64,000 bases of DNA from an uncultured Candidatus Saccharibacteria bacterium (GTDB taxonomy: Bacteria; Patescibacteriota; Saccharimonadia; Saccharimonadales; Saccharimonadaceae). Location: assembly GCA_947302975.1 (NCBI GenBank), contig CAMYXA010000003.1, positions 1 through 64,000 on the forward strand, written 5' to 3'. The notes below the pieces were generated by a model, which ran no database searches, had not been told where the DNA came from, and was given only the letters and a program-made list of their open reading frames with translations. The position numbers were made by a program, and so were the translations under genes. The number at the start of each line of letters is the position of its first letter. Positions within the stretch are counted from its first letter, which is position 1. Of the stretch, positions 1 through 64,000 are shown in pieces.

Positions 1-1
1 T

Positions 2-115
2 GACCTCCGTGGTATGTCCCAAGGCCGTGCTGCTTCTTCAATGGAGCTCTACGGCTACGAGGAAGTTCCACCAAACGTAGCTCAAGAAGTTATCGAAAAG
101 AGAAGCTCAAAATAA
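2..115 (+). CDS. fusA: Elongation factor G, C-terminal fragment (truncated by window start)
   Basis: Frame 2 reads [37 protein letters not shown], a typical EF-G C-terminus; hairpin terminator follows. Confidence 0.9.
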
Positions 116-132
116 TTTAGCTTCAAAATCAT

Positions 133-163
133 AGAACCCCCACTTGCTGGGGGTTCTATTTTG
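133..163 (+). terminator. Rho-independent terminator after fusA
   Basis: AGAACCCCC acttgct GGGGGTTCT followed by ATTTTG. Confidence 0.8.
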
Positions 164-217
164 TGTTATAATATTTCGCGTAACTATTGTTGTTTGTACT
201 TTGACAGGAGGGAAAGA

Positions 218-970
218 ATGGAGACCAAAGATCTATATTTTTATGATGGATATGTCGTAAAGAACGGGGAATTACGAAAATACTACGGCGACGATGAGCG
301 GAAAGGGCATTACACCTACCCCAACATCGCCCCAGTCATTACGGCAGAGGCGGCGGCGCGCGAAGCAACCAGCATCACCTTCCCGGAAGGGGTTAAAGTC
401 CTAGACGCTCAGCTCTGTAGTCATGGATGCCTCGAGTCAGTTTCGCTACCGGATTCACTGGAAAAAATTAGCGAATCCTGCTTCAATTACAGCCGTCTTA
501 CCGAGATCAAACTACCACCCAATCTCAAAAAGATTAGGCAACGCGCTTTTTCATATACGAATCTAACCGAGCTAGTCATTCCGCCAAGCGTAGTAGAGCT
601 CGGAGGCAGTATATTGTCAGGTTCCAAAGCGAAAAAACTAGTTGTCTCGCCGAACGCTAAGATCCCCAATTTCCTGATTGATCAGTCTCGTGTTGAAGAG
701 CTCAGAATAACTGCCCTTCAATTCCATGAGGTAATTACGGAGTCACGACGCCGAGACCGCAAAGAATGTAAAGAGGATCCGGATATATATTGCCCGTTCG
801 GAGGCTGTACAACTTTACAGAGAGTATGGCTAGATGACAGGGAATTTGACGATCTGTCACTCTTCGAATTTGCTACCAAAAATGGATGCAGCAAACGAAC
901 CTTCAATCGTATCTTCTGGAATACCCCATTCCATACGGAAATATCCATGAGTAGGCGGCGAAGAACCTAA
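218..970 (+). CDS. Leucine-rich-repeat (BspA/LRR_5-like) protein
   Basis: Repeats such as SLPDSLEKISESCFNYSRLTEIKLPPNLKKIRQRAFSYTNLTELVIPPSV; start at ATG 218 after SD aggaggg. Confidence 0.7.
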   Translation: METKDLYFYDGYVVKNGELRKYYGDDERKGHYTYPNIAPVITAEAAAREATSITFPEGVKVLDAQLCSHGCLESVSLPDSLEKISESCFNYSRLTEIKLPPNLKKIRQRAFSYTNLTELVIPPSVVELGGSILSGSKAKKLVVSPNAKIPNFLIDQSRVEELRITALQFHEVITESRRRDRKECKEDPDIYCPFGGCTTLQRVWLDDREFDDLSLFEFATKNGCSKRTFNRIFWNTPFHTEISMSRRRRT

Positions 971-983
971 TCCCTCAGCACAA

Positions 984-1018
984 AAAACAGGCTGTTCCTG
1001 ACGGAACAGCCTTTTTTG
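984..1018 (+). terminator. Rho-independent terminator
   Basis: AGGCTGTTCC tgac GGAACAGCCT TTTTTT. Confidence 0.85.
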
Positions 1019-1024
1019 TTGAAT

Positions 1025-1417
1025 TTAAGCGAGTAATTTGTTTTTCCTTTTCGCCGCATCGATTGTGCACTGCATACCACAGTAATCAAACCGCAGTATC
1101 GTGTACCCAGATGAGTAGGTATCATTTCCATCTGCATACTGATGGAAAGTATAATAAGTAATCTTCACCCTAGGATTCTTAGCGTCCTTAACTTTTTTAC
1201 GAAATGTCTTCTGGCCATCTTCATCTAAATAATCCGGAGCTTTCTTCGGATCATCAACGAAATTGAGCATTTCCTTAAGCTCAGTCTTGGTCGGACAGAG
1301 ACAGCTCATGGTTTTTCCACCCAGCTGAATCTTCAAACTAAATCTTTCGCAAAACTCGTTAAACCTGCTACAAATCGATTCGACCATTTTTCCATCTTCC
1401 TTCTTCTTGTTACCCAT
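1025..1417 (-). CDS. Hypothetical protein
   Basis: ORF; start chosen at second Met (1417) because ggaggaagg lies upstream as SD. Confidence 0.55.
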   Translation of the reverse strand: MGNKKKEDGKMVESICSRFNEFCERFSLKIQLGGKTMSCLCPTKTELKEMLNFVDDPKKAPDYLDEDGQKTFRKKVKDAKNPRVKITYYTFHQYADGNDTYSSGYTILRFDYCGMQCTIDAAKRKNKLLA

Positions 1418-1676
1418 ACAACCTTCCTCCATTCTACTTCTTGTACTACTTTACTCGCTTCAAATTAATAAAAAACTAGGCGCCCCTCCTTTTAGCACCA
1501 CTTTTACTATTATATCACAGAATTTGAGCTGCGTCAATATCGAAAAGTCTTATGTATTTTTTCTCATATAATGCCCTTTACAATCTAGCAAAAATAGTCT
1601 AAAATAATTATTGTAGAGTTTTGGAGCTGGTTTTTATTAGCGCTCCAAAATCATTAATAAAAAATAAGGAGAATGA

Positions 1677-2861
1677 ATGGCAAATTTTGACCGTTCCAAG
1701 CCGCACATTAACGTCGGCACCATGGGTCACGTCGACCATGGTAAAACCACTTTAACTGCTGCAATTACTAACGTTCTTGCAAAGAGACTTCCATCAGAAG
1801 TTAACAAAGCAGTTGCTTACGATCAGATTGATAACGCTCCAGAGGAAAAAGCACGTGGTATCACCATCGCTACTTCTCACCAAGAGTACGAATCTGAAAA
1901 ACGTCACTATGCCCACGTTGATATGCCGGGCCACGCTGACTACATTAAAAACATGATCACCGGTGCTGCACAGGTTGATGGTGCAATCCTCGTCGTCGCA
2001 GCTAACGATGGTCCACTTCCACAAACCCGTGAGCACGTTCTTCTCGCTCACCAGGTGAACGTTCCAAAGATCATCGTCTTCCTCAACAAGATGGACCTCG
2101 CTGATCCAGAACTCGTCGAACTCGTTGAAATGGATGTTCGTGACCTTCTTAACAAATATGGTTTCGATGGTGACAACGCTCCAATCATCAAGGGTTCTGC
2201 TACTAAGGCTCTTGAAGGCGATCCAGCCAACGAAGATGCTATCATGGAACTCGTTCACGCTATGGACGAATACTTTGATATCCCAGAACACGATCTCGAC
2301 AAACCATTCTTGATGCCAGTTGAAGACGTCTTCTCAATCAAAGGCCGTGGTACTGTTGCTACCGGTCGTATCGAGCAAGGTATTGTCAAATTGAACGACG
2401 AAGTTGAAATCGTTGGTCTCAAAGACACCCAAAAATCAGTCGTTACCGGTATCGAAGCCTTCCATAAGACTCTCGATCAAGGTCAAGCTGGCGATAACGC
2501 TGGTCTTCTCCTCCGTGGTATCGAACGTGAACAAATTGAACGTGGCCAAGTTATTGCAAAGCCAGGCTCAATTACCCCACACACTGAATTCGAAGCACAA
2601 GTTTACATCCTTAAGAAGGAAGAAGGCGGCCGCCACACCCCATTCTCAAAGGGTTACAAGCCACAGTTCTACTTCCGTACCACCGATGTTACTGGTGAAG
2701 TCGAACTTCCAGCTGACAAAGAAATCGTCATGCCTGGTGACCAAGTGACCTTCAACGTCAAACTCTTGGCCCCAGTCGCTATGAACAACAACGACCGCTT
2801 CGCTATCCGCGAAGGTGGCAAGACGGTTGGTTCTGGTGTCATCACCAAGGTTATCAAATAA
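1677..2861 (+). CDS. tuf: Elongation factor Tu
   Basis: [50 protein letters not shown]; full length. Confidence 0.98.
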
Positions 2862-2880
2862 TCTAACCGACAGTCACAAA

Positions 2881-2905
2881 GAATCCCCGCAAGGGGATTT
2901 TTTGT
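2881..2905 (+). terminator. Terminator after tuf
   Basis: AATCCCC gcaa GGGGATT TTTTG. Confidence 0.75.
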
Positions 2906-2985
2906 TGGGTATACACGAGCCGTCAACCAGGTTTATCCCTACAACGGGGCATAAAAAAATCTCCCCGAAGGGAGATTTTTATTTG

Positions 2986-3957
2986 CTATACCATGTAGCG
3001 AGATTTGCGTTCACGGCGTTTCTTGACCATCACAATGATCCAGAAGATTACTACAGCGATGAGAACCAAGATTACGACCAAGATTGGAAGAGGAAGCATC
3101 AGAACGAGCTGAGTAATCTCTTCGCTAGCGTTTGCAGCGTTAACAGAGTAAGAAACCCAGAACAAACCAAAGTATGGAGTTTCTTCCCAAACATCGGTGA
3201 TCTTGCGGGTTGAATCTGGAAGAACGGAGGTGTTGGCGGTGTTTTTGTAAAGTTCACCACCGAAGATATTCTTCACGGTGACGGTAGAACGAGCATTAAT
3301 ATCGACGTTGCCAGTGTTTTTAACGATTGCACCAGTATGAATAACGGCGTTGGTGATTTTCTTGCCGTCCTTAGAATTGAGGGAATCATCGGCGTTTTTC
3401 AAGATTGCCAAGTTAGAGATCTCAGCAGTATTGATGGTTTCGCCAGTTGCACGGCCATAAATAACCAAACCAACACGAGAAACAGCCTTGATGCCGCCGC
3501 CATTGGAGTTATTAATGCCTTCAGCGAAGATCACAGCATATTGACCACCATTTGGAATGCTATATGGAGTATCGATCTTGTAGGAAATCGTTTCCTCAGT
3601 ACAGCCAGGAACGGTGAAAGTTGCCTCATTGACGTAGTTTCCAGTCTTATCCTGGAAGGAAATCCAGCGACTAATTTGGGTATATTTGGTCTCATTTGAG
3701 AAGCTCATGTTGTAGTCTTCGTCGGCTGCAGAGTATGGCGCCGCATAGACACGGAACGAAGCTTCTTCTGAGCTAATATTCTTAACCGTGAAAACATCTG
3801 AGTCATAAGACTTTCCGCCTTCGATATTGAGAACCTTGGTAACAGGAGAGATCGAAAGGCCAGTGTTGCCTTCAGTACAGGTATCGGCAAATGCAGGGAA
3901 CGAAACTGCAGTGGCAGCCAAAACCGCAACTCCTAAAGATTTTAGTATCCTATTCAT
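2986..3957 (-). CDS. Secreted, membrane-anchored DUF916/WxL-binding-like protein
   Basis: Signal peptide MNRILKSLGVAVLAATAVSFPAFA, Ig-like extracellular part, C-terminal TM plus KKRRERK tail; SD aggagg. Confidence 0.6.
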   Translation of the reverse strand: MNRILKSLGVAVLAATAVSFPAFADTCTEGNTGLSISPVTKVLNIEGGKSYDSDVFTVKNISSEEASFRVYAAPYSAADEDYNMSFSNETKYTQISRWISFQDKTGNYVNEATFTVPGCTEETISYKIDTPYSIPNGGQYAVIFAEGINNSNGGGIKAVSRVGLVIYGRATGETINTAEISNLAILKNADDSLNSKDGKKITNAVIHTGAIVKNTGNVDINARSTVTVKNIFGGELYKNTANTSVLPDSTRKITDVWEETPYFGLFWVSYSVNAANASEEITQLVLMLPLPILVVILVLIAVVIFWIIVMVKKRRERKSRYMV

Positions 3958-4128
3958 TAAACCTCCTTTATTTATAGTTATTATACTATATTTTTCTTAC
4001 CTACGAGGTTGATTTTTCAGATAAAATGGTGTATAATTAAAAGATAAACAAATTAATTATCCATCTCTAAAAACTTATCGACGAATCATCTAAGTATCCA
4101 TCTGAGGTTATAGAGACGAAAGGAAAAC

Positions 4129-4467
4129 ATGGCAGAAGCCAAAAAAGCAGCCGCAAAAGCTGAAGGACTCAAAATCCGCATCCGCTTGAAAGCCTATGAC
4201 CACCGTGTCATCGACCAAAGCGCCAAACAAATCATCGACACCGCTATCCGTACCGGTGCCAAGGTATCTGGTCCAGTACCACTACCAACCAAGCGTTCAA
4301 CCTTCACCGTTGTGAAATCCCCACACGTCTACAAGACCGGTGGTGAAGCCTTCGAAATGAAGGTTCACAAACGCCTTATCGACATCCTCGATGCCACCCC
4401 AAAGACGATCGAGAGCCTCCAAAATCTCTCCCTCCCAGCTGGTGTCGACGCCGAAATCAAAATGTAA
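4129..4467 (+). CDS. rpsJ: 30S ribosomal protein S10
   Basis: [54 protein letters not shown]. Confidence 0.97.
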
Positions 4468-4472
4468 TAGAA

Positions 4473-4499
4473 AATGCCCCAAGACGGGGCATTTTTTAT
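4473..4499 (+). terminator. Terminator after rpsJ
   Basis: AATGCCCC aagac GGGGCATT TTTTAT. Confidence 0.8.
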
Positions 4500-4523
4500 G
4501 CCTATATGCTATAATTGATATAT

Positions 4524-5798
4524 ATGATACTCGTATCTCGTTTTAAGAAACGTTTTTATTTCACAGTTGCTAATTATTTTAAGCATTTCGCCGATCGCTC
4601 CCTTAAACGCTGGAAGCCACGCATTATCGCTATCACTGGTTCAGCCGGAAAAACCACCATGCTCAACCTCGTTGAGGTGGAACTTGGCAAAAAAGCCCAC
4701 TTCTCACACGATGCCAACTCTGCATTCGGCATTGCTTTTGATATCCTCGGCATGAAGGGAATTAAAGGAACCAAACTCCACTGGATTCGCCTCTTTATCG
4801 AAGCCCCATTCCGCTCTTTCTTCTATACCAGGAAGCAACCATTCTACGTCGTCGAAATCGACGGTGAACGCCCACACGAAACCAATTTTCTCGCTACCTG
4901 GCTAAAACCAGAGATTACTATCTGGGTCTCCATCGGCCGTTCTCATGCCGCCAAGTTCGAAAGTGAAGTCGCCGAAGGCAAATTTGCTTCTCTCGACGAA
5001 GCTATCACCGACGAGTTCGCTAAACTCCCAGAAAACACCCAGAAACTCGTCTATATCGACGCCAACGCGCCTCTTATGCGCTCCGCAACCAAGAATATCA
5101 AAGCCAAAGTCATCCCAATCAAGAAATCTGAGCTCAAGAAATATGTCGTCTACCCAGATTTCACCGATTTCACCTACGGCAAAACCACCTTCCATTTCAA
5201 CAACCCAGAGGTTCGCGATCTCGCGTTCCACCTTCTTGTGCTTCAAGATATGATGAAGTATTTGAAGCTTCCATTTGTTGATGACTTCTCTGGACTCAAA
5301 GTTCCTCCAGGAAGAAACTCTCATTTCAAAGGCCTAAAAGGCATCGATATTATCGACAGTAGCTACAACGCTCACATCATTTCCATGGAATCCACCCTTG
5401 AGATGTTCCATCACATGCACGCCGACCGCAAATGGCTCGTGATTGGCGACATCATCGACCAAGGTTCAATTGAAGAGGAAGAGCACATCAAGCTCGCTCA
5501 CCTAATTGCCGACGTCGAACCAGACAACATCGTTTTGGTCGGCCAACGCACTAAGCAATACACCGCGCCAAAGCTAAAAGAGCTCGGCTTTTCTGCTCAC
5601 ACCACCACCGACCCAAAGAAAGCTCTCGAATACATCGAAAAGCACATCACTGGCAAGGAGACCATCCTCTTTAAGGGTAGCCAATACCTCGAATGGATTA
5701 TCGAGAAATTACTTTTGAACCCAGAAGACGCCGACAAACTTTGCCGCCGCGAACCCGCAGCCGTGAAACGCCGCAAAAAACGAGGACTTGACTCATGA
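4524..5798 (+). CDS. Mur ligase family protein (MurF-like)
   Basis: P-loop IAITGSAGKTTMLNLVE, EIDGERPHETNFL, DSSYNAH; leaderless-like promoter at 4510-4515. Confidence 0.75.
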   Translation: MILVSRFKKRFYFTVANYFKHFADRSLKRWKPRIIAITGSAGKTTMLNLVEVELGKKAHFSHDANSAFGIAFDILGMKGIKGTKLHWIRLFIEAPFRSFFYTRKQPFYVVEIDGERPHETNFLATWLKPEITIWVSIGRSHAAKFESEVAEGKFASLDEAITDEFAKLPENTQKLVYIDANAPLMRSATKNIKAKVIPIKKSELKKYVVYPDFTDFTYGKTTFHFNNPEVRDLAFHLLVLQDMMKYLKLPFVDDFSGLKVPPGRNSHFKGLKGIDIIDSSYNAHIISMESTLEMFHHMHADRKWLVIGDIIDQGSIEEEEHIKLAHLIADVEPDNIVLVGQRTKQYTAPKLKELGFSAHTTTDPKKALEYIEKHITGKETILFKGSQYLEWIIEKLLLNPEDADKLCRREPAAVKRRKKRGLDS

Positions 5799-6469
5799 AA
5801 CAGCTCTACGTAATCCACGGGTGGACTTACGATGCGAGCCGATGGGACAAAACTTTAGAAATTCTTAAGAAAAACAACATTGATGTACATTTTCTGAACG
5901 TTCCTGGGCTCACCGCGCCATCCAAAAAGATCTGGACCATCGACGATTACGTCGCTTGGGCTAACGAAAACATCCCGGACGGCGCCATTGCGCTTGGTCA
6001 TTCTAATGGTGGCCGCATCCTCTTGAATCTCTGCGCCAAAAATCCCCAGAAGTTAAAACATCTTATCCTGCTTGACGCTGCCGGAGTCTACGAGAACAGC
6101 CCTAAAAAACACATCACGAAGCTCATCGCAAAAGTCGGGAAACCTCTAAAAAACATCAAATTCATCAGTAAAGTTTTCCATAAACTCACCGGTTCCACGG
6201 ATTACGGCAAAGCTCCAGAAAACATGAAGCGCACCCTCGAGAACATGCTCGAGTCCGACAAGCACTTGAATATCGAGGCCGTAACCACCAAAACTTCCAT
6301 TTTGTGGGGCAAAAAAGACACCATCACTCCGCCACGCATGGCCAATAAAATGAACGAACTATTGCCAAATTCATCCCTCAAATTCTTCGAAAACTGGCCA
6401 CATTCCGCCTACATCTCCTATCCAGAAGAACTCGGAAACGCAATTGTAGAGGAGATGAAGAATGTCTAA
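5795..6469 (+). CDS. Alpha/beta hydrolase
   Basis: IHGWTYDASRW, nucleophile elbow GHSNGG, WPHSAY; ATGA overlap with upstream CDS. Confidence 0.8.
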   Translation: MKQLYVIHGWTYDASRWDKTLEILKKNNIDVHFLNVPGLTAPSKKIWTIDDYVAWANENIPDGAIALGHSNGGRILLNLCAKNPQKLKHLILLDAAGVYENSPKKHITKLIAKVGKPLKNIKFISKVFHKLTGSTDYGKAPENMKRTLENMLESDKHLNIEAVTTKTSILWGKKDTITPPRMANKMNELLPNSSLKFFENWPHSAYISYPEELGNAIVEEMKNV

Positions 6470-7571
6470 GCATTATTTTCTCGGCCAAGCCTCAAAATAC
6501 ACCTGGTCTCATCGCCTAGCCCACACTTTTGCGTTCGGCAGAAAAAAGGATTCCAGAGCTCTCCGTGAATTCTTGGCCAAGAAATATGACAGCGACATCA
6601 GTCACACCGCTCTAACCAAAAATGGCCGCTCCGCCCTCGCTATCGCCCTCAAGGCCAACCTCGAGGAAGGTTCCGACGTCATCATGAATGGCTTCACCTG
6701 CTACGCCGTCATCGAAGCTATCAAAGCCGCCAAAATGAACCCAGTTTTTGCTGATATCGACAAAGAAACCCTTCATTTTAACGCCAAAACCCTCGAACAA
6801 GCCATCGAGGCCCACAAAAACGTGAAGGGAATTATCGTCCAAAACACCCTCGGAAATCCTGTCGACATCGAAGCAATCGAAAAGGTCGCCCAAAAACACG
6901 ACCTCAAGATCTTCGAAGATATGGCCCATGCCACTGGCGTCTTTTATAAAGACGGACGCGAAGTCGGTACTGTCGGAGTCGCCACCGCCCTCTCATTCGG
7001 CAAAGAAAAATCCATCGACGCTATCACCGGCGGCGCAGTCGTTCTAAGAGACACAACTCTTCCAATAATCAAAGCGCCGAGAAAAACTCCGAAATTTGCC
7101 GCCTGCTTCCGCGCTCGCTTCTACCCACTTTTTGGCGCCATTTATCGCGCCCTCTCCTATATTAAGCTCGAAAAAGCTTGGATGGCATTTCTTATCAAAA
7201 CCAAGCAAGTTGAACGTTCCGCCAACAACAAGCTAGATCTAACCGAGCGTCCAGCCCACTTCGTCGCAAAAATGGCCCTAAAACAATTTAAAGCCTTACC
7301 AAAAAACGGCCAAAAACCAATCCGCAAATTTACCTTCGTAAGAGACCGCGACGAGCTAATCAAAAAACTGCGCGAAAACGGCTACTATTTCGACGGCGAA
7401 TGGTTTGAAACCCCAATCGCCCCAGAACGTTTCTATAAAAAATCTAACTTTAACGAAGAAGAATGCCCAGTTGCTACCGAGGTCGCAAAAACCATCGTCA
7501 ACATCCCAACTCAATATAGCGAATCCGCCCTGAAACCAGCCCTAAAAATAATCAAGGAGTATGAAGTATGA
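6462..7571 (+). CDS. DegT/DnrJ/EryC1/StrS-type PLP aminotransferase
   Basis: FEDMAHATG, SFGKEKSIDAITGGAVV (PLP lysine region). Confidence 0.75.
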   Translation: MSKHYFLGQASKYTWSHRLAHTFAFGRKKDSRALREFLAKKYDSDISHTALTKNGRSALAIALKANLEEGSDVIMNGFTCYAVIEAIKAAKMNPVFADIDKETLHFNAKTLEQAIEAHKNVKGIIVQNTLGNPVDIEAIEKVAQKHDLKIFEDMAHATGVFYKDGREVGTVGVATALSFGKEKSIDAITGGAVVLRDTTLPIIKAPRKTPKFAACFRARFYPLFGAIYRALSYIKLEKAWMAFLIKTKQVERSANNKLDLTERPAHFVAKMALKQFKALPKNGQKPIRKFTFVRDRDELIKKLRENGYYFDGEWFETPIAPERFYKKSNFNEEECPVATEVAKTIVNIPTQYSESALKPALKIIKEYEV

Positions 7572-8539
7572 ACTGGAAGAAAACCACCGAAAACTACCCA
7601 GAAGCAAATTTCTTGCAATCCCCAGAATGGGCTAAAGTTAACGAGATCCTAGGCACCAAAGTTATTGTTCGTGAGTTCGAAAACTTCGGTCGCGCCCTTA
7701 TGATTGTTCGAAACGCCAAACGTGGTCGCTACCTCGAAATCGCCTGCGGGCCACTCATCGACTGGCACAACACCAGCCTCCTCTATGAAGTCTTCGCGGA
7801 AATCCGAAAAACTGCCAAAGAGAATAAGTGCGCCTTCGTTCGTATCCGCCCACAACTCCGCCGCACCCCAGAAAACTTGATGCTCTTAAAAGGTCTCAAT
7901 CTCAAACCATCCCCAATGCATCTTGCCGCCGAGCACACCGTGATTCTTGATCTCACCAAATCCGAGGAAGAACTCCTCGCGGATATGCGCCGCCAGACTC
8001 GCTATGAGGTTCGCCGCGCCGATAAACTCGGCATCAAGATCGAAGTTTCAAACACCGAAGAAATCTTCCGCGAGTTCCACAAGGTTCAAGCCGAAACCGC
8101 AAAACGTCAGCACTTCTTCCCACCAAGTCTCGAACTACTTCTTGCCGAACATGAAGCCTTCGAAGATAAAGCCATGATTTACGTCGCTAAATACGAAAAC
8201 CAGCCAGTTGCTTATGGCCTCATCATCGCCAACGGTTCCGAAGCCGAGTACTACGAAGCCGCCTCAACCGAACTCAACCGCAAACTTCCAGGCGCCTACG
8301 CCCTCATTTGGCAAGCCATTAAAGACCTCAAATTCAAAGGTATCAAGCGTTTCAATCTCTGGGGAATTGCCCCACCAAACCAGCCACACCATCGCTACGC
8401 TGGCGTAACCACCTTCAAGACCGGCTTTGGTGGCGAGATTGTTGAATACGTCCCAGCCCACGACCTCGTTATTAGCAAAATCAAATACATTCCAAACCTA
8501 ATCGTCGAAAAAGCTCGCAAGAAAAAGAGGCATCTATGA
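7568..8539 (+). CDS. FemAB-family peptidyltransferase
   Basis: NFLQSPEWAKV, CAFVRIRPQLR, YYEAASTELNRKLPGAYALIWQAIK, NLWGIAP. Confidence 0.8.
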   Translation: MNWKKTTENYPEANFLQSPEWAKVNEILGTKVIVREFENFGRALMIVRNAKRGRYLEIACGPLIDWHNTSLLYEVFAEIRKTAKENKCAFVRIRPQLRRTPENLMLLKGLNLKPSPMHLAAEHTVILDLTKSEEELLADMRRQTRYEVRRADKLGIKIEVSNTEEIFREFHKVQAETAKRQHFFPPSLELLLAEHEAFEDKAMIYVAKYENQPVAYGLIIANGSEAEYYEAASTELNRKLPGAYALIWQAIKDLKFKGIKRFNLWGIAPPNQPHHRYAGVTTFKTGFGGEIVEYVPAHDLVISKIKYIPNLIVEKARKKKRHL

Positions 8540-9555
8540 AAATCGTCAACGCAGAAAACAGGGAACAGTGGGACAAGTTCATCACTTCTTTTGAAGACAC
8601 CAACTTCCTCCAATCATGGGATTTTTATGAATTCCACGCCTCCCGTGGCAAGAAGATTGTTCGTCGTATCGCTATAGACGACAAAGAAAACATCATCGCT
8701 GCCTACGCAGGCGTCGTCGAAACCGCAAAACGCGGAACCTATATGGCTATTGCGGGTGGCCCAATCGTGAACTGGAAAAAGAAATCCGAAGTTCGTGCTA
8801 TGTTCGAAGATATCAAGGAGCAGGGAAAAGAAAACCACTGCGTATTCGTACGCATCCGTCCACAGCTCGAGTTATCTGAAAACTCTCTAAAACTCATGAA
8901 AGAACTCGGCCTAAAACGCGCGCCAATGTATCTTTCTGTTGAATACGCCGGCATCTTGAACCTCGAAAAATCCGAAGAAGAAATTTTGAGTAGCGCTTCC
9001 CAAGGCTTCCGTCGCAAACTTCGCAAAGCCGAGAAGGAGAACATCGTCGTCGAGACCTCACAAGATCCAAAGACCGCCAAAACCTTCTATAAACTCGAAG
9101 TCGACCACGCCAAACGCCAAAAGTTCGTCGCTTTCTCTGAGGATTTCCTAGTCAAACAATTCGAAGCCTTCGCAAAAAACAACGAAGTCATTATGTATAC
9201 CGCAAAGAAGGATGGCGAAATCCTCGCCCAAAACTTCATGATTTTCTACGGCAACGAAGCCAGCTATCATTATGGCGTTTCCACCCCGCTCGGAACCAAA
9301 TTCTCCGCTGCGCCTTTGCTTCATATCGAGGCCATGCGTGAAGCCCGAAACCGCGGCATTAAGCGCTACAACCTCTGGGGAATTGTCGGCCTAGACGAAA
9401 AGAAGCATCGTTTTTATGGCGTATCCGAATTCAAACGCTCCTTCGGCTGCGAAGAGCTAAAATACACCCCAGCCCACGATCTGATCCTAAGCAAGCCTAA
9501 ATATCTCATCAACAAAATCGTCGAATCAATTCGTAAAAAAGTTCGCCACGTCTAG
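8536..9555 (+). CDS. FemAB-family peptidyltransferase, second paralog
   Basis: NFLQSWDFYEFH, CVFVRIRPQLELS, YHYGVSTPLGTKFSAAPLLHIEAMREARNRGIKRYNLWGIV. Confidence 0.8.
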   Translation: MKIVNAENREQWDKFITSFEDTNFLQSWDFYEFHASRGKKIVRRIAIDDKENIIAAYAGVVETAKRGTYMAIAGGPIVNWKKKSEVRAMFEDIKEQGKENHCVFVRIRPQLELSENSLKLMKELGLKRAPMYLSVEYAGILNLEKSEEEILSSASQGFRRKLRKAEKENIVVETSQDPKTAKTFYKLEVDHAKRQKFVAFSEDFLVKQFEAFAKNNEVIMYTAKKDGEILAQNFMIFYGNEASYHYGVSTPLGTKFSAAPLLHIEAMREARNRGIKRYNLWGIVGLDEKKHRFYGVSEFKRSFGCEELKYTPAHDLILSKPKYLINKIVESIRKKVRHV

Positions 9556-9613
9556 AATAAATCCTTCAAACGTGCTACAATAAACATAAGCATCATAACA
9601 AGGAGATTTTTTC

Positions 9614-10285
9614 ATGGCACACATCAACCGTAAATTCATCGACAAACACTGGCTCGTGTTTTGTCTTCGTGGAGCACTCGCTCTTATATTCGGCTTCTTT
9701 GCGTTGTCTGGAAAAATCCAAGATCTGCCATACGCAATCTCCCTAATCAGCGTCTTCCTACTTGCGATGGGCATCATCGATTCCTCAAACGCTCTCTATA
9801 ATTCAACCAAAAAACGCGGCTGGGGCAACGCCATCTTCGACGCCCTCATCGACATCGTCGCCGCTCTCCTTCTCCTCTTTGCTGCAAACAACAACATCGT
9901 CTTTAGCCTCATTATCATCTCAATCTACACCGCAATTTCCGGCGTTATTGACCTCATCCACAGCGTCGTTTCGACTGTCGACCCAACCGATCGCTTCATC
10001 CGTGCCATCCTCGGCATCTGTGGCACCATCATGGGCCTCGTCATCATCAACGCTGGTGATTTCGAAATCACCGCCTTCATCCGCTTCTTCGGCGCCTACA
10101 TGCTCATTGTCGGTGTTTGTAGCTTCATCTACGGCATCCACAACCGTTCCCAAAACCTTGAAGATCGTGCCGCCAGAAAAGAATCTGCCACCAAAGTTAT
10201 GAAATCCTTCACCAAGAAACCAGCCGCCAAAAAGACCGCCAAAAAGCCAGCCGCCAAGAAGGCCGCATCGAAAAAATCCAAGTAA
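9614..10285 (+). CDS. DUF308/HdeD-like membrane protein with Lys/Ala-rich tail
   Basis: Multiple TM segments; C-terminus KKPAAKKTAKKPAAKKAASKKSK. Confidence 0.6.
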   Translation: MAHINRKFIDKHWLVFCLRGALALIFGFFALSGKIQDLPYAISLISVFLLAMGIIDSSNALYNSTKKRGWGNAIFDALIDIVAALLLLFAANNNIVFSLIIISIYTAISGVIDLIHSVVSTVDPTDRFIRAILGICGTIMGLVIINAGDFEITAFIRFFGAYMLIVGVCSFIYGIHNRSQNLEDRAARKESATKVMKSFTKKPAAKKTAKKPAAKKAASKKSK

Positions 10286-10322
10286 TATGCTATAATTAGG
10301 TCTCAAGGAGACCCCTAGAAAA

Positions 10323-11198
10323 ATGAATTACAAAACACCTCGTAAGGCAATTATTACGGATGCAGGCTTTGCCAGCCGTTATTTGCCGATCACTAAGACT
10401 ATTCCAAAAGGCATGGTGCCAATGGGCAACAAGCCAGTTATGCAATTTGTCGTTGAAGAATGCGCCAAATCTGGCATTGAAGAAATCATCATCGTTGCAA
10501 CCCCAGAAGGGAAGCCAGTTTATGAAGACTACTTCAATAACCGCGTTCCACACATCGAGAAGCAACTCATCTCGCAAGGGAAAGAAGACCGCTTCGCTCC
10601 AGTCAAGGCCATCTTCGACCTCCCAAAGATCACCGTCATCACCCAAGACCCAACCTATCCATATGGCAACGGTTCGCCTTTTGCTTCTGCCAAAAGCTTC
10701 ATCGATGACGACGAAGCCTTCCTTGCTATCTACTCAGACGACCTCGTGCTTGGCACTCCAGCTGTCCAGGATTTGATGGATTCATTCAAGAAACACCCAG
10801 ATGCTGTCGCTATTATTGCCGGCCAACTCGTCCCACACGAAGAGATTAAAAAATATGCCTCTATCGATTTCAACGAAGAAACTGAAGTTTTGAATGGACT
10901 CGTCGAAAAACCAAAGCCAGAAGAAGCCGCATCAGATCTCGCTTCCTATGGTCGCTATCTTCTCACCCCAGAAATCTTTAAGTATCTTGATCCAAAGAAC
11001 ACCGGCCTCGATGGCGAACTTTGGACCGCCGACGCTATCGCCGCTCTCATCCCAACTGGCCGCGTCTACGTCAAAGAAACTACCGGCGAATGGGTAACAA
11101 CTGGCGACCCGAAGAACTACTTCCTCGCCCACCTCAAATACGTCCTCGAAAACACCGATTACGCCGACGACGTCCGAGAATACATTGCCAAACATTAA
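10323..11198 (+). CDS. galU: UTP--glucose-1-phosphate uridylyltransferase
   Basis: KAIITDAGFASRYLPITKTIPKGMVPMGNKPVMQFVVEE. Confidence 0.93.
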   Translation: MNYKTPRKAIITDAGFASRYLPITKTIPKGMVPMGNKPVMQFVVEECAKSGIEEIIIVATPEGKPVYEDYFNNRVPHIEKQLISQGKEDRFAPVKAIFDLPKITVITQDPTYPYGNGSPFASAKSFIDDDEAFLAIYSDDLVLGTPAVQDLMDSFKKHPDAVAIIAGQLVPHEEIKKYASIDFNEETEVLNGLVEKPKPEEAASDLASYGRYLLTPEIFKYLDPKNTGLDGELWTADAIAALIPTGRVYVKETTGEWVTTGDPKNYFLAHLKYVLENTDYADDVREYIAKH

Positions 11199-11228
11199 TA
11201 TGTTATAATAACCTTAAGGAGAAATAAT

Positions 11229-11525
11229 ATGAATACAGCAGAATGGATCTTAGTCGCAATTCTATCAGTATCACTTTTTATCTTCATCGTTGTAGGTATT
11301 GTCTTCCTCGTCAAGTTGATGGGCCTCGTCAAAGAAGCTAAAAAAGTCGTCGTCAAAGGCCAAGATATCGCCGAAAACGCCAATCAGGTCGTCTCAAACG
11401 TCCGTGGTATGACCTCAATTGGTGGCGTCATCAAAACTTTCGCAGACAAATACACAGATCCAAAATACAAAAAAGAAGCCGAAGGAAAGGAGAAGAAAGA
11501 TGGCAACAAAAGCAAAAAAGACTAG
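11229..11525 (+). CDS. Small membrane protein (DUF948-like)
   Basis: One N-terminal TM, then helical region; SD aaggag. Confidence 0.45.
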   Translation: MNTAEWILVAILSVSLFIFIVVGIVFLVKLMGLVKEAKKVVVKGQDIAENANQVVSNVRGMTSIGGVIKTFADKYTDPKYKKEAEGKEKKDGNKSKKD

Positions 11526-11700
11526 CAAAGGCAACGGAAAATTCTTCCTTGGCGCAATCCTCGGCGCAGCCGCAGGTGTCGCCGGACACATGTTTTTGAA
11601 GAAGAAATCCGCTGAAAAAGAAAAAGAATGCGATGGCAAAGATTGCAAATGCGACAAAAAGCCAGCCGCCAAGAAGACCACCAAAAAATCTTCAAAATAA
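11500..11700 (+). CDS. Small Lys-rich membrane-anchored protein
   Basis: ATG at 11500 after SD aaaggagaagaaag; FFLGAILGAAAGVAGHMFL; overlaps upstream CDS by 26 nt. Confidence 0.6.
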   Translation: MATKAKKTSKGNGKFFLGAILGAAAGVAGHMFLKKKSAEKEKECDGKDCKCDKKPAAKKTTKKSSK

Positions 11701-11782
11701 GCTAACAAAAATACTGTGGAAAGCCCCACAGTATTTTTTATGCGCCCCATAAAGTCGATCTAATCCATGATATAATATAAAT

Positions 11783-14700
11783 ATGTCTAAAAGCGAGGAA
11801 ATAAAACTAAAACCAAGTGATTTTGTGCACCTACATAATCACACTCATTACTCGCTTCTTGATGGCCTAACCAAGGTCCCAGAACTTGTTGATTTCGTTA
11901 AAGAAGACGGCATGGAAGCCGTTGCCGTGACAGACCACGGCACCATGTCTGGACTCGTTGAATTATACAAAACCTGCAAGGATGCTGGACTCAAGCCAAT
12001 CCTCGGCCTCGAGGCCTATGTCGCTGCGCGCAAAATGACCGACCGCGACCCAACCAAAGATAAACAGCGCTTCCATATCACGCTTCTCGCCATGAACAAC
12101 AAAGGCTTCGAGAACCTTTGTCGCATCATGTCTAACGCCGAAATAAATGGCAAATACTATAAACCCCGTACCGATCACGATGACCTCGAAAAATACAACG
12201 AGGGAATTATCTGCCTTTCCGGCTGTATGGCTTCCGAAATTTCCCAGGCAATCCTAAACGACGACGACAAGCGCGCGCTCGACCTCATCGAGTGGTTCCG
12301 TAATGTCTTCAAAGATCGTTTCTATCTAGAGATGCAAGATCACGGGCACCCAAAATCTACCACCCACAACAAAGAACAGCAAAAGATTAACGACTGGCAC
12401 ATGGCCCACGCCAAAGAACTAGGTTTACCTCTAGTTGTCACCTGTGATGCTCACTATCTCAAAAAGGAAGACCAGGAAGCACACGAAATTCTACTTTGTA
12501 TCGGTACTGCCGCCAACTTGTCCGACAAAAACCGCATGACCCTGAAGGACTTCGACCTCCATGTTATTCCATCAAACGGAATCATTGACCACTGGCAGGA
12601 TACCTGCCCAGAAGCCGTTTTGAATACCAAGAAAATTGCCGATCGCTGCAATGTTGATCTTGAGCTTGGCCGCATTTTAATTCCAAAATTCCCAGTTCCA
12701 GACGGCGAAACCGACAAGTCCTATCTCGATAAGCTCGTCTTCCGTGGCCTCACCTTCCGCTATGGTGGCAAGACCATGGAAGAAGCCGATAGCATGTCCG
12801 TTGAAGACTGCCGCAAGATTCTTGAAGAAGTCGACAAAGAACGTGACGAAGAAGACAAGATTCTGCCTCGTATCGATTACGAACTCTCAGTCGTAGACAA
12901 AATGGGCTATAACGGCTACTTCCTTATTGTCCAAGACTTTATCATGTGGGGCAAGAAAAAGGGAATCGTCTATGGTCCTGGCCGTGGTTCCGCTGCTGGC
13001 TCACTCCTAGCCTACGCCCTTCGTATCACTGAGCTCGACCCACTCCGCTATGACTTACTCTTCGAGCGTTTCTTAAACCCAGACCGCATTTCCATGCCAG
13101 ATATTGATACCGATATCCAGGATACCCGCCGCGACGAAGTTATTGAATATTGTACCGAAAAATACGGCAAAGCCCGCGTTTCCAACATCGCCACATTTGG
13201 TAAGATGATGGCCAAAAACGCCGTGCGTGATGTTGCGCGCGTCCTCGAAGTTCCATACTCCGAAGCCGACCGTCTCGCCAAAATGGTCCCAGATCCAGTC
13301 ATGGGCCACCACGTGCATTTAAAAGACGCCATCAAGGAAGTTCCGGATCTTCGCCACGAATACGAAACCAACCCAATTGCAAAAGAAGTCCTAGACTATG
13401 CCTCTCGCCTTGAAGGGACCATTAGAAACCACGGTGTCCACGCCTGTGGCGTCGTGATTGCACCAGACGACCTCGTCAAATTCCTTCCACTCGAGGTCTC
13501 CGCCAAGGGCCCAATCGCCGCCCAATTCCCAATGGGTACAGTCGAAGAGCTCGGACTTCTTAAGATGGACTTCCTCGGCCTCTCCAACCTTTCCGTAATC
13601 CAAAACGCCCTCCGCATGATTCGCAAAGTCTACAAGAATAATCTCGATATGTATTCCGTTCCGCTAGACGATGAGGAAACCTATAAACTTCTCCAGCGCG
13701 CAGATACCACCGGCGTCTTCCAGCTTGAATCTGCCGGTATGAAACGCTATCTAAAAGACCTCAAGGCTTCATCCTTTGAGGATATTATCGCTATGGTCGC
13801 CCTTTATCGCCCAGGCCCGATGCAATTTATCGATTCATTTATTAGGAGGAAGCACGGTGAAGAGCCAATTACTTATCTCCACCCAGGTCTCGAAAACTCC
13901 CTCAAAAACACCTACGGCATCATGATCTACCAGGAGCAATTCATGCAGATCTCCAAGGAATGGTGTGGCTTCACGGGTGGCCAAGCAGATACGCTTAGAA
14001 AAGCCGTTGGTAAGAAAAAAGTTGACCTCATGAACAAGGTTAAACCAGAGTTCATCAAAGGTGCCGTCGAAATTGGTGGCGCCACCGCTGAAATCGCCGA
14101 AACGTTCTGGAATCAGCTCCTCGACTTTGCTAACTATTGTTTCAACAAGTCCCACGCCGCATGTTACGCCCTCGTAGCCTATTGGACCGCCTATTTGAAA
14201 GCACACTATCCAGACGCCTTTATGGCAGCTCTCATGACCGCCGACATGCGCTGGACCGACCGCCTCGCTATTGAAATTGCCGAAAGTAAACGCATCGGGC
14301 TCAAAGTTCTTGGTCCTGATATCAACGAATCCTATGGCGACTTCGGTATCGTAGGAGGAAAGAAAACTATCCGCTTCGGACTCTCCGGCATTAAGGGCAT
14401 GGGCAAAGCGCTCGTCGAGGAAATAGTCATTCCGGAACGCGACAAGAATGGACCATTCACATCTATCTTCGACTTCGCAAAACGCGTCGACTCAACTAAA
14501 TTCAACAAAAAATCATGGGAATCCGCCATCAAGACTGGCGTCTTCGATCGCTTCGGTTACAGCCGCTCAGATCTCCTCTTCAACCTCGAAAGTATCCAAG
14601 CTTATGGTGCCAAAGTTCAAAAAGACGCCGGCTCTGGCCAGACCGATCTTTTTGGCGCCCTCGGCGCTGCTGGTGCTATTCCGGAACCAGAAATAAAGCC

Positions 14701-15499
14701 AGCTCCAACCCAGTATTCCGAAAAGGAGCAGCTCTTGTGGGAGCGCGACTTCATGGGTCTCTATCTTTCTGCTCATCCACTCGATAAGTACGATACCTAC
14801 TTCAATGAGCGCACCCATCCAATGTCGCTCATCACCCCAGAGAACAACAACAAGATCATCACCATAGGTGGCATCATCACAAACATCCGCACCATCCTCA
14901 CAAAGTCCAACACCAAGATGGCCTTTGTTAAAATAGAGAACAAGACTGCCGAAACTGAAATCATTGTCTTCCCATCCGCTTATGAAAGCTGCAAAGATTT
15001 CCTCGAAGTCGACAACGTCATCCGTGCCACTGGTCGCGTCAATTCAACCGACAAAGACGGTAATCTCACCTCAGACGCCAAACTCATGGCCGAGACCATC
15101 GAGCAAGTCCTCGACGTAACCCTCGAAAACTACCAGCCAACTGGCCAAACTCTTCCAGAACCAATCACCGCTCCGCCACGCCGTCAGCGCCGCAAAGCTC
15201 CAGCCGAATTTGAGAACAAAGAGCAAGAAGCTGCCCCAGCCCCAGACATTTTCGTCCCACCAGTAGACCACCGCAATGAGCGTGTCTATATCTTGATTGA
15301 GCACCCAGAAAATGCCGACGATCTCCAAGCCATCCGCCGCCTTTCCGACATTAATGCCGGATTCCAGGATGTCATCCTCGTTCTTGTCGACGGCGATGAA
15401 AAGAAACCACTCCGCATGCCTTTCAAAGTTGATGCAAACGAAGATTATTTAAAGAAACTCCGTGAAATCGTTGGCGAAGATAACGTCAAATTAAAATAA
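11783..15499 (+). CDS. dnaE: DNA polymerase III subunit alpha
   Basis: PHP domain FVHLHNHTHYSLLDGLTK, GPGRGSAAGSLLAYAL, PDIDTDIQDTRRDEVIEY. Confidence 0.97.
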   Translation: MSKSEEIKLKPSDFVHLHNHTHYSLLDGLTKVPELVDFVKEDGMEAVAVTDHGTMSGLVELYKTCKDAGLKPILGLEAYVAARKMTDRDPTKDKQRFHITLLAMNNKGFENLCRIMSNAEINGKYYKPRTDHDDLEKYNEGIICLSGCMASEISQAILNDDDKRALDLIEWFRNVFKDRFYLEMQDHGHPKSTTHNKEQQKINDWHMAHAKELGLPLVVTCDAHYLKKEDQEAHEILLCIGTAANLSDKNRMTLKDFDLHVIPSNGIIDHWQDTCPEAVLNTKKIADRCNVDLELGRILIPKFPVPDGETDKSYLDKLVFRGLTFRYGGKTMEEADSMSVEDCRKILEEVDKERDEEDKILPRIDYELSVVDKMGYNGYFLIVQDFIMWGKKKGIVYGPGRGSAAGSLLAYALRITELDPLRYDLLFERFLNPDRISMPDIDTDIQDTRRDEVIEYCTEKYGKARVSNIATFGKMMAKNAVRDVARVLEVPYSEADRLAKMVPDPVMGHHVHLKDAIKEVPDLRHEYETNPIAKEVLDYASRLEGTIRNHGVHACGVVIAPDDLVKFLPLEVSAKGPIAAQFPMGTVEELGLLKMDFLGLSNLSVIQNALRMIRKVYKNNLDMYSVPLDDEETYKLLQRADTTGVFQLESAGMKRYLKDLKASSFEDIIAMVALYRPGPMQFIDSFIRRKHGEEPITYLHPGLENSLKNTYGIMIYQEQFMQISKEWCGFTGGQADTLRKAVGKKKVDLMNKVKPEFIKGAVEIGGATAEIAETFWNQLLDFANYCFNKSHAACYALVAYWTAYLKAHYPDAFMAALMTADMRWTDRLAIEIAESKRIGLKVLGPDINESYGDFGIVGGKKTIRFGLSGIKGMGKALVEEIVIPERDKNGPFTSIFDFAKRVDSTKFNKKSWESAIKTGVFDRFGYSRSDLLFNLESIQAYGAKVQKDAGSGQTDLFGALGAAGAIPEPEIKPAPTQYSEKEQLLWERDFMGLYLSAHPLDKYDTYFNERTHPMSLITPENNNKIITIGGIITNIRTILTKSNTKMAFVKIENKTAETEIIVFPSAYESCKDFLEVDNVIRATGRVNSTDKDGNLTSDAKLMAETIEQVLDVTLENYQPTGQTLPEPITAPPRRQRRKAPAEFENKEQEAAPAPDIFVPPVDHRNERVYILIEHPENADDLQAIRRLSDINAGFQDVILVLVDGDEKKPLRMPFKVDANEDYLKKLREIVGEDNVKLK

Positions 15500-15521
15500 T
15501 CCCCCGTGATATAATTATCTT

Positions 15522-15938
15522 ATGAAGAAGGCAAAGACCCCAGATTCTGTTGTAGTTAACCGTCGCGCGCATTATGATTACGAACTCGGCGACGAGCTTT
15601 CTGTTGGCATGTGCCTCTCTGGCCCCGAAGTTCGCGCCATCCGCGATCATCACGTCCAATTAAAAGGCACCTTTGTCGCTATCAGAAATAATGAATTATG
15701 GCTAAATAACCTCACTCTTGGCGCCGAGAATGTTCAGAACATCAAACTTCTCGCCACTAAGAAACAAATCGCAAACCTAGCCAAAGAAAAGGTCGCCGGC
15801 TCCACTATCGTCCCAGTTCGCTTGCTTGGCGGCAGCCGCTATATTAAACTCATCATCGCAATCGGTCGCGGTAAGAAAAAATATGATAAGCGCGAGACCA
15901 TCAAAAAGCGCGATATTGAAAGAGGACGCTACGCATGA
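15522..15938 (+). CDS. smpB: SsrA-binding protein
   Basis: VVNRRAHYDYEL, LSGPEVRAIRDHHVQLKG, KKKYDKRETIKKRDIERG. Confidence 0.95.
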   Translation: MKKAKTPDSVVVNRRAHYDYELGDELSVGMCLSGPEVRAIRDHHVQLKGTFVAIRNNELWLNNLTLGAENVQNIKLLATKKQIANLAKEKVAGSTIVPVRLLGGSRYIKLIIAIGRGKKKYDKRETIKKRDIERGRYA

Positions 15939-16885
15939 CTTTCGAAGATGTCGAAAGAGCTCGCATGGCCCTCTACACAAAACGTCAGGGAATTATCAAT
16001 AAAGCCCTTCTTATTGGCGGCAGTTTCATCGGTCTCATCATTCTCGTGATGTTACCAAAACTTATAAACTCTTCATCATTTCTTTTTATGCTGCCATTCC
16101 TCTTATTCCCAGTCGTCTTCGCCCTCGTAATCACGCTCATTATCATCGCTTTCGCTACCAGAAAAGAAGCAGTCGCCTACAAAAACGCCTACAAAACCTA
16201 TTTTGTCGCCGCTGGCCTTGGCCGAGTTTTTAGCGACCTAACCTACAACCAAGATCTAGGCATTCAAAGAGCCGTTGTCGCCGAAGTTATGACCACCGCA
16301 GACCGCTATAGCTCCAACGATTATATGACCGGCTCCTACAAAAACATCAACTTCACCCAAGCTGATGTCCACATCGAAGAGAAACACGAATCAAGAGACA
16401 GCGATGGTCACACCCATACAACCTATGTCACAATTTTCCGCGGCCGCTTCCTAATCTTCGATTTCAAGCGTAACTTCGATTTTAACCTCCAGGTTTCAAC
16501 CCGCAGATTCTATGGCGAAAGACCACCAAAATCCAATGGCCTCAAATTCCGCCGCATCGAAACCGAATCTAATGAATTCAATCGCAGCTTCAACATCTAC
16601 GCCCAAAATGGCACCGACGCTCTCTATATTCTCGACCCTGCCTTCATGGAAAAGATCCAAAATCTCTACAATTCATGCGGCAAGGAATTCCTTCTCACCT
16701 TCATGAATAAAAAACTTTATATCGCAATCAATGACGGCAACGACTCATTCGAACCACCAGTAAGCTGCAAATATCCTCTCGACGAAAAAGCCGAAATCGC
16801 CAAAGTCGAAAAAGATACCAAGCTCATTACTAACTTCGTGGATAGCTTGAAACTCGACCGCTATTATAAAGGAGGAGCTAAATGA
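15935..16885 (+). CDS. DUF3137-like membrane protein
   Basis: Two TM segments, then TTYVTIFRGRFLIFDFKRNFDFNLQVSTRRF. Confidence 0.6.
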   Translation: MTFEDVERARMALYTKRQGIINKALLIGGSFIGLIILVMLPKLINSSSFLFMLPFLLFPVVFALVITLIIIAFATRKEAVAYKNAYKTYFVAAGLGRVFSDLTYNQDLGIQRAVVAEVMTTADRYSSNDYMTGSYKNINFTQADVHIEEKHESRDSDGHTHTTYVTIFRGRFLIFDFKRNFDFNLQVSTRRFYGERPPKSNGLKFRRIETESNEFNRSFNIYAQNGTDALYILDPAFMEKIQNLYNSCGKEFLLTFMNKKLYIAINDGNDSFEPPVSCKYPLDEKAEIAKVEKDTKLITNFVDSLKLDRYYKGGAK

Positions 16886-17682
16886 AAATCTGTTCCTGGA
16901 ACGTCAACGGCCTCCGCGCCAATCTAAAGAAAGGCACCTTCCAAGATTTTCTAGCCAAAGAAAACCCAGACATCATCTGCCTGCAAGAAACCAAAGCCAA
17001 GCCAGGACAAGTCGAAGTTGACCTGCCAGACTACGAAGAGCTTTGGAATTCCGCTAAGCGCCCTGGATACTCCGGCACCGCTATCTTCACCAAGAAGAAA
17101 CCGCTAAGCGTCTTCTACGGCTTCACAGACGACCTCAACGCCAGCTACAACTGGCATGAAGATCAGCATGGCTCCGCTACCGACGAAGGCCGCGTTATCA
17201 CCGCTGAATACCCGGATTTCTATCTGGTAAACGTCTATACCCCAAACAGCAAGCACGAACTCACACGCCTAGCTCTCCGCAAAGATCTTTGGGACCCAGC
17301 ATTCCTTAGATTTATAAAAGACCTTAAGAAAACCAAGCCAGTTATTGTTTGCGGCGATTTCAACGCTGCCCACACCGAAATCGATCTTGCCCGTCCAAAA
17401 GATAACGAAGAAAACGCTGGCTACACCAAAGAAGAGCGTCAGGGGATCGACAATATTATAAACGCTGGATTTATCGACACCTTCCGCTACCTCCACCCAG
17501 ATGAAACTGGCCGCTACACTTGGTGGACCTTCCGCGCCGGAGCGAGAGCTAGAAACATCGGCTGGCGCATCGACTACTTCTTCATCTCAAAGCCACTCAA
17601 AGATAATCTAAAAAACGCCGAAATCCACGAGCATTACGCTGGCTCAGACCACTGCCCAATCAGCATTGAAATGGAGTTCTAA
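16882..17682 (+). CDS. xth: Exodeoxyribonuclease III
   Basis: KICSWNVNGLRANLKKGTFQDFL, ICLQETKAKPGQ, WTFRAGARARNIGWRIDYFFIS, GSDHCPI. Confidence 0.95.
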   Translation: MKICSWNVNGLRANLKKGTFQDFLAKENPDIICLQETKAKPGQVEVDLPDYEELWNSAKRPGYSGTAIFTKKKPLSVFYGFTDDLNASYNWHEDQHGSATDEGRVITAEYPDFYLVNVYTPNSKHELTRLALRKDLWDPAFLRFIKDLKKTKPVIVCGDFNAAHTEIDLARPKDNEENAGYTKEERQGIDNIINAGFIDTFRYLHPDETGRYTWWTFRAGARARNIGWRIDYFFISKPLKDNLKNAEIHEHYAGSDHCPISIEMEF

Positions 17683-18458
17683 TGGATTACTTCAAAAAGA
17701 TTGAACAAAACCTTTACTCAGACCTCACCTGGAATATTCCAGACAACAAACAAGGCGAAGTAAATGTCATTGGCGGCAACAGTCAAAGCTTCAATTCTGA
17801 AGTTAAGAGCGCCGAACTTTTGTCCGAAAAATTTCCCGTAAAAACCGTGAACTTGTTCCTTCCGGATGCTCTAAAAACCAAGCTCCCACCTCTAGAAAAC
17901 TTCCGTTTTTTGCCGTCCACTGATTCCGGTTCATTCGCGGATTCCGAAGAGCTAAAAGCCGCCCTAAACTCCGCCGATTTTAATCTCTTGACTGGTAATT
18001 TCTCCAAAAATTCCATCACCGAAAGAGCGCTTTCCGACGCTCTAAAAACAGCAGAAAAGCCAACCCTCATCACGCGCGACACCACCGAACTCATCGCAGC
18101 AGGGAACCCTGAACAACTTTTGATGAACGAAAATCTCTACTTCTTCACTTCACTTCCTGGCATCCAAAAACTCTTCCAATCCGTCTACTATCCAAAAGTC
18201 ATCACCCTTTCGCAGTCACTCATCCAAATCGCTGAAGCCCTTCGCAAGTTCACCCTAAGTTATCCGGTCTCCCTTATTACTTTTCATAACGGACAAATCC
18301 TAGTCGCCAAAAATGGCAACGTCTCAGCCGTCGCAATTGAAAATACCAGCCTCACACCACTCACATTGTGGGGAAGCGAGCTAGCCTCAAAAATCACTGC
18401 TTATAATCTATACAACCCAAACAACTTCGAGCAAGCGACTATTTCTTCGCTTTTTTAG
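17682..18458 (+). CDS. Ribokinase-fold protein, possibly divergent NAD(P)H-hydrate dehydratase-like
   Basis: NVIGGNSQSFNSEVKSAELLSEKF; NLLTGNFSKNS; moderate resemblance only. Confidence 0.4.
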   Translation: MDYFKKIEQNLYSDLTWNIPDNKQGEVNVIGGNSQSFNSEVKSAELLSEKFPVKTVNLFLPDALKTKLPPLENFRFLPSTDSGSFADSEELKAALNSADFNLLTGNFSKNSITERALSDALKTAEKPTLITRDTTELIAAGNPEQLLMNENLYFFTSLPGIQKLFQSVYYPKVITLSQSLIQIAEALRKFTLSYPVSLITFHNGQILVAKNGNVSAVAIENTSLTPLTLWGSELASKITAYNLYNPNNFEQATISSLF

Positions 18459-19089
18459 ATAACTCTTTCTCGATATCCACTGCGTCGCGAGAGATATGCT
18501 CGCGGCGTTCTTTAAGAAACATCCACAAAAGTCCACAAATCGAAAGCCCACAAGACAAGAAGACGATGCGCGCGACAAGCGGCCATTCATTCACCATCAA
18601 AATCCAAATAGCAACCATCACCACCGTAAAGAGATAGAAGAATCGGCGAGCCATAATAATCTTCTTCGCCAAATTAAAGTTTCTAGCGCACAAAGAATTC
18701 CTTGTGCAGTTGTCTGGATGGCCCAGAAACTTGCCATAGACAATGAGTTCAATTACGCCGCAGATCACAGCCGTGCCAAACATAATAATAAGACCAGCAA
18801 TCATGTTGATGCGGAGCGTGAAGAATAACACGGCTGCAAACCACAAAAGAAGATCGGCAAACATATCGTATTGCGCAGCGTACTTACGGTATTTTGGCGC
18901 TTTATTCTTCGGGAATGGCCAACGTGTAGCACAAGTGCCATCAAACGCGTCCGTAAGCTCAGCAAAGAAGAACATCAAGAATCCGCCCGAGATCGAGCCT
19001 CCAATAACCCCCCAAACGATAAGCGCAGACGATAGAATAATACGAGCGAGCGTCAAAATGTCTGCCATGTACCACAAAATCTTTTTCAT
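18439..19089 (-). CDS. CDP-alcohol phosphatidyltransferase family protein
   Basis: NlltLARI-like start ADILTLARIILSS; ELTDAFDGTCATR...YDMFADLLLW resembles the DG..AR...D...D motif. Confidence 0.7.
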   Translation of the reverse strand: MKKILWYMADILTLARIILSSALIVWGVIGGSISGGFLMFFFAELTDAFDGTCATRWPFPKNKAPKYRKYAAQYDMFADLLLWFAAVLFFTLRINMIAGLIIMFGTAVICGVIELIVYGKFLGHPDNCTRNSLCARNFNLAKKIIMARRFFYLFTVVMVAIWILMVNEWPLVARIVFLSCGLSICGLLWMFLKERREHISRDAVDIEKELSKKAKK

Positions 19090-20315
19090 TTCTTAACCCT
19101 TTCATAAATACTTAATAGTTTTTTAATCTGATGTGACTGTTTTGCTTGGTTACGATCTTTGATCATCGCAACACTCATACGCACAATTTTTTCTGGATCA
19201 TTATAGATATCAGTGAGCGCCTTCGCGAGATCTTTTGGCTCTGGGCCATCAGCAAGATAGACGCCGTTTTTAGTCGTCACTTCAAGCATGTCTGGATCGC
19301 AAATCAAAATTGGAAGACCAGTCACCTCAGCCTCAAGCATAGTCATTGGCTGATTATCAAATCCATATGAAGCGAGCACTCCGAGATGAGATTCCTTCAT
19401 CGTTTTCAAAATTTCTTCGCGTTTCGTATCACCATGGAAGTTCACCTTAAGACGATTGAGTTTGACGTAGTTCTTGCCGAGAATAATATCCGTACCAGAA
19501 CCGAAGGCTTCCATCACGTATGGGAAATCGACCATCTTTAATGCTTCAAGAAACTTCATTGCGCGCTTTTCTGGCGAGAAGCGGCTATTCCAAACGATCT
19601 TGAGCGGTTCGTTTGCCATTATCCTTCGCGCCGAGACGCGTGCCGGTACCAAATCGTCGTCAATACCATTCGAAACCACATCAATGTCGCGCGTCACACC
19701 ATAATGCGTAAGTTTCTCTTTAAAATGTTTGGACGGAGTTATGACAGCATCTGCCGCGTTGGCGTGGTTCACCATCAAAGTCCACATCTTGGCACGAGCA
19801 TAATTTGTAGCTAAATATTTGTCCTTCTTTACTTTTGTCTCATGTGGCATGTACCACGAATGGAACCAGTTCAAATGAAATGCCACAAACGAGCGCAAAC
19901 CAAACGGAATAATACTCGTCTCACCCATATCCTCGCGACCATGCATCGTCTGAACTACCGGAATCTTCAACTTGCGACCAAGGCGAATCCCGGCGATCGA
20001 ACATCCACCTTCATAATGAATATGAAAAACGTCGAACTCCTTGAGCTCAGGAAAGTTCTTCATCAACCATTTCTCAATCACGCGTGGACGGCGCGAAATC
20101 GGCGCAATTCCAAGAAAGAACAGCTTGCAGCTTGGGACAATATAGATATAATCATTCATTAGTGCCGCGAGTTCTCTCTCAGGACGATGAAAACCGGTCG
20201 AAAAAATATAGACCGTATGGCCGAGCTCTTCGAGCGCATGCTTTTGAGCATTCATTGAAGAGACAATGCCGCCATTGAGATCCAAATACGCATCCGTAAA
20301 GAAAGCAATTTTCAT
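19086..20315 (-). CDS. Glycosyltransferase family 4 (diacylglycerol glycosyltransferase-like)
   Basis: MKIAFFTDAYLDLNGGIVSSMNAQKHALEELGHTVYIFS; VVSNGIDDDLVP; EAEVTGLPILICD. Confidence 0.8.
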   Translation of the reverse strand: MKIAFFTDAYLDLNGGIVSSMNAQKHALEELGHTVYIFSTGFHRPERELAALMNDYIYIVPSCKLFFLGIAPISRRPRVIEKWLMKNFPELKEFDVFHIHYEGGCSIAGIRLGRKLKIPVVQTMHGREDMGETSIIPFGLRSFVAFHLNWFHSWYMPHETKVKKDKYLATNYARAKMWTLMVNHANAADAVITPSKHFKEKLTHYGVTRDIDVVSNGIDDDLVPARVSARRIMANEPLKIVWNSRFSPEKRAMKFLEALKMVDFPYVMEAFGSGTDIILGKNYVKLNRLKVNFHGDTKREEILKTMKESHLGVLASYGFDNQPMTMLEAEVTGLPILICDPDMLEVTTKNGVYLADGPEPKDLAKALTDIYNDPEKIVRMSVAMIKDRNQAKQSHQIKKLLSIYERVKK

Positions 20316-20369
20316 ATCCTTATTTTAACACTGGAGACACAAAAAATCGACCTCGCAAGGTCGTAATAT

Positions 20370-20456
20370 TGGTGGGCGAAGAGGGAATCGAACCCTCACG
20401 ATATTACTATCACTAGATTTTGAGTCTGGCGCGTCTACCAATTCCGCCATTCGCCC
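20370..20456 (-). tRNA. tRNA-Leu (CAA), CCA encoded
   Basis: Minus strand GGGCGAATGGCGGAATTGGTAGACGCGCCAGACTCAAAATCTAG...GGTTCGATTCCCTCTTCGCCCACCA; acceptor GGGCGAA/TTCGCCC. Confidence 0.93.
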
Positions 20457-20506
20457 ATATCTTATATTTTAACATATTTTGAGCGCTTTTATGATATAAT
20501 TTTTTT

Positions 20507-21730
20507 ATGAATCCAGAAAACGGTGGGCAACCAATCTTCAGCAGCAGTAACCCTGCTGCCAGCGCTGCACCGCAACCTGCAACTACCCCTGTTCAGCCAA
20601 CAACTCCAGCGCAGCCAAGCAGTGTTGATTTGCAACGCCAAACCGCCTCGACAATCGCAAGGCGTAAAGTTCTTGCTGCCTACTCTGCCGCCGCCAAGAA
20701 AAACGCTCAGGATCATCAGACCTACATGAATAACGCTTCCTCCATGAAACAGGAAGCCATCAATACGACCATCAATTCCGAATCTTGGAAAAAGTATCAT
20801 TCCGCCTGGCAAAATTACTATCAGAAATACTACAGCGAATACTATGCCAAAGCCGCCAAGACCTATGTCGAGCGCGAACGCTTGAAAGACGCCCGCGATA
20901 AAGAAGAAGAAAAGGAAATCTTCATCGGCAGAAAAACCGCCGAAGACAAGTTGCGTCTTTTCATCCGCAAGAAAGCCACCGATTCCGCCAGAAAAACTCG
21001 CCGTCACCGCAAGATTATCCCAATCCTTGCTGGCGCTTTTGTCGTTCTTCTCATCTTGTTCTTGCAATATAACCGCCTTATTTTCGCCCCAATCATGGCC
21101 TACATCTCGCCAGGCGGCAACGCCGCATCCGAGATTGAGTCAATCGATCCAACTGTGACCGCAACAGTCTCAGCCGAGCCAAAGCTCATTATTCCAAAGC
21201 TAAACGTCAACGTTCCAGTCCACTTTGGCATTAGCAATGCTGATGTCATGCAAGCTATGACCGACGGTGTTGCTCACTATCGTGTTTCCGGCGCCGATGC
21301 CTTCCCAGGTCAAATTGGCAACCTCGTCATCACCGGCCACTCCGCAGGCGACGTCTACGACTCAAACAAATATAAGTTCATCTTCTCCGGCCTCGAACGC
21401 CTCGAGGATGGCGATCTCATCTACGTCAACTACGAAGGTACTCGCTACACCTATTCCGTGAACAAAAAACAAGTCGTCGAACCAACCAACGTCGCCGCCC
21501 TTGCTATGGATACCGAAAAGCCACTCATCACCCTTATCACCTGCACCCCACTCGGAACTAGCCGCTATCGCCTCCTCGTGACCGGCGAGCAAATCTCCCC
21601 AAGCTACGAGTCCGCCGAGAACAGCGACACCTACGCCTTCAAACCAGATTCACAAGAATCAACCATCGAAATGCCGTCCAACAGTCCATCCTTCTTTGAA
21701 GGAATTTGGAATTGGCTAACTGGCAAATAA
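20507..21730 (+). CDS. Sortase (class D/E-like)
   Basis: LVITGHSAG (His), LITLITCTPLGTSRYRLLVTGE (TLxTC Cys and Arg), upstream TM. Confidence 0.85.
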   Translation: MNPENGGQPIFSSSNPAASAAPQPATTPVQPTTPAQPSSVDLQRQTASTIARRKVLAAYSAAAKKNAQDHQTYMNNASSMKQEAINTTINSESWKKYHSAWQNYYQKYYSEYYAKAAKTYVERERLKDARDKEEEKEIFIGRKTAEDKLRLFIRKKATDSARKTRRHRKIIPILAGAFVVLLILFLQYNRLIFAPIMAYISPGGNAASEIESIDPTVTATVSAEPKLIIPKLNVNVPVHFGISNADVMQAMTDGVAHYRVSGADAFPGQIGNLVITGHSAGDVYDSNKYKFIFSGLERLEDGDLIYVNYEGTRYTYSVNKKQVVEPTNVAALAMDTEKPLITLITCTPLGTSRYRLLVTGEQISPSYESAENSDTYAFKPDSQESTIEMPSNSPSFFEGIWNWLTGK

Positions 21731-23146
21731 ATCAGTTCGCATTAGTTTACCGTCACTGTAATAATACAGCCAACGGGTGTCATGAATAAATGCTTCAAAA
21801 GCGCTAGAAACGCCATTAATAAGTTCGTGGCGATTTAATCCGTCATAATCGTAGGCAATCATTGTGCCGTCTTTCACAACATAGAATAGATAATCATCAA
21901 GCCAATAAATCTTCGGGCTCTCAATCGTGAATCTATTTACATTTTCGGATTCCATATCGAGAGTAGCGACATTGTCACCATTTTTCATTAATACAAAATC
22001 ATCGAATTTTCCAATCTGAACTTCAGTTGGTACAAAGCCAATTTCTTCTTGCAAAACTTCCTCAATCGCATCCTTATCCTCGTCCGAGCCAGGCATACGG
22101 CCACTATATAAAGATACGTTCTTCTCGTCAACGATAGTTAGATAATCATTGTCATAGAACCTACCAAGATTAATTTTAAGCACGCGATTTTCGGCATCCA
22201 AGATCTTCTTTGGCAATGATTCAAAGTTATCTAGGCCCCCGATATATCTATTCTCTCCATTGTCGGAATAGAAAACTACCTTGCCGTCAAAATAATCATA
22301 CGCGCCCACATTCGTAGCCAAAATTCCAGAAATCGATTTTCCCGGAACATTAATCTTTCTAAGGTTGCCATTTTCAACTGCTAAGATATTATCACCAGAG
22401 TCATCCATCGAAACGAAGTTGTCAGAAAAGTTCATACCAAATGCACGCGTAAGATTTAAGCTATGCTCTGGATTATCAACATCTAGTATCACCCAATTCT
22501 TACTGCTATCTTGAATATCAAAGAGCACCTTATTATTATCCCTATTCCATCTTGCGCTCAAAATATTACCAGAGAAGATTCCGGTGCTGGCGCCAGAAGC
22601 TCTGCTTGTTCCAGGAATAATTCCAGAAACATCCAAGTCCTCAAAAGCGGCTGTATTGCCGCCGATATGCTGAATTGCCCATTTGTCGGTATTGTTCGTA
22701 TATATAACTTTCTTATGATCACGAGAAACGATATTCTTTGTAAAAGTATTATCAATTAGTCCAGCCTCTTCCGAGATTAACTCAACAGGAAAGAGCCTGA
22801 CATAACCAAGGCGATACATTAGCCCGTCCGAAACGTAGACATGTTTTTTCCAAGAGCTATAACCCTCTTTTCGGATCTCCACATCATGTTCACCACTGGC
22901 CACAATCTTGCTACCATTGGTTCTTTGCATCCAACCAGATTCGCCATCCACCACAATATCAGCTCCAGTCGGAAGCGAGTTGATCTGAATCATACCTTGT
23001 CGTTCAATCTTGAAGTCTTGGTTAATCCAATATCCAGACACAACCATGACGAGAATCACCATCACAATAATTACAGCAAGAAACATGACGGCTTCAGAAA
23101 AAATGACCTTAATGGCCTGACGTTTTCTTTGTTGTTCAATGTCCAT
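21716..23146 (-). CDS. PEGA-domain membrane protein
   Basis: TM then GMIQINSLPTGADIVVDGESGWMQRT...VEIRKEGYSSWKKHVYVSDG. ORF track start (23527) is too long; Met at 23146 has TATAAT 6 nt upstream. Confidence 0.7.
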   Translation of the reverse strand: MDIEQQRKRQAIKVIFSEAVMFLAVIIVMVILVMVVSGYWINQDFKIERQGMIQINSLPTGADIVVDGESGWMQRTNGSKIVASGEHDVEIRKEGYSSWKKHVYVSDGLMYRLGYVRLFPVELISEEAGLIDNTFTKNIVSRDHKKVIYTNNTDKWAIQHIGGNTAAFEDLDVSGIIPGTSRASGASTGIFSGNILSARWNRDNNKVLFDIQDSSKNWVILDVDNPEHSLNLTRAFGMNFSDNFVSMDDSGDNILAVENGNLRKINVPGKSISGILATNVGAYDYFDGKVVFYSDNGENRYIGGLDNFESLPKKILDAENRVLKINLGRFYDNDYLTIVDEKNVSLYSGRMPGSDEDKDAIEEVLQEEIGFVPTEVQIGKFDDFVLMKNGDNVATLDMESENVNRFTIESPKIYWLDDYLFYVVKDGTMIAYDYDGLNRHELINGVSSAFEAFIHDTRWLYYYSDGKLMRTDLFAS

Positions 23147-23239
23147 AAAATAATTATACCATTTTTTAAAAACCTCTTGCTTTTTTATTACGCTTAATGT
23201 TAAATTAAGGTTAAGGTAAAGTGAGGTTATTAGAAAAAA

Positions 23240-24166
23240 ATGAACAAATCCGGTAGCGACGCTGTTGTGATTAAACGCAAAGTCAACGCATCTACGACCC
23301 TCAATCGCAAATATGTTTCTCGTCCAAATTCCAAGAGAGAAACAACCGACGCGGCAGCTGAGTACAAAAATAATCAAATCCTTCGCCGCAAAGCCATCGC
23401 AGAGCAAATGAATCGTGCCGAAGCAGAACGCCTTGCCGCTAAGAGCCGTGGTTTTGTTCAGGCCCCAAGGTCTGCCGAGCCAGCCAAAGCCGCCGAAGAA
23501 GCCCCGATTTCTCCAGCCGTAAAACACCCACTCCAGATTTCCGCTAGTGAGACCATGCGCATGAAAAAAGCCGCAGACGCCGAGCCAGCCAAAAAATCCG
23601 CCAGCGAACTAAAGGAAGCCGCCATCAAGAAAGCTCTCGCCGACATCGCCAAGGATTCCGCCGATGAAAAATCCGCCCTTAAAGCTCGTCCAAAGTTTGG
23701 TTTTTGGCGCATTATTCTCGCCCTCTCTTGCGCAACGGCATCCGTTTTTGCCATCGGATATCTTATTCGCATCAACATGCCTGATTTTTCACTTCGCGTT
23801 GCCGCTATGCAAACCGGCATCGAAGCCACCTATCCAAGCTATCGCTGTGGCCACAGCCTCGGCTCCATCACCTCCGAAAACGGCAAGATCTCAATGGAAT
23901 TCTATAACGACAAAGACGGCAAAAAATTTGTCATCACCGAAGAAAAATCATCCTGGGATTCAACCGCCCTTCTCAATAACTACGTTAAGCAAAACTTCGA
24001 CAAAGACTACGTAACCGTCCGCGAACAAGGCCTCACAATCTACATAGATTCCGAAGAAGCCGCCTGGGTTAACGGTGGAATCGTCTACAAGATGGACCTA
24101 AGAAACGATAGCCTAACCAAAAATCAAATCCGTTCAATCGCCACCTCATTTAGCTCTGCAAATTAG
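23240..24166 (+). CDS. Hypothetical single-TM protein
   Basis: Basic/Ala-rich N-terminus, TM WRIILALSCATASVFAIGYLI, extracytoplasmic C-terminal domain. Confidence 0.55.
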   Translation: MNKSGSDAVVIKRKVNASTTLNRKYVSRPNSKRETTDAAAEYKNNQILRRKAIAEQMNRAEAERLAAKSRGFVQAPRSAEPAKAAEEAPISPAVKHPLQISASETMRMKKAADAEPAKKSASELKEAAIKKALADIAKDSADEKSALKARPKFGFWRIILALSCATASVFAIGYLIRINMPDFSLRVAAMQTGIEATYPSYRCGHSLGSITSENGKISMEFYNDKDGKKFVITEEKSSWDSTALLNNYVKQNFDKDYVTVREQGLTIYIDSEEAAWVNGGIVYKMDLRNDSLTKNQIRSIATSFSSAN

Positions 24167-24198
24167 CTTTTACCCCATAAATGTGATATAATTTTTGC

Positions 24199-25641
24199 AT
24201 GGAAAAAGCTATTACTCGTTTTGCGCCAAGCCCAACTGGCTATATTCACATTGGGAACGTTCGTTCTGCAATCTATCCTTATCTTGTTGCCAAGCAAACC
24301 GGCGGCAAAATGATTCTACGCATTGAAGACACTGACCAAGCTCGCTATGTCGAAGGTGCCACCGAACTAATCGAAGATACTTTGAAGTGGCTCGGTATCG
24401 ATTGGGACGAAGGTCCAATCATTGGCGGCGATCATGGTCCATATTTCCAAACCGAAAGAAAAGAGCATTATGTCGAGTGGGCCAAAAAATTAATTGCAGC
24501 CGGCCGCGCATATGCTGATCCAACTTCTCCAGAACAAATCGAAGCCTACAGGGAAGAATGCAGAAAAAATAACGTACCATTTCTTTATCGTAATTACCGT
24601 CCAGAAAACACCCCGGAATGGGAACCAGGAATGCCACTCAGGTTCAAGACTGATCCAAAAGACTATTCATGGCACGATGAAGTTATGGGCGACATGAAGA
24701 CTGGTCCAGAAGTCTTAGATGACATCATTTTGATCAAAAAAGATGGTCTCCCAACCTATAATTTCGCCCACATCGTGGACGATGCCGAAATGGGTATTAC
24801 CCACATTATGCGCGGTGTCGAATACCTTTCTTCAACTCCAAATTATCTTGCAATCTATGAGGCTCTCGGCATCGAACATCCAAAATTCGTCTCTCTCCCA
24901 CACATTCTAGCTCCACAAGGCAACAAAAAACTCGGCAAACGCGATGGCGCTAAATCTGTCACCGAATACCGTGATGACGGCGTTTTACCAGAGGCAATGC
25001 TTAATTATCTCGCCTGCCTCGGCTGGAACGATGGTTCCGAACAAGAAATTTATACAAAAGACGAGCTTATCGAAAAGTTTTCAATCGACCGCATCCAGAC
25101 CTCTGGTGCTCGCTACGATGAAGTTAAACTTCTTTGGATGAATGGCCAATGGATTCGCCGTATCGCCGACGAAGAGGGAATTGACGCGCTTTATTCTCGC
25201 ACTGCTGGTTTCTGGCCAGAGAGCGCCAAGAGTTACTCCGACGAATACAAGACTAGCGTCCTATCTATCATCTATGACCGTTTGAAGACACTCTCCGATC
25301 TTCGCACGATGACTAATTATTTCTTCGAAGATCCAACAATTGATCTCTCCCAAATTATCGACAATAAATTCTTAAAGAAATTCTCCGAAGCCGAAATCGA
25401 AGATTTGCTCAAAAAATCTATCGCAAAGCTTTCTGGTGTTGAGAATTGGGACGAAAACACCCTCCAAGACGCCCTGAACGAGCTTCTTGCCGAGACCGAG
25501 AAGAAACCAGCCGAATTATTCAGCCTCATCCGTCTCAGTCTCTCATTTGCGCCATTTAGCCCAGCCTTGAACCTCACCTTGAAGGTACTCGGAAAAGACT
25601 TGTCGCTTGCCCGCCTCAACGCTGTTGCTCGCACAATCTAG
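24199..25641 (+). CDS. gltX: Glutamyl-tRNA synthetase
   Basis: RFAPSPTGYIHIGNVRSAIYPYL, LRIEDTDQ, KKLGKRDGAKSV. Confidence 0.96.
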   Translation: MEKAITRFAPSPTGYIHIGNVRSAIYPYLVAKQTGGKMILRIEDTDQARYVEGATELIEDTLKWLGIDWDEGPIIGGDHGPYFQTERKEHYVEWAKKLIAAGRAYADPTSPEQIEAYREECRKNNVPFLYRNYRPENTPEWEPGMPLRFKTDPKDYSWHDEVMGDMKTGPEVLDDIILIKKDGLPTYNFAHIVDDAEMGITHIMRGVEYLSSTPNYLAIYEALGIEHPKFVSLPHILAPQGNKKLGKRDGAKSVTEYRDDGVLPEAMLNYLACLGWNDGSEQEIYTKDELIEKFSIDRIQTSGARYDEVKLLWMNGQWIRRIADEEGIDALYSRTAGFWPESAKSYSDEYKTSVLSIIYDRLKTLSDLRTMTNYFFEDPTIDLSQIIDNKFLKKFSEAEIEDLLKKSIAKLSGVENWDENTLQDALNELLAETEKKPAELFSLIRLSLSFAPFSPALNLTLKVLGKDLSLARLNAVARTI

Positions 25642-25698
25642 CCCTGACACATTTCCTCTTTCATGACGCCTATGCTAAAATAGAAGGGAGGAATTATT

Positions 25699-26991
25699 AT
25701 GCAAAAAGTTCAAAGCTATACCCCAGATCAACCAACTGAAACTCCAGATTCTCCAGCAGAAAACACCCCGGAAATTCAGGAAGTTTCTGAGGCTCCAAAA
25801 GAGACAAAGACTAAAGACGAGAAATTGGTCCTTAAGAAGAAAAAAGGACTTCCGTTTCTTATCTCTGGAATCATCTTCCTCCTCGGCGGAATTGGCGCGA
25901 TTGTCGCCTTCTTCCTCATTCCAGACACCGTGCTTGCCGACCTAATTTTCCCAACTATTCCTTCCGCAAAAGACGAATCTAAGCCAAAGGTGTACAGCTC
26001 TATTACCGGCCTCGAACTAGCGAGCGAAAGCGAAAAGAATGCCCCAGTTTATTGCATTCAAACCCCAAACGGCCTCGATGGTGCACGCCCACAAGCTGGC
26101 CTCACCGACGCTGGTGTCGTGTTTGAAGCAATCGCCGAACGGGGAATCACACGCTTCGCCGCCATCTATCAGAACCCAAAGAACGCCGTCATTGGCCCAA
26201 TCCGCTCACTGCGTCTTTATTATCTCCAGTGGGATACGCCATTTGATTGTACAATCGTCCACGCCGGCGGCGCTGCAGACGCCATCTCCGCGCTCTACGC
26301 TGGCGGATACAAAAATATGAACGAAGATTATAATTATACTTTCCGCGGAGAATATGATTATCATCTTTGGAACAACCTGTTCACCACTCCAAGCTCGCTC
26401 AGTCAGAATAGCGCCGATAAAGGTCGCGGCACTTCAAATCCAACCGGATTCACACGTATGACTCCAGAAGAATCCGCAAAACTTCGTGTCGACAAAACTT
26501 ACCCAGAAGGCTTCAATCCAACCGAAACATCCCTAGACGACACCACAGGGAACATCGTTTCATCAATCAATATCACATTCGGCCAAAACAGCTATTTTAA
26601 CGTCCATTATAGCTATAACGCCGCCACTAACTCTTACGACCGCTCATACGCCTATGGTGAACCACACAATTCGTATCTCTGTACTGATCCAAATATCGGC
26701 GAGGTAGACCCACAGGATTATTGTAAAGAAACCCAAATCTCCCCAGCAGTCGTTATTGCCATGCTCGTAAACGAACATGTCGCTTCAGATGGCTATCACG
26801 AAGATATCACGACGGCTGGCACTGGCACTGCCTACATTTTCCAAAACGGCATCGCCATCGAAGGATTATGGCACAAAGCCTCCCCAAATAGCCAAATCGT
26901 CTTTAAAGACGGTGCAGGGCAGGAAATTAAGCTCGCCCCAGGCCAAACCTGGATCTCTGCCGTCCCATCCTACGGTTCCGTTACATACTAA
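25699..26991 (+). CDS. DUF3048 (YerB-like) protein
   Basis: QTPNGLDGARPQAGLTDAGVVFEAIAERGITRFAAIYQ...GPIRSLRLYYLQWD; N-terminal TM. Confidence 0.8.
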   Translation: MQKVQSYTPDQPTETPDSPAENTPEIQEVSEAPKETKTKDEKLVLKKKKGLPFLISGIIFLLGGIGAIVAFFLIPDTVLADLIFPTIPSAKDESKPKVYSSITGLELASESEKNAPVYCIQTPNGLDGARPQAGLTDAGVVFEAIAERGITRFAAIYQNPKNAVIGPIRSLRLYYLQWDTPFDCTIVHAGGAADAISALYAGGYKNMNEDYNYTFRGEYDYHLWNNLFTTPSSLSQNSADKGRGTSNPTGFTRMTPEESAKLRVDKTYPEGFNPTETSLDDTTGNIVSSINITFGQNSYFNVHYSYNAATNSYDRSYAYGEPHNSYLCTDPNIGEVDPQDYCKETQISPAVVIAMLVNEHVASDGYHEDITTAGTGTAYIFQNGIAIEGLWHKASPNSQIVFKDGAGQEIKLAPGQTWISAVPSYGSVTY

Positions 26992-27059
26992 CCCCCCACT
27001 TACCCCGCCACTCTTCCATTCCTTGGATTTTTATGTTAAAATAAAACACGTACCATCCT

Positions 27060-27136
27060 GGTTCCGTCGTCTAGTGGTCTAGGACGTCTGGTTCTCATCC
27101 AGAAAATCGCGGGTTCGACTCCCGCCGGAATCACCA
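27060..27136 (+). tRNA. tRNA-Glu (CTC), CCA encoded
   Basis: GGTTCCG...CTGG TTCTCAT CCAG...GCGGGTTCGACTCCCGC CGGAATCACCA. Confidence 0.92.
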
Positions 27137-27142
27137 AGAAAT

Positions 27143-27174
27143 AAAATAAGACCCTTTGGGTCTTCTTTTATTTC
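27143..27174 (+). terminator. Hairpin downstream of tRNA-Glu
   Basis: AAGACCC ttt GGGTCTT CTTTT. Confidence 0.6.
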
Positions 27175-27193
27175 TTGATTACTGCGCGAAGAT

Positions 27194-27257
27194 GAACCCG
27201 CGAAGCGGGTTCGCCCGCCGAAGGCGGATAGCGAGCTTTAGCGAGCGTCCTCCCGCC
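27194..27257 (+). repeat. T-arm-echo hairpin array downstream of tRNA-Glu
   Basis: GAACCCGC gaa GCGGGTTCG CCCGCC gaa GGCGG ... CTCCCGCC; reuses tRNA-Glu T-arm sequence in inverted and direct orientation. Confidence 0.65.
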
Positions 27258-27308
27258 AAAAACTTTCAAGTTAAAAAGGGCCGAACTTTGTTCGACCCAT
27301 GGTGGTAC

Positions 27309-27608
27309 TCATTCTTCGAATAACAGGTGATGATGTCCTCTTGTCCAGCGATGCTGTTTGTATTCCGGAGTTGTTTTGTCCTCGTCGTTTTTCTTTTTCT
27401 TCGCTTTGTCCTTGTCGTTTTTCTCCGCTTTCTTTGCAAAGAATAATTTCTTCTCCTGACGCATCGATTTTCTGCGTTTTACGCAGAGACCTTTTCTTCT
27501 CGGCTTTTCATCCACAGGTTCTTTGTTCACGGGTTCTTCAGATTCATAATACATTTCATCGAACTCGTAGTCCTCGTCAAGAGGAATGTTTCTTGCAGCA
27601 ATTTCCAT
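27309..27608 (-). CDS. Hypothetical Lys/Glu-rich protein
   Basis: Low-complexity ORF MEIAARNIPLDEDYEFDEMYYESEEPVNKEP...; SD gaggtgg upstream. Confidence 0.4.
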   Translation of the reverse strand: MEIAARNIPLDEDYEFDEMYYESEEPVNKEPVDEKPRRKGLCVKRRKSMRQEKKLFFAKKAEKNDKDKAKKKKNDEDKTTPEYKQHRWTRGHHHLLFEE

Positions 27609-27766
27609 AAATATACCACCTCTCTAAAAAGTACAAGTTTTTTAAAACTCGCCTTTTCTAATTATAACATATTTTTCCAGAAACAACAAAACAGACAATC
27701 GATGTGCGACTTTTCACTACATCGCTTACGCTTGTGATACCCCAATAAATCTGTTATAATTATCGC

Positions 27767-29101
27767 ATGAAAAAGCTTCCAATTGTAGCGTTAATTGGCC
27801 AGACAAATGCCGGAAAATCCAGCATTCTGAATCGTCTCGCCCACAGAAACATTGCCATCGTTGCTCGCGAAGAGGGCACAACGCGCGATAACGTTGTCGC
27901 CAAAATCGATGACCGTTTTATTTTGATTGACACCGCCGGTTTGAAAGACCCAAACGACGAATTCGAAGCTTCCATCCAAGACCAAATCTCCGACGCCATC
28001 GAATCTGCTGATATCATCTTGGTCACTCTCGATTCTTCCAAATACCCAGACTTTAAGGATAAGGAAATCGCCAAAAAAGCACTCAAATCCAGAAAACCAG
28101 TTTTGCTTCTTCTCAATAAATCCGACCTCGGCGAATCACTCAGCATCGATGAGTTCCGCTCTCTAGGCATCAAACCAGACCAAACCGTCAAACTTTCCGC
28201 CACCACTGGCCAGGGAATCAAAGACCTAAAAACCAAACTCGAAATCACCTGCAAAGAAAACAACATCACCGCAACCGGCACCAAAGAAGCCGAAGAATCT
28301 ATCAAGATTGCCTTAATTGGCCGTCCAAATGTTGGAAAATCCAGCCTATTTAACTCTCTTGCCAAGAAACAACAAGCCATCGTTAGTTCAAAACAGGGAA
28401 CTACCAGAGATATTAACCGCGTCGAAATCAAATATAAAGGCAAAAACCTCGAAATCCTTGACACCGCCGGCCTCAGAAAACCTGGCCGCCGCGAAGTCGG
28501 TATCGAAAAATTCTCCGCCATCCGTTCACTCGCAGCCATCGAGGAAGCCGACATCTGCGCCCTCCTTGTTGACTCCACCGAATATCATTCCAAACTCGAC
28601 CAATCACTTGCTGGTCAAATCGTAGAAGCCGGAAAGGGAATTATCGTCGTTCTCACCAAAACCGACCTTGTTGACGCCGAAGAAATCGACCATATTATGG
28701 ACGAACTCGAGCGCGACTATAACTTCCTGCCATTCGCCCCAGTACTCCTTACTAGCTCCGAAACCGGTAACAATGTCACTAAACTATTTGAGCTAGCCAC
28801 CGAAATCTACGACACCAGAAAACTCGAGATCAAAACTTCAGACCTCAACAAAATCCTCACCGAAGCTATCGTTGAACACGCTCCAGCAGGCCTCAAAAAC
28901 ACCCGTCCGAAGCCAAAATACATCGTCCAGACTGATACTTGCCCACCATGGTTTGTTGTCCACGGCCACGACCTCGAACTTCTTCATTGGTCCTGGAAGC
29001 GCTATTTGGAGCGCAAAATCCGCGAAAAATATCCATTCGTCGGCACTCCAATCATGTTCTCATATCGAACCGACAACAAAGATTCCGAAAAGAAGGCCTA
29101 A
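27767..29101 (+). CDS. der: GTPase Der
   Basis: Two G domains: GQTNAGKSSILNRL and GRPNVGKSSLFNSL; DTAGL twice; KH-like C-terminal domain. Confidence 0.95.
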   Translation: MKKLPIVALIGQTNAGKSSILNRLAHRNIAIVAREEGTTRDNVVAKIDDRFILIDTAGLKDPNDEFEASIQDQISDAIESADIILVTLDSSKYPDFKDKEIAKKALKSRKPVLLLLNKSDLGESLSIDEFRSLGIKPDQTVKLSATTGQGIKDLKTKLEITCKENNITATGTKEAEESIKIALIGRPNVGKSSLFNSLAKKQQAIVSSKQGTTRDINRVEIKYKGKNLEILDTAGLRKPGRREVGIEKFSAIRSLAAIEEADICALLVDSTEYHSKLDQSLAGQIVEAGKGIIVVLTKTDLVDAEEIDHIMDELERDYNFLPFAPVLLTSSETGNNVTKLFELATEIYDTRKLEIKTSDLNKILTEAIVEHAPAGLKNTRPKPKYIVQTDTCPPWFVVHGHDLELLHWSWKRYLERKIREKYPFVGTPIMFSYRTDNKDSEKKA

Positions 29102-29102
29102 T

Positions 29103-29624
29103 ATGAAACTTATCGTAGGCCTCGGAAACCCAGGTAACGAGTACAACTTCACCCGCCACAATTTTGGTTTTCTTGCTCTCGATTTCTATTTCAAAGTAAA
29201 TAAGCTCGAATGGGAGAAAAATCCTAAATTCGGCGCCGTCTGGGCAAGACAAGGTGATACCTTCTTTTTGAAACCTCAAGATTATTACAACGACTCCGGA
29301 AAAGCCGTCAAAAGCTTCGTGAATTTCTACAAAATTCCTCTAGAAAACATCCTAATTATTTGCGACAATTTCGACCTCGCCTTTGGCAAAATGCGCCACC
29401 ACAAAACTGGCTCCGCCGGCGGCAACAATGGCCTAAAATCCGTCACAAAAGAACTTGGCACTGATGAATATCCACGCCTCCGCCTTGGCACCGGAAATGC
29501 CGAACTTCGCCAAAAACTCGGCGACGTTAATTTCGTTCTCTCAAAATTCACCCCAGAAGAGAAGGAAAAACTCCCAGAAATTCTCACCGCCACCAGCAAG
29601 ATCATTGACTTAGCAAAAGACTAA
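29103..29624 (+). CDS. pth: Peptidyl-tRNA hydrolase
   Basis: MKLIVGLGNPGNEYNFTRHNFGFLALDF, KPQDYYNDSGKAV, HHKTGSAGGNNGLKSV; start 29103. Confidence 0.95.
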   Translation: MKLIVGLGNPGNEYNFTRHNFGFLALDFYFKVNKLEWEKNPKFGAVWARQGDTFFLKPQDYYNDSGKAVKSFVNFYKIPLENILIICDNFDLAFGKMRHHKTGSAGGNNGLKSVTKELGTDEYPRLRLGTGNAELRQKLGDVNFVLSKFTPEEKEKLPEILTATSKIIDLAKD

Positions 29625-30532
29625 TTCATCATCCAACGATTAGCGCCTAAGCTCCTAATCAAGCCTTTTATTTCCATCAGCGTCACTGTCTGGTTGAATG
29701 TCGACGCGGTCATTTTGAGACGCTCCATAATCTGTTCACCGTCACTCACCCCATCAGAAATCGCCTTCAAAATGCCTGTCTCCTCTGCATTATTGCCAAA
29801 AATCACCGGCTGAGCCCACTTTTTACGCTGAGGAAATAGAATTCTCATAATATCATCCACCCCAGTATAGGGAATCGCACCCTGGTTGATCAGTTTATTG
29901 CACCCTTCCGAAAGCGGACTCGTAATATTCCCAGGGACAGCAAATAGATCCTTGCCCTGATCTAGGGCGTGCATTGCCGTACTAAGCGTGCCAGATTTTG
30001 CAGCCGCCTCAACAATCACAACCACGTCGGCAAGCCCTGAAATCAGCCGATTACGGGCCAAAAACGACGTTTTCGGGAACACCTTCTCGCCCGGAGCATA
30101 TTCCGAGAAAACTGCGCCTCCTCTCTCAATTATTTCCTTCGCTAGCCCCTCATGCTGACGAGGATATATCTGATCGATTGGGGTCCCGAGCACCGCCACC
30201 GTAACGCCTCCCGCATCTAGCGCCGCCCGGTGCGCAATTGAGTCAATCCCGAGCGCCAACCCCGAAACAACCACCACTCCACGCCGCGCGAGTTCAAAAG
30301 CCATCTTGTAGGCGACTTCTTCGCCATATCTAGTATTCCTTCTGGCGCCTACGATCGCGACACTCTTTGGGCGCTTCAAAACCCCATTTTCGGTCACATT
30401 TTCCGGAATTTTACCATAGAAATACAATATTTTAGGCTTAAGCGCAATAGAGTCTAACACCTCTGTGAATTTATGCTCTAGGGGTGAAATACTATTGATT
30501 TTATTAAAAAACTGTGAAAAAAGTGTTGACAT
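29621..30532 (-). CDS. dprA: DNA-processing protein DprA
   Basis: VAIVGARRNTRYGEEVAYKMAFELARRGVVVVSGLALGIDSIAHRAALDAGGVTVAVLGTPIDQIYP. Confidence 0.93.
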   Translation of the reverse strand: MSTLFSQFFNKINSISPLEHKFTEVLDSIALKPKILYFYGKIPENVTENGVLKRPKSVAIVGARRNTRYGEEVAYKMAFELARRGVVVVSGLALGIDSIAHRAALDAGGVTVAVLGTPIDQIYPRQHEGLAKEIIERGGAVFSEYAPGEKVFPKTSFLARNRLISGLADVVVIVEAAAKSGTLSTAMHALDQGKDLFAVPGNITSPLSEGCNKLINQGAIPYTGVDDIMRILFPQRKKWAQPVIFGNNAEETGILKAISDGVSDGEQIMERLKMTASTFNQTVTLMEIKGLIRSLGANRWMMN

Positions 30533-30554
30533 TTTTTCTCCTGAGTGATATAAT
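30526..30554 (+). promoter_or_regulatory. Consensus sigma-70-type promoter
   Basis: TTGACA (30526-30531), 17 nt spacer, TATAAT (30549-30554) with extended TG. Confidence 0.85.
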
Positions 30555-30560
30555 AAGAAC

Positions 30561-30862
30561 AGTTGAAGCTATTACAGCTTCACACCGCACCTAAATAAAT
30601 TATAATTTCGGCTACTGTTTAGACTGTAGCAGAAATTGCGTGCTTTTGAAACCCCCACACTCTAAATTTCTCTTTATGGTTTAGAGCTAAAAGTATTACC
30701 TCCACTTAGGGGGAACCTTCGAAGGCATAGCAATCCCTCTAACCGGCGGGCCCCAATTTTGTGTGAGGTGGGTCGCGCTTCCGGGGTTCTCCCGGTGTCA
30801 AAAGAGATGTGTTAGAGGGCCAAATAACCTCAGGTGATGCCCACCCTTACCTGAGGTTTTTT
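30561..30862 (+). ncRNA. Structured ncRNA candidate, unassigned family
   Basis: Starts after consensus promoter; helices GAAGCT/AGCTTC, CCCTCTAAC(30735-30743)/GTTAGAGGG(30811-30819); ends in terminator ACCTCAGGT...ACCTGAGGTTTTTT; no convincing ORF. Confidence 0.7.
30827..30862 (+). terminator. Rho-independent terminator of ncRNA
   Basis: ACCTCAGGT tgatgcccaccctt-type loop ACCTGAGGT TTTTT. Confidence 0.85.
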
Positions 30863-30933
30863 GGTGCCCAAAATTCCCACCAGAAATACACACAAAGCGC
30901 TAGCGCTTGCATAGGTGTGCTATTATTATATAT

Positions 30934-33240
30934 ATGTCAAAAAACCTAGTTATCGTCGAGTCTCCAGCAAAAGCTGCCACTATTGAGAAATATTTAGGGT
31001 CGGACTTCAAGGTCCTTGCCTCTGTTGGACACATCCGAAAAGACACCAAAGTCGACAAATCTACCTTCGACGTAACTTATGAAATCGATCCAGAGCACAC
31101 CAAAATCATCTCTGAACTAAAAAAGGCCGTAAAAGAAGCCGACAAAATCTGGCTCGCAACCGATGAAGACCGCGAAGGGGAATCGATTTCTTGGCATCTT
31201 ACCGAAGTCTTAAAGCTACCAAAAGACACTTCCCGCATCACTTTTCACGAAATCACCAAGCCAGCACTCGAGAACGCCATCAAAAACCCACGCACCATCG
31301 ACATGGATATGGTTTATTCCCAACAGGCCCGCCAAACCCTCGACATGCTCGTAGGTTATGATCTTTCCGATATCGTCCGCAAAAAAGTGCCAGGTGCCAT
31401 CTCCGCCGGCCGCGTCCAGAGCCCAGCGCTTCGCCTGATCGTTGAGCGCGAGAAAGAAATCGAAAAGTTCGAATCCAAATTCAGCTTCAAGGTTAGTGGC
31501 AAATTCGAGAAGAATGGCGAATTTGAAGCTACCCTTAGCGGCGACGCACCAAAAGACGAATCCGAAGCCGAAAGCCTTCTAAATAGCCTAAAAGATGCCG
31601 ATTTTACCGTTTCAGACGTCGAAGAAGCTGAGGGAACTAAGGCAAATCCAGTTCCACTAACGACCGCCGCTCTTCAGATTGAAGCCAACTCTAAGCTCGG
31701 CTTTTCATCCCGCACCACCATGACCGCCGCTCAAGGTTTGTACCAAGCCGGTCTCATCACCTACCATCGTACCGACTCCTTGAACCTCTCTTCCCAAGCC
31801 GTCGCCTCCATGGCCTCCTTCATCGAGAAAACCTTTGGCAAGGAATATCTCAAGGTCCGCCACTTCAAGACTAAAGATTCCTCCGCCCAAGAGGCCCACG
31901 AAGCTATCCGCCCAACCCATATCGAAAACACCACCGCGGGGAAGAACGACTACGAGCGCAAGCTCTATAAATTGATCTGGGCACGCACCCTTGCCACCCA
32001 AATGGCCAACGCCAAGGTTGCGAAAACCACCATCGAGCTCTCAGCAAAAGACAAAATCTTCACCGCCAAAGGCGAAGTTGTGATCTTCGATGGCTTCCTC
32101 AAAGTCTATGGCAAATCCAAGGACCTCGAACTCCCACACCTTAAAAAAGGTGACCTCGTCGCCATGAAGAGCCTTGCCGCTCGCCAAAACTTTGCCAAAC
32201 CACCTGCCCGCTACACTGAAGGTTCGCTAGTCAAAAAACTCGAGGAGCTCGGTATTGGCCGCCCATCCACCTACGCCTCCATCATGACTGCCATCCAGGC
32301 TCGTGGCTACGTAATTAAGGGCGAATCCGAAGGCGAAGAGCGCGAGATCGTCGAAATCACTCTTGAAAACAACAATATATCTAAGTCCAAAATTACCGAA
32401 AAATTCGGTGCAAACAAGGGCAAACTCATTCCGACCCCAATCGGTGAACTCGTGGCCGGATTCCTCGTCGACAACTTCAAAAACATCGTTGACTATAAAT
32501 TCACCGCCAACATCGAAAAAGACCTCGATCTTATCGCCGAAGCCAAACTCGAGCGCGTCAAAATGCTCCGCGACTTCTATGGCCCATTCAGAAACACCGT
32601 CCTCGCCTCTGAAGGCGTCGAAAGATATAACAATTCACGCATCCTCGGTCACGACCCAGAAACAGGCAAGCCAATCTACGCTAAAATCGGCAAAAACGGT
32701 GGCTTCATCCAGCTTGGCGACAACGAAAAGGAAACTGGCGAGAAACCACGCTTCGCCCCACTTCCAAAGCGAAAATCCGTAAAGACGGTCACTTTGGAAC
32801 AGGCCCTGAAGCAGCTCGCCCTTCCAACCCTCCCACGCACTCTCGGTACCGCCGAAGATGGCGCCGAACTCATCGCCGCTAATGGCCCATTCGGCCCATA
32901 TCTTAAAGCCGGCAAATATAACATCCCAATCAAAGACTTCGATCCATATACTATTTCATTCGAAGATGCACTTCCGCTCTATCAAGCCAAAATCAGCTCG
33001 ATCATTGCCGATTGGGGCGAGATTATGATTATAAATGGTGCCTATGGACCATATATTAAAGGCCCAGGCCGCCGCAATAACGTCAAAATCCCGAAGGAAA
33101 GAGACCCGAAGACCATCACAAAAGAAGAAGCCGAGGAATTGCTCAAAAATAAGCCAAAAACCACCCGTCGTGGGGCTCGCGGCAAGGCAAAATCAACAAA
33201 ATCCACCAAGTCAAAAACCGCCAAAAAGACTACAAAATAA
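30934..33240 (+). CDS. topA: DNA topoisomerase I
   Basis: KNLVIVESPAKAATIEKYLG, LATDEDREGESISWHL; Lys/Ser/Thr-rich tail. Start at 30934. Confidence 0.96.
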   Translation: MSKNLVIVESPAKAATIEKYLGSDFKVLASVGHIRKDTKVDKSTFDVTYEIDPEHTKIISELKKAVKEADKIWLATDEDREGESISWHLTEVLKLPKDTSRITFHEITKPALENAIKNPRTIDMDMVYSQQARQTLDMLVGYDLSDIVRKKVPGAISAGRVQSPALRLIVEREKEIEKFESKFSFKVSGKFEKNGEFEATLSGDAPKDESEAESLLNSLKDADFTVSDVEEAEGTKANPVPLTTAALQIEANSKLGFSSRTTMTAAQGLYQAGLITYHRTDSLNLSSQAVASMASFIEKTFGKEYLKVRHFKTKDSSAQEAHEAIRPTHIENTTAGKNDYERKLYKLIWARTLATQMANAKVAKTTIELSAKDKIFTAKGEVVIFDGFLKVYGKSKDLELPHLKKGDLVAMKSLAARQNFAKPPARYTEGSLVKKLEELGIGRPSTYASIMTAIQARGYVIKGESEGEEREIVEITLENNNISKSKITEKFGANKGKLIPTPIGELVAGFLVDNFKNIVDYKFTANIEKDLDLIAEAKLERVKMLRDFYGPFRNTVLASEGVERYNNSRILGHDPETGKPIYAKIGKNGGFIQLGDNEKETGEKPRFAPLPKRKSVKTVTLEQALKQLALPTLPRTLGTAEDGAELIAANGPFGPYLKAGKYNIPIKDFDPYTISFEDALPLYQAKISSIIADWGEIMIINGAYGPYIKGPGRRNNVKIPKERDPKTITKEEAEELLKNKPKTTRRGARGKAKSTKSTKSKTAKKTTK

Positions 33241-33359
33241 TCTTAAAAATAGGCTACGAACATAGCCTATTTTTTATATTCTAACCACTACCACAATGTT
33301 TTTTTCACACATTGTAAAAAATGTGCTACAATATATGAAAGAAGAGTGAAATTTTACAG

Positions 33360-33388
33360 TTGACAGACGTATTTAATTATGGTATGAT
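33360..33388 (+). promoter_or_regulatory. Promoter of sigma4/HARE-like gene
   Basis: TTGACA, 17 nt, TATGAT. Confidence 0.7.
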
Positions 33389-33435
33389 AGCATAAATTCT
33401 ATATATTAACAGAGGTGGATAAAAGGAAATAATTA

Positions 33436-34464
33436 ATGGATCAAAATGCGGAAATCCTCAAAAAAGCAATCTCCGGCAGTCTAAAAATTATTGAACAAGA
33501 CCGCGAAAGAGAAATTATTTCTCGCCGCTTTGGGCTAGAAGGAAACAAAGAAACCCTTGAGCAAATCGGTGAAATGTTATCAATTACGCGCGAACGCGTT
33601 CGCCAACTCGAAAAAGCAATTTTGATTCGTCTTCGTATTTCCGCCGAAGAGAACAAAATTCCAGAACTTGCAGCCGCCGAAAAAATCATCGTCAGGAATC
33701 TTGACGAAATGGGCCGTGCCGCCAAACTTTCTAATCTTGCTGATAAAATCTATGGACATTCTACTAACGCCGCTGAAAAAACCGGCCTTTATTTTATCGC
33801 AACTTTCAGCAACAGCCTCACCGTCATCGATGAAAATGACAAATATTATGCCGCTGTTGCCATCGCCAAAGACGGTTCTGAAAAAGAATTCCGCAGCAAA
33901 GTCGACAACATCGTTTCGATCATCAAAGCTAACAAAAACCCAATGAGCATCGACGAGCTCGACGACAAGCTCAACTACGAGCACCCAAATCAAATCCGCG
34001 CCGTCGCCTCTGTTTCAAAGCTTCTTGCCTCACTAAATGACCTCTACGGTCTCACCAAGTGGCCAGCAGTCAACCCAAAGAACATTCGCGACAAAATCTA
34101 TGTTGTTTTGGAATCCAAAAAGGAGCCAATGCACTTCTCTGATATCGCCAAAGAAATCTCTGAGTCTAACTTCAAACGCAAAAACGTCACCATCCAAGCC
34201 ATCCACAACGAGCTCATCAAAGATTCACGCTTCGTTCTTATCGGCCGTGGTATCTATGCACTCAGCTCATGGGGCTACAAAAAGGGAACTGTCGTTGACA
34301 TCATCAAAGATATCCTCGAAAAATCTAGCGAGCCACTTTCTCGCGAAGAAATCGTTAAACGTGTTCTAAAAACCCGCAAAGTTAAAGAAACCACCATTCT
34401 CTTGAATCTCCAGAACAAAAAGATCTTCAAGAAAATTGATAAGAATTCCTATACCTTAGCGTAA
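33436..34464 (+). CDS. Sigma-70 region 4-like plus HARE-HTH-like regulator
   Basis: REIISRRFGLEGNKETLEQIGEMLSITRERVRQLEKAIL (sigma region 4); EPMHFSDIAKEISE...IHNELIKDSRFVLIGRGIYAL (HARE-HTH). Confidence 0.75.
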   Translation: MDQNAEILKKAISGSLKIIEQDREREIISRRFGLEGNKETLEQIGEMLSITRERVRQLEKAILIRLRISAEENKIPELAAAEKIIVRNLDEMGRAAKLSNLADKIYGHSTNAAEKTGLYFIATFSNSLTVIDENDKYYAAVAIAKDGSEKEFRSKVDNIVSIIKANKNPMSIDELDDKLNYEHPNQIRAVASVSKLLASLNDLYGLTKWPAVNPKNIRDKIYVVLESKKEPMHFSDIAKEISESNFKRKNVTIQAIHNELIKDSRFVLIGRGIYALSSWGYKKGTVVDIIKDILEKSSEPLSREEIVKRVLKTRKVKETTILLNLQNKKIFKKIDKNSYTLA

Positions 34465-34489
34465 ACTTTTATGCTAAAATATAGTTACT

Positions 34490-37201
34490 ATGTTTGAGGC
34501 CATCATACATTTTATTCTCATGCCAATAGTTTGGATTCCTGCACTCATAATTATTGCGATCCTCATCTATAAAAACTACAAAAAACTCAACAAGCTGAAA
34601 GTACTAAACGTCGATTCAGTTCTTTTGATGCTAGAAATTCCGCGCACCAACGACAAAAAAGAGCTCGCCGCCGAACAGCTTTTTGCCTCCCTTCATGGTA
34701 TTTTGAGAGACAAAACCGAACTCAAAAACTCCGATGGCGTCCAAGAGCATCTTTCATTCGAAATTGTTTCAACCGCTGGCCAAATCCGCTTCTATGTTTG
34801 GGTGCCAAAAGTGCTCCAAAGCTTCGTCGAAGGCCAGATTTATTCTCAATATCCATCAGTCCAAATCCACAAAATCAACGAAGATTACGCGGATGCCCGT
34901 CATAATTATCCAATCGTCTATTCATCCGAGCTCGCTTTGACCGACAACGAAGCTTTGCCAATCAAGACCTTTGATACATTCGAAGTGGACCCGCTTGCCG
35001 GCATCACCGGTACTCTCGCTAAGCTCGACACCGCCAGCAATGAAGAACTTTGGATCCAAATTCTCACTCGTCCAATTCCAGATGATTGGCACAAGTCCAC
35101 AACTGATACCTGGATCAAGCGCGTCAAGGCAGGGAAGCGTCCACTTTTCGCCGGCGTAGACTGGACTTGGATTATTGAGGCCTTTGGCGCCCTCTTCCGC
35201 CCACCTGCCGGAGGAACTGGCTCGGACGTCAAAATCGAGCTTTCCGAACGTGACAAAACTCGTATTTCAAAGGCCGAAGAAAAAGCTACCAAGCTCGGCT
35301 ACGAAGTCAAAATCCGCCTCGCATATCTTGGCCACTCCGACATTGACGCCAAGCTTAACATGCAAGCTCTCGTTGGTACTTTCAAACAATATAACTCAAC
35401 CAACCTAAACGGCTTCAAAATGCTCGGTGGCAGTTTCAATCCAACCGACCTCGACGCTTATAAGATGCGCCAATTCTCAAGCCGCGGTTTCATCTTGAAC
35501 ATCTCTGAGCTCGCATCTGTTTATCACTTACCACACACCTCTGTTGAGACCCCTAATATCGTCTGGGCAAACAGCAAAACTGCCGAACCGCCTTCCAAGC
35601 TCCCGGTTCTTACCGGCCTCGCCTCGAACGATTCCAATATTTCCGCCTTTGGTCTCACCAACTTCCGCGGCATCAACCACCAGTTTGGCCTGCTTCGCCG
35701 CGATCGCTCACGCCATGTTTATATCATTGGCCAGACCGGAGCAGGGAAAAGCGGCCTCCTCGAACTCCTAGCGCTCTCTGACACCTTCTATAACCAAGGT
35801 TATTGTATTATCGATCCACATGGCGACTTTGCCACCGACAACCTTCGCTACGTGCCAAAATCACGCATCGATGACGTCGTCTATTTCAACCCTGCCGATG
35901 TCGAATACCCAGTCGCCTTCAACCCTCTCGAGGTCACTGACCCAGCCAGAAAACCAAATATCTGTTCTGAGGTGATCGGCGTTCTCAAACGTATGTTCGG
36001 CGACTCCTGGGGTCCACGTCTCGAGCATATCCTTCGCTATACCATTCTCGCCCTTCTTGATCGCCCAGAAACCACCCTCCTCGATATCTCCCGCATCTTG
36101 ACCGATAAAGAATTCCGCAAAGAAACCCTCGAATACTGCCAAGACGTCACCGTTCTCCAATTCTGGAAACACGAATTCGGCCAGTGGAATGAGAAACAGG
36201 TCAACGAGTCAATCGCCCCTGTTCTCAACAAGGTCGGCGCCTTCACTGCCAACCCTATCATTAGGAACATCATTGGCCAGCCAAAATCCAGCTTCAATAT
36301 CCGCAAAATCATGGATGAAGGCAAGATTCTCGTCGTTAACCTCTCTAAGGGTCTCATCGGCGAAGATAACGCTGGCATTCTTGGTGCCTTCCTAGTTACC
36401 AAAGTTCAGCTCGCTGCTATGTCCCGCTCAGACATTCCAAACGTCGAAGATCGCCGCCCATTCTATCTCTACGTTGATGAGTTCCAGAACTTCGCTACCG
36501 ATTCCTTCGCCGTAATCCTCTCTGAGGCCCGCAAATATGGCCTCAATCTCACCGTTGCTAACCAATATGTTTCTCAAATGACTGATTCCGTCCGCGACGC
36601 CGTATTCGGCAACGTCGGTACCACCATCAGCTTCCGCGTCTCCGCCGATGATGCCCCAATCCTCATCAAACAGTTCGAACCAACCTTCGAAGAATCCGAC
36701 ATCATCCAGCTCAACAACCGCAACTTCGTAATCTCGATGATTATTGGTGGCGAAAAGGTTCCGGCCTTCTCTGCAACCACGCTCTCAATTCCAAAGACCC
36801 CGGACGACAATTTTGACGCCATTGTCGCCCATTCTCGTGCTAACTATGCCCGCACTCGTGCCGACGTTGAAGCTGAGATTAAAGATACAATCGAACAGTC
36901 TGAGAAGTACAAAAAGGTCTTATCTGATTCCGGCCGCGAAGCTGGCACCCAAGCTGTTTTCTCCCCTGCAACCGAACAAAAACCGAACTTTGCTTACAAG
37001 CCAAAATTCCCAAAGCCAGCCACCCCGCAAGGCGATTTCATGAAGCAACACCTAAGCCCAAATACCGCTGAAGGCAAGGAGCGCCTCGGACTCAAGGATC
37101 TCGCCAAACTCGTCAGCGAAAAGCAAGCAGAGAACGAATCAAAAAACAAAACTGCAACCAAAATCGCTTCAAAAAAGTTCAAGAACAAACCACGCAAATA
37201 G
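34490..37201 (+). CDS. TraG/VirD4-like type IV secretion coupling ATPase family protein
   Basis: N-terminal TM; Walker A IIGQTGAGKSGLLELLAL; CIIDPHGDFATDNL; Walker B RPFYLYVDEFQNFATD. Confidence 0.8.
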   Translation: MFEAIIHFILMPIVWIPALIIIAILIYKNYKKLNKLKVLNVDSVLLMLEIPRTNDKKELAAEQLFASLHGILRDKTELKNSDGVQEHLSFEIVSTAGQIRFYVWVPKVLQSFVEGQIYSQYPSVQIHKINEDYADARHNYPIVYSSELALTDNEALPIKTFDTFEVDPLAGITGTLAKLDTASNEELWIQILTRPIPDDWHKSTTDTWIKRVKAGKRPLFAGVDWTWIIEAFGALFRPPAGGTGSDVKIELSERDKTRISKAEEKATKLGYEVKIRLAYLGHSDIDAKLNMQALVGTFKQYNSTNLNGFKMLGGSFNPTDLDAYKMRQFSSRGFILNISELASVYHLPHTSVETPNIVWANSKTAEPPSKLPVLTGLASNDSNISAFGLTNFRGINHQFGLLRRDRSRHVYIIGQTGAGKSGLLELLALSDTFYNQGYCIIDPHGDFATDNLRYVPKSRIDDVVYFNPADVEYPVAFNPLEVTDPARKPNICSEVIGVLKRMFGDSWGPRLEHILRYTILALLDRPETTLLDISRILTDKEFRKETLEYCQDVTVLQFWKHEFGQWNEKQVNESIAPVLNKVGAFTANPIIRNIIGQPKSSFNIRKIMDEGKILVVNLSKGLIGEDNAGILGAFLVTKVQLAAMSRSDIPNVEDRRPFYLYVDEFQNFATDSFAVILSEARKYGLNLTVANQYVSQMTDSVRDAVFGNVGTTISFRVSADDAPILIKQFEPTFEESDIIQLNNRNFVISMIIGGEKVPAFSATTLSIPKTPDDNFDAIVAHSRANYARTRADVEAEIKDTIEQSEKYKKVLSDSGREAGTQAVFSPATEQKPNFAYKPKFPKPATPQGDFMKQHLSPNTAEGKERLGLKDLAKLVSEKQAENESKNKTATKIASKKFKNKPRK

Positions 37202-37733
37202 CGGGGAAATAGGGAATTAGTAGTTCTCTACCCCTGTTATTCCCCTGTTATTTTCGTGCAAAATAGGCCTTCTACCCCTGTTAAACCCCAAATCGACCCC
37301 CAATAAGCCCCGTATAGGCCTCCATGGCGCCTCTGTTCGACCCCTGTTGCTTCTCTGTTCCACCCCTGTTAAACCAAAAACCCACAAAAATCCGACAAAA
37401 ACTGACAAAAAATCTAAATGCAAAAGCCCGGCAGAATTAGACCCATCAAAGCAGAGAATTAAACGTCAGAAAAAATCACGAAACCAAAATCCAGCCAGGA
37501 CCAGAAAAATCCAGCAAATCCGGACGTAAAGTCAATCGACCGATCGACGTGTTTTCAATGTCGCACAATACATATTTTACGACATAGGTACTTTCAAATT
37601 AGGACGGTTTATCACTCGTCTATATAACCATAAGCACAGTAGCGATTCTCCTATAAAGCGGGAACTGCATTTCTATCACTAGGCAATGCCCGCATTTAAA
37701 CTGCATTTATTACTTATTATTGCCGAATTATTT

Positions 37734-37932
37734 TTCAAATAAATATTAATGTGAGCCTTAGTAAATCCCACGCCGATACATTTGAATTGGCCCAAGAAGA
37801 TTTTCGGAAGTCTCCAGAAGCCTGAGGAAACCCCGTTTTCCGAAGGCTTCTGCCGAGGCTTCCAGGGATCTTCCTGGCGTCAATTCGAGTATCCAGTGGG
37901 ATTTACTAGGCTCCGCCCTGATATTTATTTGA
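37734..37932 (+). ncRNA. Rod-like imperfect inverted repeat (~200 nt), RNA or element candidate
   Basis: Arms TCAAATAAATAT...GAGCCTTAGTAAATCCCAC...CAGAAGCCT / AGGCTTCTG...GTGGGATTTACTAGGCTC...ATATTTATTTGA; several mismatches become G-U pairs on the + strand. Confidence 0.6.
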
Positions 37933-38161
37933 CTTTTCCACAGGCCCATGTCCTAAATGTCCTAAAATCCTTTCACAGCACCTTTCACGCCAGATTTTTC
38001 GCAATTTGACATTTCCCCATTTTATTTCCCTATTTCCCTTTTTCCCCTGTTATTTTACATATTTTACAACATATTTACCCCCTGAATATCCCCTAAAAAA
38101 GAACAAAAACCGAACAAAAGGGTAGAGAATAACAGAATCAAACAGGGGGTAGAGCACAAAA

Positions 38162-38183
38162 TAACAGGGGTAGACCCCTGTTA
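38162..38183 (-). terminator. Palindromic TAACAGGGG taga CCCCTGTTA, terminator-like for the minus-strand cluster
   Basis: 9 bp stem followed on minus strand by TTTTG. Confidence 0.5.
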
Positions 38184-38200
38184 AAATAGCCTTTATTTCC

Positions 38201-38836
38201 CTATTTCCAGAATGCCCTACCCTCAACGCGAGCGTCTATATATTCAAAATCCCCGATTCCCCTCTCTGCTAGATATCTAATCACCCTATCCGCATCTTCT
38301 GCCGAAACCGCAGTTCCACGATCAATTGTCGTCTTAATATAGCCATTTCTCCCCTCAAGATAGAGATCCACTTCCCTAATGCTTCCAGATGGTATAACCG
38401 CCTTGACCACCTTATACCCAAGATCATGAAAATCCACTTCAATCATGCCAATATACTCTTTCATACGGTTCGTAATCGAAACACCAGCAGAAGACGCGTC
38501 TGCATCCACAATTTCAACCGTCGGCGCGTAGCTCACAATGTCTGGAGTATCAGAGGCGGAAGGACCGACCTTCCGTCCCGAAATCAGCACAATTCCTACA
38601 TAGATCAAAACCACTGCCGCAAGGAAAAATAGCGCAGACGTGACCGACACCCGGACCGTGCGTTTTTTCTCACTCTTTTTCCTAGCCGCCATTCTCTCAG
38701 ACGAGCTCTCGAGCTTTTCACGGCGCTCACCAATCGTGCGCCCCATTTTAAAGCTCGAATTTCGATTCATTCGGCGACTAGCTAGCGTTGGCTTCGGTGG
38801 CACTTCTGGCGTGTTTTGTTTTTTCTTTTTCATCAT
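38201..38836 (-). CDS. Single-TM protein at ftsQ/divIB position (putative)
   Basis: Basic cytoplasmic N-terminus, TM, extracytoplasmic domain ending FEYIDARVEGRAFWK; follows murG. Confidence 0.45.
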   Translation of the reverse strand: MMKKKKQNTPEVPPKPTLASRRMNRNSSFKMGRTIGERREKLESSSERMAARKKSEKKRTVRVSVTSALFFLAAVVLIYVGIVLISGRKVGPSASDTPDIVSYAPTVEIVDADASSAGVSITNRMKEYIGMIEVDFHDLGYKVVKAVIPSGSIREVDLYLEGRNGYIKTTIDRGTAVSAEDADRVIRYLAERGIGDFEYIDARVEGRAFWK

Positions 38837-38855
38837 TCCCTACCCAGTCCAAAAT

Positions 38856-40091
38856 TTACCCAGCCAGCTCGAGCACAATCTCCGCCAAACCTTTCGCGGC
38901 ATTAGTTTTTGCCTCAGCATGAAGCTTCTTAGACATTTCCTCGCGCTGTTTTGGGCTTCTAATTAGGTGCCTAATTTCCTCGAGCAACAATTCTGGTTTT
39001 GCCACCATATCCGTATCGTCAATCATTGAAACCGCCCCAATCCCAGCTAACCTCTCAGCATTCTTAGTCTGATGTCCACCTGGCAAACGACCAAACGGAA
39101 CCAGCACCGTCGCTTTTCCAAGCGCGGCCATTTCCGCAATCGTTGTCGCCCCAGCGCGAGAAACCACCACGTCTGCTGCACCCATCAGTTCACTCATAGT
39201 CGTATTAAATTCCCACATCCTAAAATCAGACTCGAGCGATGCTTTTTCCCAGTTTTCATAGCGTTTCAAATCCACCATATCTTCATAGTGTTTTCGCCCC
39301 GCCACCAAACCAACCGACGTAAACTTAAGAAGCTCCGGCAAGATCACGCGAATCGATTCGTTGATATTCTGCGCACCCTGGCTTCCACCAGTGATCACAA
39401 CTAGCGGACGGTTGGCCGAAAAACCAAACGCACGCTTCAAACTATGTTGCTTTGCTTCACTAACTAATTTGAATTCCTCGCCAACCGGAATTCCCGTCCA
39501 CACATAATTCGGATGTTTCTTCATCGTTTCCTCATCGAGCGGCATGCCAAAGGCTACCTTAGTCGCCTTATTCATAAGCACTCTATTCGCCAAGCCCGGC
39601 ACCGCATCGGATTCATGAATCACGAATGGAATCTTCAAAAAGTGCGCAATCAGCCCCACCGGAAGACAAACATATCCACCCTTCAAGAAGATCACGTTTG
39701 GACGATTACGTTTCGGAAGAAGTCTCCAAAGACTCACAATGAGTCCGCCCAAAAATCCGAAGAATCCCAAAAAATTCCCAACAATCAAATCCTTAAACGT
39801 GATATTAAATCGCTTAAAATAATCAGCAAATTTCCAGCCAGCATAGCGATGAAACTTCCCTGCTGGAACACGACGAACGCGGATATAGGAACCACCACGG
39901 CCAATTTTCTTAGCCTCATCACCCCAAGCCACACCAATTTCGGTCGTAAGCTTAGTTACGTTTTTGTGATATTTAAAATCAGTCCAAAATTCCACGCGCG
40001 CACGCGGCTTAATCTTCAAAATTTCACGGACGACTGCGACGGCCGGTGTGATATGACCCCCTGAACCCCCGCCGACTACTAATACTTTCAT
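38856..40091 (-). CDS. murG: UDP-N-acetylglucosamine--N-acetylmuramyl transferase
   Basis: MKVLVVGGGSGGHITPAVAVV, FVIHESDAVPGLANRVL, VITGGSQGAQNINE, VSRAGATTIAEMAALGKATVLVPFG. Confidence 0.95.
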   Translation of the reverse strand: MKVLVVGGGSGGHITPAVAVVREILKIKPRARVEFWTDFKYHKNVTKLTTEIGVAWGDEAKKIGRGGSYIRVRRVPAGKFHRYAGWKFADYFKRFNITFKDLIVGNFLGFFGFLGGLIVSLWRLLPKRNRPNVIFLKGGYVCLPVGLIAHFLKIPFVIHESDAVPGLANRVLMNKATKVAFGMPLDEETMKKHPNYVWTGIPVGEEFKLVSEAKQHSLKRAFGFSANRPLVVITGGSQGAQNINESIRVILPELLKFTSVGLVAGRKHYEDMVDLKRYENWEKASLESDFRMWEFNTTMSELMGAADVVVSRAGATTIAEMAALGKATVLVPFGRLPGGHQTKNAERLAGIGAVSMIDDTDMVAKPELLLEEIRHLIRSPKQREEMSKKLHAEAKTNAAKGLAEIVLELAG

Positions 40092-41244
40092 CTTTAATTA
40101 CCTCTCTACCAGTATAACACGAAAGCTGCATCACGAGCCCCAAACCAAACGAGATAAATAGCATACTTGTGCCACCATACGATAAAAGCGGCAACGTCAC
40201 GCCAGTCACCGGAATCAACCCAGTCATAGACATAATATTCGCCACCACGTGCATAAAGATCCACGAGAAAACCCCAATCACATACAGTCTTCTCTCTACA
40301 TCTTCCGTATGTTCCGAGATCTTCAACATTCTAAACAAAATCGTCGAGAAAATCAGAAGAATCATCAAAAGTCCCACGAACCCAAACGTTTCACCCATCA
40401 CGGCAAACACCGAGTCGTTCAATGATTCTGGTAAGTATCCTGTCGCTTGGACCGAATTACCAATCCCTACGCCGAGAAATCCGCCAGCGCCAATTGCCAT
40501 CATAGCATTCTCAACGTGATAGCTCGATTCATCGTCGCCGCCGCCCACAAACGTCATCAACCTTTCCATACGATATGGCGTAATCACCACAACCAAAACT
40601 CCGACCAAACCAATTAGTCCAATCGCCGCCAAGAATTGGCTCATCGAAATACCACTCATAAAAAGCATGCCAATAATGATTGCAATAATCGCAAGACCCG
40701 TGCCAAGGTCACTTTGTTTCACAATCACAAAATAAAGCGACAATGCCGAAATCAGCGCAAATGGAATCCAAAAACTTTTCGTTCCCAGTTCCCCATCCTT
40801 CTTCTTTCTAGCAATAAAATTCGCAAAATAAATCACGAGCGAAAGCTTCAAAAATTCTGCCGGCTGGAAACTCACGCCTGCAATCTTAAACCACCTACAT
40901 GCACCAAGCTCGCAGACTGCCAGTGAGCTTCCGACCTCAGACAAAATCCACAGAAGCGCCGACGCACCGAGCGCCGCAATTATAAGCCATTTCGCAATCT
41001 TGCCAATCTTTTCAAACGAAACCACCTTAAACCCGAGGAACAAAACCCCGAGCGACAGCAAAATATTCACCGTGTGATGAACGAAGAAATAATCAGACGA
41101 ATAATCCATCCCGTAGGCAGAGTTCAGCACCTTCGCGCGCATTGGCCCCACCACATAAATCACGATGAGCCCAATCACCATCAGGACGATGATCAAAAAC
41201 AAAATGGTGAGGTCACTTTTATGTTTCCGCACCCTTTCAGCCAT
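40024..41244 (-). CDS. ftsW: SEDS-family cell division protein
   Basis: ACRWFKIAGVSFQPAEFLKLSLVIYFANFIARKK; GLIPVTGVTLPLLSYGGTSML. Confidence 0.93.
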   Translation of the reverse strand: MAERVRKHKSDLTILFLIIVLMVIGLIVIYVVGPMRAKVLNSAYGMDYSSDYFFVHHTVNILLSLGVLFLGFKVVSFEKIGKIAKWLIIAALGASALLWILSEVGSSLAVCELGACRWFKIAGVSFQPAEFLKLSLVIYFANFIARKKKDGELGTKSFWIPFALISALSLYFVIVKQSDLGTGLAIIAIIIGMLFMSGISMSQFLAAIGLIGLVGVLVVVITPYRMERLMTFVGGGDDESSYHVENAMMAIGAGGFLGVGIGNSVQATGYLPESLNDSVFAVMGETFGFVGLLMILLIFSTILFRMLKISEHTEDVERRLYVIGVFSWIFMHVVANIMSMTGLIPVTGVTLPLLSYGGTSMLFISFGLGLVMQLSCYTGREVIKDESISSRRGFRGSYHTGRRSRP

Positions 41245-42267
41245 CTAGAACGCTCCGCCGGTTGCCGCAATATAAATTCCAAAAATCGCCATGACTAGAC
41301 CGATAATCCAGAAACGCATTACGATCTTTGCTTCCCCCCAGCCCTTAGCCTCAAGATGATGATGGATTGGTGCCGAAATAAACACTTTACGATGGAATAA
41401 TTTCTTGGACACAATCTGAATCAAGCTAGAACTCGTCTCGATCACAAACAAAAGTCCAATCACTGGAAGTAGCAAGAACGCGTCGGTCATTACGGCCACC
41501 ACGCCAAGTCCAGCACCCAGCGCCACCGCACCAGTATCGCCCATCATGAAACGAGCTGGCGGCACATTGAACCAGATGTACGAAAAGAGCCAACCAATCA
41601 CCGTCATACAAAAGCCAAACAACATGTATTGACCCTGCATGAGGGCAATCACGCCAAATGCACCATAAGCAAACATTGAAAGACCACCAGAAAGTCCATC
41701 AAGGCCATCGGTGATATTCACAGAGTTCGCCGTCGCAACGAGTGCAAACGCAAACAAAAGAATCATTCCAGCAACACCAATATCAACGTGGCCAACAAAT
41801 GGCACGAGAAGTGTTGTCCAGCCAATCTTCACAGCAAAGAACCAGCCAAGCGCAAGCCCTAGTACAGTCATCATGAAGAATTTCATCGGACCACGCAAAC
41901 CAGCTGCGCCCTTCCCTGACCCAAAAACGTTAATCATATCATCAATCGCACCGATCACGCCACCACCAACAAAGGCAGCAAGGACCAACCAAGTTTGCCC
42001 GCGATCAAGGTTAAAACAAAGGGTTGCAACCGTAATCACCACAAGCCCGATAATTCCAGCCATAGTTGGAAATGGCCTGCGGAACTTGTGAGCATGGAGT
42101 TTCGTCATAACCGGCAAAGAATCACCAGTAACTGTAGTCTGTTTTTGTTTCTTCCAGAACTTATACTTATATGCAAAATGTGTATAAATCGGCGTCAGCG
42201 CCATTGATGACAAAAAAGCACCAATCGCTAAGACTAGGCCGTAAAACATCTCGTCATTTAACGTCAT
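41245..42267 (-). CDS. mraY: Phospho-N-acetylmuramoyl-pentapeptide-transferase
   Basis: GAIDDMINVFG, NSVNITDGLDGLSGG, MGDTGAVALGAGLG, PIHHHLEAKGWGEAKIVMRFWI. Confidence 0.95.
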   Translation of the reverse strand: MTLNDEMFYGLVLAIGAFLSSMALTPIYTHFAYKYKFWKKQKQTTVTGDSLPVMTKLHAHKFRRPFPTMAGIIGLVVITVATLCFNLDRGQTWLVLAAFVGGGVIGAIDDMINVFGSGKGAAGLRGPMKFFMMTVLGLALGWFFAVKIGWTTLLVPFVGHVDIGVAGMILLFAFALVATANSVNITDGLDGLSGGLSMFAYGAFGVIALMQGQYMLFGFCMTVIGWLFSYIWFNVPPARFMMGDTGAVALGAGLGVVAVMTDAFLLLPVIGLLFVIETSSSLIQIVSKKLFHRKVFISAPIHHHLEAKGWGEAKIVMRFWIIGLVMAIFGIYIAATGGAF

Positions 42268-42268
42268 T

Positions 42269-44002
42269 CTATTCTTTCGGTTTGATTTTTAGGTTATTGA
42301 TCACAGCATCAGAGACATTATCGAATAATGTTTTGGCGTCTGTAGAGCCATCAAGATGCTGCCCCTCTCCCCACATTTTAACCACAATCACATATTTTGG
42401 CAACTCCCCATCAGGGCCACCGAAGCCGAGATAAGTGCCAATTGTTTCGCCATCCGGAGCGCTATATGCCCCAGTTTCTTCAAGATAAACCTGACCAGTA
42501 CCAGTCTTACCACCAAGGTAATATCCAGGCGCGTCCTTCTTCCAATAAAGACTTCTCGTATCATGAAGCATCGTGCGCATCGTGGCGCTGACGTCCGAGC
42601 TAATCACGAGCTCGCCATTCCCCTCTTCAAACTTCGCAACCTCAAGCTCGCCATTTTTCATGGTTCCCTTCACGACCGTTGGTGTAATCCTATATCCGCC
42701 ATTTACAATCGTTGAAAAGGCCGAAGCGAGCTGAATCATCGTAAGGCTAGTTCCCTGGCCAAAAGTCATTTCAGCATAGGTCAAATCTGGGGCATAGCCA
42801 TAGTCTGGCTCATGCACCACGCCTTCCGCTTCCGAAATCTCAATACCAGTTCTCTTACCAAGTCCAAGCTTTCCATAATAATCATAAAGTTTCTGCTTCC
42901 CTTGCAAATTGATATGTTCGGCATCGCCACCCAGCCACTTCAATGCTTGAATGCTACCCGTATTCAAAGAGTTATTAAGTGCCGTGCGCATCGAAATCGT
43001 GCCATAAAGATTTGCGGTCTTAGTTGCGTTATTAATAATCGCACCATCAACCTCGGTTTGACCAGTATTAAAGTAGGTCGAATCTGGCGTCATCACGCCC
43101 TCATTCAAGGCTGCCGCAAATACGAATGACTTACACACACTCGCCGGCTCATACGGAACATCCGTCGTGTAATTAATATAAGAGGTCCAATCTGCCACCT
43201 GTTCATATTTTCCCGGATCATAGGTCGGGACGCTCGCCATTGTGAGCACCTCGCCCGTGTTTGGATCCATCACAATCGCCGCTGCGTGAGTCGCAAGCGT
43301 CGTATTCACCGCGTTAGCCAAAACTTCCTCGGTCTTTTTCTGGAGTTTCCTATCAATCGAAAGCACAATATTTTCCCCGTCCACCGCTGGAATCCTGATA
43401 TTGTCATTACCAATCGAAAGTGCCACATTATTCACGTCCGAAATCGTCTTTAACATACCATTCTTACCAGCAAGTCGCTCATTCAAAGCTCCTTCAACGC
43501 CATACTGCCCTTCCCCATCCATATTCACGAACCCAAGCATCTGTGCAGCCATCTCACCCTCAGGATAGACACGGCGGTTGTTTTGCTTAAACCAAACTCC
43601 AGAGACTCCTTCCTCAGAAATCTTCGTCGCAATCTCGCGCGGGACGTTCTTTGCCACGATGTAATAACGAAGTCCTTCAATATTAAACACTTCGTCAATG
43701 TTTGCCGTCACATATTCCTTAGCATATTTATCAAGCGCTGCCTTAAGGCCATCTTTATCAGTAATTTGTGGATCGATAATGATCGAATAAACCGTCTGGT
43801 TCATCACGACCTCGACCGGCTTTCCCTCATCCATCATATAGATACTTCCGCGCTCCGCCACAATTTCTTCAAGCAACGTTTGTTGCTTGGTTGCGCGGCT
43901 CACCCATTCGTCATGTTCAACGATTTGGATAAAAAATAGCCGCACCACGATGATCCCGAGTGCAGCAAAAATCAAATAGCGTAGAATTTTAGTCCGAGAC
44001 AT
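42269..44002 (-). CDS. ftsI: Penicillin-binding protein (FtsI/PBP2B-like)
   Basis: SxxK PASVCKSF, SxN NNSLNTGS, KTG GGKTGTGQ. Confidence 0.9.
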   Translation of the reverse strand: MSRTKILRYLIFAALGIIVVRLFFIQIVEHDEWVSRATKQQTLLEEIVAERGSIYMMDEGKPVEVVMNQTVYSIIIDPQITDKDGLKAALDKYAKEYVTANIDEVFNIEGLRYYIVAKNVPREIATKISEEGVSGVWFKQNNRRVYPEGEMAAQMLGFVNMDGEGQYGVEGALNERLAGKNGMLKTISDVNNVALSIGNDNIRIPAVDGENIVLSIDRKLQKKTEEVLANAVNTTLATHAAAIVMDPNTGEVLTMASVPTYDPGKYEQVADWTSYINYTTDVPYEPASVCKSFVFAAALNEGVMTPDSTYFNTGQTEVDGAIINNATKTANLYGTISMRTALNNSLNTGSIQALKWLGGDAEHINLQGKQKLYDYYGKLGLGKRTGIEISEAEGVVHEPDYGYAPDLTYAEMTFGQGTSLTMIQLASAFSTIVNGGYRITPTVVKGTMKNGELEVAKFEEGNGELVISSDVSATMRTMLHDTRSLYWKKDAPGYYLGGKTGTGQVYLEETGAYSAPDGETIGTYLGFGGPDGELPKYVIVVKMWGEGQHLDGSTDAKTLFDNVSDAVINNLKIKPKE

Positions 44003-44339
44003 ACCCAGAAACCGTTGCCGTCTCCATTGCAGCAGCCACAGTGCTTGTCTTTGCTGCAGCTACAGAAGTGAGTCTAGCTTTTTCAACAGCCAAATCTTCT
44101 TTTTTAGCTTCCATCGCTGAAATCTGCGTTTCAACATCCGAAATTTCATAGTCATAGCCGGTGGCCTTTGCGCCCTCAGCAACATAAATAAGTCCAAAAG
44201 AAAGTAGAATAAGTCCAACAATTATACGCTGAGAAATCGGACCTAGATTCCTTGAGGTGTGACGAATGGTATTATAATTACGCGAAAATGTCATCGTCGT
44301 AGTACCGGCTCGTCTCGTCATGTAAGTTTGATTTCTCAT
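43989..44339 (-). CDS. FtsL-like small membrane protein
   Basis: Basic N-terminus, TM RIIVGLILLSFGLIYVAEGAKATG, coiled coil; position between rsmH and ftsI. Confidence 0.55.
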   Translation of the reverse strand: MRNQTYMTRRAGTTTMTFSRNYNTIRHTSRNLGPISQRIIVGLILLSFGLIYVAEGAKATGYDYEISDVETQISAMEAKKEDLAVEKARLTSVAAAKTSTVAAAMETATVSGYVSD

Positions 44340-44382
44340 TTTATAATTTTCTCGCTGTTAAATTTTTGTTTTATCTTAGTCC

Positions 44383-44430
44383 GGATAACATATTAGTCAG
44401 AGCTATAAGTAAACTAATATGTTATTCCGG
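44383..44430 (-). promoter_or_regulatory. Large hairpin in ftsL leader
   Basis: CCGGA TAACATATTAGT ... ACTAATATGTTA TTCCGG, 12 bp perfect core plus 5 bp extension. Confidence 0.6.
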
Positions 44431-44542
44431 GAAGGTCATACGTTTTCCACACTCCTATGGAAACTCTAAATTGGTGAGCCCTAAGGCTCATAGCTCCCCT
44501 TTTCCTGGTCCGGGTGGGGGTGTTCCCCACCCGGTAGAAGGT

Positions 44543-44608
44543 TTAGCGGAAGCTAACCTTGATGGTTTGTGTGCGGGATTTGTCCGCAACAATAATTTGC
44601 TTTGGCAT
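44543..44608 (-). CDS. 21-codon small ORF MPKQIIVADKSRTQTIKVSFR
   Basis: Canonical SD AAAGGAGG 6 nt before ATG; lies in structured rsmH-ftsL intergenic region; stop abuts a GC-rich hairpin. Confidence 0.55.
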   Translation of the reverse strand: MPKQIIVADKSRTQTIKVSFR

Positions 44609-44645
44609 ATTCTGCCTCCTTTTTATTGTTTTGTGTTTATTTTTA

Positions 44646-45518
44646 TCAATTCCGCGTAGCAACGCGAAGTTTAGCACTGCGAGCGCGCGGGTTGATAACT
44701 AACTCCATTTCCTCCGCAGTGATAGGTTTCTTATTTAAAATCTTAAGTTCTGACTCTTCGCCATGTTCGCTGACTTCTTTAAAGTATTCTTTGACGAGTC
44801 TATCTTCTAGGCTATGAAAGGTGATAATTGCGACTCTTCCACCAGGATTCAAAATCTTAGGTAGAAGTGGCAAGGTTTTTTCGATTACTTCGAGCTCGTT
44901 GTTAACCACGATCCTGATTGCCTGGAAAATCTGAGTAGCAGGATGGGTTTTTGAGTATCGCGATTTTTTCGCGATAATCTCCGCGAGTTCTTTAGTTCCC
45001 TTGATTGGGCGGTGATGTACAATTTCGCGAGCTAGCATTTTTGCGCGCCCCGGCTTTTCTTCACCGTAGCGGACAAAAATCTCCGCGAGATTTCTTTCGC
45101 TCCATTTGTTTACGATCGTATCCGCCGTAAGCTCCTGGCGCCTATCCATCCGCATATCAAGTGGTCCGTCTTTCGAAAAAGAGAATCCTCTTTCTTCCCT
45201 ATCTAGTTGCGGAGAAGACACTCCAAAATCCGCAAGTATCAAATCAAAAGTTTTTCCACACTCGATTAACTGTAGCACCGCACTATAAAAATCCTGGTTC
45301 ATAATTGTAATTTGGTCACCGTATTTCTCGCATAAATACCTCGCAGCATTTTCGTCTCGGTCAACCAAAACCGAATCTTTATAATTCCGTGTTACATCCA
45401 AAATCTTACTGGCATGTCCTGCGTATCCGGCCGTTAAATCAAGATATGATTCCCCGTTTTTCGGATCCAAGGACTCCAGAACCTCTGAAAGTAATACTGG
45501 TTTATGAAGTTCTTCCAT
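44646..45518 (-). CDS. rsmH: 16S rRNA (cytosine1402-N4)-methyltransferase
   Basis: HKPVLLSEVLESL, YLDLTAGYAGHASKIL, ILADFGVSSPQLD; start at 45518 with TATAAT 7 nt upstream. Confidence 0.95.
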   Translation of the reverse strand: MEELHKPVLLSEVLESLDPKNGESYLDLTAGYAGHASKILDVTRNYKDSVLVDRDENAARYLCEKYGDQITIMNQDFYSAVLQLIECGKTFDLILADFGVSSPQLDREERGFSFSKDGPLDMRMDRRQELTADTIVNKWSERNLAEIFVRYGEEKPGRAKMLAREIVHHRPIKGTKELAEIIAKKSRYSKTHPATQIFQAIRIVVNNELEVIEKTLPLLPKILNPGGRVAIITFHSLEDRLVKEYFKEVSEHGEESELKILNKKPITAEEMELVINPRARSAKLRVATRN

Positions 45519-45540
45519 GTGTATAATTATACACTCATTC

Positions 45541-45802
45541 GTTTGAGATTGCTCAACTAGAAACTTCAGCGGTTTTGTGTTTGCTTTGTTTTTTGTTTGA
45601 TTCACAATTTATCCATCATAATTTGGTAAACCGAAGTTCACCATAAGATTATGATCGTTGAGAGACTTATTGTGTGGGTTTTTTAGACCTATTATAGAGT
45701 TTTATTGGGAGGTGTGTTTTGAGGAAAGAACGCACGATTGCTTTGACGCGTCTCGCTATATTTTTAACGCGCGCCGAAACTCCTAGTTGGCCAATCTCAA
45801 AC
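45541..45802 (-). ncRNA. Candidate structured RNA/leader upstream of rsmH
   Basis: GTTTGAGATTGCTCAACTAG (45541-45560) and CTAGTTGGCCAATCTCAAAC (45783-45802) are inverted, 18/20; extension pairs with G-U on minus strand; internal GGTGAAC TTCG GTTTACC hairpin. Confidence 0.4.
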
Positions 45803-46083
45803 TATGTTAATGTTCTTTTTGTTTTGTGGTTTTTATGTTGTTTCCACTTGAAATAAGTGTAAGCCTTTTTTGCAAAAAAATCAAGACCCATTTTCGCCCC
45901 ATACACCACTAGAGTTTCCCACAAAATGTGGAAAACTCCCTGTTAATTTCCCGAACAGCTTACGCTTTTCAAATTCCAGAAATTATGTTCTAAAAACCGA
46001 ACAAACAGGAATGAAAGGGCCAACTTTTCCCTTCCCCAAGATAAAATGTGATACAATAGCTCATATAATAAAGTGAGGACTAA

Positions 46084-47061
46084 ATGAACGAACAATTCGA
46101 TATCTTTCTCTGGGCGAACGAAGTCGACGAGATCAAAAACAATGTCTCCGCCGAACTTTTCCTTTTCAACAAAAACTACACTCCGTTTAAGATTAAGTAT
46201 TCAGATAAGCTAACCAACAGCGTAAAAGCAGTTTTCATGCAATCTGCCGTCAAATACATCATCGAGGAATCCGAAAAAGGCCTCGAATGCCGCGAATATG
46301 AGAAAGCCGACGGCGAAGATAAGGTTGTTTATCGCACAAAACTCAAAAACGTTGTTCGCGCTGAGTCCCTCATCAACCTTATCGAAAACGAATATAAAGA
46401 CATCGCCACCTTCTCAGATAACGAATACGAATTCAAGAAAATCAAGGGTATCATTGCTCGCTTCACCTATGCAGGCGGCGAAACTGGAACCAAAACTTTC
46501 TATATCGCCAAGGCTATTTCCGCTTCAGGAGCTTTGAAGGGCGCCTCAAGCTGGGAAATTAACGGTGAAAGCTTCGAGCCATTCTCTGCCGAAGTCGCCT
46601 TGAAGATGCCAGACGACAACCAGGTCGCCATTGTCGACGACAACGTTGTCATCTTCAACCAATCCAAGTTCGAAAACCTCTTCCAATATGATTACAAATC
46701 CCAGGTCATCGCTGACGAAAAGGCCAAAGAGTTGACCGAAAAATACAATCTCTCCTTCGCCGAAGGTTTAACCCTAAATTCCCTTCTCCAAGATAAAAAA
46801 CCGATCCTAAAGAAACTTCAGGCCATGGATATCGCCGAAGAAATGCCACAAAACAAACTCATCGATTATGCCGACGAGATGCAACTCGAGCTCATGACCG
46901 ATGATGACGGTTCAATCATCATCATGGATGACAAAGATCTTTCTATGTTCGTAAACCTCCTGGCTGAAGATTACTACGTTTCTCCAGTCAACGGTCGCCG
47001 CTACGAAATCAAGTCAAAAAAACTACTCGGAGAGCCAGACGGCGAACCACCACGCGGTTAA
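46084..47061 (+). CDS. DUF4868 (KwaB-like) protein
   Basis: VVIFNQSKFENLFQYDYKSQVIADEKAKEL...FVNLLAEDYYVSPVNGRRYEIKSKKLL resembles DUF4868. Confidence 0.5.
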   Translation: MNEQFDIFLWANEVDEIKNNVSAELFLFNKNYTPFKIKYSDKLTNSVKAVFMQSAVKYIIEESEKGLECREYEKADGEDKVVYRTKLKNVVRAESLINLIENEYKDIATFSDNEYEFKKIKGIIARFTYAGGETGTKTFYIAKAISASGALKGASSWEINGESFEPFSAEVALKMPDDNQVAIVDDNVVIFNQSKFENLFQYDYKSQVIADEKAKELTEKYNLSFAEGLTLNSLLQDKKPILKKLQAMDIAEEMPQNKLIDYADEMQLELMTDDDGSIIIMDDKDLSMFVNLLAEDYYVSPVNGRRYEIKSKKLLGEPDGEPPRG

Positions 47062-47114
47062 AAGATTTATTCAAACCCACAAAAAACCGGCTCGCTATAG
47101 GCCGGCTTTTTTGT

Positions 47115-47651
47115 TTAATAGTCAATGTCAGAATAGGATGTTTCGACAATATTCTTTTCGCCAAAGACTGCCAAGGTCTTCACGAGATCGTCTTTAACTT
47201 CCTCAACTGAGTCGCCCTCAACGAGGTTAGTCTCAAGCTTCACGAAGTAACCGTTGGTTCCGTCGATATTATCGAGGAAGAGTGAGGTTCCCTCGCCCAT
47301 TTTAATCTCTTGGCGACGGCGAGAAACTTCTTTTTGTGGCTTAAAGCCAAGCTGGAGAATAATATTAACCATCTCGGAGTAATCCTTGACCAAAGTTTCT
47401 TCAACAATGTCGATACCAGAATCTTCGATGTGACGTTTCAAAATCAAGTAATATTTGGCTGGCTTATCTACCGATTTCATCTCGGTACGCATAAGAAGCC
47501 TAGGAAGATTCACGCCGCGTTTATAGCCCTTTGGAACATAGACACGATCATGTTGCCAGAAAACTGGCGCAAAATCCATGTCGATATCAGAGAGTTTCTT
47601 TTCGAACTTCTCTTTGCTTGCTATTTTGCATTTAACGATAATCTTCTTCAT
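47115..47651 (-). CDS. CYTH-domain protein
   Basis: KYYLILKRHIEDSG, KEVSRRRQEIKMG..LFLDNIDGTNGYFVKLET. Confidence 0.7.
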   Translation of the reverse strand: MKKIIVKCKIASKEKFEKKLSDIDMDFAPVFWQHDRVYVPKGYKRGVNLPRLLMRTEMKSVDKPAKYYLILKRHIEDSGIDIVEETLVKDYSEMVNIILQLGFKPQKEVSRRRQEIKMGEGTSLFLDNIDGTNGYFVKLETNLVEGDSVEEVKDDLVKTLAVFGEKNIVETSYSDIDY

Positions 47652-47690
47652 ATCTTTATTATAACATATAAATGCGAGAAAAGCTAGGGG

Positions 47691-48137
47691 TTAGCCAACC
47701 AAGGCAATCTCAACGCCAGAGTCGTTCGTCTTTCCCTGTCTAGCGTTGTTGGCCCACTGGTCTGCGAGCTCATTATATTCGGTCCCTACGTGTCCACGCA
47801 CCCAAATTAACTCTGGAGAATATTGTTTGTATAGGCTATATAATTTCTGCACCAACTCGAGATTTTGAATAGGGCCGCTAGCCTTTTTCCAGCCTTTAGC
47901 TTCCCATCCCGGCGCCCATTTTGTCAGTACATTAATCCAGAACTCTGAATCTGAATGGATTTCACATCCTTCTTCGCCAGCATATTCAATCGCAGCAACC
48001 ATCGCAAACCCCTCCATACGGATGTTCGTCGAATCTTTTTCGCGCCCAAGGCAAACTGGCTTACCATTCTCAATCACTGCATATCCGCCCGGCCCTGGGT
48101 TCGGAGATGCACTTCCATCAGTCCACAAAATTTTCAT
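47691..48137 (-). CDS. rnhA: Ribonuclease HI
   Basis: ILWTDGSASPNPGPGGYAVI, RMEGFAMVAAIEYA, IHSDSEFWINVLTKW, WVRGHVGTEYNELADQWA. Confidence 0.92.
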   Translation of the reverse strand: MKILWTDGSASPNPGPGGYAVIENGKPVCLGREKDSTNIRMEGFAMVAAIEYAGEEGCEIHSDSEFWINVLTKWAPGWEAKGWKKASGPIQNLELVQKLYSLYKQYSPELIWVRGHVGTEYNELADQWANNARQGKTNDSGVEIALVG

Positions 48138-48140
48138 GGT

Positions 48141-49745
48141 CTAATTATAGCATATATCCAGGATTCGCCCCTCGGCCGAGCGCACCCCATTCCATTCATT
48201 TTCCATAATTTGAATCAGGATATCAGCCCTATCTCCCGGTTCAAAATTCAGCCATTTTTCTGGCGCCGAAAAAGCCAAAAGTTTCAGTGTTTTATCATCC
48301 TTACCACGCACTAAAAGCGACAAATGTTTCCCTTCTTCGCCAAGCCTTCTCACCTCCGCAACCTCCACATTCTTTAGCTTAAAAATCGGTTCCGCATTTC
48401 CATCGCCAAACGGTTGGAGTTGCTCTAAATCTTCAAGAAGTTCCAGGTTAAAATCCCCTAGTTTTTCCGCTTCGATATCTGCCGTCTTCTTCAAAAATCT
48501 TTCCTGATTTTCGAGCTTCAAACTTTTATAATATTCATTAATTTTTTCACGAAATTCCCACAGTTCTTCGCCCGAAACTTTCACGCCCGCCGCCGCCGCA
48601 TGTCCGCCGCCATTAATGATCGAGTCGCGCGAAAAGTTTAGCGCTTCCGCCAAGCTAAACTCGCCGAAGCTCCTTCCGGACCCCTTAAAAATCCCGTCCG
48701 ACACTTCAGACAAAACGAACGCCGGCTTCTTATATTCCTCAACTAGTCGCCCCGCAATAATCCCCAAAATTCCCTCGTGCCACTTTCCGGTTTCAATAAT
48801 AACCGGCTCATCCTTAATGCCTCGCTCCGCGATTTCTTTCACCGCCGACTTCTGCTCGTCACGACGCTTCTTGTTTAGTTCTTCGAGTTTTTCTCCGAGC
48901 TTCGCCGCTTCCACACGCGATTTCGTTCTCAGAAGATTTAGCGCTAGGTCCGCCGATTCAATCCTCCCCGCCGCATTCAACCTCGGCCCAATCTGAAAAC
49001 CAATCGCCTCTGCATTTAATCTTTTTACGCCTGCATTTTTAAGAAGTTGTTGCAAACCCACTCGCCTCGTCTTCGAAAGCACCTTCATCCCATAAAAACT
49101 GAGAATCCTGTTCTCATTTTCAAGCGGCATACTATCACAAATCGTCCCAATAAGAACTAGATCGAGCATCCATTTTTCGCGCCCCCCCGCAATCTTTCCG
49201 CGCGCCATAAGCGCCTGCGCCACCTTAAATGCCACCCCCACACCAGCCAAATCTCGAAACCCTTTATAATCCTTCCTTTTTGGGTTCACTACCGCCACCG
49301 CCTCCGGTAACTCATCCGGACATTCATGGTGATCCGTCACAATCGTATCAATTCCGAGCTCGCTTAATTCTGCCACAATTTCCTTGTTCGCCGAGCCACA
49401 GTCTACCGTCACGACCAGTGTCCTACCCTCGTCTTTTGCCTTTTTTACGAGCCTCGAACTCATACCATACCCATCCACAAATCGATCCGGCAGCATGATA
49501 GCAATATCTTTAATACCGGCGAGCGTCAGCGCCTCCTCCATCAGTGTGCTCGACGTTACTCCATCCGCATCATAATCACCATATATTAATACTTTCTCGT
49601 TTTTCTCGACTGCCTCCTCGATCCTCTTTACCGCACTTTCCATGTCCGGGAGCAGAAACGGATCGTCAAGGCTTTCGTATTTCGGGCGTAAAAAATCTTC
49701 TTTAATTCCCCGCTTTTCAATAAGTTGTTCAAATAATTTGTTCAC
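48141..49745 (-). CDS. recJ: Single-stranded-DNA-specific exonuclease RecJ
   Basis: LIYGDYDADGVTSSTLMEEAL, TVDCGSANKEIV, VTDHHECPDELPEAVAVVNP, GGGHAAAAGV. Confidence 0.94.
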   Translation of the reverse strand: MNKLFEQLIEKRGIKEDFLRPKYESLDDPFLLPDMESAVKRIEEAVEKNEKVLIYGDYDADGVTSSTLMEEALTLAGIKDIAIMLPDRFVDGYGMSSRLVKKAKDEGRTLVVTVDCGSANKEIVAELSELGIDTIVTDHHECPDELPEAVAVVNPKRKDYKGFRDLAGVGVAFKVAQALMARGKIAGGREKWMLDLVLIGTICDSMPLENENRILSFYGMKVLSKTRRVGLQQLLKNAGVKRLNAEAIGFQIGPRLNAAGRIESADLALNLLRTKSRVEAAKLGEKLEELNKKRRDEQKSAVKEIAERGIKDEPVIIETGKWHEGILGIIAGRLVEEYKKPAFVLSEVSDGIFKGSGRSFGEFSLAEALNFSRDSIINGGGHAAAAGVKVSGEELWEFREKINEYYKSLKLENQERFLKKTADIEAEKLGDFNLELLEDLEQLQPFGDGNAEPIFKLKNVEVAEVRRLGEEGKHLSLLVRGKDDKTLKLLAFSAPEKWLNFEPGDRADILIQIMENEWNGVRSAEGRILDICYN

Positions 49746-49799
49746 ACTCTACCCCTGTTTTTTTACGAATATTCCCAAAGATTCCCCCACAAAGCCACC

Positions 49800-50090
49800 C
49801 TAGTTGATGGTCTTGCTTGGCCTGCTACCTTTTTGGCTTTTGATCACAATGCTCTGGAGTTCCTTCAAAATTGGGAATTGTTTATTCGTCTGATAGATCC
49901 TTGTGTTTCCCTTTTTCGTCATAATCAAAAACTTCGCAGCCGTGAGCTTCGCCAACTCACGCTGAATATTCCCTGGATCCTCCTTGATGAGCTTCGCTAG
50001 GCCCCGGACATGCGTCTTGAAATCCGGATACTTCGCAAAGACTACAATAATCTTCCTCCTCACCCTGGAAGTGACTAACATATCTAGCAT
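49800..50090 (-). CDS. Small winged-helix transcriptional regulator
   Basis: VRGLAKLIKEDPGNIQRELAKLTAAKFLIMTKKGNTRIYQTNKQFPI. Confidence 0.6.
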   Translation of the reverse strand: MLDMLVTSRVRRKIIVVFAKYPDFKTHVRGLAKLIKEDPGNIQRELAKLTAAKFLIMTKKGNTRIYQTNKQFPILKELQSIVIKSQKGSRPSKTIN

Positions 50091-50190
50091 AAAACCTCGC
50101 TTTTCTTAGATTCATTATATCATGCATTCCCGATTTTCTGTAAAAATTACAACAAATGCACTAAACAGAGTAGTGGTATATAATATATAC

Positions 50191-52131
50191 ATGTTCTATG
50201 AGGTGATTCCGGGCAAGATTTTCAACAAAAATGCCGGCTTTTTGACCTATTCCGCAGAAGAACCCGTAAAAATCGGCCAAATCGTCGAAATTCCGCTTGG
50301 GCGCAGCAAAACTTTTGGCATTATCTACAAAAAAGTTGCTCAACCGGACTTCCCTACCAAACCAATCTCAAAAATATTGTATTCAAATCCGCTCCCAACC
50401 CACTTACTAAAACTCATTGTTTGGATGAGTGAATATTATTTGACACCAATGCCAACCATCGTTAGCCTCATTCTACCAAACGGCGTCACGAAGTCCCGTC
50501 GCGCATCCAAGGCAAAGAACCCAGAAAAAACCGAACAAGCTCAAAAACTGCCTATCATTCCGCTCAATAACGCCCAAAAAATGGCCCTAGAAGCCCTAAA
50601 AACAGCCCCAGAAGCCACCAAACTGCTTCATGGTGTGACCGGTAGCGGAAAAACCAATATCTACCTAGAAATGGCTAAAAATGCCCTAAAAGAGCACAAA
50701 TCCACCATCCTTTTAGTCCCAGAAATCGCCCTAACCAGCCAACTTGTTCGGGTTTTTGAGGACACTTTCAGCACTAAAATCACTCTCATTCACTCCCGCC
50801 AGACCGAAGCCGAACGTCACAAGATCTGGGAAGGCATCCTAAACGCAGACGATCCTCAGATCGTCGTTGGTCCACGCTCTGCCCTATTCGCGCCTCTAAA
50901 AGACCTCGGCCTCATCATTATCGACGAATGCCACGAATCGACTTATTTCCAAGAAAACACCCCAAAATATTCTACCCTTCGCCTAGCTAGCTTCATTGCG
51001 AAAACCCTTAGAATCGACTGCGTCGAAGGCTCCGCCACTCCGCTCGCTCAGGATTACTATCTCGCAAAGTCACGCGGTTCCCTGGTCACCATCAAAGAAA
51101 AAGCCATCAAAACTGCCAAGCCGCCAAAAATCGAAATCATCGATTTTAAAAACCGCGACAACTTCCTAAAGAACCGCTATTTCAGCAACAACCTCCTAAA
51201 AGCAATCGAAGAAAATCTAAAAAATCATCGCCAAACTCTGATCTTCCATAATCGTCGTGGCTCTGCCCCGCTTTCCATTTGCGAAAGCTGTGGCGAAGAA
51301 TTTCTCTGTCCAAATTGTTTCCTCCCACTCACCCTCCACTCCGACACCTACGAGCTCATCTGTCACACCTGCGGTCATCATGAAAAAGTGCCACATTCTT
51401 GTCCAAAATGCGGCTCGCCAAACATCCTTCACAAAGGTTTTGGCACCAAGCTACTCGAATCCGAATTAAAAAGACTCTTTAAAACCGCCAAGATCGCCCG
51501 CTTCGACGCTGATAACAAGAAGAATGATTCCCTGGATGCCCTCTACGACGAAGTCAGAAACGGTGACATCGACATCATCATCGGCACCCAAACCGTCGCC
51601 AAGGGCCTTGATCTAAAAAACCTCGCCACCGTTGGCATCGTTCAGGCCGACTCTGGCCTTTCCCTGCCAGATTATTCTTCTGAGGAACGCATTTTCGAAC
51701 TCATCACCCAAGTTATCGGTCGCGTTGGCCGTGGCCACATCGAAGATACCAACGTTTTCATCCAAACCTTCCGACCTGATTCAGAAGTTATAAAAGCCGC
51801 CATCAAAAACGATTACGAATCCTTCGTCGACCATATATTATATAGCCGAAAAAAGTCCCACTTCCCACCATTTTCATTCCTCGCCAAGATCGAAATCACC
51901 TACAAAACCGAAGCCTTATCCATCAAAAAAATCCGCGAAGCCAGAAGTACTTTAAGCAAAATCGACGGCCTCTACCTTTCCGCCCCCGCTCCAGCCTTCC
52001 ACGAGCATGACAAAAACGGCTACACCTGGCAGCTCGTAATCCGCGCTAAATCTCGCGCAAAACTCATTGAATCATTGAAGACTATCGACCCGGCCTTCCG
52101 CGTCACCCTCGACCCGCCATCTCTTTTATGA
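50191..52131 (+). CDS. priA: Primosomal protein N' helicase
   Basis: LLHGVTGSGKTNIYLEM, IIDECHESTYFQ, zinc cysteines CESCGEEFLCPNC, IGTQTVAKGLDLKNL; start at 50191. Confidence 0.94.
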   Translation: MFYEVIPGKIFNKNAGFLTYSAEEPVKIGQIVEIPLGRSKTFGIIYKKVAQPDFPTKPISKILYSNPLPTHLLKLIVWMSEYYLTPMPTIVSLILPNGVTKSRRASKAKNPEKTEQAQKLPIIPLNNAQKMALEALKTAPEATKLLHGVTGSGKTNIYLEMAKNALKEHKSTILLVPEIALTSQLVRVFEDTFSTKITLIHSRQTEAERHKIWEGILNADDPQIVVGPRSALFAPLKDLGLIIIDECHESTYFQENTPKYSTLRLASFIAKTLRIDCVEGSATPLAQDYYLAKSRGSLVTIKEKAIKTAKPPKIEIIDFKNRDNFLKNRYFSNNLLKAIEENLKNHRQTLIFHNRRGSAPLSICESCGEEFLCPNCFLPLTLHSDTYELICHTCGHHEKVPHSCPKCGSPNILHKGFGTKLLESELKRLFKTAKIARFDADNKKNDSLDALYDEVRNGDIDIIIGTQTVAKGLDLKNLATVGIVQADSGLSLPDYSSEERIFELITQVIGRVGRGHIEDTNVFIQTFRPDSEVIKAAIKNDYESFVDHILYSRKKSHFPPFSFLAKIEITYKTEALSIKKIREARSTLSKIDGLYLSAPAPAFHEHDKNGYTWQLVIRAKSRAKLIESLKTIDPAFRVTLDPPSLL

Positions 52132-52144
52132 TATAATAATAGTA

Positions 52145-52723
52145 ATGAAAAAGATTATCACTACACCGGATCCTCGCCTGCGCGAGAAATCCACTAAGGT
52201 TGGCGTAATCGACGACGAAATCCATCAAATTATTGCCGACATGAAAAAGCTCTCCCTCGACTGGGAAAAAGAGCATCCTTATGAATTGTCTGCCGCAATG
52301 GCCGCTCCTCAAATGGCCGCCATGAAACGTATCATTATCGTCCGTGACGATATGGACAACAAAGAAAACGCCGAATTTACCGCCCTTTTGAACCCGGAAA
52401 TCATCAAGGCCGAAGGCAAAATCAGCCGCGACTACGAAGGTTGTCTTTCTGTTCCAAAAATCTACGCCCTCGTTGACCGTCCATCCAAGATTAAAATCAA
52501 AGCTATGCTCGAAGATGGCACCGAAGTACGCGTCAAAGCCGAAGGTGATCTCGCCCGCGTCATTCAACATGAAATCGACCACCTCGATGGCATTCTCTTT
52601 ATAGACCGCGCTCGTGGCGACAAAAAGGCTTTCTATGAAATGGACGATAATGGCGATCTCCAACCAATCAAAGATTACGACAAAGAAATCGAAAACAACA
52701 AAGAGCTCTTTCCCGATGACTAA
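52145..52723 (+). CDS. def: Peptide deformylase
   Basis: ITTPDPRLREKS, LSAAMAAPQ, EGCLSVP, QHEIDHLDGILFIDR. Confidence 0.92.
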   Translation: MKKIITTPDPRLREKSTKVGVIDDEIHQIIADMKKLSLDWEKEHPYELSAAMAAPQMAAMKRIIIVRDDMDNKENAEFTALLNPEIIKAEGKISRDYEGCLSVPKIYALVDRPSKIKIKAMLEDGTEVRVKAEGDLARVIQHEIDHLDGILFIDRARGDKKAFYEMDDNGDLQPIKDYDKEIENNKELFPDD

Positions 52724-53486
52724 AATTATTTTCTTTGGCAACGGTCCACTTGCAGATTTTTCAAAAGCGATCCTAGAAAAGCATTTCGACATTGTTTTTC
52801 ATGCCCGCACCAAAGAAGATCTCGAAACCGTCAAAGAAATTAAGAAAAAAGATAAAGACGTTCACGGCGTGCTCGCCTCTTTTGGCGTCATGATAAGAAG
52901 CGACGTCTTGGACCTATTCGAACCAGAAGGGATCCTAAATATCCATCCTTCCCTCCTCCCGAAATATCGTGGCGCCTCACCAATCGAAACTGCCATTCTT
53001 TCAGGCGATACCAACTTTTCCGTCTCTATCATGAAACTCGTGAAAGCTATGGACGCTGGCCCGATCTATTACCAAACCACCTTCAAAAACCTAGAGCTAG
53101 ATAAAACCACCATCTACCAAACTCTCGCCGAAGCCGGCGCCAACTGGCTCGTTAATCATCTTGAAAACCTTCCAGAACCAACTCTCCAAAACGACGACGA
53201 CGCAACCTTCACGACCAAGTTCGATAAGTCCATGTCCCTTCTCACTCCCGAAACTGATTCTGCCGAAAAGACCCTCCGAAAAATCATTGCATTTGAAAAC
53301 TTTCCAAAAGCCAAATACGTTTTCTTTGGCAAAGAATGCATCATTTTGAAAGCCCACCTCTCCGATTCCCCATCCAAGCTTTCGCTAAAATGCCAAGACG
53401 GCAAATTCGTCGGCATCGACATCCTTCAGCCGGCCGGCAAAAAGCCAATGGATCAAAAGTCCTTCCTAAACGGATACGCAAAATAA
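52716..53486 (+). CDS. fmt: Methionyl-tRNA formyltransferase, short form
   Basis: TKIIFFGNGPLADFS, ILNIHPSLLPKYRGASPIETAILSGDTNFSVSIMKLVKAMDAGPI; start 52716. Confidence 0.85.
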   Translation: MTKIIFFGNGPLADFSKAILEKHFDIVFHARTKEDLETVKEIKKKDKDVHGVLASFGVMIRSDVLDLFEPEGILNIHPSLLPKYRGASPIETAILSGDTNFSVSIMKLVKAMDAGPIYYQTTFKNLELDKTTIYQTLAEAGANWLVNHLENLPEPTLQNDDDATFTTKFDKSMSLLTPETDSAEKTLRKIIAFENFPKAKYVFFGKECIILKAHLSDSPSKLSLKCQDGKFVGIDILQPAGKKPMDQKSFLNGYAK

Positions 53487-53513
53487 AAAAAACGCCCCTT
53501 TCGGGGCTATTTT

Positions 53514-53801
53514 TTATAACAATTTGTCGCTATTTGCGCGAATTTCGTCTTTGATCTCTTGGATCGTGCGCGTCACAATTTCACGATAATCCGGGCGGTT
53601 CTTCTCGAGCCACTTCGCAGCTTCAAGTTTGTCCGTGATTGCATCAAATTCAGCAAGTTGCACTTCGGTCAGACCTTTAGAAATACGCTCGCCAATGCGA
53701 ATCTCAAGCTCTCTTTGGACATACTCCAAAAAGTCTTTTTTCTGTTCTGCTGGCATCGCGGTAAGACCAACTTCCGCCAAAAATGCATCATTAAATTCCA
53801 T
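53514..53801 (-). CDS. DUF5663-like small protein
   Basis: MEFNDAFLAEVGLTAMPAEQKKDFLEYVQRELEIRIGERIS; TACAAT 6 nt upstream of ATG. Confidence 0.55.
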   Translation of the reverse strand: MEFNDAFLAEVGLTAMPAEQKKDFLEYVQRELEIRIGERISKGLTEVQLAEFDAITDKLEAAKWLEKNRPDYREIVTRTIQEIKDEIRANSDKLL

Positions 53802-53846
53802 AGTTTTATTGTAACGAGTTTGCCCAAAAAATCAATAGGCTTATGC

Positions 53847-55613
53847 TTACAATGTCCTTCTCTTGGTTTCGCGAGTGAAGAACTTCAGGCGATCATTTAA
53901 TTCAATAGTGATCTTGTGTTCAGTCTTAAGTGCAAGGCCACCAGTCTCACCAGCGGCAAGTTCCTTAACATCCATCTTTTCCTTCTGGACGGAAGTAACT
54001 TCGACCTCACCAATATACGTCTTGTCTCGAATTACACGAGCAAGCATGCCAGGTTTCACTACACCAGTAAGCATTTCACCACCAGCAATGATAGATGATT
54101 TTTCGGTACGGAAAACACCTTTAATCTTCATCTCGCCCTGGTCTTCCTCAACGATTTCTGCATCGAGCAAGTCTTCCATTTCGTGCTTTGCATCATCAAG
54201 CAATTCATAAATCACTTTGTAAGTCTTAATCTTCACGCCATCGCGGGCTGCCATTTTCGAAATATTAATTGGCACCGAAACGTTGAAACCATAAACCACG
54301 GTATTCTCGCCGGCAGCCATATAAACATCGTTTTCGTTGATGTCACCAACGCCGGTCGAAACAATATTAAGAGTAATCTCGCCTTTTGTATCGATGAGTT
54401 TCAAAGAATCGACTACAGAAGTAACTGAACCAAGCACGTCGCCCTTAATAATAACATTAAAGGTCTTCGAATTATCAGCAGTATTCATCATGCGAAGAAG
54501 GTCGGTTGAAGTCACGTTAGCCGAAGCACTTTCGTCGGCTGCAGCCTGTGCATTGAGGAGTGCCATCTTGCGAGCAGTCTTTTCATCCGCCACCTCAACA
54601 AAACGATCACCAAAGCTTGGAAGCTCCTTAAAGCCAGTAATTGTTACTGGAATTGAAGGTGTTGCCTTGCCCTTTGGCTTACCACGCCAATCTAGCATCG
54701 TACGAACTTTGCCATAAGTCGAGCCAGCCACAATAAACTCACCAACCTTTAGTTCCCCGCCGGTCACAAGAAGGTTAACCACTGAACCACGTCCAGTTTC
54801 CATGTGTGACTCAATCACAAGACCTTCAGCTGGAATATCAACATCCGCCTTGAGCTCTTCAATATCAGCAGTAAGCAAAATCATATCAAGCAACTTATCG
54901 AGGTTCGTTCCGAGCTTTGCGGAAACCGGCACCATCGTAATATCGCCGCCCCATTCTTCTGGCTGGAGACCATGTTGAGAAAGATCTGCCATCGTGCGCT
55001 GGACATCAGCACCTTCACGGTCGATCTTGTTAATTGCGACAATGATTTTCGCATTCGCGGATTGTGCGAATTTGATTGCCTCAACAGTCTGTGGCTTCAC
55101 ACCATCATCTGCAGCCACCACAATCACCACGATGTCGGTAAGCATTGCGCCGTGCTGACGAATTGCTGCGAAAGCTTCGTGACCTGGAGTATCAAGAAAA
55201 GTAATCCAACGATCTTCATATTTAAGCTGGTATGCAGAAATGTGCTGAGTGATACCACCAGCCTCGCCAGAAGCAGTTTTCTTATCAAGAAGTGTATCAA
55301 GGAGCGTAGTTTTACCATGGTCAACGTGACCCATCACAGCTACTACTGGTGGGCGAGCAATTGCCTTGTCGGAAAGTTCATGACGGATTTCGGAAGTCTT
55401 GGTTGCAGTATTTTTGCGCTCAAGAACCACGTTTTCCATTCCAAGTTCATCAATAATAATAGAGGCGGTCTCAAAATCAAGACGCTGATTAATCGTCGCC
55501 ACAATACCATTCTTAAACAACTCACCAATGAGCGACGTGACGGAAAGCCCGAGCGCCTTCGCTAGCTCATCGACAGTAATCGAACCGGCAATCTGAATCG
55601 TTTTCTTTTCCAT
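53847..55613 (-). CDS. infB: Translation initiation factor IF-2
   Basis: [48 protein letters not shown]. Confidence 0.96.
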   Translation of the reverse strand: MEKKTIQIAGSITVDELAKALGLSVTSLIGELFKNGIVATINQRLDFETASIIIDELGMENVVLERKNTATKTSEIRHELSDKAIARPPVVAVMGHVDHGKTTLLDTLLDKKTASGEAGGITQHISAYQLKYEDRWITFLDTPGHEAFAAIRQHGAMLTDIVVIVVAADDGVKPQTVEAIKFAQSANAKIIVAINKIDREGADVQRTMADLSQHGLQPEEWGGDITMVPVSAKLGTNLDKLLDMILLTADIEELKADVDIPAEGLVIESHMETGRGSVVNLLVTGGELKVGEFIVAGSTYGKVRTMLDWRGKPKGKATPSIPVTITGFKELPSFGDRFVEVADEKTARKMALLNAQAAADESASANVTSTDLLRMMNTADNSKTFNVIIKGDVLGSVTSVVDSLKLIDTKGEITLNIVSTGVGDINENDVYMAAGENTVVYGFNVSVPINISKMAARDGVKIKTYKVIYELLDDAKHEMEDLLDAEIVEEDQGEMKIKGVFRTEKSSIIAGGEMLTGVVKPGMLARVIRDKTYIGEVEVTSVQKEKMDVKELAAGETGGLALKTEHKITIELNDRLKFFTRETKRRTL

Positions 55614-55737
55614 TTGCTAGCTCCTTTCTATTTTTATACGTTCTGCTAAGCCAAATTTTTTGGCCACAACAAAAAATGTTTAAATCTTCCATTAATTTTA
55701 CCACAAAATGAATTTTTATGCTATAATAAGGCAATAA

Positions 55738-55812
55738 TCCCCTGTAGCTCAATGGTGGAGCAAGAAGCTGTTAACTTCGAGGTTGCCAGTTCGAGTCTGG
55801 CCGGGGGAGCCA
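55738..55812 (+). tRNA. tRNA-Asn (GTT), CCA encoded
   Basis: TCCCCTGTAGCTCAATGGTGGAGCAAGAAG CTGTTAA CTTCGAGGTTGCCAGTTCGAGTCTGGCCGGGGGAGCCA; upstream TATAAT at 55722. Confidence 0.92.
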
Positions 55813-55867
55813 CAGAATAAAGAAATAGACCCGCAGGGTCTAGTTTTTTATTCTGGTGCTGTTTCGA

Positions 55868-56008
55868 GGCCAGACGAGAACTGGCTTTAGCCAGTTCGTC
55901 TCACAAGGAGACGAGCGAATATCCAAAACATGTTTTGGATATCCCGAGACGACGCAGCGAGAGAACGCATCTCCGCAGGAGATGTGTGACGTCTGGCCGG
56001 GGGAGCCA
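55868..56008 (+). repeat. tRNA-Asn-derived hairpin array with duplicated tRNA 3' end
   Basis: GTCTGGCCGGGGGAGCCA at 55795-55812 and again at 55991-56008; inverted T-arm GGCCAGACGAGAACTGGC at 55868-55885; four nested hairpins. Confidence 0.8.
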
Positions 56009-56076
56009 TATTGGACGAGAGTCCAATTTTTGTTTGCATCAAAGCCCCTCACATTGAACAAAACCCCAATCTGTGA

Positions 56077-56121
56077 TATAATAGTAATATGGATGCGCCA
56101 ATCTAGAACAGGCGCATTTTT
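56077..56121 (+). promoter_or_regulatory. Promoter, leaderless micro-ORF and terminator-like attenuator before NTase gene
   Basis: TATAAT 56077-56082, N6, ATG GAT GCG CCA ATC TAG (56089-56106), hairpin ATGCGCC/GGCGCAT then TTTTT. Confidence 0.55.
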
Positions 56122-56168
56122 GCTACAGACAGGGCAGCTGTCTAGAACATTAAAAGGAGGTTGATAAA

Positions 56169-57368
56169 GTGTTATCTTTCATTCCGCCATTTACGGAACT
56201 GATGACGAATCTGGACGAGTACCGCCGCTATTATCCATGTAGTAATATTACGGAACATTCGTTGCGACTTGATGACATCAATCGCATCGAAATGTATTAC
56301 GACAATGATAAGGCAGACCATTACCGTCGCATGTTTTATCAGGGCTGCATGGATATTCTCGAGAGACAACCACGTTTTGCGCTTTATATTCCATTCGAAG
56401 AGCTTCAAAACGCGCCGGACGTCTTTCGAGAAGAATATCTTAAGGCGTGGCGCGAATGTTGTCATTATCTCGATGTCCGTGAGTGTTTTAATCTTGGTGA
56501 TATCTACGAGCAGTCCGCAAGTACCGGTGAACCGGAACGTGTTGTTAAGGCCTATCATCTACTACCATGGCTAATTCGTTGGGGCTATCTAAGCGAAAAG
56601 GATCTAGCGGAACTAGTAAAGGAGCATCTGATGGATCAAAATCGTTACGCCCTAAATTCAATTAGGGATGCGATACCAGCAGTTAGTCCCTACATCTCCG
56701 ACAAATACCGCTATAGATTCAAGATCTGGCTTTCAGGAGTTACCCCAATCGAAAAGCCAACCCTGAAGTACACTACACCAAGGCGCCAAGAATGGCTCGA
56801 GCAAAGTAGGAAGCGAAAAAAGATCGAGCTTCAGCACCCAGCTGGGCCTTTCAGCGCGAACATGCAAATCGTCAGGAACGCCATAAAAAGCGTCCCAAAA
56901 GACGGAGAAATTCTTCTCATCGGAGGCTCTACTCTAAAAGGCTACAGCACAAACGTATCAGATACAGACATCTACCATCTCGATATTTCAACAGGCAATA
57001 TTGCTGAATCAGTTGAAATTGCCAACTTTGAGGCCGAGCTCGGTGATCCCGTTCTAGCTCACGTCTACCTAAACACGATTTGGTGCGGCAACTATGACAA
57101 GGAACAGCTCCATAAAATCCGAAGTGAAATCGTTCAAGCATATCTCGACCAGGAAGACTGGGAAACCCGTCGTCTCACACTTGAACGCCTCGAGACTGAT
57201 CTGCTTCAATTCCGCTTGATGCATAAGGGTATGCGTTACGCTTATCCGGATGATCTCAGCAAAGAAACAAAGTCGTTCCCTTCCATCGATGGTGCCAGTG
57301 CATTTTATGACGACAGGTATCGCCAAATCGCAACCTTACTATTCGCGCGTTATGTTTGGCTTCCGTAA
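56169..57368 (+). CDS. Nucleotidyltransferase-like protein
   Basis: Pol-beta/MNT-like motif LLIGGSTLKGYSTNVSDTDIYHLDI; GTG start after AAAAGGAGG. Confidence 0.6.
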   Translation: MLSFIPPFTELMTNLDEYRRYYPCSNITEHSLRLDDINRIEMYYDNDKADHYRRMFYQGCMDILERQPRFALYIPFEELQNAPDVFREEYLKAWRECCHYLDVRECFNLGDIYEQSASTGEPERVVKAYHLLPWLIRWGYLSEKDLAELVKEHLMDQNRYALNSIRDAIPAVSPYISDKYRYRFKIWLSGVTPIEKPTLKYTTPRRQEWLEQSRKRKKIELQHPAGPFSANMQIVRNAIKSVPKDGEILLIGGSTLKGYSTNVSDTDIYHLDISTGNIAESVEIANFEAELGDPVLAHVYLNTIWCGNYDKEQLHKIRSEIVQAYLDQEDWETRRLTLERLETDLLQFRLMHKGMRYAYPDDLSKETKSFPSIDGASAFYDDRYRQIATLLFARYVWLP

Positions 57369-57382
57369 CCAAAGCGCAAAAA

Positions 57383-57410
57383 ACCCGAGCAAATGCTCGG
57401 GTTTTTCATT
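57383..57410. terminator. Bidirectional terminator between convergent NTase gene and operon
   Basis: AACCCGAGCA aa TGCTCGGGTT TTT. Confidence 0.8.
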
Positions 57411-57427
57411 GATCTAGATTAGAACTC

Positions 57428-58630
57428 TTAAACAAAGAAATCCTTGCCGCCGATACTGTTTACGCCGCCCTCAGAATTAGCGCCCTTAAGGCCAAGCTGA
57501 TTTCCGATCTGCCACAGTGCCGCAAGATACTTCACTTCATCGCCGACAGTAGTCATTTCATCAAGCTTGACAAAGCCCAGTACGAAGCGGACCATGTTCT
57601 GTTCCTGTCTCGCATAAAGCGAGTTGATACTAATACCCAGCCGCTTCAGCATCATCTCGCGATTTACTGCTCCAACCAGTGCCGGAAGACCAGGAGTATC
57701 GAGAATCTTACTAACCTGACCCGCATCATAGCAAAGCGCAGTTGCAACCTGAATGCCAAAACCTCTAAACACATGATTAATAGCGTCCTTGAGAGCATCG
57801 GATGCGTCGCGAACCGAATCTGTAGGCGGAAGCTGTGCTGCCGCGTTCATGATCGGAGCGCCGCTGGACATACCGGCAAACATCGCCATTATCATGCTCG
57901 GATTAGAGTAACTTGCGCTAAGAGCGTTATACCAAGCATCAAGTGCCTCGAAAGCCTCACGGATTGCAGGCCACATCTCATCACGCGTCCTCTTCAGGAA
58001 CTGATCTTTTCTCTTCTGCGTAGCAAAAGAACCGTCCAGTCCTTCGATGGCTGCAAAGATTTCGCTGTAGTCATGCCGAGTAAGCAGCTTCCTGATCTTA
58101 AAGTATTCCCCGCTAACCGGCTCATCATTTGCTTCAGCAAACTTTTCCATCTCAACGCTGAGAAGTTCCGGGACTTTAAACAATCCACACTTGTCTGCAA
58201 ATGCTGCGCGAATTGCACTGACATAAGAAGCTTCGCCCACCTTCAGGACGCCGCCAGACTTCAATGAAGAAAGCCATGCGACATCATCCATCGGTGCAGG
58301 AAGAATCGAGACCGGATCAATACTGATATTGATATCAGTCTTCGGCTTATCGTCTGCTGCGCTTGTTGCCTCTGCCTTAAGGCTTGCAAGAAGCTTTCTG
58401 GCCTGAACTTTCTTGATGCCGATCCCTACGAGATCATCTTCGGTGAGTACCGCAAGATCATCGACGCATTTAACGCCAAGCTTCTGAGCTCCATACCAGG
58501 CTTCTAAGCTACCGCCATACTCTTTCAGCTTCTCAAGAACAGGGTCGACACATTTCGTAGCCTCTTCCGTTACCTCAGTTACTTCAGTTACTTCAACTTC
58601 GGGATTCGTGATTTTTGTTTCATCTGACAT
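57428..58630 (-). CDS. SAM-like (sterile alpha motif) domain protein, otherwise uncharacterised
   Basis: LEAWYGAQKLGVKCVDDLAVLTEDDLVGIGIKKVQARKLLASL; ATG 58630 after SD aaaggtgg. Confidence 0.6.
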   Translation of the reverse strand: MSDETKITNPEVEVTEVTEVTEEATKCVDPVLEKLKEYGGSLEAWYGAQKLGVKCVDDLAVLTEDDLVGIGIKKVQARKLLASLKAEATSAADDKPKTDINISIDPVSILPAPMDDVAWLSSLKSGGVLKVGEASYVSAIRAAFADKCGLFKVPELLSVEMEKFAEANDEPVSGEYFKIRKLLTRHDYSEIFAAIEGLDGSFATQKRKDQFLKRTRDEMWPAIREAFEALDAWYNALSASYSNPSMIMAMFAGMSSGAPIMNAAAQLPPTDSVRDASDALKDAINHVFRGFGIQVATALCYDAGQVSKILDTPGLPALVGAVNREMMLKRLGISINSLYARQEQNMVRFVLGFVKLDEMTTVGDEVKYLAALWQIGNQLGLKGANSEGGVNSIGGKDFFV

Positions 58631-58646
58631 AATAGTTTCCACCTTT

Positions 58647-59972
58647 CTATTTGAAAATTTTATCCCGCTCCGTTGCGCCAATCGACAACAAGCGAAGCGG
58701 AATATCAACGTGTTCCGACAGGACATCCGCGCAATAATCGAAGATATATCCACTCGATTTATTACTTAATCCTGGTTCTAGCTCATAGCTAGTAAGTATT
58801 GCTTCGACACTGTTTAACAAATCTGCACTAATTTTTACATCGCGTGACAACAAGGTGCCTTCATAACGATAATCCGTGCAGAAATCCCAGCGCCCCTGCA
58901 GCAATATTTGGTCAAACCAACTTAACGCTAAACCATCAAAGGCCCTCGCGCCGCCACAGGTTTTAATCGCATAGTAGAGCAAACGCACATCAAACGCGCC
59001 CACTCTCACTTCACCTTGCCAACGATTTGTATCTTTATGACTGCCAGGAAGCATCTTTTCACGTAATTCATCATCACGCGATGGCAATGGTCCGGCACCA
59101 TGTCTGATTTCGTAGGCTCGGTGCACGCCAAGGTTTACAATCTTTCCATCAAATCCGGCATTTCTATACATCTTCTCCGAAAACTCAGGAAGAGTTCTTA
59201 GCGCGCTCACATGTGGCTTCAGGGCGGATTCCGCATCCGTAAGCACACCATGGGAACGTTCACTAATTAAGATACCGTCTTGTTTCAAGATGTCTTCAAG
59301 TAGTAAAAACTGAAGCTTGGCACCAACGTCATAGAACTCATCGACGATGTTAAAAAGAACTTCATCATCAAGCAGTAACGTCATGTTCTTACAGAATATT
59401 TCCAAATCCCCATCTGAGAGTGAGTCACAAGGAAAATCCGTAAATAATGCAGTTACCTTTTCTCGTAACCTATTTAGTTTTCTTAGAACAACTTCCTTAT
59501 CCGTTAGCTCTCTGGCAAAAAGCGCCGAATCCGGGTCTTCCATAAATTCCCGATAAGCTTTGCCTACGCCGGTTCCAATTGTGCCATGCTGATGTTTACC
59601 CAGCGACAGCTCGTAGTTCTGCGACCAAACCTGATGGTATGGCGTTGCGCAGAGACAATTTGGATGACAGTAAAGCATCGCCCACGGATTATAGATGCCA
59701 AGATGTTGCAAAGCGCTCGCTTCGTTTTTGAGGCCATGCGGAGTAATTACGATACGTTCCGATAAGTAAGTCGGTACGCCTTCGAATGTTCCACAACCCC
59801 ACTGAGCAAAGTTAAAACTTTCACCATTTGAGCTTCTGACACCGTGGCTGCCTTGGGCGCCACCCTCCTTGACAATGTAGTTTGGTTTAAACCGACATGC
59901 TAATGCATGCACGAAGCCACCCTTTCCACCATCGCCAGGGCCGAGATCTGTGACTGAGTAAACTTTTTGCAT
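58647..59972 (-). CDS. Divergent adenylosuccinate synthetase (PurA)-like protein
   Basis: LGPGDGGKGG (cf. GDEGKGK), GGAQGSHGV (cf. GGNNAGHTV), GTIGTGVGKAYREF (cf. IGPAY), GVHRAYEIRHGAGPLPS (cf. KAYTTRVGAGPFPT); SD aaggaggt. Confidence 0.75.
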   Translation of the reverse strand: MQKVYSVTDLGPGDGGKGGFVHALACRFKPNYIVKEGGAQGSHGVRSSNGESFNFAQWGCGTFEGVPTYLSERIVITPHGLKNEASALQHLGIYNPWAMLYCHPNCLCATPYHQVWSQNYELSLGKHQHGTIGTGVGKAYREFMEDPDSALFARELTDKEVVLRKLNRLREKVTALFTDFPCDSLSDGDLEIFCKNMTLLLDDEVLFNIVDEFYDVGAKLQFLLLEDILKQDGILISERSHGVLTDAESALKPHVSALRTLPEFSEKMYRNAGFDGKIVNLGVHRAYEIRHGAGPLPSRDDELREKMLPGSHKDTNRWQGEVRVGAFDVRLLYYAIKTCGGARAFDGLALSWFDQILLQGRWDFCTDYRYEGTLLSRDVKISADLLNSVEAILTSYELEPGLSNKSSGYIFDYCADVLSEHVDIPLRLLSIGATERDKIFK

Positions 59973-59983
59973 AAGTTACCTCC

Positions 59984-61126
59984 TTACAACCATCCGCTAC
60001 TTTCCTCTTCAGGAATAGTCGAATCTGTCGATTCTTCTGCATAGCTACATGGCTGCAAATCGGTCTTCTTCTCGAAAATGTCTCCGAGTCTTGGAATCTT
60101 ATACTTTGATGCTTTTTCCAAGCGACGCTGTACACCGTAAGGAATTTCTCGTAAGTCAGACAAACAATAATCTCTGTAGGAATCGCTTACCTGATGATCT
60201 TTAAGCCAGTTCCCGAGATCAAACGGCTCAAGCGTGCCTTCGGTCAGGCCGATAATTGCAGCTTCAATTTCCGGCAAACGCGAAGTGTTCGGGATGCGAA
60301 CGACATGGCCTTTGCCAAACCATTCACTCCAGTAATCACGACCACGCGAATCGCCCTCAACTACAAGCGCAAATGCATGCTTGGTTTCCTTGAGCTTTTC
60401 CGCCACGTCCGTCATATCCGGTATCTCGTCACCTTTATAGCCATTCTTATGGAGCTTCTCGAGGAAGTCATCCCCAAAGATACGTTCTAAGGTATCCTCC
60501 GAGATTCTGGCGTGCATTGTCGCATCGGTAATCAGGAAGAAATACCCCTTCAGACCAATGCGATTCGTATACGCTGCAGTGTAGTAAGCGGAAGCGAACA
60601 TTGCATACTGAGGATCTTCCAGAATATCACCGCCTTTACCTTCTGGATGCATCTTTGTCAGATAATCGACGATCTTTTCAGCCGTCATCTCAAACTGCGG
60701 CCGGTTCAGCACATATTTGTCCTCTACATCGCCAAAAATTCCGCACGCAATTTGAACATCAAAACCGGGTAGCATCTCGGATGCCAACTGATAGGTATCA
60801 GGAAGAACGGCAATCGCTTTATCAACGTTATCGCCCATACTTCCAGTCGAATCAAGAGACGATTCAATATCCATCGGACAGCCAACGCTTACGCGCCATT
60901 TCTTACCCTCAGCGGGATCAAACCGAATCAGGCTTTTCCTGATTGTGTCAATCGCCGGATCTACGGCGGAATCAAGTCTGCCAGTTTCACGCACTTTTTG
61001 GCGTGCCTTTGCCGTAACGTCGGTTTTCACCTTGCTGCTACGCCTTTCCTCGTCGGAGCTATAAGAAACTCCACGCGCTGACATACTAGATTCATATTCG
61101 TAACTACTAAATACTTGGTGACCCAT
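59984..61126 (-). CDS. vWA-domain protein
   Basis: MIDAS ESSLDSTGSMGDNVD; HPEGKGGDILEDPQYAMFASAYYT; start 61126 after aaggaggg. Confidence 0.8.
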   Translation of the reverse strand: MGHQVFSSYEYESSMSARGVSYSSDEERRSSKVKTDVTAKARQKVRETGRLDSAVDPAIDTIRKSLIRFDPAEGKKWRVSVGCPMDIESSLDSTGSMGDNVDKAIAVLPDTYQLASEMLPGFDVQIACGIFGDVEDKYVLNRPQFEMTAEKIVDYLTKMHPEGKGGDILEDPQYAMFASAYYTAAYTNRIGLKGYFFLITDATMHARISEDTLERIFGDDFLEKLHKNGYKGDEIPDMTDVAEKLKETKHAFALVVEGDSRGRDYWSEWFGKGHVVRIPNTSRLPEIEAAIIGLTEGTLEPFDLGNWLKDHQVSDSYRDYCLSDLREIPYGVQRRLEKASKYKIPRLGDIFEKKTDLQPCSYAEESTDSTIPEEESSGWL

Positions 61127-61139
61127 GCTTTTCCCTCCT

Positions 61140-62072
61140 TTATGGGTAAAAATCTTCATCGGGTTCTAGGCTATGCCAGATTTTCTCCGATGATTTGATG
61201 TAGGTAAACGGATGGTAACTCCGTCCCCACACTGAATCAAGTGTTTCGTAAAGCATTCTGTGTGCCTCTTCCGCGTCAAGCTCGGGGTATTCAGCAAGAA
61301 AATTGTAGACCTTAAGTTGTTTCTTCTCGTTTTCAAAACGATCAGGATCATACTCTAAGCCCCCTTCTTCACTGTACCAGTTCGTCCAACACGTAAAGCA
61401 GGCTACAGATTCAGCGAGCGATGCAACATTATCCCCACAAGTACGAGGGTTTATTGATGCATCGATCCAGTTAAGATAGACCAAACGATGTTCCTTGGGC
61501 TCAAAAACAATGTAGTCGCGATGGGCACAAAATGACGCCCTGCACTGCTCAATAAATGTTTGAAGTTTCAGCATACGTCCGAGCATCCAAGCGGATGTCC
61601 TGGCATCTACACGATAGTCATCAAACATTTTGGCAAGCGGCACAAAGTCCTTCACATCCGCATCACGAATCGACAAAAGATTCATCTGCCTGCCACCCTG
61701 ATCGGGTCCAACCAGAAAACTCTCTTCCAGTACCGGGAAAAGCCAGTCATAATGAAGCTCATAGTCATTGCCAAGCTCTTTATTCTTTCGTTCAAAATCG
61801 TCCGACTGTTCGGCGAGAAAACGTAAGAAAGTAGCTTCGTTCTGAATGAGATTATTATCAAGCTTATCAAACGGGACTTTTAGTAGCTTAATCTTTCCGT
61901 CCGTGGCGGATATAACACGATAGATTCTAATCTTTCGAGCTTCGGATGAGAACAGTAAATCGGACTTGTTGAAAATACATATTTCTTTGCCATCCCTGTC
62001 TTTTAGAATCAAAAAATCACCTTCTTTCCAATCTAGATTTTTAAGGAACAAAATACCTATTTTTTCCGTCAA
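61140..62072 (-). CDS. Protein-kinase-fold-like (possible pseudokinase) protein
   Basis: YRVISATDGKIKLLKVPF...NEATFLRFL; AWMLGRMLKLQTFIEQC..CAHRDYIVFEPKEHRLVYLNWIDA. Start is TTG at 62072 and uncertain. Confidence 0.5.
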   Translation of the reverse strand: MTEKIGILFLKNLDWKEGDFLILKDRDGKEICIFNKSDLLFSSEARKIRIYRVISATDGKIKLLKVPFDKLDNNLIQNEATFLRFLAEQSDDFERKNKELGNDYELHYDWLFPVLEESFLVGPDQGGRQMNLLSIRDADVKDFVPLAKMFDDYRVDARTSAWMLGRMLKLQTFIEQCRASFCAHRDYIVFEPKEHRLVYLNWIDASINPRTCGDNVASLAESVACFTCWTNWYSEEGGLEYDPDRFENEKKQLKVYNFLAEYPELDAEEAHRMLYETLDSVWGRSYHPFTYIKSSEKIWHSLEPDEDFYP

Positions 62073-62093
62073 AACAACGCCACATAAGTATCA

Positions 62094-62130
62094 AGATAAT
62101 TATGGCATAGATAGCGCAAAAAGTCAATGA
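62094..62130 (-). promoter_or_regulatory. Putative promoter of the four-gene operon
   Basis: Minus strand TTGACT, about 17 nt, CATAAT; preceded by TACCCCTGTTAGT. Confidence 0.5.
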
Positions 62131-62167
62131 TACTAACAGGGGTAAAAGCCAGATCGCTCAAGAAAAA

Positions 62168-62193
62168 ACCTCCCCCATACCGGGAGAGGCAAT
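62168..62193 (-). terminator. Terminator of the 62.2 kb gene
   Basis: Minus strand CCTCTCCCGGTATGGGGGAGG TTTTTTC. Confidence 0.75.
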
Positions 62194-62195
62194 TC

Positions 62196-62540
62196 TTATC
62201 GAAGCAGCGGAATGCTGCTCAGATCTTCAACGATAACCTCACGTCCATTAATTGTAACTGCCACTACGAATGTTTCTTTGTCCTCCCACTTACACGTTAA
62301 AAGATATTTCTCGCCTTCACGAACAATCTTTTCAATCTTCACTGATCTGTACGCCCATCCGTTAGTTACATAGTCTTCTCTGAATTCATCCGTATCGTAT
62401 GTTATCTCTGCGTCAATTTCTACTATATTTTCGCCTTCAGGCAAAGATTGAATTAAGTTAAGCGATTCAACGGGTATATCAAAATTTGATGCCTTCACTA
62501 GTTGACCTTCTGCTGCGTATGTATAGAACATAGTTATCAC
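62196..62540 (-). CDS. Hypothetical protein
   Basis: 114 aa ORF with SD and own terminator. Confidence 0.5.
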   Translation of the reverse strand: MITMFYTYAAEGQLVKASNFDIPVESLNLIQSLPEGENIVEIDAEITYDTDEFREDYVTNGWAYRSVKIEKIVREGEKYLLTCKWEDKETFVVAVTINGREVIVEDLSSIPLLR

Positions 62541-62615
62541 CCCCTTCTAAAAGTACAAACATTAATTCTACCTATAATTATACTACAAAAATCTAAATTT
62601 GTCAATAGTGTCCTT

Positions 62616-64000
62616 CTATCTGGCAGTGAAGTACCCTGGAGCATCTGGGGTATCGATGCGAGCGTATTCCTTGTCGACATGGTCCGGACTATAAGTAGTG
62701 CCATTGCTGCCAGCAAGGCTAGTTGCGTTAGCAAACATGTTATTACTGACATTTACAGAACTCACATCAAAGACATCTGAGACATAGATTGTAGTAAGAG
62801 AGCTGGCATTTTCAAACATAGATTCCATATTAACAACGCTGACCGTGATGAATATAGGCTCGCTTATGTGACCCACGTAGCCATCATTATCTGGATCAAC
62901 AGCAGTTTCTGGACCAAAGACAAAGTCGATGTTCGCAAGATTCTGGCAGCTATAGAACATGTAGCTAGAATCCTCATTCAAGAAGACTTCGTCGGCCCTA
63001 GTGTAGTAGTAAATTATGCCATTATCAAACCAAGAATAAACCGGATACGCTGAATCATCGACGGCAATATTTGTAGCGGCGGATTGAATTGCGTCCGTAA
63101 AATCGCCGGTATATCTCTGAACGCTAGTGATGGTTTGGTCATTATCGCTATAGTTTGCCACATCTACCTTCGCCAATGATTTCCAAATTGCGTTAATTTG
63201 TTGCCCAGTTTGGAGCGTAGCTTTGCGTGCGGCACGTTTCTCCGTGAAATAGCCTGGGGCGTCGGGTCTATCAATACGGGCATATTCCTTGCCAACGTGG
63301 CTTGAATCATAAACCGTGCCGTTGCCGCCAACAAGTCTACGGGCGCCATCAAACATTTTTGTGTCGAATCTTATTGTGCTCGCATTAAAACTATCCGAGA
63401 CATAGATTGTGGTAAGAGAGTATGCCGATCTGAACATTTCGCTGATAGCCGTAACCTTGCTTATATCCCAACTGGAAAGATCAAGCGTAGTAAGTGATGA
63501 TGCGCCGTAAAACATGCTCGCCAGTTGAGTTACCTTGCTTGTATTCCAATTAGAAACGTCAAGGGTGCGGAGAGAAGATGTGCCACTGAACATGCTACCC
63601 ATGTTGGTTATTTTACTTGTATTCCAATTGGAAACATCAAGAGTAGTGAGAGAAAATGCAGCATTAAACATTTCCGCCGCATTCGTTAAGCTACTTGTAT
63701 TCCAGTTGGAAACATCAAGTGTCCTAAGAGAACCATCATGGCCAAACATTGCCATCATGTTTACAACATTGCCCGTATCCCATTTGGAGACATCAAGAGA
63801 AGTAATTGAAGAAACTACGTTAAACATATAGCTCATATTTCTGACATTGCTTGTATTCCAATTGGAAACGTCGAGCGTCCTGATAGCACTTACGTTATCA
63901 AATAGGTAACTCATATCTGTAACATTGCCCGTATCCCATTTAGAGACATCAAGGGTAGCGAGTGAAGATGCAGCGCTAAAAAGATGGCTCATGTTTGTTA
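62616..64000 (-). CDS. DUF285/BspA-like repeat protein (N-terminus beyond window)
   Basis: Repeats LDVSNWNTSNVRNMSYMF; two copies of YARID(T/R)PDAPGYFT. Confidence 0.8.
   Translation of the reverse strand, partial: TNMSHLFSAASSLATLDVSKWDTGNVTDMSYLFDNVSAIRTLDVSNWNTSNVRNMSYMFNVVSSITSLDVSKWDTGNVVNMMAMFGHDGSLRTLDVSNWNTSSLTNAAEMFNAAFSLTTLDVSNWNTSKITNMGSMFSGTSSLRTLDVSNWNTSKVTQLASMFYGASSLTTLDLSSWDISKVTAISEMFRSAYSLTTIYVSDSFNASTIRFDTKMFDGARRLVGGNGTVYDSSHVGKEYARIDRPDAPGYFTEKRAARKATLQTGQQINAIWKSLAKVDVANYSDNDQTITSVQRYTGDFTDAIQSAATNIAVDDSAYPVYSWFDNGIIYYYTRADEVFLNEDSSYMFYSCQNLANIDFVFGPETAVDPDNDGYVGHISEPIFITVSVVNMESMFENASSLTTIYVSDVFDVSSVNVSNNMFANATSLAGSNGTTYSPDHVDKEYARIDTPDAPGYFTAR

Follow-up and report, generated by a model that had tools for sequence, protein, structure and literature searches.

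Joined sister chromosomes are separated in E. coli by XerCD/dif/FtsK/KOPS, in which a 28-bp site of 11-6-11 layout occurs once per chromosome (PMC5357621). Systems with a single recombinase have also been described, namely XerS/difSL, XerH/difH and XerL in Legionellales (PMC5357621, PMC9765430). In other phyla, dif and the shift in skew are strongly correlated (Kono and colleagues, PMC3025954); in P. aeruginosa, it is dif that the skew follows, replication ending at another place (PMC6199493). As for Patescibacteria or Saccharibacteria, no description of a dif site was found in the open-access literature that we searched.

Here, we analysed a 64-kb stretch (hereafter the window) from an uncultured Saccharibacteria genome, in which copies of the 9-mer CCCCTGTTA are clustered between two genes. 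We consider, with a probability of roughly 0.8, that the cluster region is a chromosome dimer resolution locus (Xer/dif/FtsK) with flanking accessory arrays. Within this reading, computation gives good support to the dif site and to the point at which FtsK would converge. The cluster would thereby mark where joined sister chromosomes probably get cut apart at division in this ultra-small bacterium.

An earlier note on the same DNA had reported seven exact copies of CCCCTGTTA within 950 bp, and a motif search recovered all of them at the reported positions. The segment is indeed intergenic and convergent, the left gene having its stop at 37201 and the right gene at 38201. The genome-wide count proposed in that note gave 10 copies in the 673-kb assembly, of which seven are in the cluster; outside it, the window holds one more, at 62134. 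The expectation under a fourth-order Markov model of the window is approximately 0.002 copies per kb, and a density of at least five copies per 1 kb is reached in the window solely by CCCCTGTTA and its one-base shift. The locus reaches beyond the bounds of 37201-38210 first given to it, as one of its conserved parts is located within the left gene (36974-36988). The genes and the arrays are as follows:

34490 to 37201, + strand: HerA/VirD4-like ATPase gene, left neighbour (Pfam; synteny).
37231 to 37371, + strand: left CCCCTGTTA array, with exact copies at 37231, 37242, 37275 and 37363 and a near-copy at 37341; position and strand conserved in the genus.
38044 to 38183, mixed strands: right CCCCTGTTA copies, exact at 38044 (+), 38162 (−) and 38175 (+), with a near-copy at 38140 (−).
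38162 to 38183, − strand: inverted 9-mer pair followed by a T run, terminator-like.
38201 to 38836, − strand: gene of 211 aa, right neighbour, located after mraY-ftsW-murG.

Throughout the genus, and also in further families of the class, dif has the HerA/VirD4-like ATPase gene on its left. On the right, the 211-aa protein had no Pfam or NCBIfam match, and its gene is probably FtsQ-like by position.

The key element of the cluster, which the earlier note missed, is a 28-bp dif-type site. It stands among several other conserved or structured parts:

37558 to 37585, + strand: dif-type Xer recombination site, conserved in 32 relatives, one per matching genome of the genus, Patescibacteria-wide.
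37603 to 37620, + strand: small GACG...CGTC hairpin just right of dif, seen by alignment in many relatives.
37735 to 37932, no strand assigned: long imperfect inverted repeat between dif and the right block (RNA fold z of −11.8).
38005 to 38018, + strand: block TTTGACATTTCCCC, conserved among relatives.

The site reads ATGTCGCACAA-TACATA-TTTTACGACAT, in an 11-6-11 layout whose arms are complementary at 9 of 11 positions; the arms are conserved and the centre is variable. Indeed, the alignment of 32 non-identical relatives (approx. 37557-37585) displays a sequence near ATGTCGCACAA, six variable bases and then TTTnnnGACAT. A DNA search of 60 relatives retrieved short conserved parts at the locus and no single long element. 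The strict dif pattern occurs exactly once per genome in the 26 matching genomes among 40 of the genus, the members compared being mostly draft assemblies. Beyond the genus, the 18 specified bases matched at least 117 stretches of the GTDB species genomes, against approximately seven by chance (our own estimate from the size of the collection), and matches with informative record titles nearly all belong to Patescibacteria lineages. Of 381 genomes sampled across the phylum, 170 displayed a match with at most two mismatches, mostly a single one, versus about a dozen control matches. Likeness to the dif sites of E. coli and B. subtilis is weak and, taken alone, not significant: identity is 16/28 to E. 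coli dif and 18/28 to B. subtilis dif, values not above the best chance matches. At a distance of 487 bp from dif, the sequence TACATATTTTACAACAT (38056-38072) is identical to its right half except for one change, possibly by chance; a full second dif site is absent.

Concerning the structured parts, a long hairpin lies at approximately +75 to +400 from dif in about half of 31 relatives (z below −5), and these hairpins are mostly non-homologous. The one at 37735-37932 has no other copy in the genome and belongs to no family shared among relatives, and no RNA family was detected at the locus with Rfam, at gathering as well as relaxed thresholds.

The second line of evidence is the polarity of AGGGAA. 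Motifs facing dif on both arms were sought by a k-mer search in 13 genomes of the genus, with approximately 1 kb around dif excluded. Over these genomes, AGGGAA counts 179 forward and 9 reverse sites on the left, versus 5 and 240 on the right, a bias shared by 13 of 13. All 55 sites of the window (55/55) fit a single switch between 37210 and 38025, with dif at 37558, and the whole contig has ratios of 27:0 left of dif and 0:38 right of it. In G034, a nearly closed member of the genus, a 360-kb contig was read, and its best switch is at 86700-87333 for a dif at 87121 (143 of 156 sites agree); in G035 and G007, it falls within approximately 0.4 kb of dif, and in two other genera at or near dif, less sharply. 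The sites nearest to dif in the window are:

37211 to 37216, + strand: last AGGGAA left of dif, part of GGAAATAGGGAA, pointing to dif.
38026 to 38202 (at 38026, 38034 and 38197), − strand: first AGGGAA sites right of dif, pointing to dif.

Seven of the right-arm AGGGAA sites of the window are located in opposite-strand genes and still keep the polarity of the arm, so that gene direction is not the explanation of this polarity. Other G-rich hexamers, e.g. AGGGCC and TGGGAA, did not display a polarity of this kind, and the known KOPS/SRS octamers are too few in the sequence for a polarity count. A KOPS is a short non-palindromic motif that changes strand at dif; this is the behaviour of AGGGAA, which we infer to be read by FtsK through its gamma domain. 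The terminal-inverted-repeat look noticed previously dissolves at this point, as the copies of GGAAATAGGGAA (at 37205 on the + strand and, as reverse complements, at 38026 and 38197) are instances of this arm-polar hexamer found along the chromosome arms.

GC skew, for its part, is negative across the whole window. Two closed genomes of the family have one GC-skew switch at dnaA and another at approximately 540 kb (dif at 342 kb) and 665 kb (dif at 560 kb), respectively; in these genomes, dif is where both AT skew and the polarity of AGGGAA change, 105-200 kb away from the GC-skew switch. This split between AT skew and AGGGAA on one side and GC skew on the other was recorded for the whole window, G251, G384 and G034. 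At dif, GC skew is not of the same sign in all species of the genus. Closeness to a GC-skew switch, which is the usual correlate of dif and not its definition, is thus not observed here. Since GC skew runs through the locus unswitched, a replication terminus as such, as the earlier note had envisaged, is not supported, and it seems that, as a rule, dif is not a place where forks begin or finish. The part of that guess which fares better is the segregation site, as a dif-type site lies within the cluster, at the predicted point of FtsK convergence; among the guesses first made, terminus or segregation site comes closest. As FtsK polarity and GC skew switch apart, such genomes make it possible to test directly whether GC skew records replication or segregation.

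The proteins expected of such a system are encoded in the assembly (91% complete). It contains one tyrosine recombinase of 311 aa, nearest to XerD/XerC models, whose gene sits on a different contig from dif, and one FtsK with alpha, motor and marginal gamma domains (the gamma match being below the Pfam cut-off). Near-complete members of the genus, such as G166 and G027, likewise have one Xer-type recombinase. Among other Patescibacteria, nine genomes consisting of a single contig were compared: the best Xer-type gene is located at most approximately 3 kb from dif in seven of them and at 6-8 kb in two. At the ten loci of other Patescibacteria where xer was found (L306-L315), it lies 0.5-7 kb from dif, invariably on one side and strand. 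We infer that this Xer would be the catalyst at the dif-type site of our genome; the linkage to xer and the dif-like sites of phage contigs (see below) are indirect signs of recombination there.

Around dif, the 9-mer is a feature of the genus. Over 32 loci, CCCCTGTT is approximately 37-fold denser near dif than in flanking DNA; it is present near dif in 29 of them, with at least two copies in 22 and none in three. The left copies are mostly 170-340 bp from dif and almost all on the + strand, and the right copies in relatives are on the + strand in 26 cases and on the − strand in five. In approximately 20 relatives, the left 9-mers lie in frame within the ATPase gene's tail, where they encode Thr-Pro-Val or the like, and in seven genomes, our own included, they lie outside this gene, in mixed frames. 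Conserved coding potential across the region had been named beforehand as a refutation, and applies in part: it exists for the left copies of these 20 or so relatives, and their in-frame 9-mer codons nevertheless show selection at the nucleotide level. Indeed, of 56 PV pairs in the tails, 37 have the form C-CCT-GTT, versus 18 among 351 in long reading frames from the same genus (OR 36; p = 5e-25, a value that overstates independence because the species are related). This codon bias arose at the DNA level, through selection or else through copying. The array was not found in most other genera of the family which, with the three genus loci lacking it, indicates that it is not essential to dif as such. 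We regard the CCCCTGTTA array as a putative accessory array around dif that belongs to the genus; its position is conserved, and its nucleotides are maintained even inside coding sequence.

A second, longer motif is tied to dif more strictly:

36974 to 36988, + strand: left GAACAAAAACCGAAC, inside the ATPase gene as codons Glu-Gln-Lys-Pro-Asn, approximately 585 bp from dif.
38101 to 38115, + strand: right GAACAAAAACCGAAC, dif-linked motif, approximately 540 bp from dif.

This 15-mer holds CCGAAC twice, at 11-bp spacing, plus flank. It is present in 52 of 60 genomes of the genus and nearly every listed copy is within approximately 1.1 kb of dif, the position of which was checked for part of the genomes; G452 and G031 are clear exceptions. 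Both copies of our genome share the same orientation, and many relatives possess two right copies, 37 bp apart. The five codons of the left copy have a modal share of 0.90, versus 0.55 in the rest of the ATPase gene. In viral contigs, the same search gave 81 scattered matches, a 15-base pattern being expected there by chance. We also considered CCCCTGTTA as the FtsK-orienting motif and rejected it, its strand being mostly + on both sides of dif without a switch; as CCCCTGTTA and GAACAAAAACCGAAC are both mainly direct rather than inverted, neither is an FtsK-orienting sequence.

Taken together, these elements suggest a mechanism in which FtsK would load on the AGGGAA sites facing dif on both arms and translocate to dif, where it would activate recombination between two copies of the site, a step drawn by analogy with E. 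coli (PMC5357621). The single XerC/D-type recombinase, encoded elsewhere in the genome, would act on the 28-bp site. The CCCCTGTTA arrays and the two GAACAAAAACCGAAC sites (approx. 0.54-0.59 kb on either side) would be accessory sites for one or two DNA-binding proteins; judging from sequence, these putative protein sites probably serve to shape the dif synapse or to hold the terminus, possibly at midcell, this being the weakest step of the scheme. The protein-binding array proposed originally is in this sense retained as a putative one, the cluster flanking a dif-type site where AGGGAA polarity converges. More tentatively, and with odds that we place somewhat short of even, proteins binding CCCCTGTTA and CCGAACAAAAACCGAAC on both sides could, in Saccharibacteria of this genus, form a dedicated nucleoprotein complex at dif, controlling dimer resolution or terminus position. 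Its sites would be partly written into codons of the adjacent DNA-pump gene, a mode of control not known from other bacteria.

A reader could accept dif as real and still regard the CCCCTGTTA cluster as a by-product, formed by a repetitive Thr-Pro-Val tail of the left gene, which in our genome would have decayed to non-coding DNA, and by the hairpin of a terminator on the right. The in-frame position of the left copies in approximately 20 relatives would fit, as would the inverted pair at 38162-38183, a probable terminator of the right-hand gene, and copying of a short DNA unit within the tail could also yield uniform codons. This explanation is nonetheless unlikely, because it leaves aside the right-hand 9-mers, which are outside the left gene, as well as two relatives (L026 and L043) that keep the conserved C-terminus and carry copies beyond the stop, in three frames in L026. 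Moreover, PV codons are strongly biased to the 9-mer, and the independent 15-mer is conserved at the codon level too.

Far less probable is a replication element at dif, whether origin iterons or a polar fork trap of the Tus/RTP kind. GC skew not following dif argues against an active origin or a fork trap at the locus, and dnaA is elsewhere, at the place where GC skew switches in the two closed family genomes; in favour of such an element are same-strand 9-bp repeats between convergent genes, and a DnaA-box-like TTTTCCACA near +374 in several relatives. A Tus/ter or RTP trap was rejected on the same proxy for fork ends, the GC-skew switch, which does not fall at dif. As for a non-autonomous mobile element (MITE) or its remnant, suggested by the inverted GGAAATAGGGAA near both ends and by the long internal inverted repeat, we give it hardly any credence: the locus is single-copy in the genome and keeps to one gene junction across most of the genus, and the supposed ends are AGGGAA sites spread along whole arms. 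The reading as a dimer resolution locus with accessory arrays is the one that we retain.

Mobile elements do enter the picture by another route, as phages seem to use the Patescibacteria dif site. The dif pattern was detected in 33 IMG/VR stretches (L362-L394), against approximately one expected by a rough estimate of our own. In several of the viral contigs tested, it lies approximately 1-4 kb from a terminase gene, and many viral dif-like sites have centre sequences that are uncommon in chromosomes. These contigs are probably Patescibacteria phages that integrate through the Xer of their host. In two of them (L375 and L379), dif is preceded by an ftsQ-like gene and followed by genes that do not resemble its usual neighbour, and one of the two weakly matches a family of filamentous-phage assembly proteins; these could possibly be prophages inserted at dif in Saccharibacteria.

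Patescibacteria form a very large bacterial division with tiny genomes, for which dif and a polar motif provide a handle on the completion of the division cycle; the dif-linked 15-mer and 9-mer arrays are ready baits for new terminus proteins.

Compared with known systems, the locus shares with that of E. coli the 28-bp 11-6-11 site, one per chromosome, a polar FtsK-type motif converging on dif and an FtsK with a gamma domain, marginal here. It differs by its one recombinase, by AGGGAA, which replaces GGGNAGGG and is far denser (55 in 64 kb), by the conserved arrays flanking dif, and by a GC-skew switch located elsewhere. With single-recombinase systems it has in common one Xer and a use by mobile elements, and in other Patescibacteria the site adjoins xer, as in XerS/difSL; in contrast, the 311-aa protein is XerD/C-like, the spacing is that of a 28-bp site, and in Saccharibacteria xer is away from dif, which is adjoined by the HerA/VirD4-like ATPase gene. 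The cer/psi accessory sequences and matS/MatP are accessory or terminus-organising sites. Our arrays resemble them as putative protein-binding sites near an Xer site or in the terminus region, but consist of two motif families, on both sides, within approximately 0.6 kb of a chromosomal dif. The viral contigs with dif are candidate Xer-integrating elements, resembling those already known. In P. aeruginosa PAO1, as here, KOPS polarity ends at dif, with the replication terminus inferred or measured elsewhere (PMC6199493); its GC skew, however, switches near dif, whereas the switch is 105-200 kb away in the two closed genomes. The locus thus differs from known dif/Xer/FtsK systems as a variant among them, and is not a transposon, an origin or a fork trap.

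Follow-up and report, generated by a model that had tools for sequence, protein, structure and literature searches.

A hairpin unit behind tRNA-Asn in a Saccharibacterium belongs to a family whose arms match the adjacent tRNA gene

The unit downstream of tRNA-Asn

The window, a stretch of 64,000 nucleotides of DNA, comes from a gut or rumen Saccharibacterium and carries a non-coding insert of 196 bases behind its tRNA-Asn gene (Table 1). The last 18 nucleotides of this gene, GTCTGGCCGGGGGAGCCA, recur exactly at the downstream end of the insert. With up to three mismatches allowed, the 18-mer has two matches in the window against 0.03 expected. Between the two copies the first-pass annotation had described an inverted T-arm, TTTA, a direct GCCAGTTCG, several hairpins and a closing stem. 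All of these motifs were found in place, as was the duplicated 18-mer, and the stems are present in the minimum-energy fold. The inverted T-arm departs from that of the tRNA at two positions (0.01 such matches expected), and the GTTCG ahead of the core is near-invariant across the family to which the unit belongs. Features that had gone unmentioned are the two terminators that frame the unit, one after each CCA, and a truncated unit at tRNA-Glu (27060-27260). A terminator of the same style and position as the first is present in most units of the family.

Table 1. Features of the unit behind tRNA-Asn and of the truncated unit behind tRNA-Glu
Feature	Position	Strand	Basis or remark
tRNA-Asn (GTT), intact; putative target gene	55738-55812	+	ARAGORN; Rfam tRNA 60.8 bits
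18-nt tail, copy 1: T-loop end, T-stem 3' strand, acceptor 3' strand, CCA	55795-55812	+	
Entire unit, read as inserted (196 bp), ending with the second tail copy	55813-56008	+	terminator positions in relatives L026, L027
Terminator hairpin belonging to the unit, CAGAATAAAG...TTTATTCTG, with T-run; adjoins the first CCA	55813-55855	+	
Inverted copy of tRNA-Asn T-arm; 5' strands of P1 (closing stem) and P2	55868-55885	+	2 mismatches
Closing stem P1, GGCCAGACG/CGTCTGGCC	55868-55876/55990-55998		minimum-energy fold
TTTA	55886-55889		
Direct GCCAGTTCG: T-stem 5' strand and GTTCG, 3' strand of P2	55890-55898	+	
Conserved core (model R1)	55894-55965	+	74.3 bits, E 9.4e-20, this copy itself being included in the model
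GTCTC/GAGAC hairpin	55898-55902/55908-55912		minimum-energy fold
Conserved internal loop, 5' side, GGAGACGAG; family consensus TAGGAGnCGAG	55907-55915	+	column counts
Palindrome ATATCCAAAACATGTTTTGGATAT, P3b hairpin	55919-55942	+	minimum-energy fold; 12/12 pairs covary in family
Conserved internal loop, 3' side, CGAGACGACG	55945-55954	+	column counts
Variable hairpin P4, ACGCATCTCC-GCA-GGAGATGTGT	55965-55987	+	minimum-energy fold
CATCTCC-GCA-GGAGATG hairpin	55968-55984		minimum-energy fold
P1 3' strand with second copy of acceptor 3' strand and CCA (second 18-mer 55991-56008)	55990-56008	+	
Terminator ATTGGACGAGAGTCCAAT, taken as the original tRNA-Asn terminator	56010-56027	+	near-identical one directly after CCA in L026, L027; after second tail in L076
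Truncated unit behind tRNA-Glu: terminator, inverted T-arm with GCGGGTTCG, reduced core, CTCCCGCC tail remnant	27137-27257	+	

The array folds strongly. As RNA, positions 55813-56040 give z = -8.5 against dinucleotide shuffles; as DNA, the top strand of positions 55868-56008 reaches z = -7.7 and the bottom strand -6.0. The copy in the window is a diverged member of its family: the internal loop and P3b are kept, and P3 competes with a local hairpin, GTCTC-ACAAG-GAGAC. At the tRNA-Glu (CTC) gene (27060-27136) the terminator of the truncated unit precedes GAACCCGCGAAGCGGGTTCG, a shortened core and the CTCCCGCC remnant.

The tRNA-Asn locus was compared with those of relatives, as the annotation had proposed. 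In G008 and G011 (loci L026 and L027), which carry another tRNA-Asn allele, have no infB match found upstream and are thus not clean orthologous sites, a terminator resembling ATTGGACGAGAGTCCAAT adjoins the CCA of tRNA-Asn; in the window and in G169 (L076) this type of terminator stands after the second tail instead. Because of this displacement, the simplest reading is that 196 bp were inserted between tRNA-Asn and its terminator, with duplication of the tail. At most tRNA-Asn loci of the genus infB is conserved on the upstream side, and the DNA on the downstream side differs greatly. Shorter units of about 80 bp lie behind tRNA-Asn in other genomes, some of them in tandem, each ending in the same tail. 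This second type of unit (L010 1558-1735, L014, L004, L016, L011) runs from a T-run through the CAGACTCGGACC hairpin GGTGCGAGTCTGG to the tail, and is tandem in some genomes.

Further downstream of tRNA-Asn in the window lies a minus-strand cluster (57428-61159), possibly an island, whose products are a SAM-domain-like protein, a divergent paralogue of adenylosuccinate synthetase and an unassigned protein of 391 aa. That the array is an att-like site marking the adjacent island, one of three readings offered at first, does not hold: no further copy of the 18-mer was found anywhere in the genome with up to two mismatches allowed, neither at the far end of the island nor elsewhere, and the same kind of unit lies behind 16 tRNA isotypes. 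An att-like role of the unit itself, bounding small cassettes, is possible.

A family of units at tRNA genes

The middle of the array recurs in other genomes, mostly behind a different tRNA, as detected by BLAST independently of any model (best E 7e-11). When a covariance model of the 73-nt core (R1, built from eight cores) was run on 174 genomes of the genus, 145 had matches, and a single genome could hold as many as 23 copies. Among 393 genomes drawn from the order, 103 are positive, and all of the positives listed belong to the window's own family. Records that contain the exact pattern and bear a name come mainly from Candidatus Saccharibacteria of rumen and gut; matches to it in Streptomyces, haloarchaea and others are taken as chance in GC-rich DNA. 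Spread by phages was rejected, as just 2 exact pattern matches were found among 2.9 million viral contigs. Weaker R1 matches come from three distant families of the phylum. One of these, in two genomes, has the same A-rich CTTG hairpin with GAGCGA flanks, behind genes and not tRNAs; in another, L366 resembles a full unit. When the unit was compared with Rfam, tRNA alone reached the gathering score and no other curated family did. A full-text search of the openly accessible journal literature returned no description of such elements, and the family is apparently undescribed.

Among 149 distinct units, 127 follow a tRNA gene of the same strand at a distance of up to 400 bp (mostly 61-84 nt from its end), and 16 isotypes are represented. 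Several of the others have lost the tRNA at a contig end or are fused to it through the core. In four loci (L233, L243, L251, L262) the core is joined straight to the CCA of a tRNA-Ala-like gene, and the P3 stem uses the 3' end of the tRNA (CACCA). In L053, L249, L263, L218, L122, L066 and L284 the terminator ahead of the unit gives way to a conserved palindrome some 115 nt long (GAAAGGCGCCATCTCGGCG...CGCCTTTC, with variants). Core copies also occur away from tRNA genes, after the tuf stop codon in L165 and upstream of rpsL in L196 (gene names by inspection of the reading frame), and within long inverted repeats in L025 and L184. In L067, L070 and L232, units without an adjacent tRNA are bordered by a similar stretch, TTGTAGATGGTTAAAGC.TGCTTAATTT.GCCC.GCCA or a variant of it.

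The core is common to the isotypes, whereas the tail copy and the inverted T-arm match the adjacent tRNA. The 16-nt tail copy is identical to the end of the neighbouring tRNA in 60 of 111 units and never exceeds 14 of 16 identities with tRNAs of other isotypes. In most loci that have a tail copy, the two copies lie 170-199 bp apart. The match extends below the level of the isotype: when the inverted arm was compared with its own tRNA allele and with other alleles of the same isotype, its own was the better match in 349 comparisons and the worse in 49, with 97 ties. The cores, on the other hand, appear to track isotype only loosely. A core tree, which rests on 68 columns and is weakly resolved with many open forks, requires at least 57 isotype changes, where the minimum is 13 and 76 are expected by shuffling. 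Two loci of RGIG5013 illustrate the point. L124 (tRNA-Gln) and L175 (tRNA-Arg) have identical cores at the 66 bases compared and nearly the same P4, but their arms differ, each matching its own tRNA. The pattern could also arise if gene conversion had carried the body from one older unit to another, and it does not prove transposition.

Folding, proposed movement and the search for an enzyme

The stems of the core are upheld by compensatory change. The 98 distinct full cores give 1758 paired cells, and 1687 of these are Watson-Crick. Across 115 distinct alignment rows, 97.8% of cells are paired and changes on both sides occur at 18 of 18 pairs, with 464 double-change cells, a number reached in none of 500 shuffles; these counts are inflated by the relatedness of the sequences and by fitting to the model. 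A hairpin occupies the place of P4 in 118 of 149 units. Judged from sequence, the internal loop, TAGGAGnCGAG opposite CGAGnCGACGCC, might consist of two GAGnCGA strands that run antiparallel and form tandem G.A pairs.

RNA stems tolerate G.U. Mismatches in the core stems are nevertheless almost evenly divided between G.T (27) and A.C (23) among the 1758 cells, whereas tRNA acceptor stems at these loci show 62 G.T and a single A.C. Since G.T is about as frequent as A.C in the core, the pattern favours folding at the level of DNA rather than RNA. It has no clear strand preference. Terminator-like hairpins (13 G.T, 12 A.C) are uninformative as a G.U control because they were picked by Watson-Crick pairing.

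These counts bear on the proposal of a structured RNA, made by read-through from the tRNA gene and serving as a tRNA-like regulator, a decoy or a T-arm antisense, in which selection for base pairing would keep the match. The strong fold with its acceptor-CCA tail, the 18 nt antisense to the T-arm and the covariation are all in keeping with such an RNA. We nonetheless regard it as improbable, given the terminator between tRNA and unit, mismatches unlike those of tRNA stems and the lack of an Rfam match. The tRNA-tail RNA of the first-pass annotation is likewise not favoured, as the arms are Watson-Crick without the G.U excess of tRNA stems and Rfam gives no match. The third of its readings, a tRNA-derived mobile element, comes nearest, backed by the relatives, which support a tail-duplicating insertion, and by the large family of elements.

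The array is thus probably a member of a non-autonomous type of DNA-hairpin element, similar to REPs or MITEs, whose targets are the T-loop or the 3' end of tRNA genes. This reading draws directly on the anatomy of the unit, its family, the tRNA association, the tail duplication, the match to each tRNA and covariation that shows no G.U bias. Insertion at either place would leave a complete tRNA upstream, a duplicate 3' end downstream and the element between them; the tail being duplicated on insertion, the tRNA would survive. The conserved body consists of hairpin P3/P3b with the GAGnCGA internal loop, followed by P4, and the tRNA-matched arms of the inverted T-arm, the direct half T-arm and the tail. 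Movement, past or present, would proceed as folded or cruciform DNA with a recombinase or transposase acting in trans, and the arms would be copies of target sequence, made during insertion or later. The body may enter the T-loop at GTTCG^A, because the core directly follows the GGTTCG of a tRNA-Gln-like gene in L023 and L239. One possibility, which is conjectural, is that the inverted T-arm is copied from the palindromic target during repair.

An origin with no mobility at all would run as follows. Replication slippage and strand switching at the T-arm palindrome would yield inverted and direct copies of the tRNA end, and gene conversion would then homogenise the units. T-arms are indeed palindromic, exact or near-exact tandem copies exist (L054, L143, L226), and bodies are slightly more alike within genomes than between them (0.70 vs 0.63). 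Slippage does not, however, account for a 73-nt core that recurs behind unrelated tRNAs across many genomes, or for its presence at sites other than tRNA genes, such as that after tuf or those in long inverted repeats, and we consider this origin very improbable.

Under the hairpin-element reading the units would behave as cassettes, either in tandem or with genes between the tail copies, and both arrangements are found in related loci. In L142 (tRNA-Val), tail copies bound genes for a GNAT acetyltransferase and an isochorismatase-like protein, followed by a unit. They bound a 323-aa protein in L077 (tRNA-Tyr) and a 142-aa protein in L024 (tRNA-Gln), each without a Pfam match. L086 (tRNA-Arg) holds SbcC/SbcD-like genes (by inspection) and others, with tails at +2436 and +6708. 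Such gene-bearing loci are few, and most units are without a gene. The gene-bearing loci make the units look like cassette ends, in the manner of attC sites.

The cassettes could also be taken to mean that the units are remnants of integrative elements. Tyrosine integrases would have put small cassettes at tRNA genes, whose 3' ends are the classic target, and each unit would be an attL/attR left after loss of the cargo, its hairpins being integrase binding sites. Tyrosine recombinases are present in 58 of 60 genomes of the genus. We find this account rather unlikely. Phage-type att sites are specific for one target, whereas here a single body with matching arms lies behind 16 isotypes. None of 20 integrase loci read in relatives holds a unit, and only L335 among them has a tail-like copy, with 2 mismatches; local phage-type integrases were rejected on this ground. 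Moreover, G028 has 7 copies and no tyrosine recombinase detected in it. In the genome of the window, which is 91% complete, the search for an integrase that the annotation had suggested turned up a single tyrosine recombinase (C1:99052-99987), and this is Xer-like (its best score is as Xer). The 196 bp of the unit carry no integrase gene, or any other gene.

Other enzymes fared no better. Y1 transposase (Y1_Tnp) was detected in 2 of 60 genomes of the genus, in 2 of 18 high-copy and distant genomes and not in the window's own genome, and its near absence led us to reject RAYT as mobiliser. Cas1 is present in 7 of 60 genus genomes and was not found in that of the window, which disposed of a Cas1 or casposon origin. 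Reverse transcriptase, present in 25 of 40 genus genomes, was not found in the window's genome and is therefore not required now, so that it was dropped as present mobiliser. As to the integron integrase IntI, the score of this recombinase (TIGR02249, 131 bits) is far below the cut-off of 265. For none of the known families tested does the element show the characteristic enzyme.

Likeness to known systems

REP, REPIN and BIME elements are moved by RAYT (Y1, TnpA-REP) transposases (PMC3116915, PMC3733652). Like them, the unit is a short, non-coding imperfect palindrome that can fold as a single strand, has no gene of its own and is present in many intergenic copies (at most 23 per genome, with all stems covarying); a GTAG-like motif stands at the hairpin foot of the unit as well. 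Unlike them, it is tied to tRNA genes, has tRNA-matched arms and a long tail duplication, and resides in genomes nearly devoid of Y1 transposase. CGTC-tagged REPs are palindromic repeats without a dedicated transposase (PMC3733652). The unit likewise has no transposase assigned to it and, as a likeness of motif, the complementary strand of its core reads GGCGTCG at the foot, but it is much longer, tRNA-bound and made of several hairpins.

With integron cassettes and their attC sites the unit has in common variable sequence with conserved folding, tandem arrays and, at a few loci, what may be small palindrome-ended gene cassettes at a fixed anchor. Its anchor, however, is a tRNA gene that its arms copy, and the window's genome yielded no IntI. 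Tycheposons and other tRNA-anchored integrative elements insert at tRNA 3' ends, keep the tRNA whole and leave a tail copy; they carry a recombinase and large cargo. The unit likewise sits at a tRNA 3' end behind an intact gene, and a duplicate of that end stands at both ends of the insertion. It differs in its length of 196 bp, its lack of a gene and the recurrence of one body behind 16 isotypes. Long target duplications at tRNA 3' ends, as made by casposons or Cas1-type integration, would yield tails that match any target. Cas1 is rare in the genus, though, and integration of this type does not account for the inverted arms.

By analogy, then, the element is most like a REP or MITE (non-coding, palindromic, multi-copy, no enzyme of its own), with a target common to integrative elements and a folded-site cassette logic common to integrons. 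We group it with the non-autonomous palindromic elements, among which its target-matched arms may warrant a separate class. More tentatively, the units might represent a new class of mobile DNA, one that takes a copy of its target into its own sequence: a T-loop hairpin whose arms are rewritten at each insertion, leaving any tRNA gene open to one body and unharmed, and which perhaps also bounds gene cassettes, in which case tRNA genes would anchor an integron-like system in Saccharibacteria.

Should it move in the way proposed, such an element would have an answer to the target problem, in that it carries or acquires sequence matching any tRNA gene that it enters, and tRNA genes would be variable insertion sites in these ultra-small bacteria with reduced genomes. 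The unit would then offer a defined, testable substrate of about 140 bp for finding the enzyme. Meanwhile, a duplicated tRNA tail in this group should not be mistaken for the boundary of an island.

A related dispersed palindrome, GCGAAGTGAGCGAGC..AAAAACTTGTTTTT..GAGCGAACGAGC, is present in distant members of the phylum (L356-L365, from G575 and G534), where it lies behind genes, often directly after a T-run.
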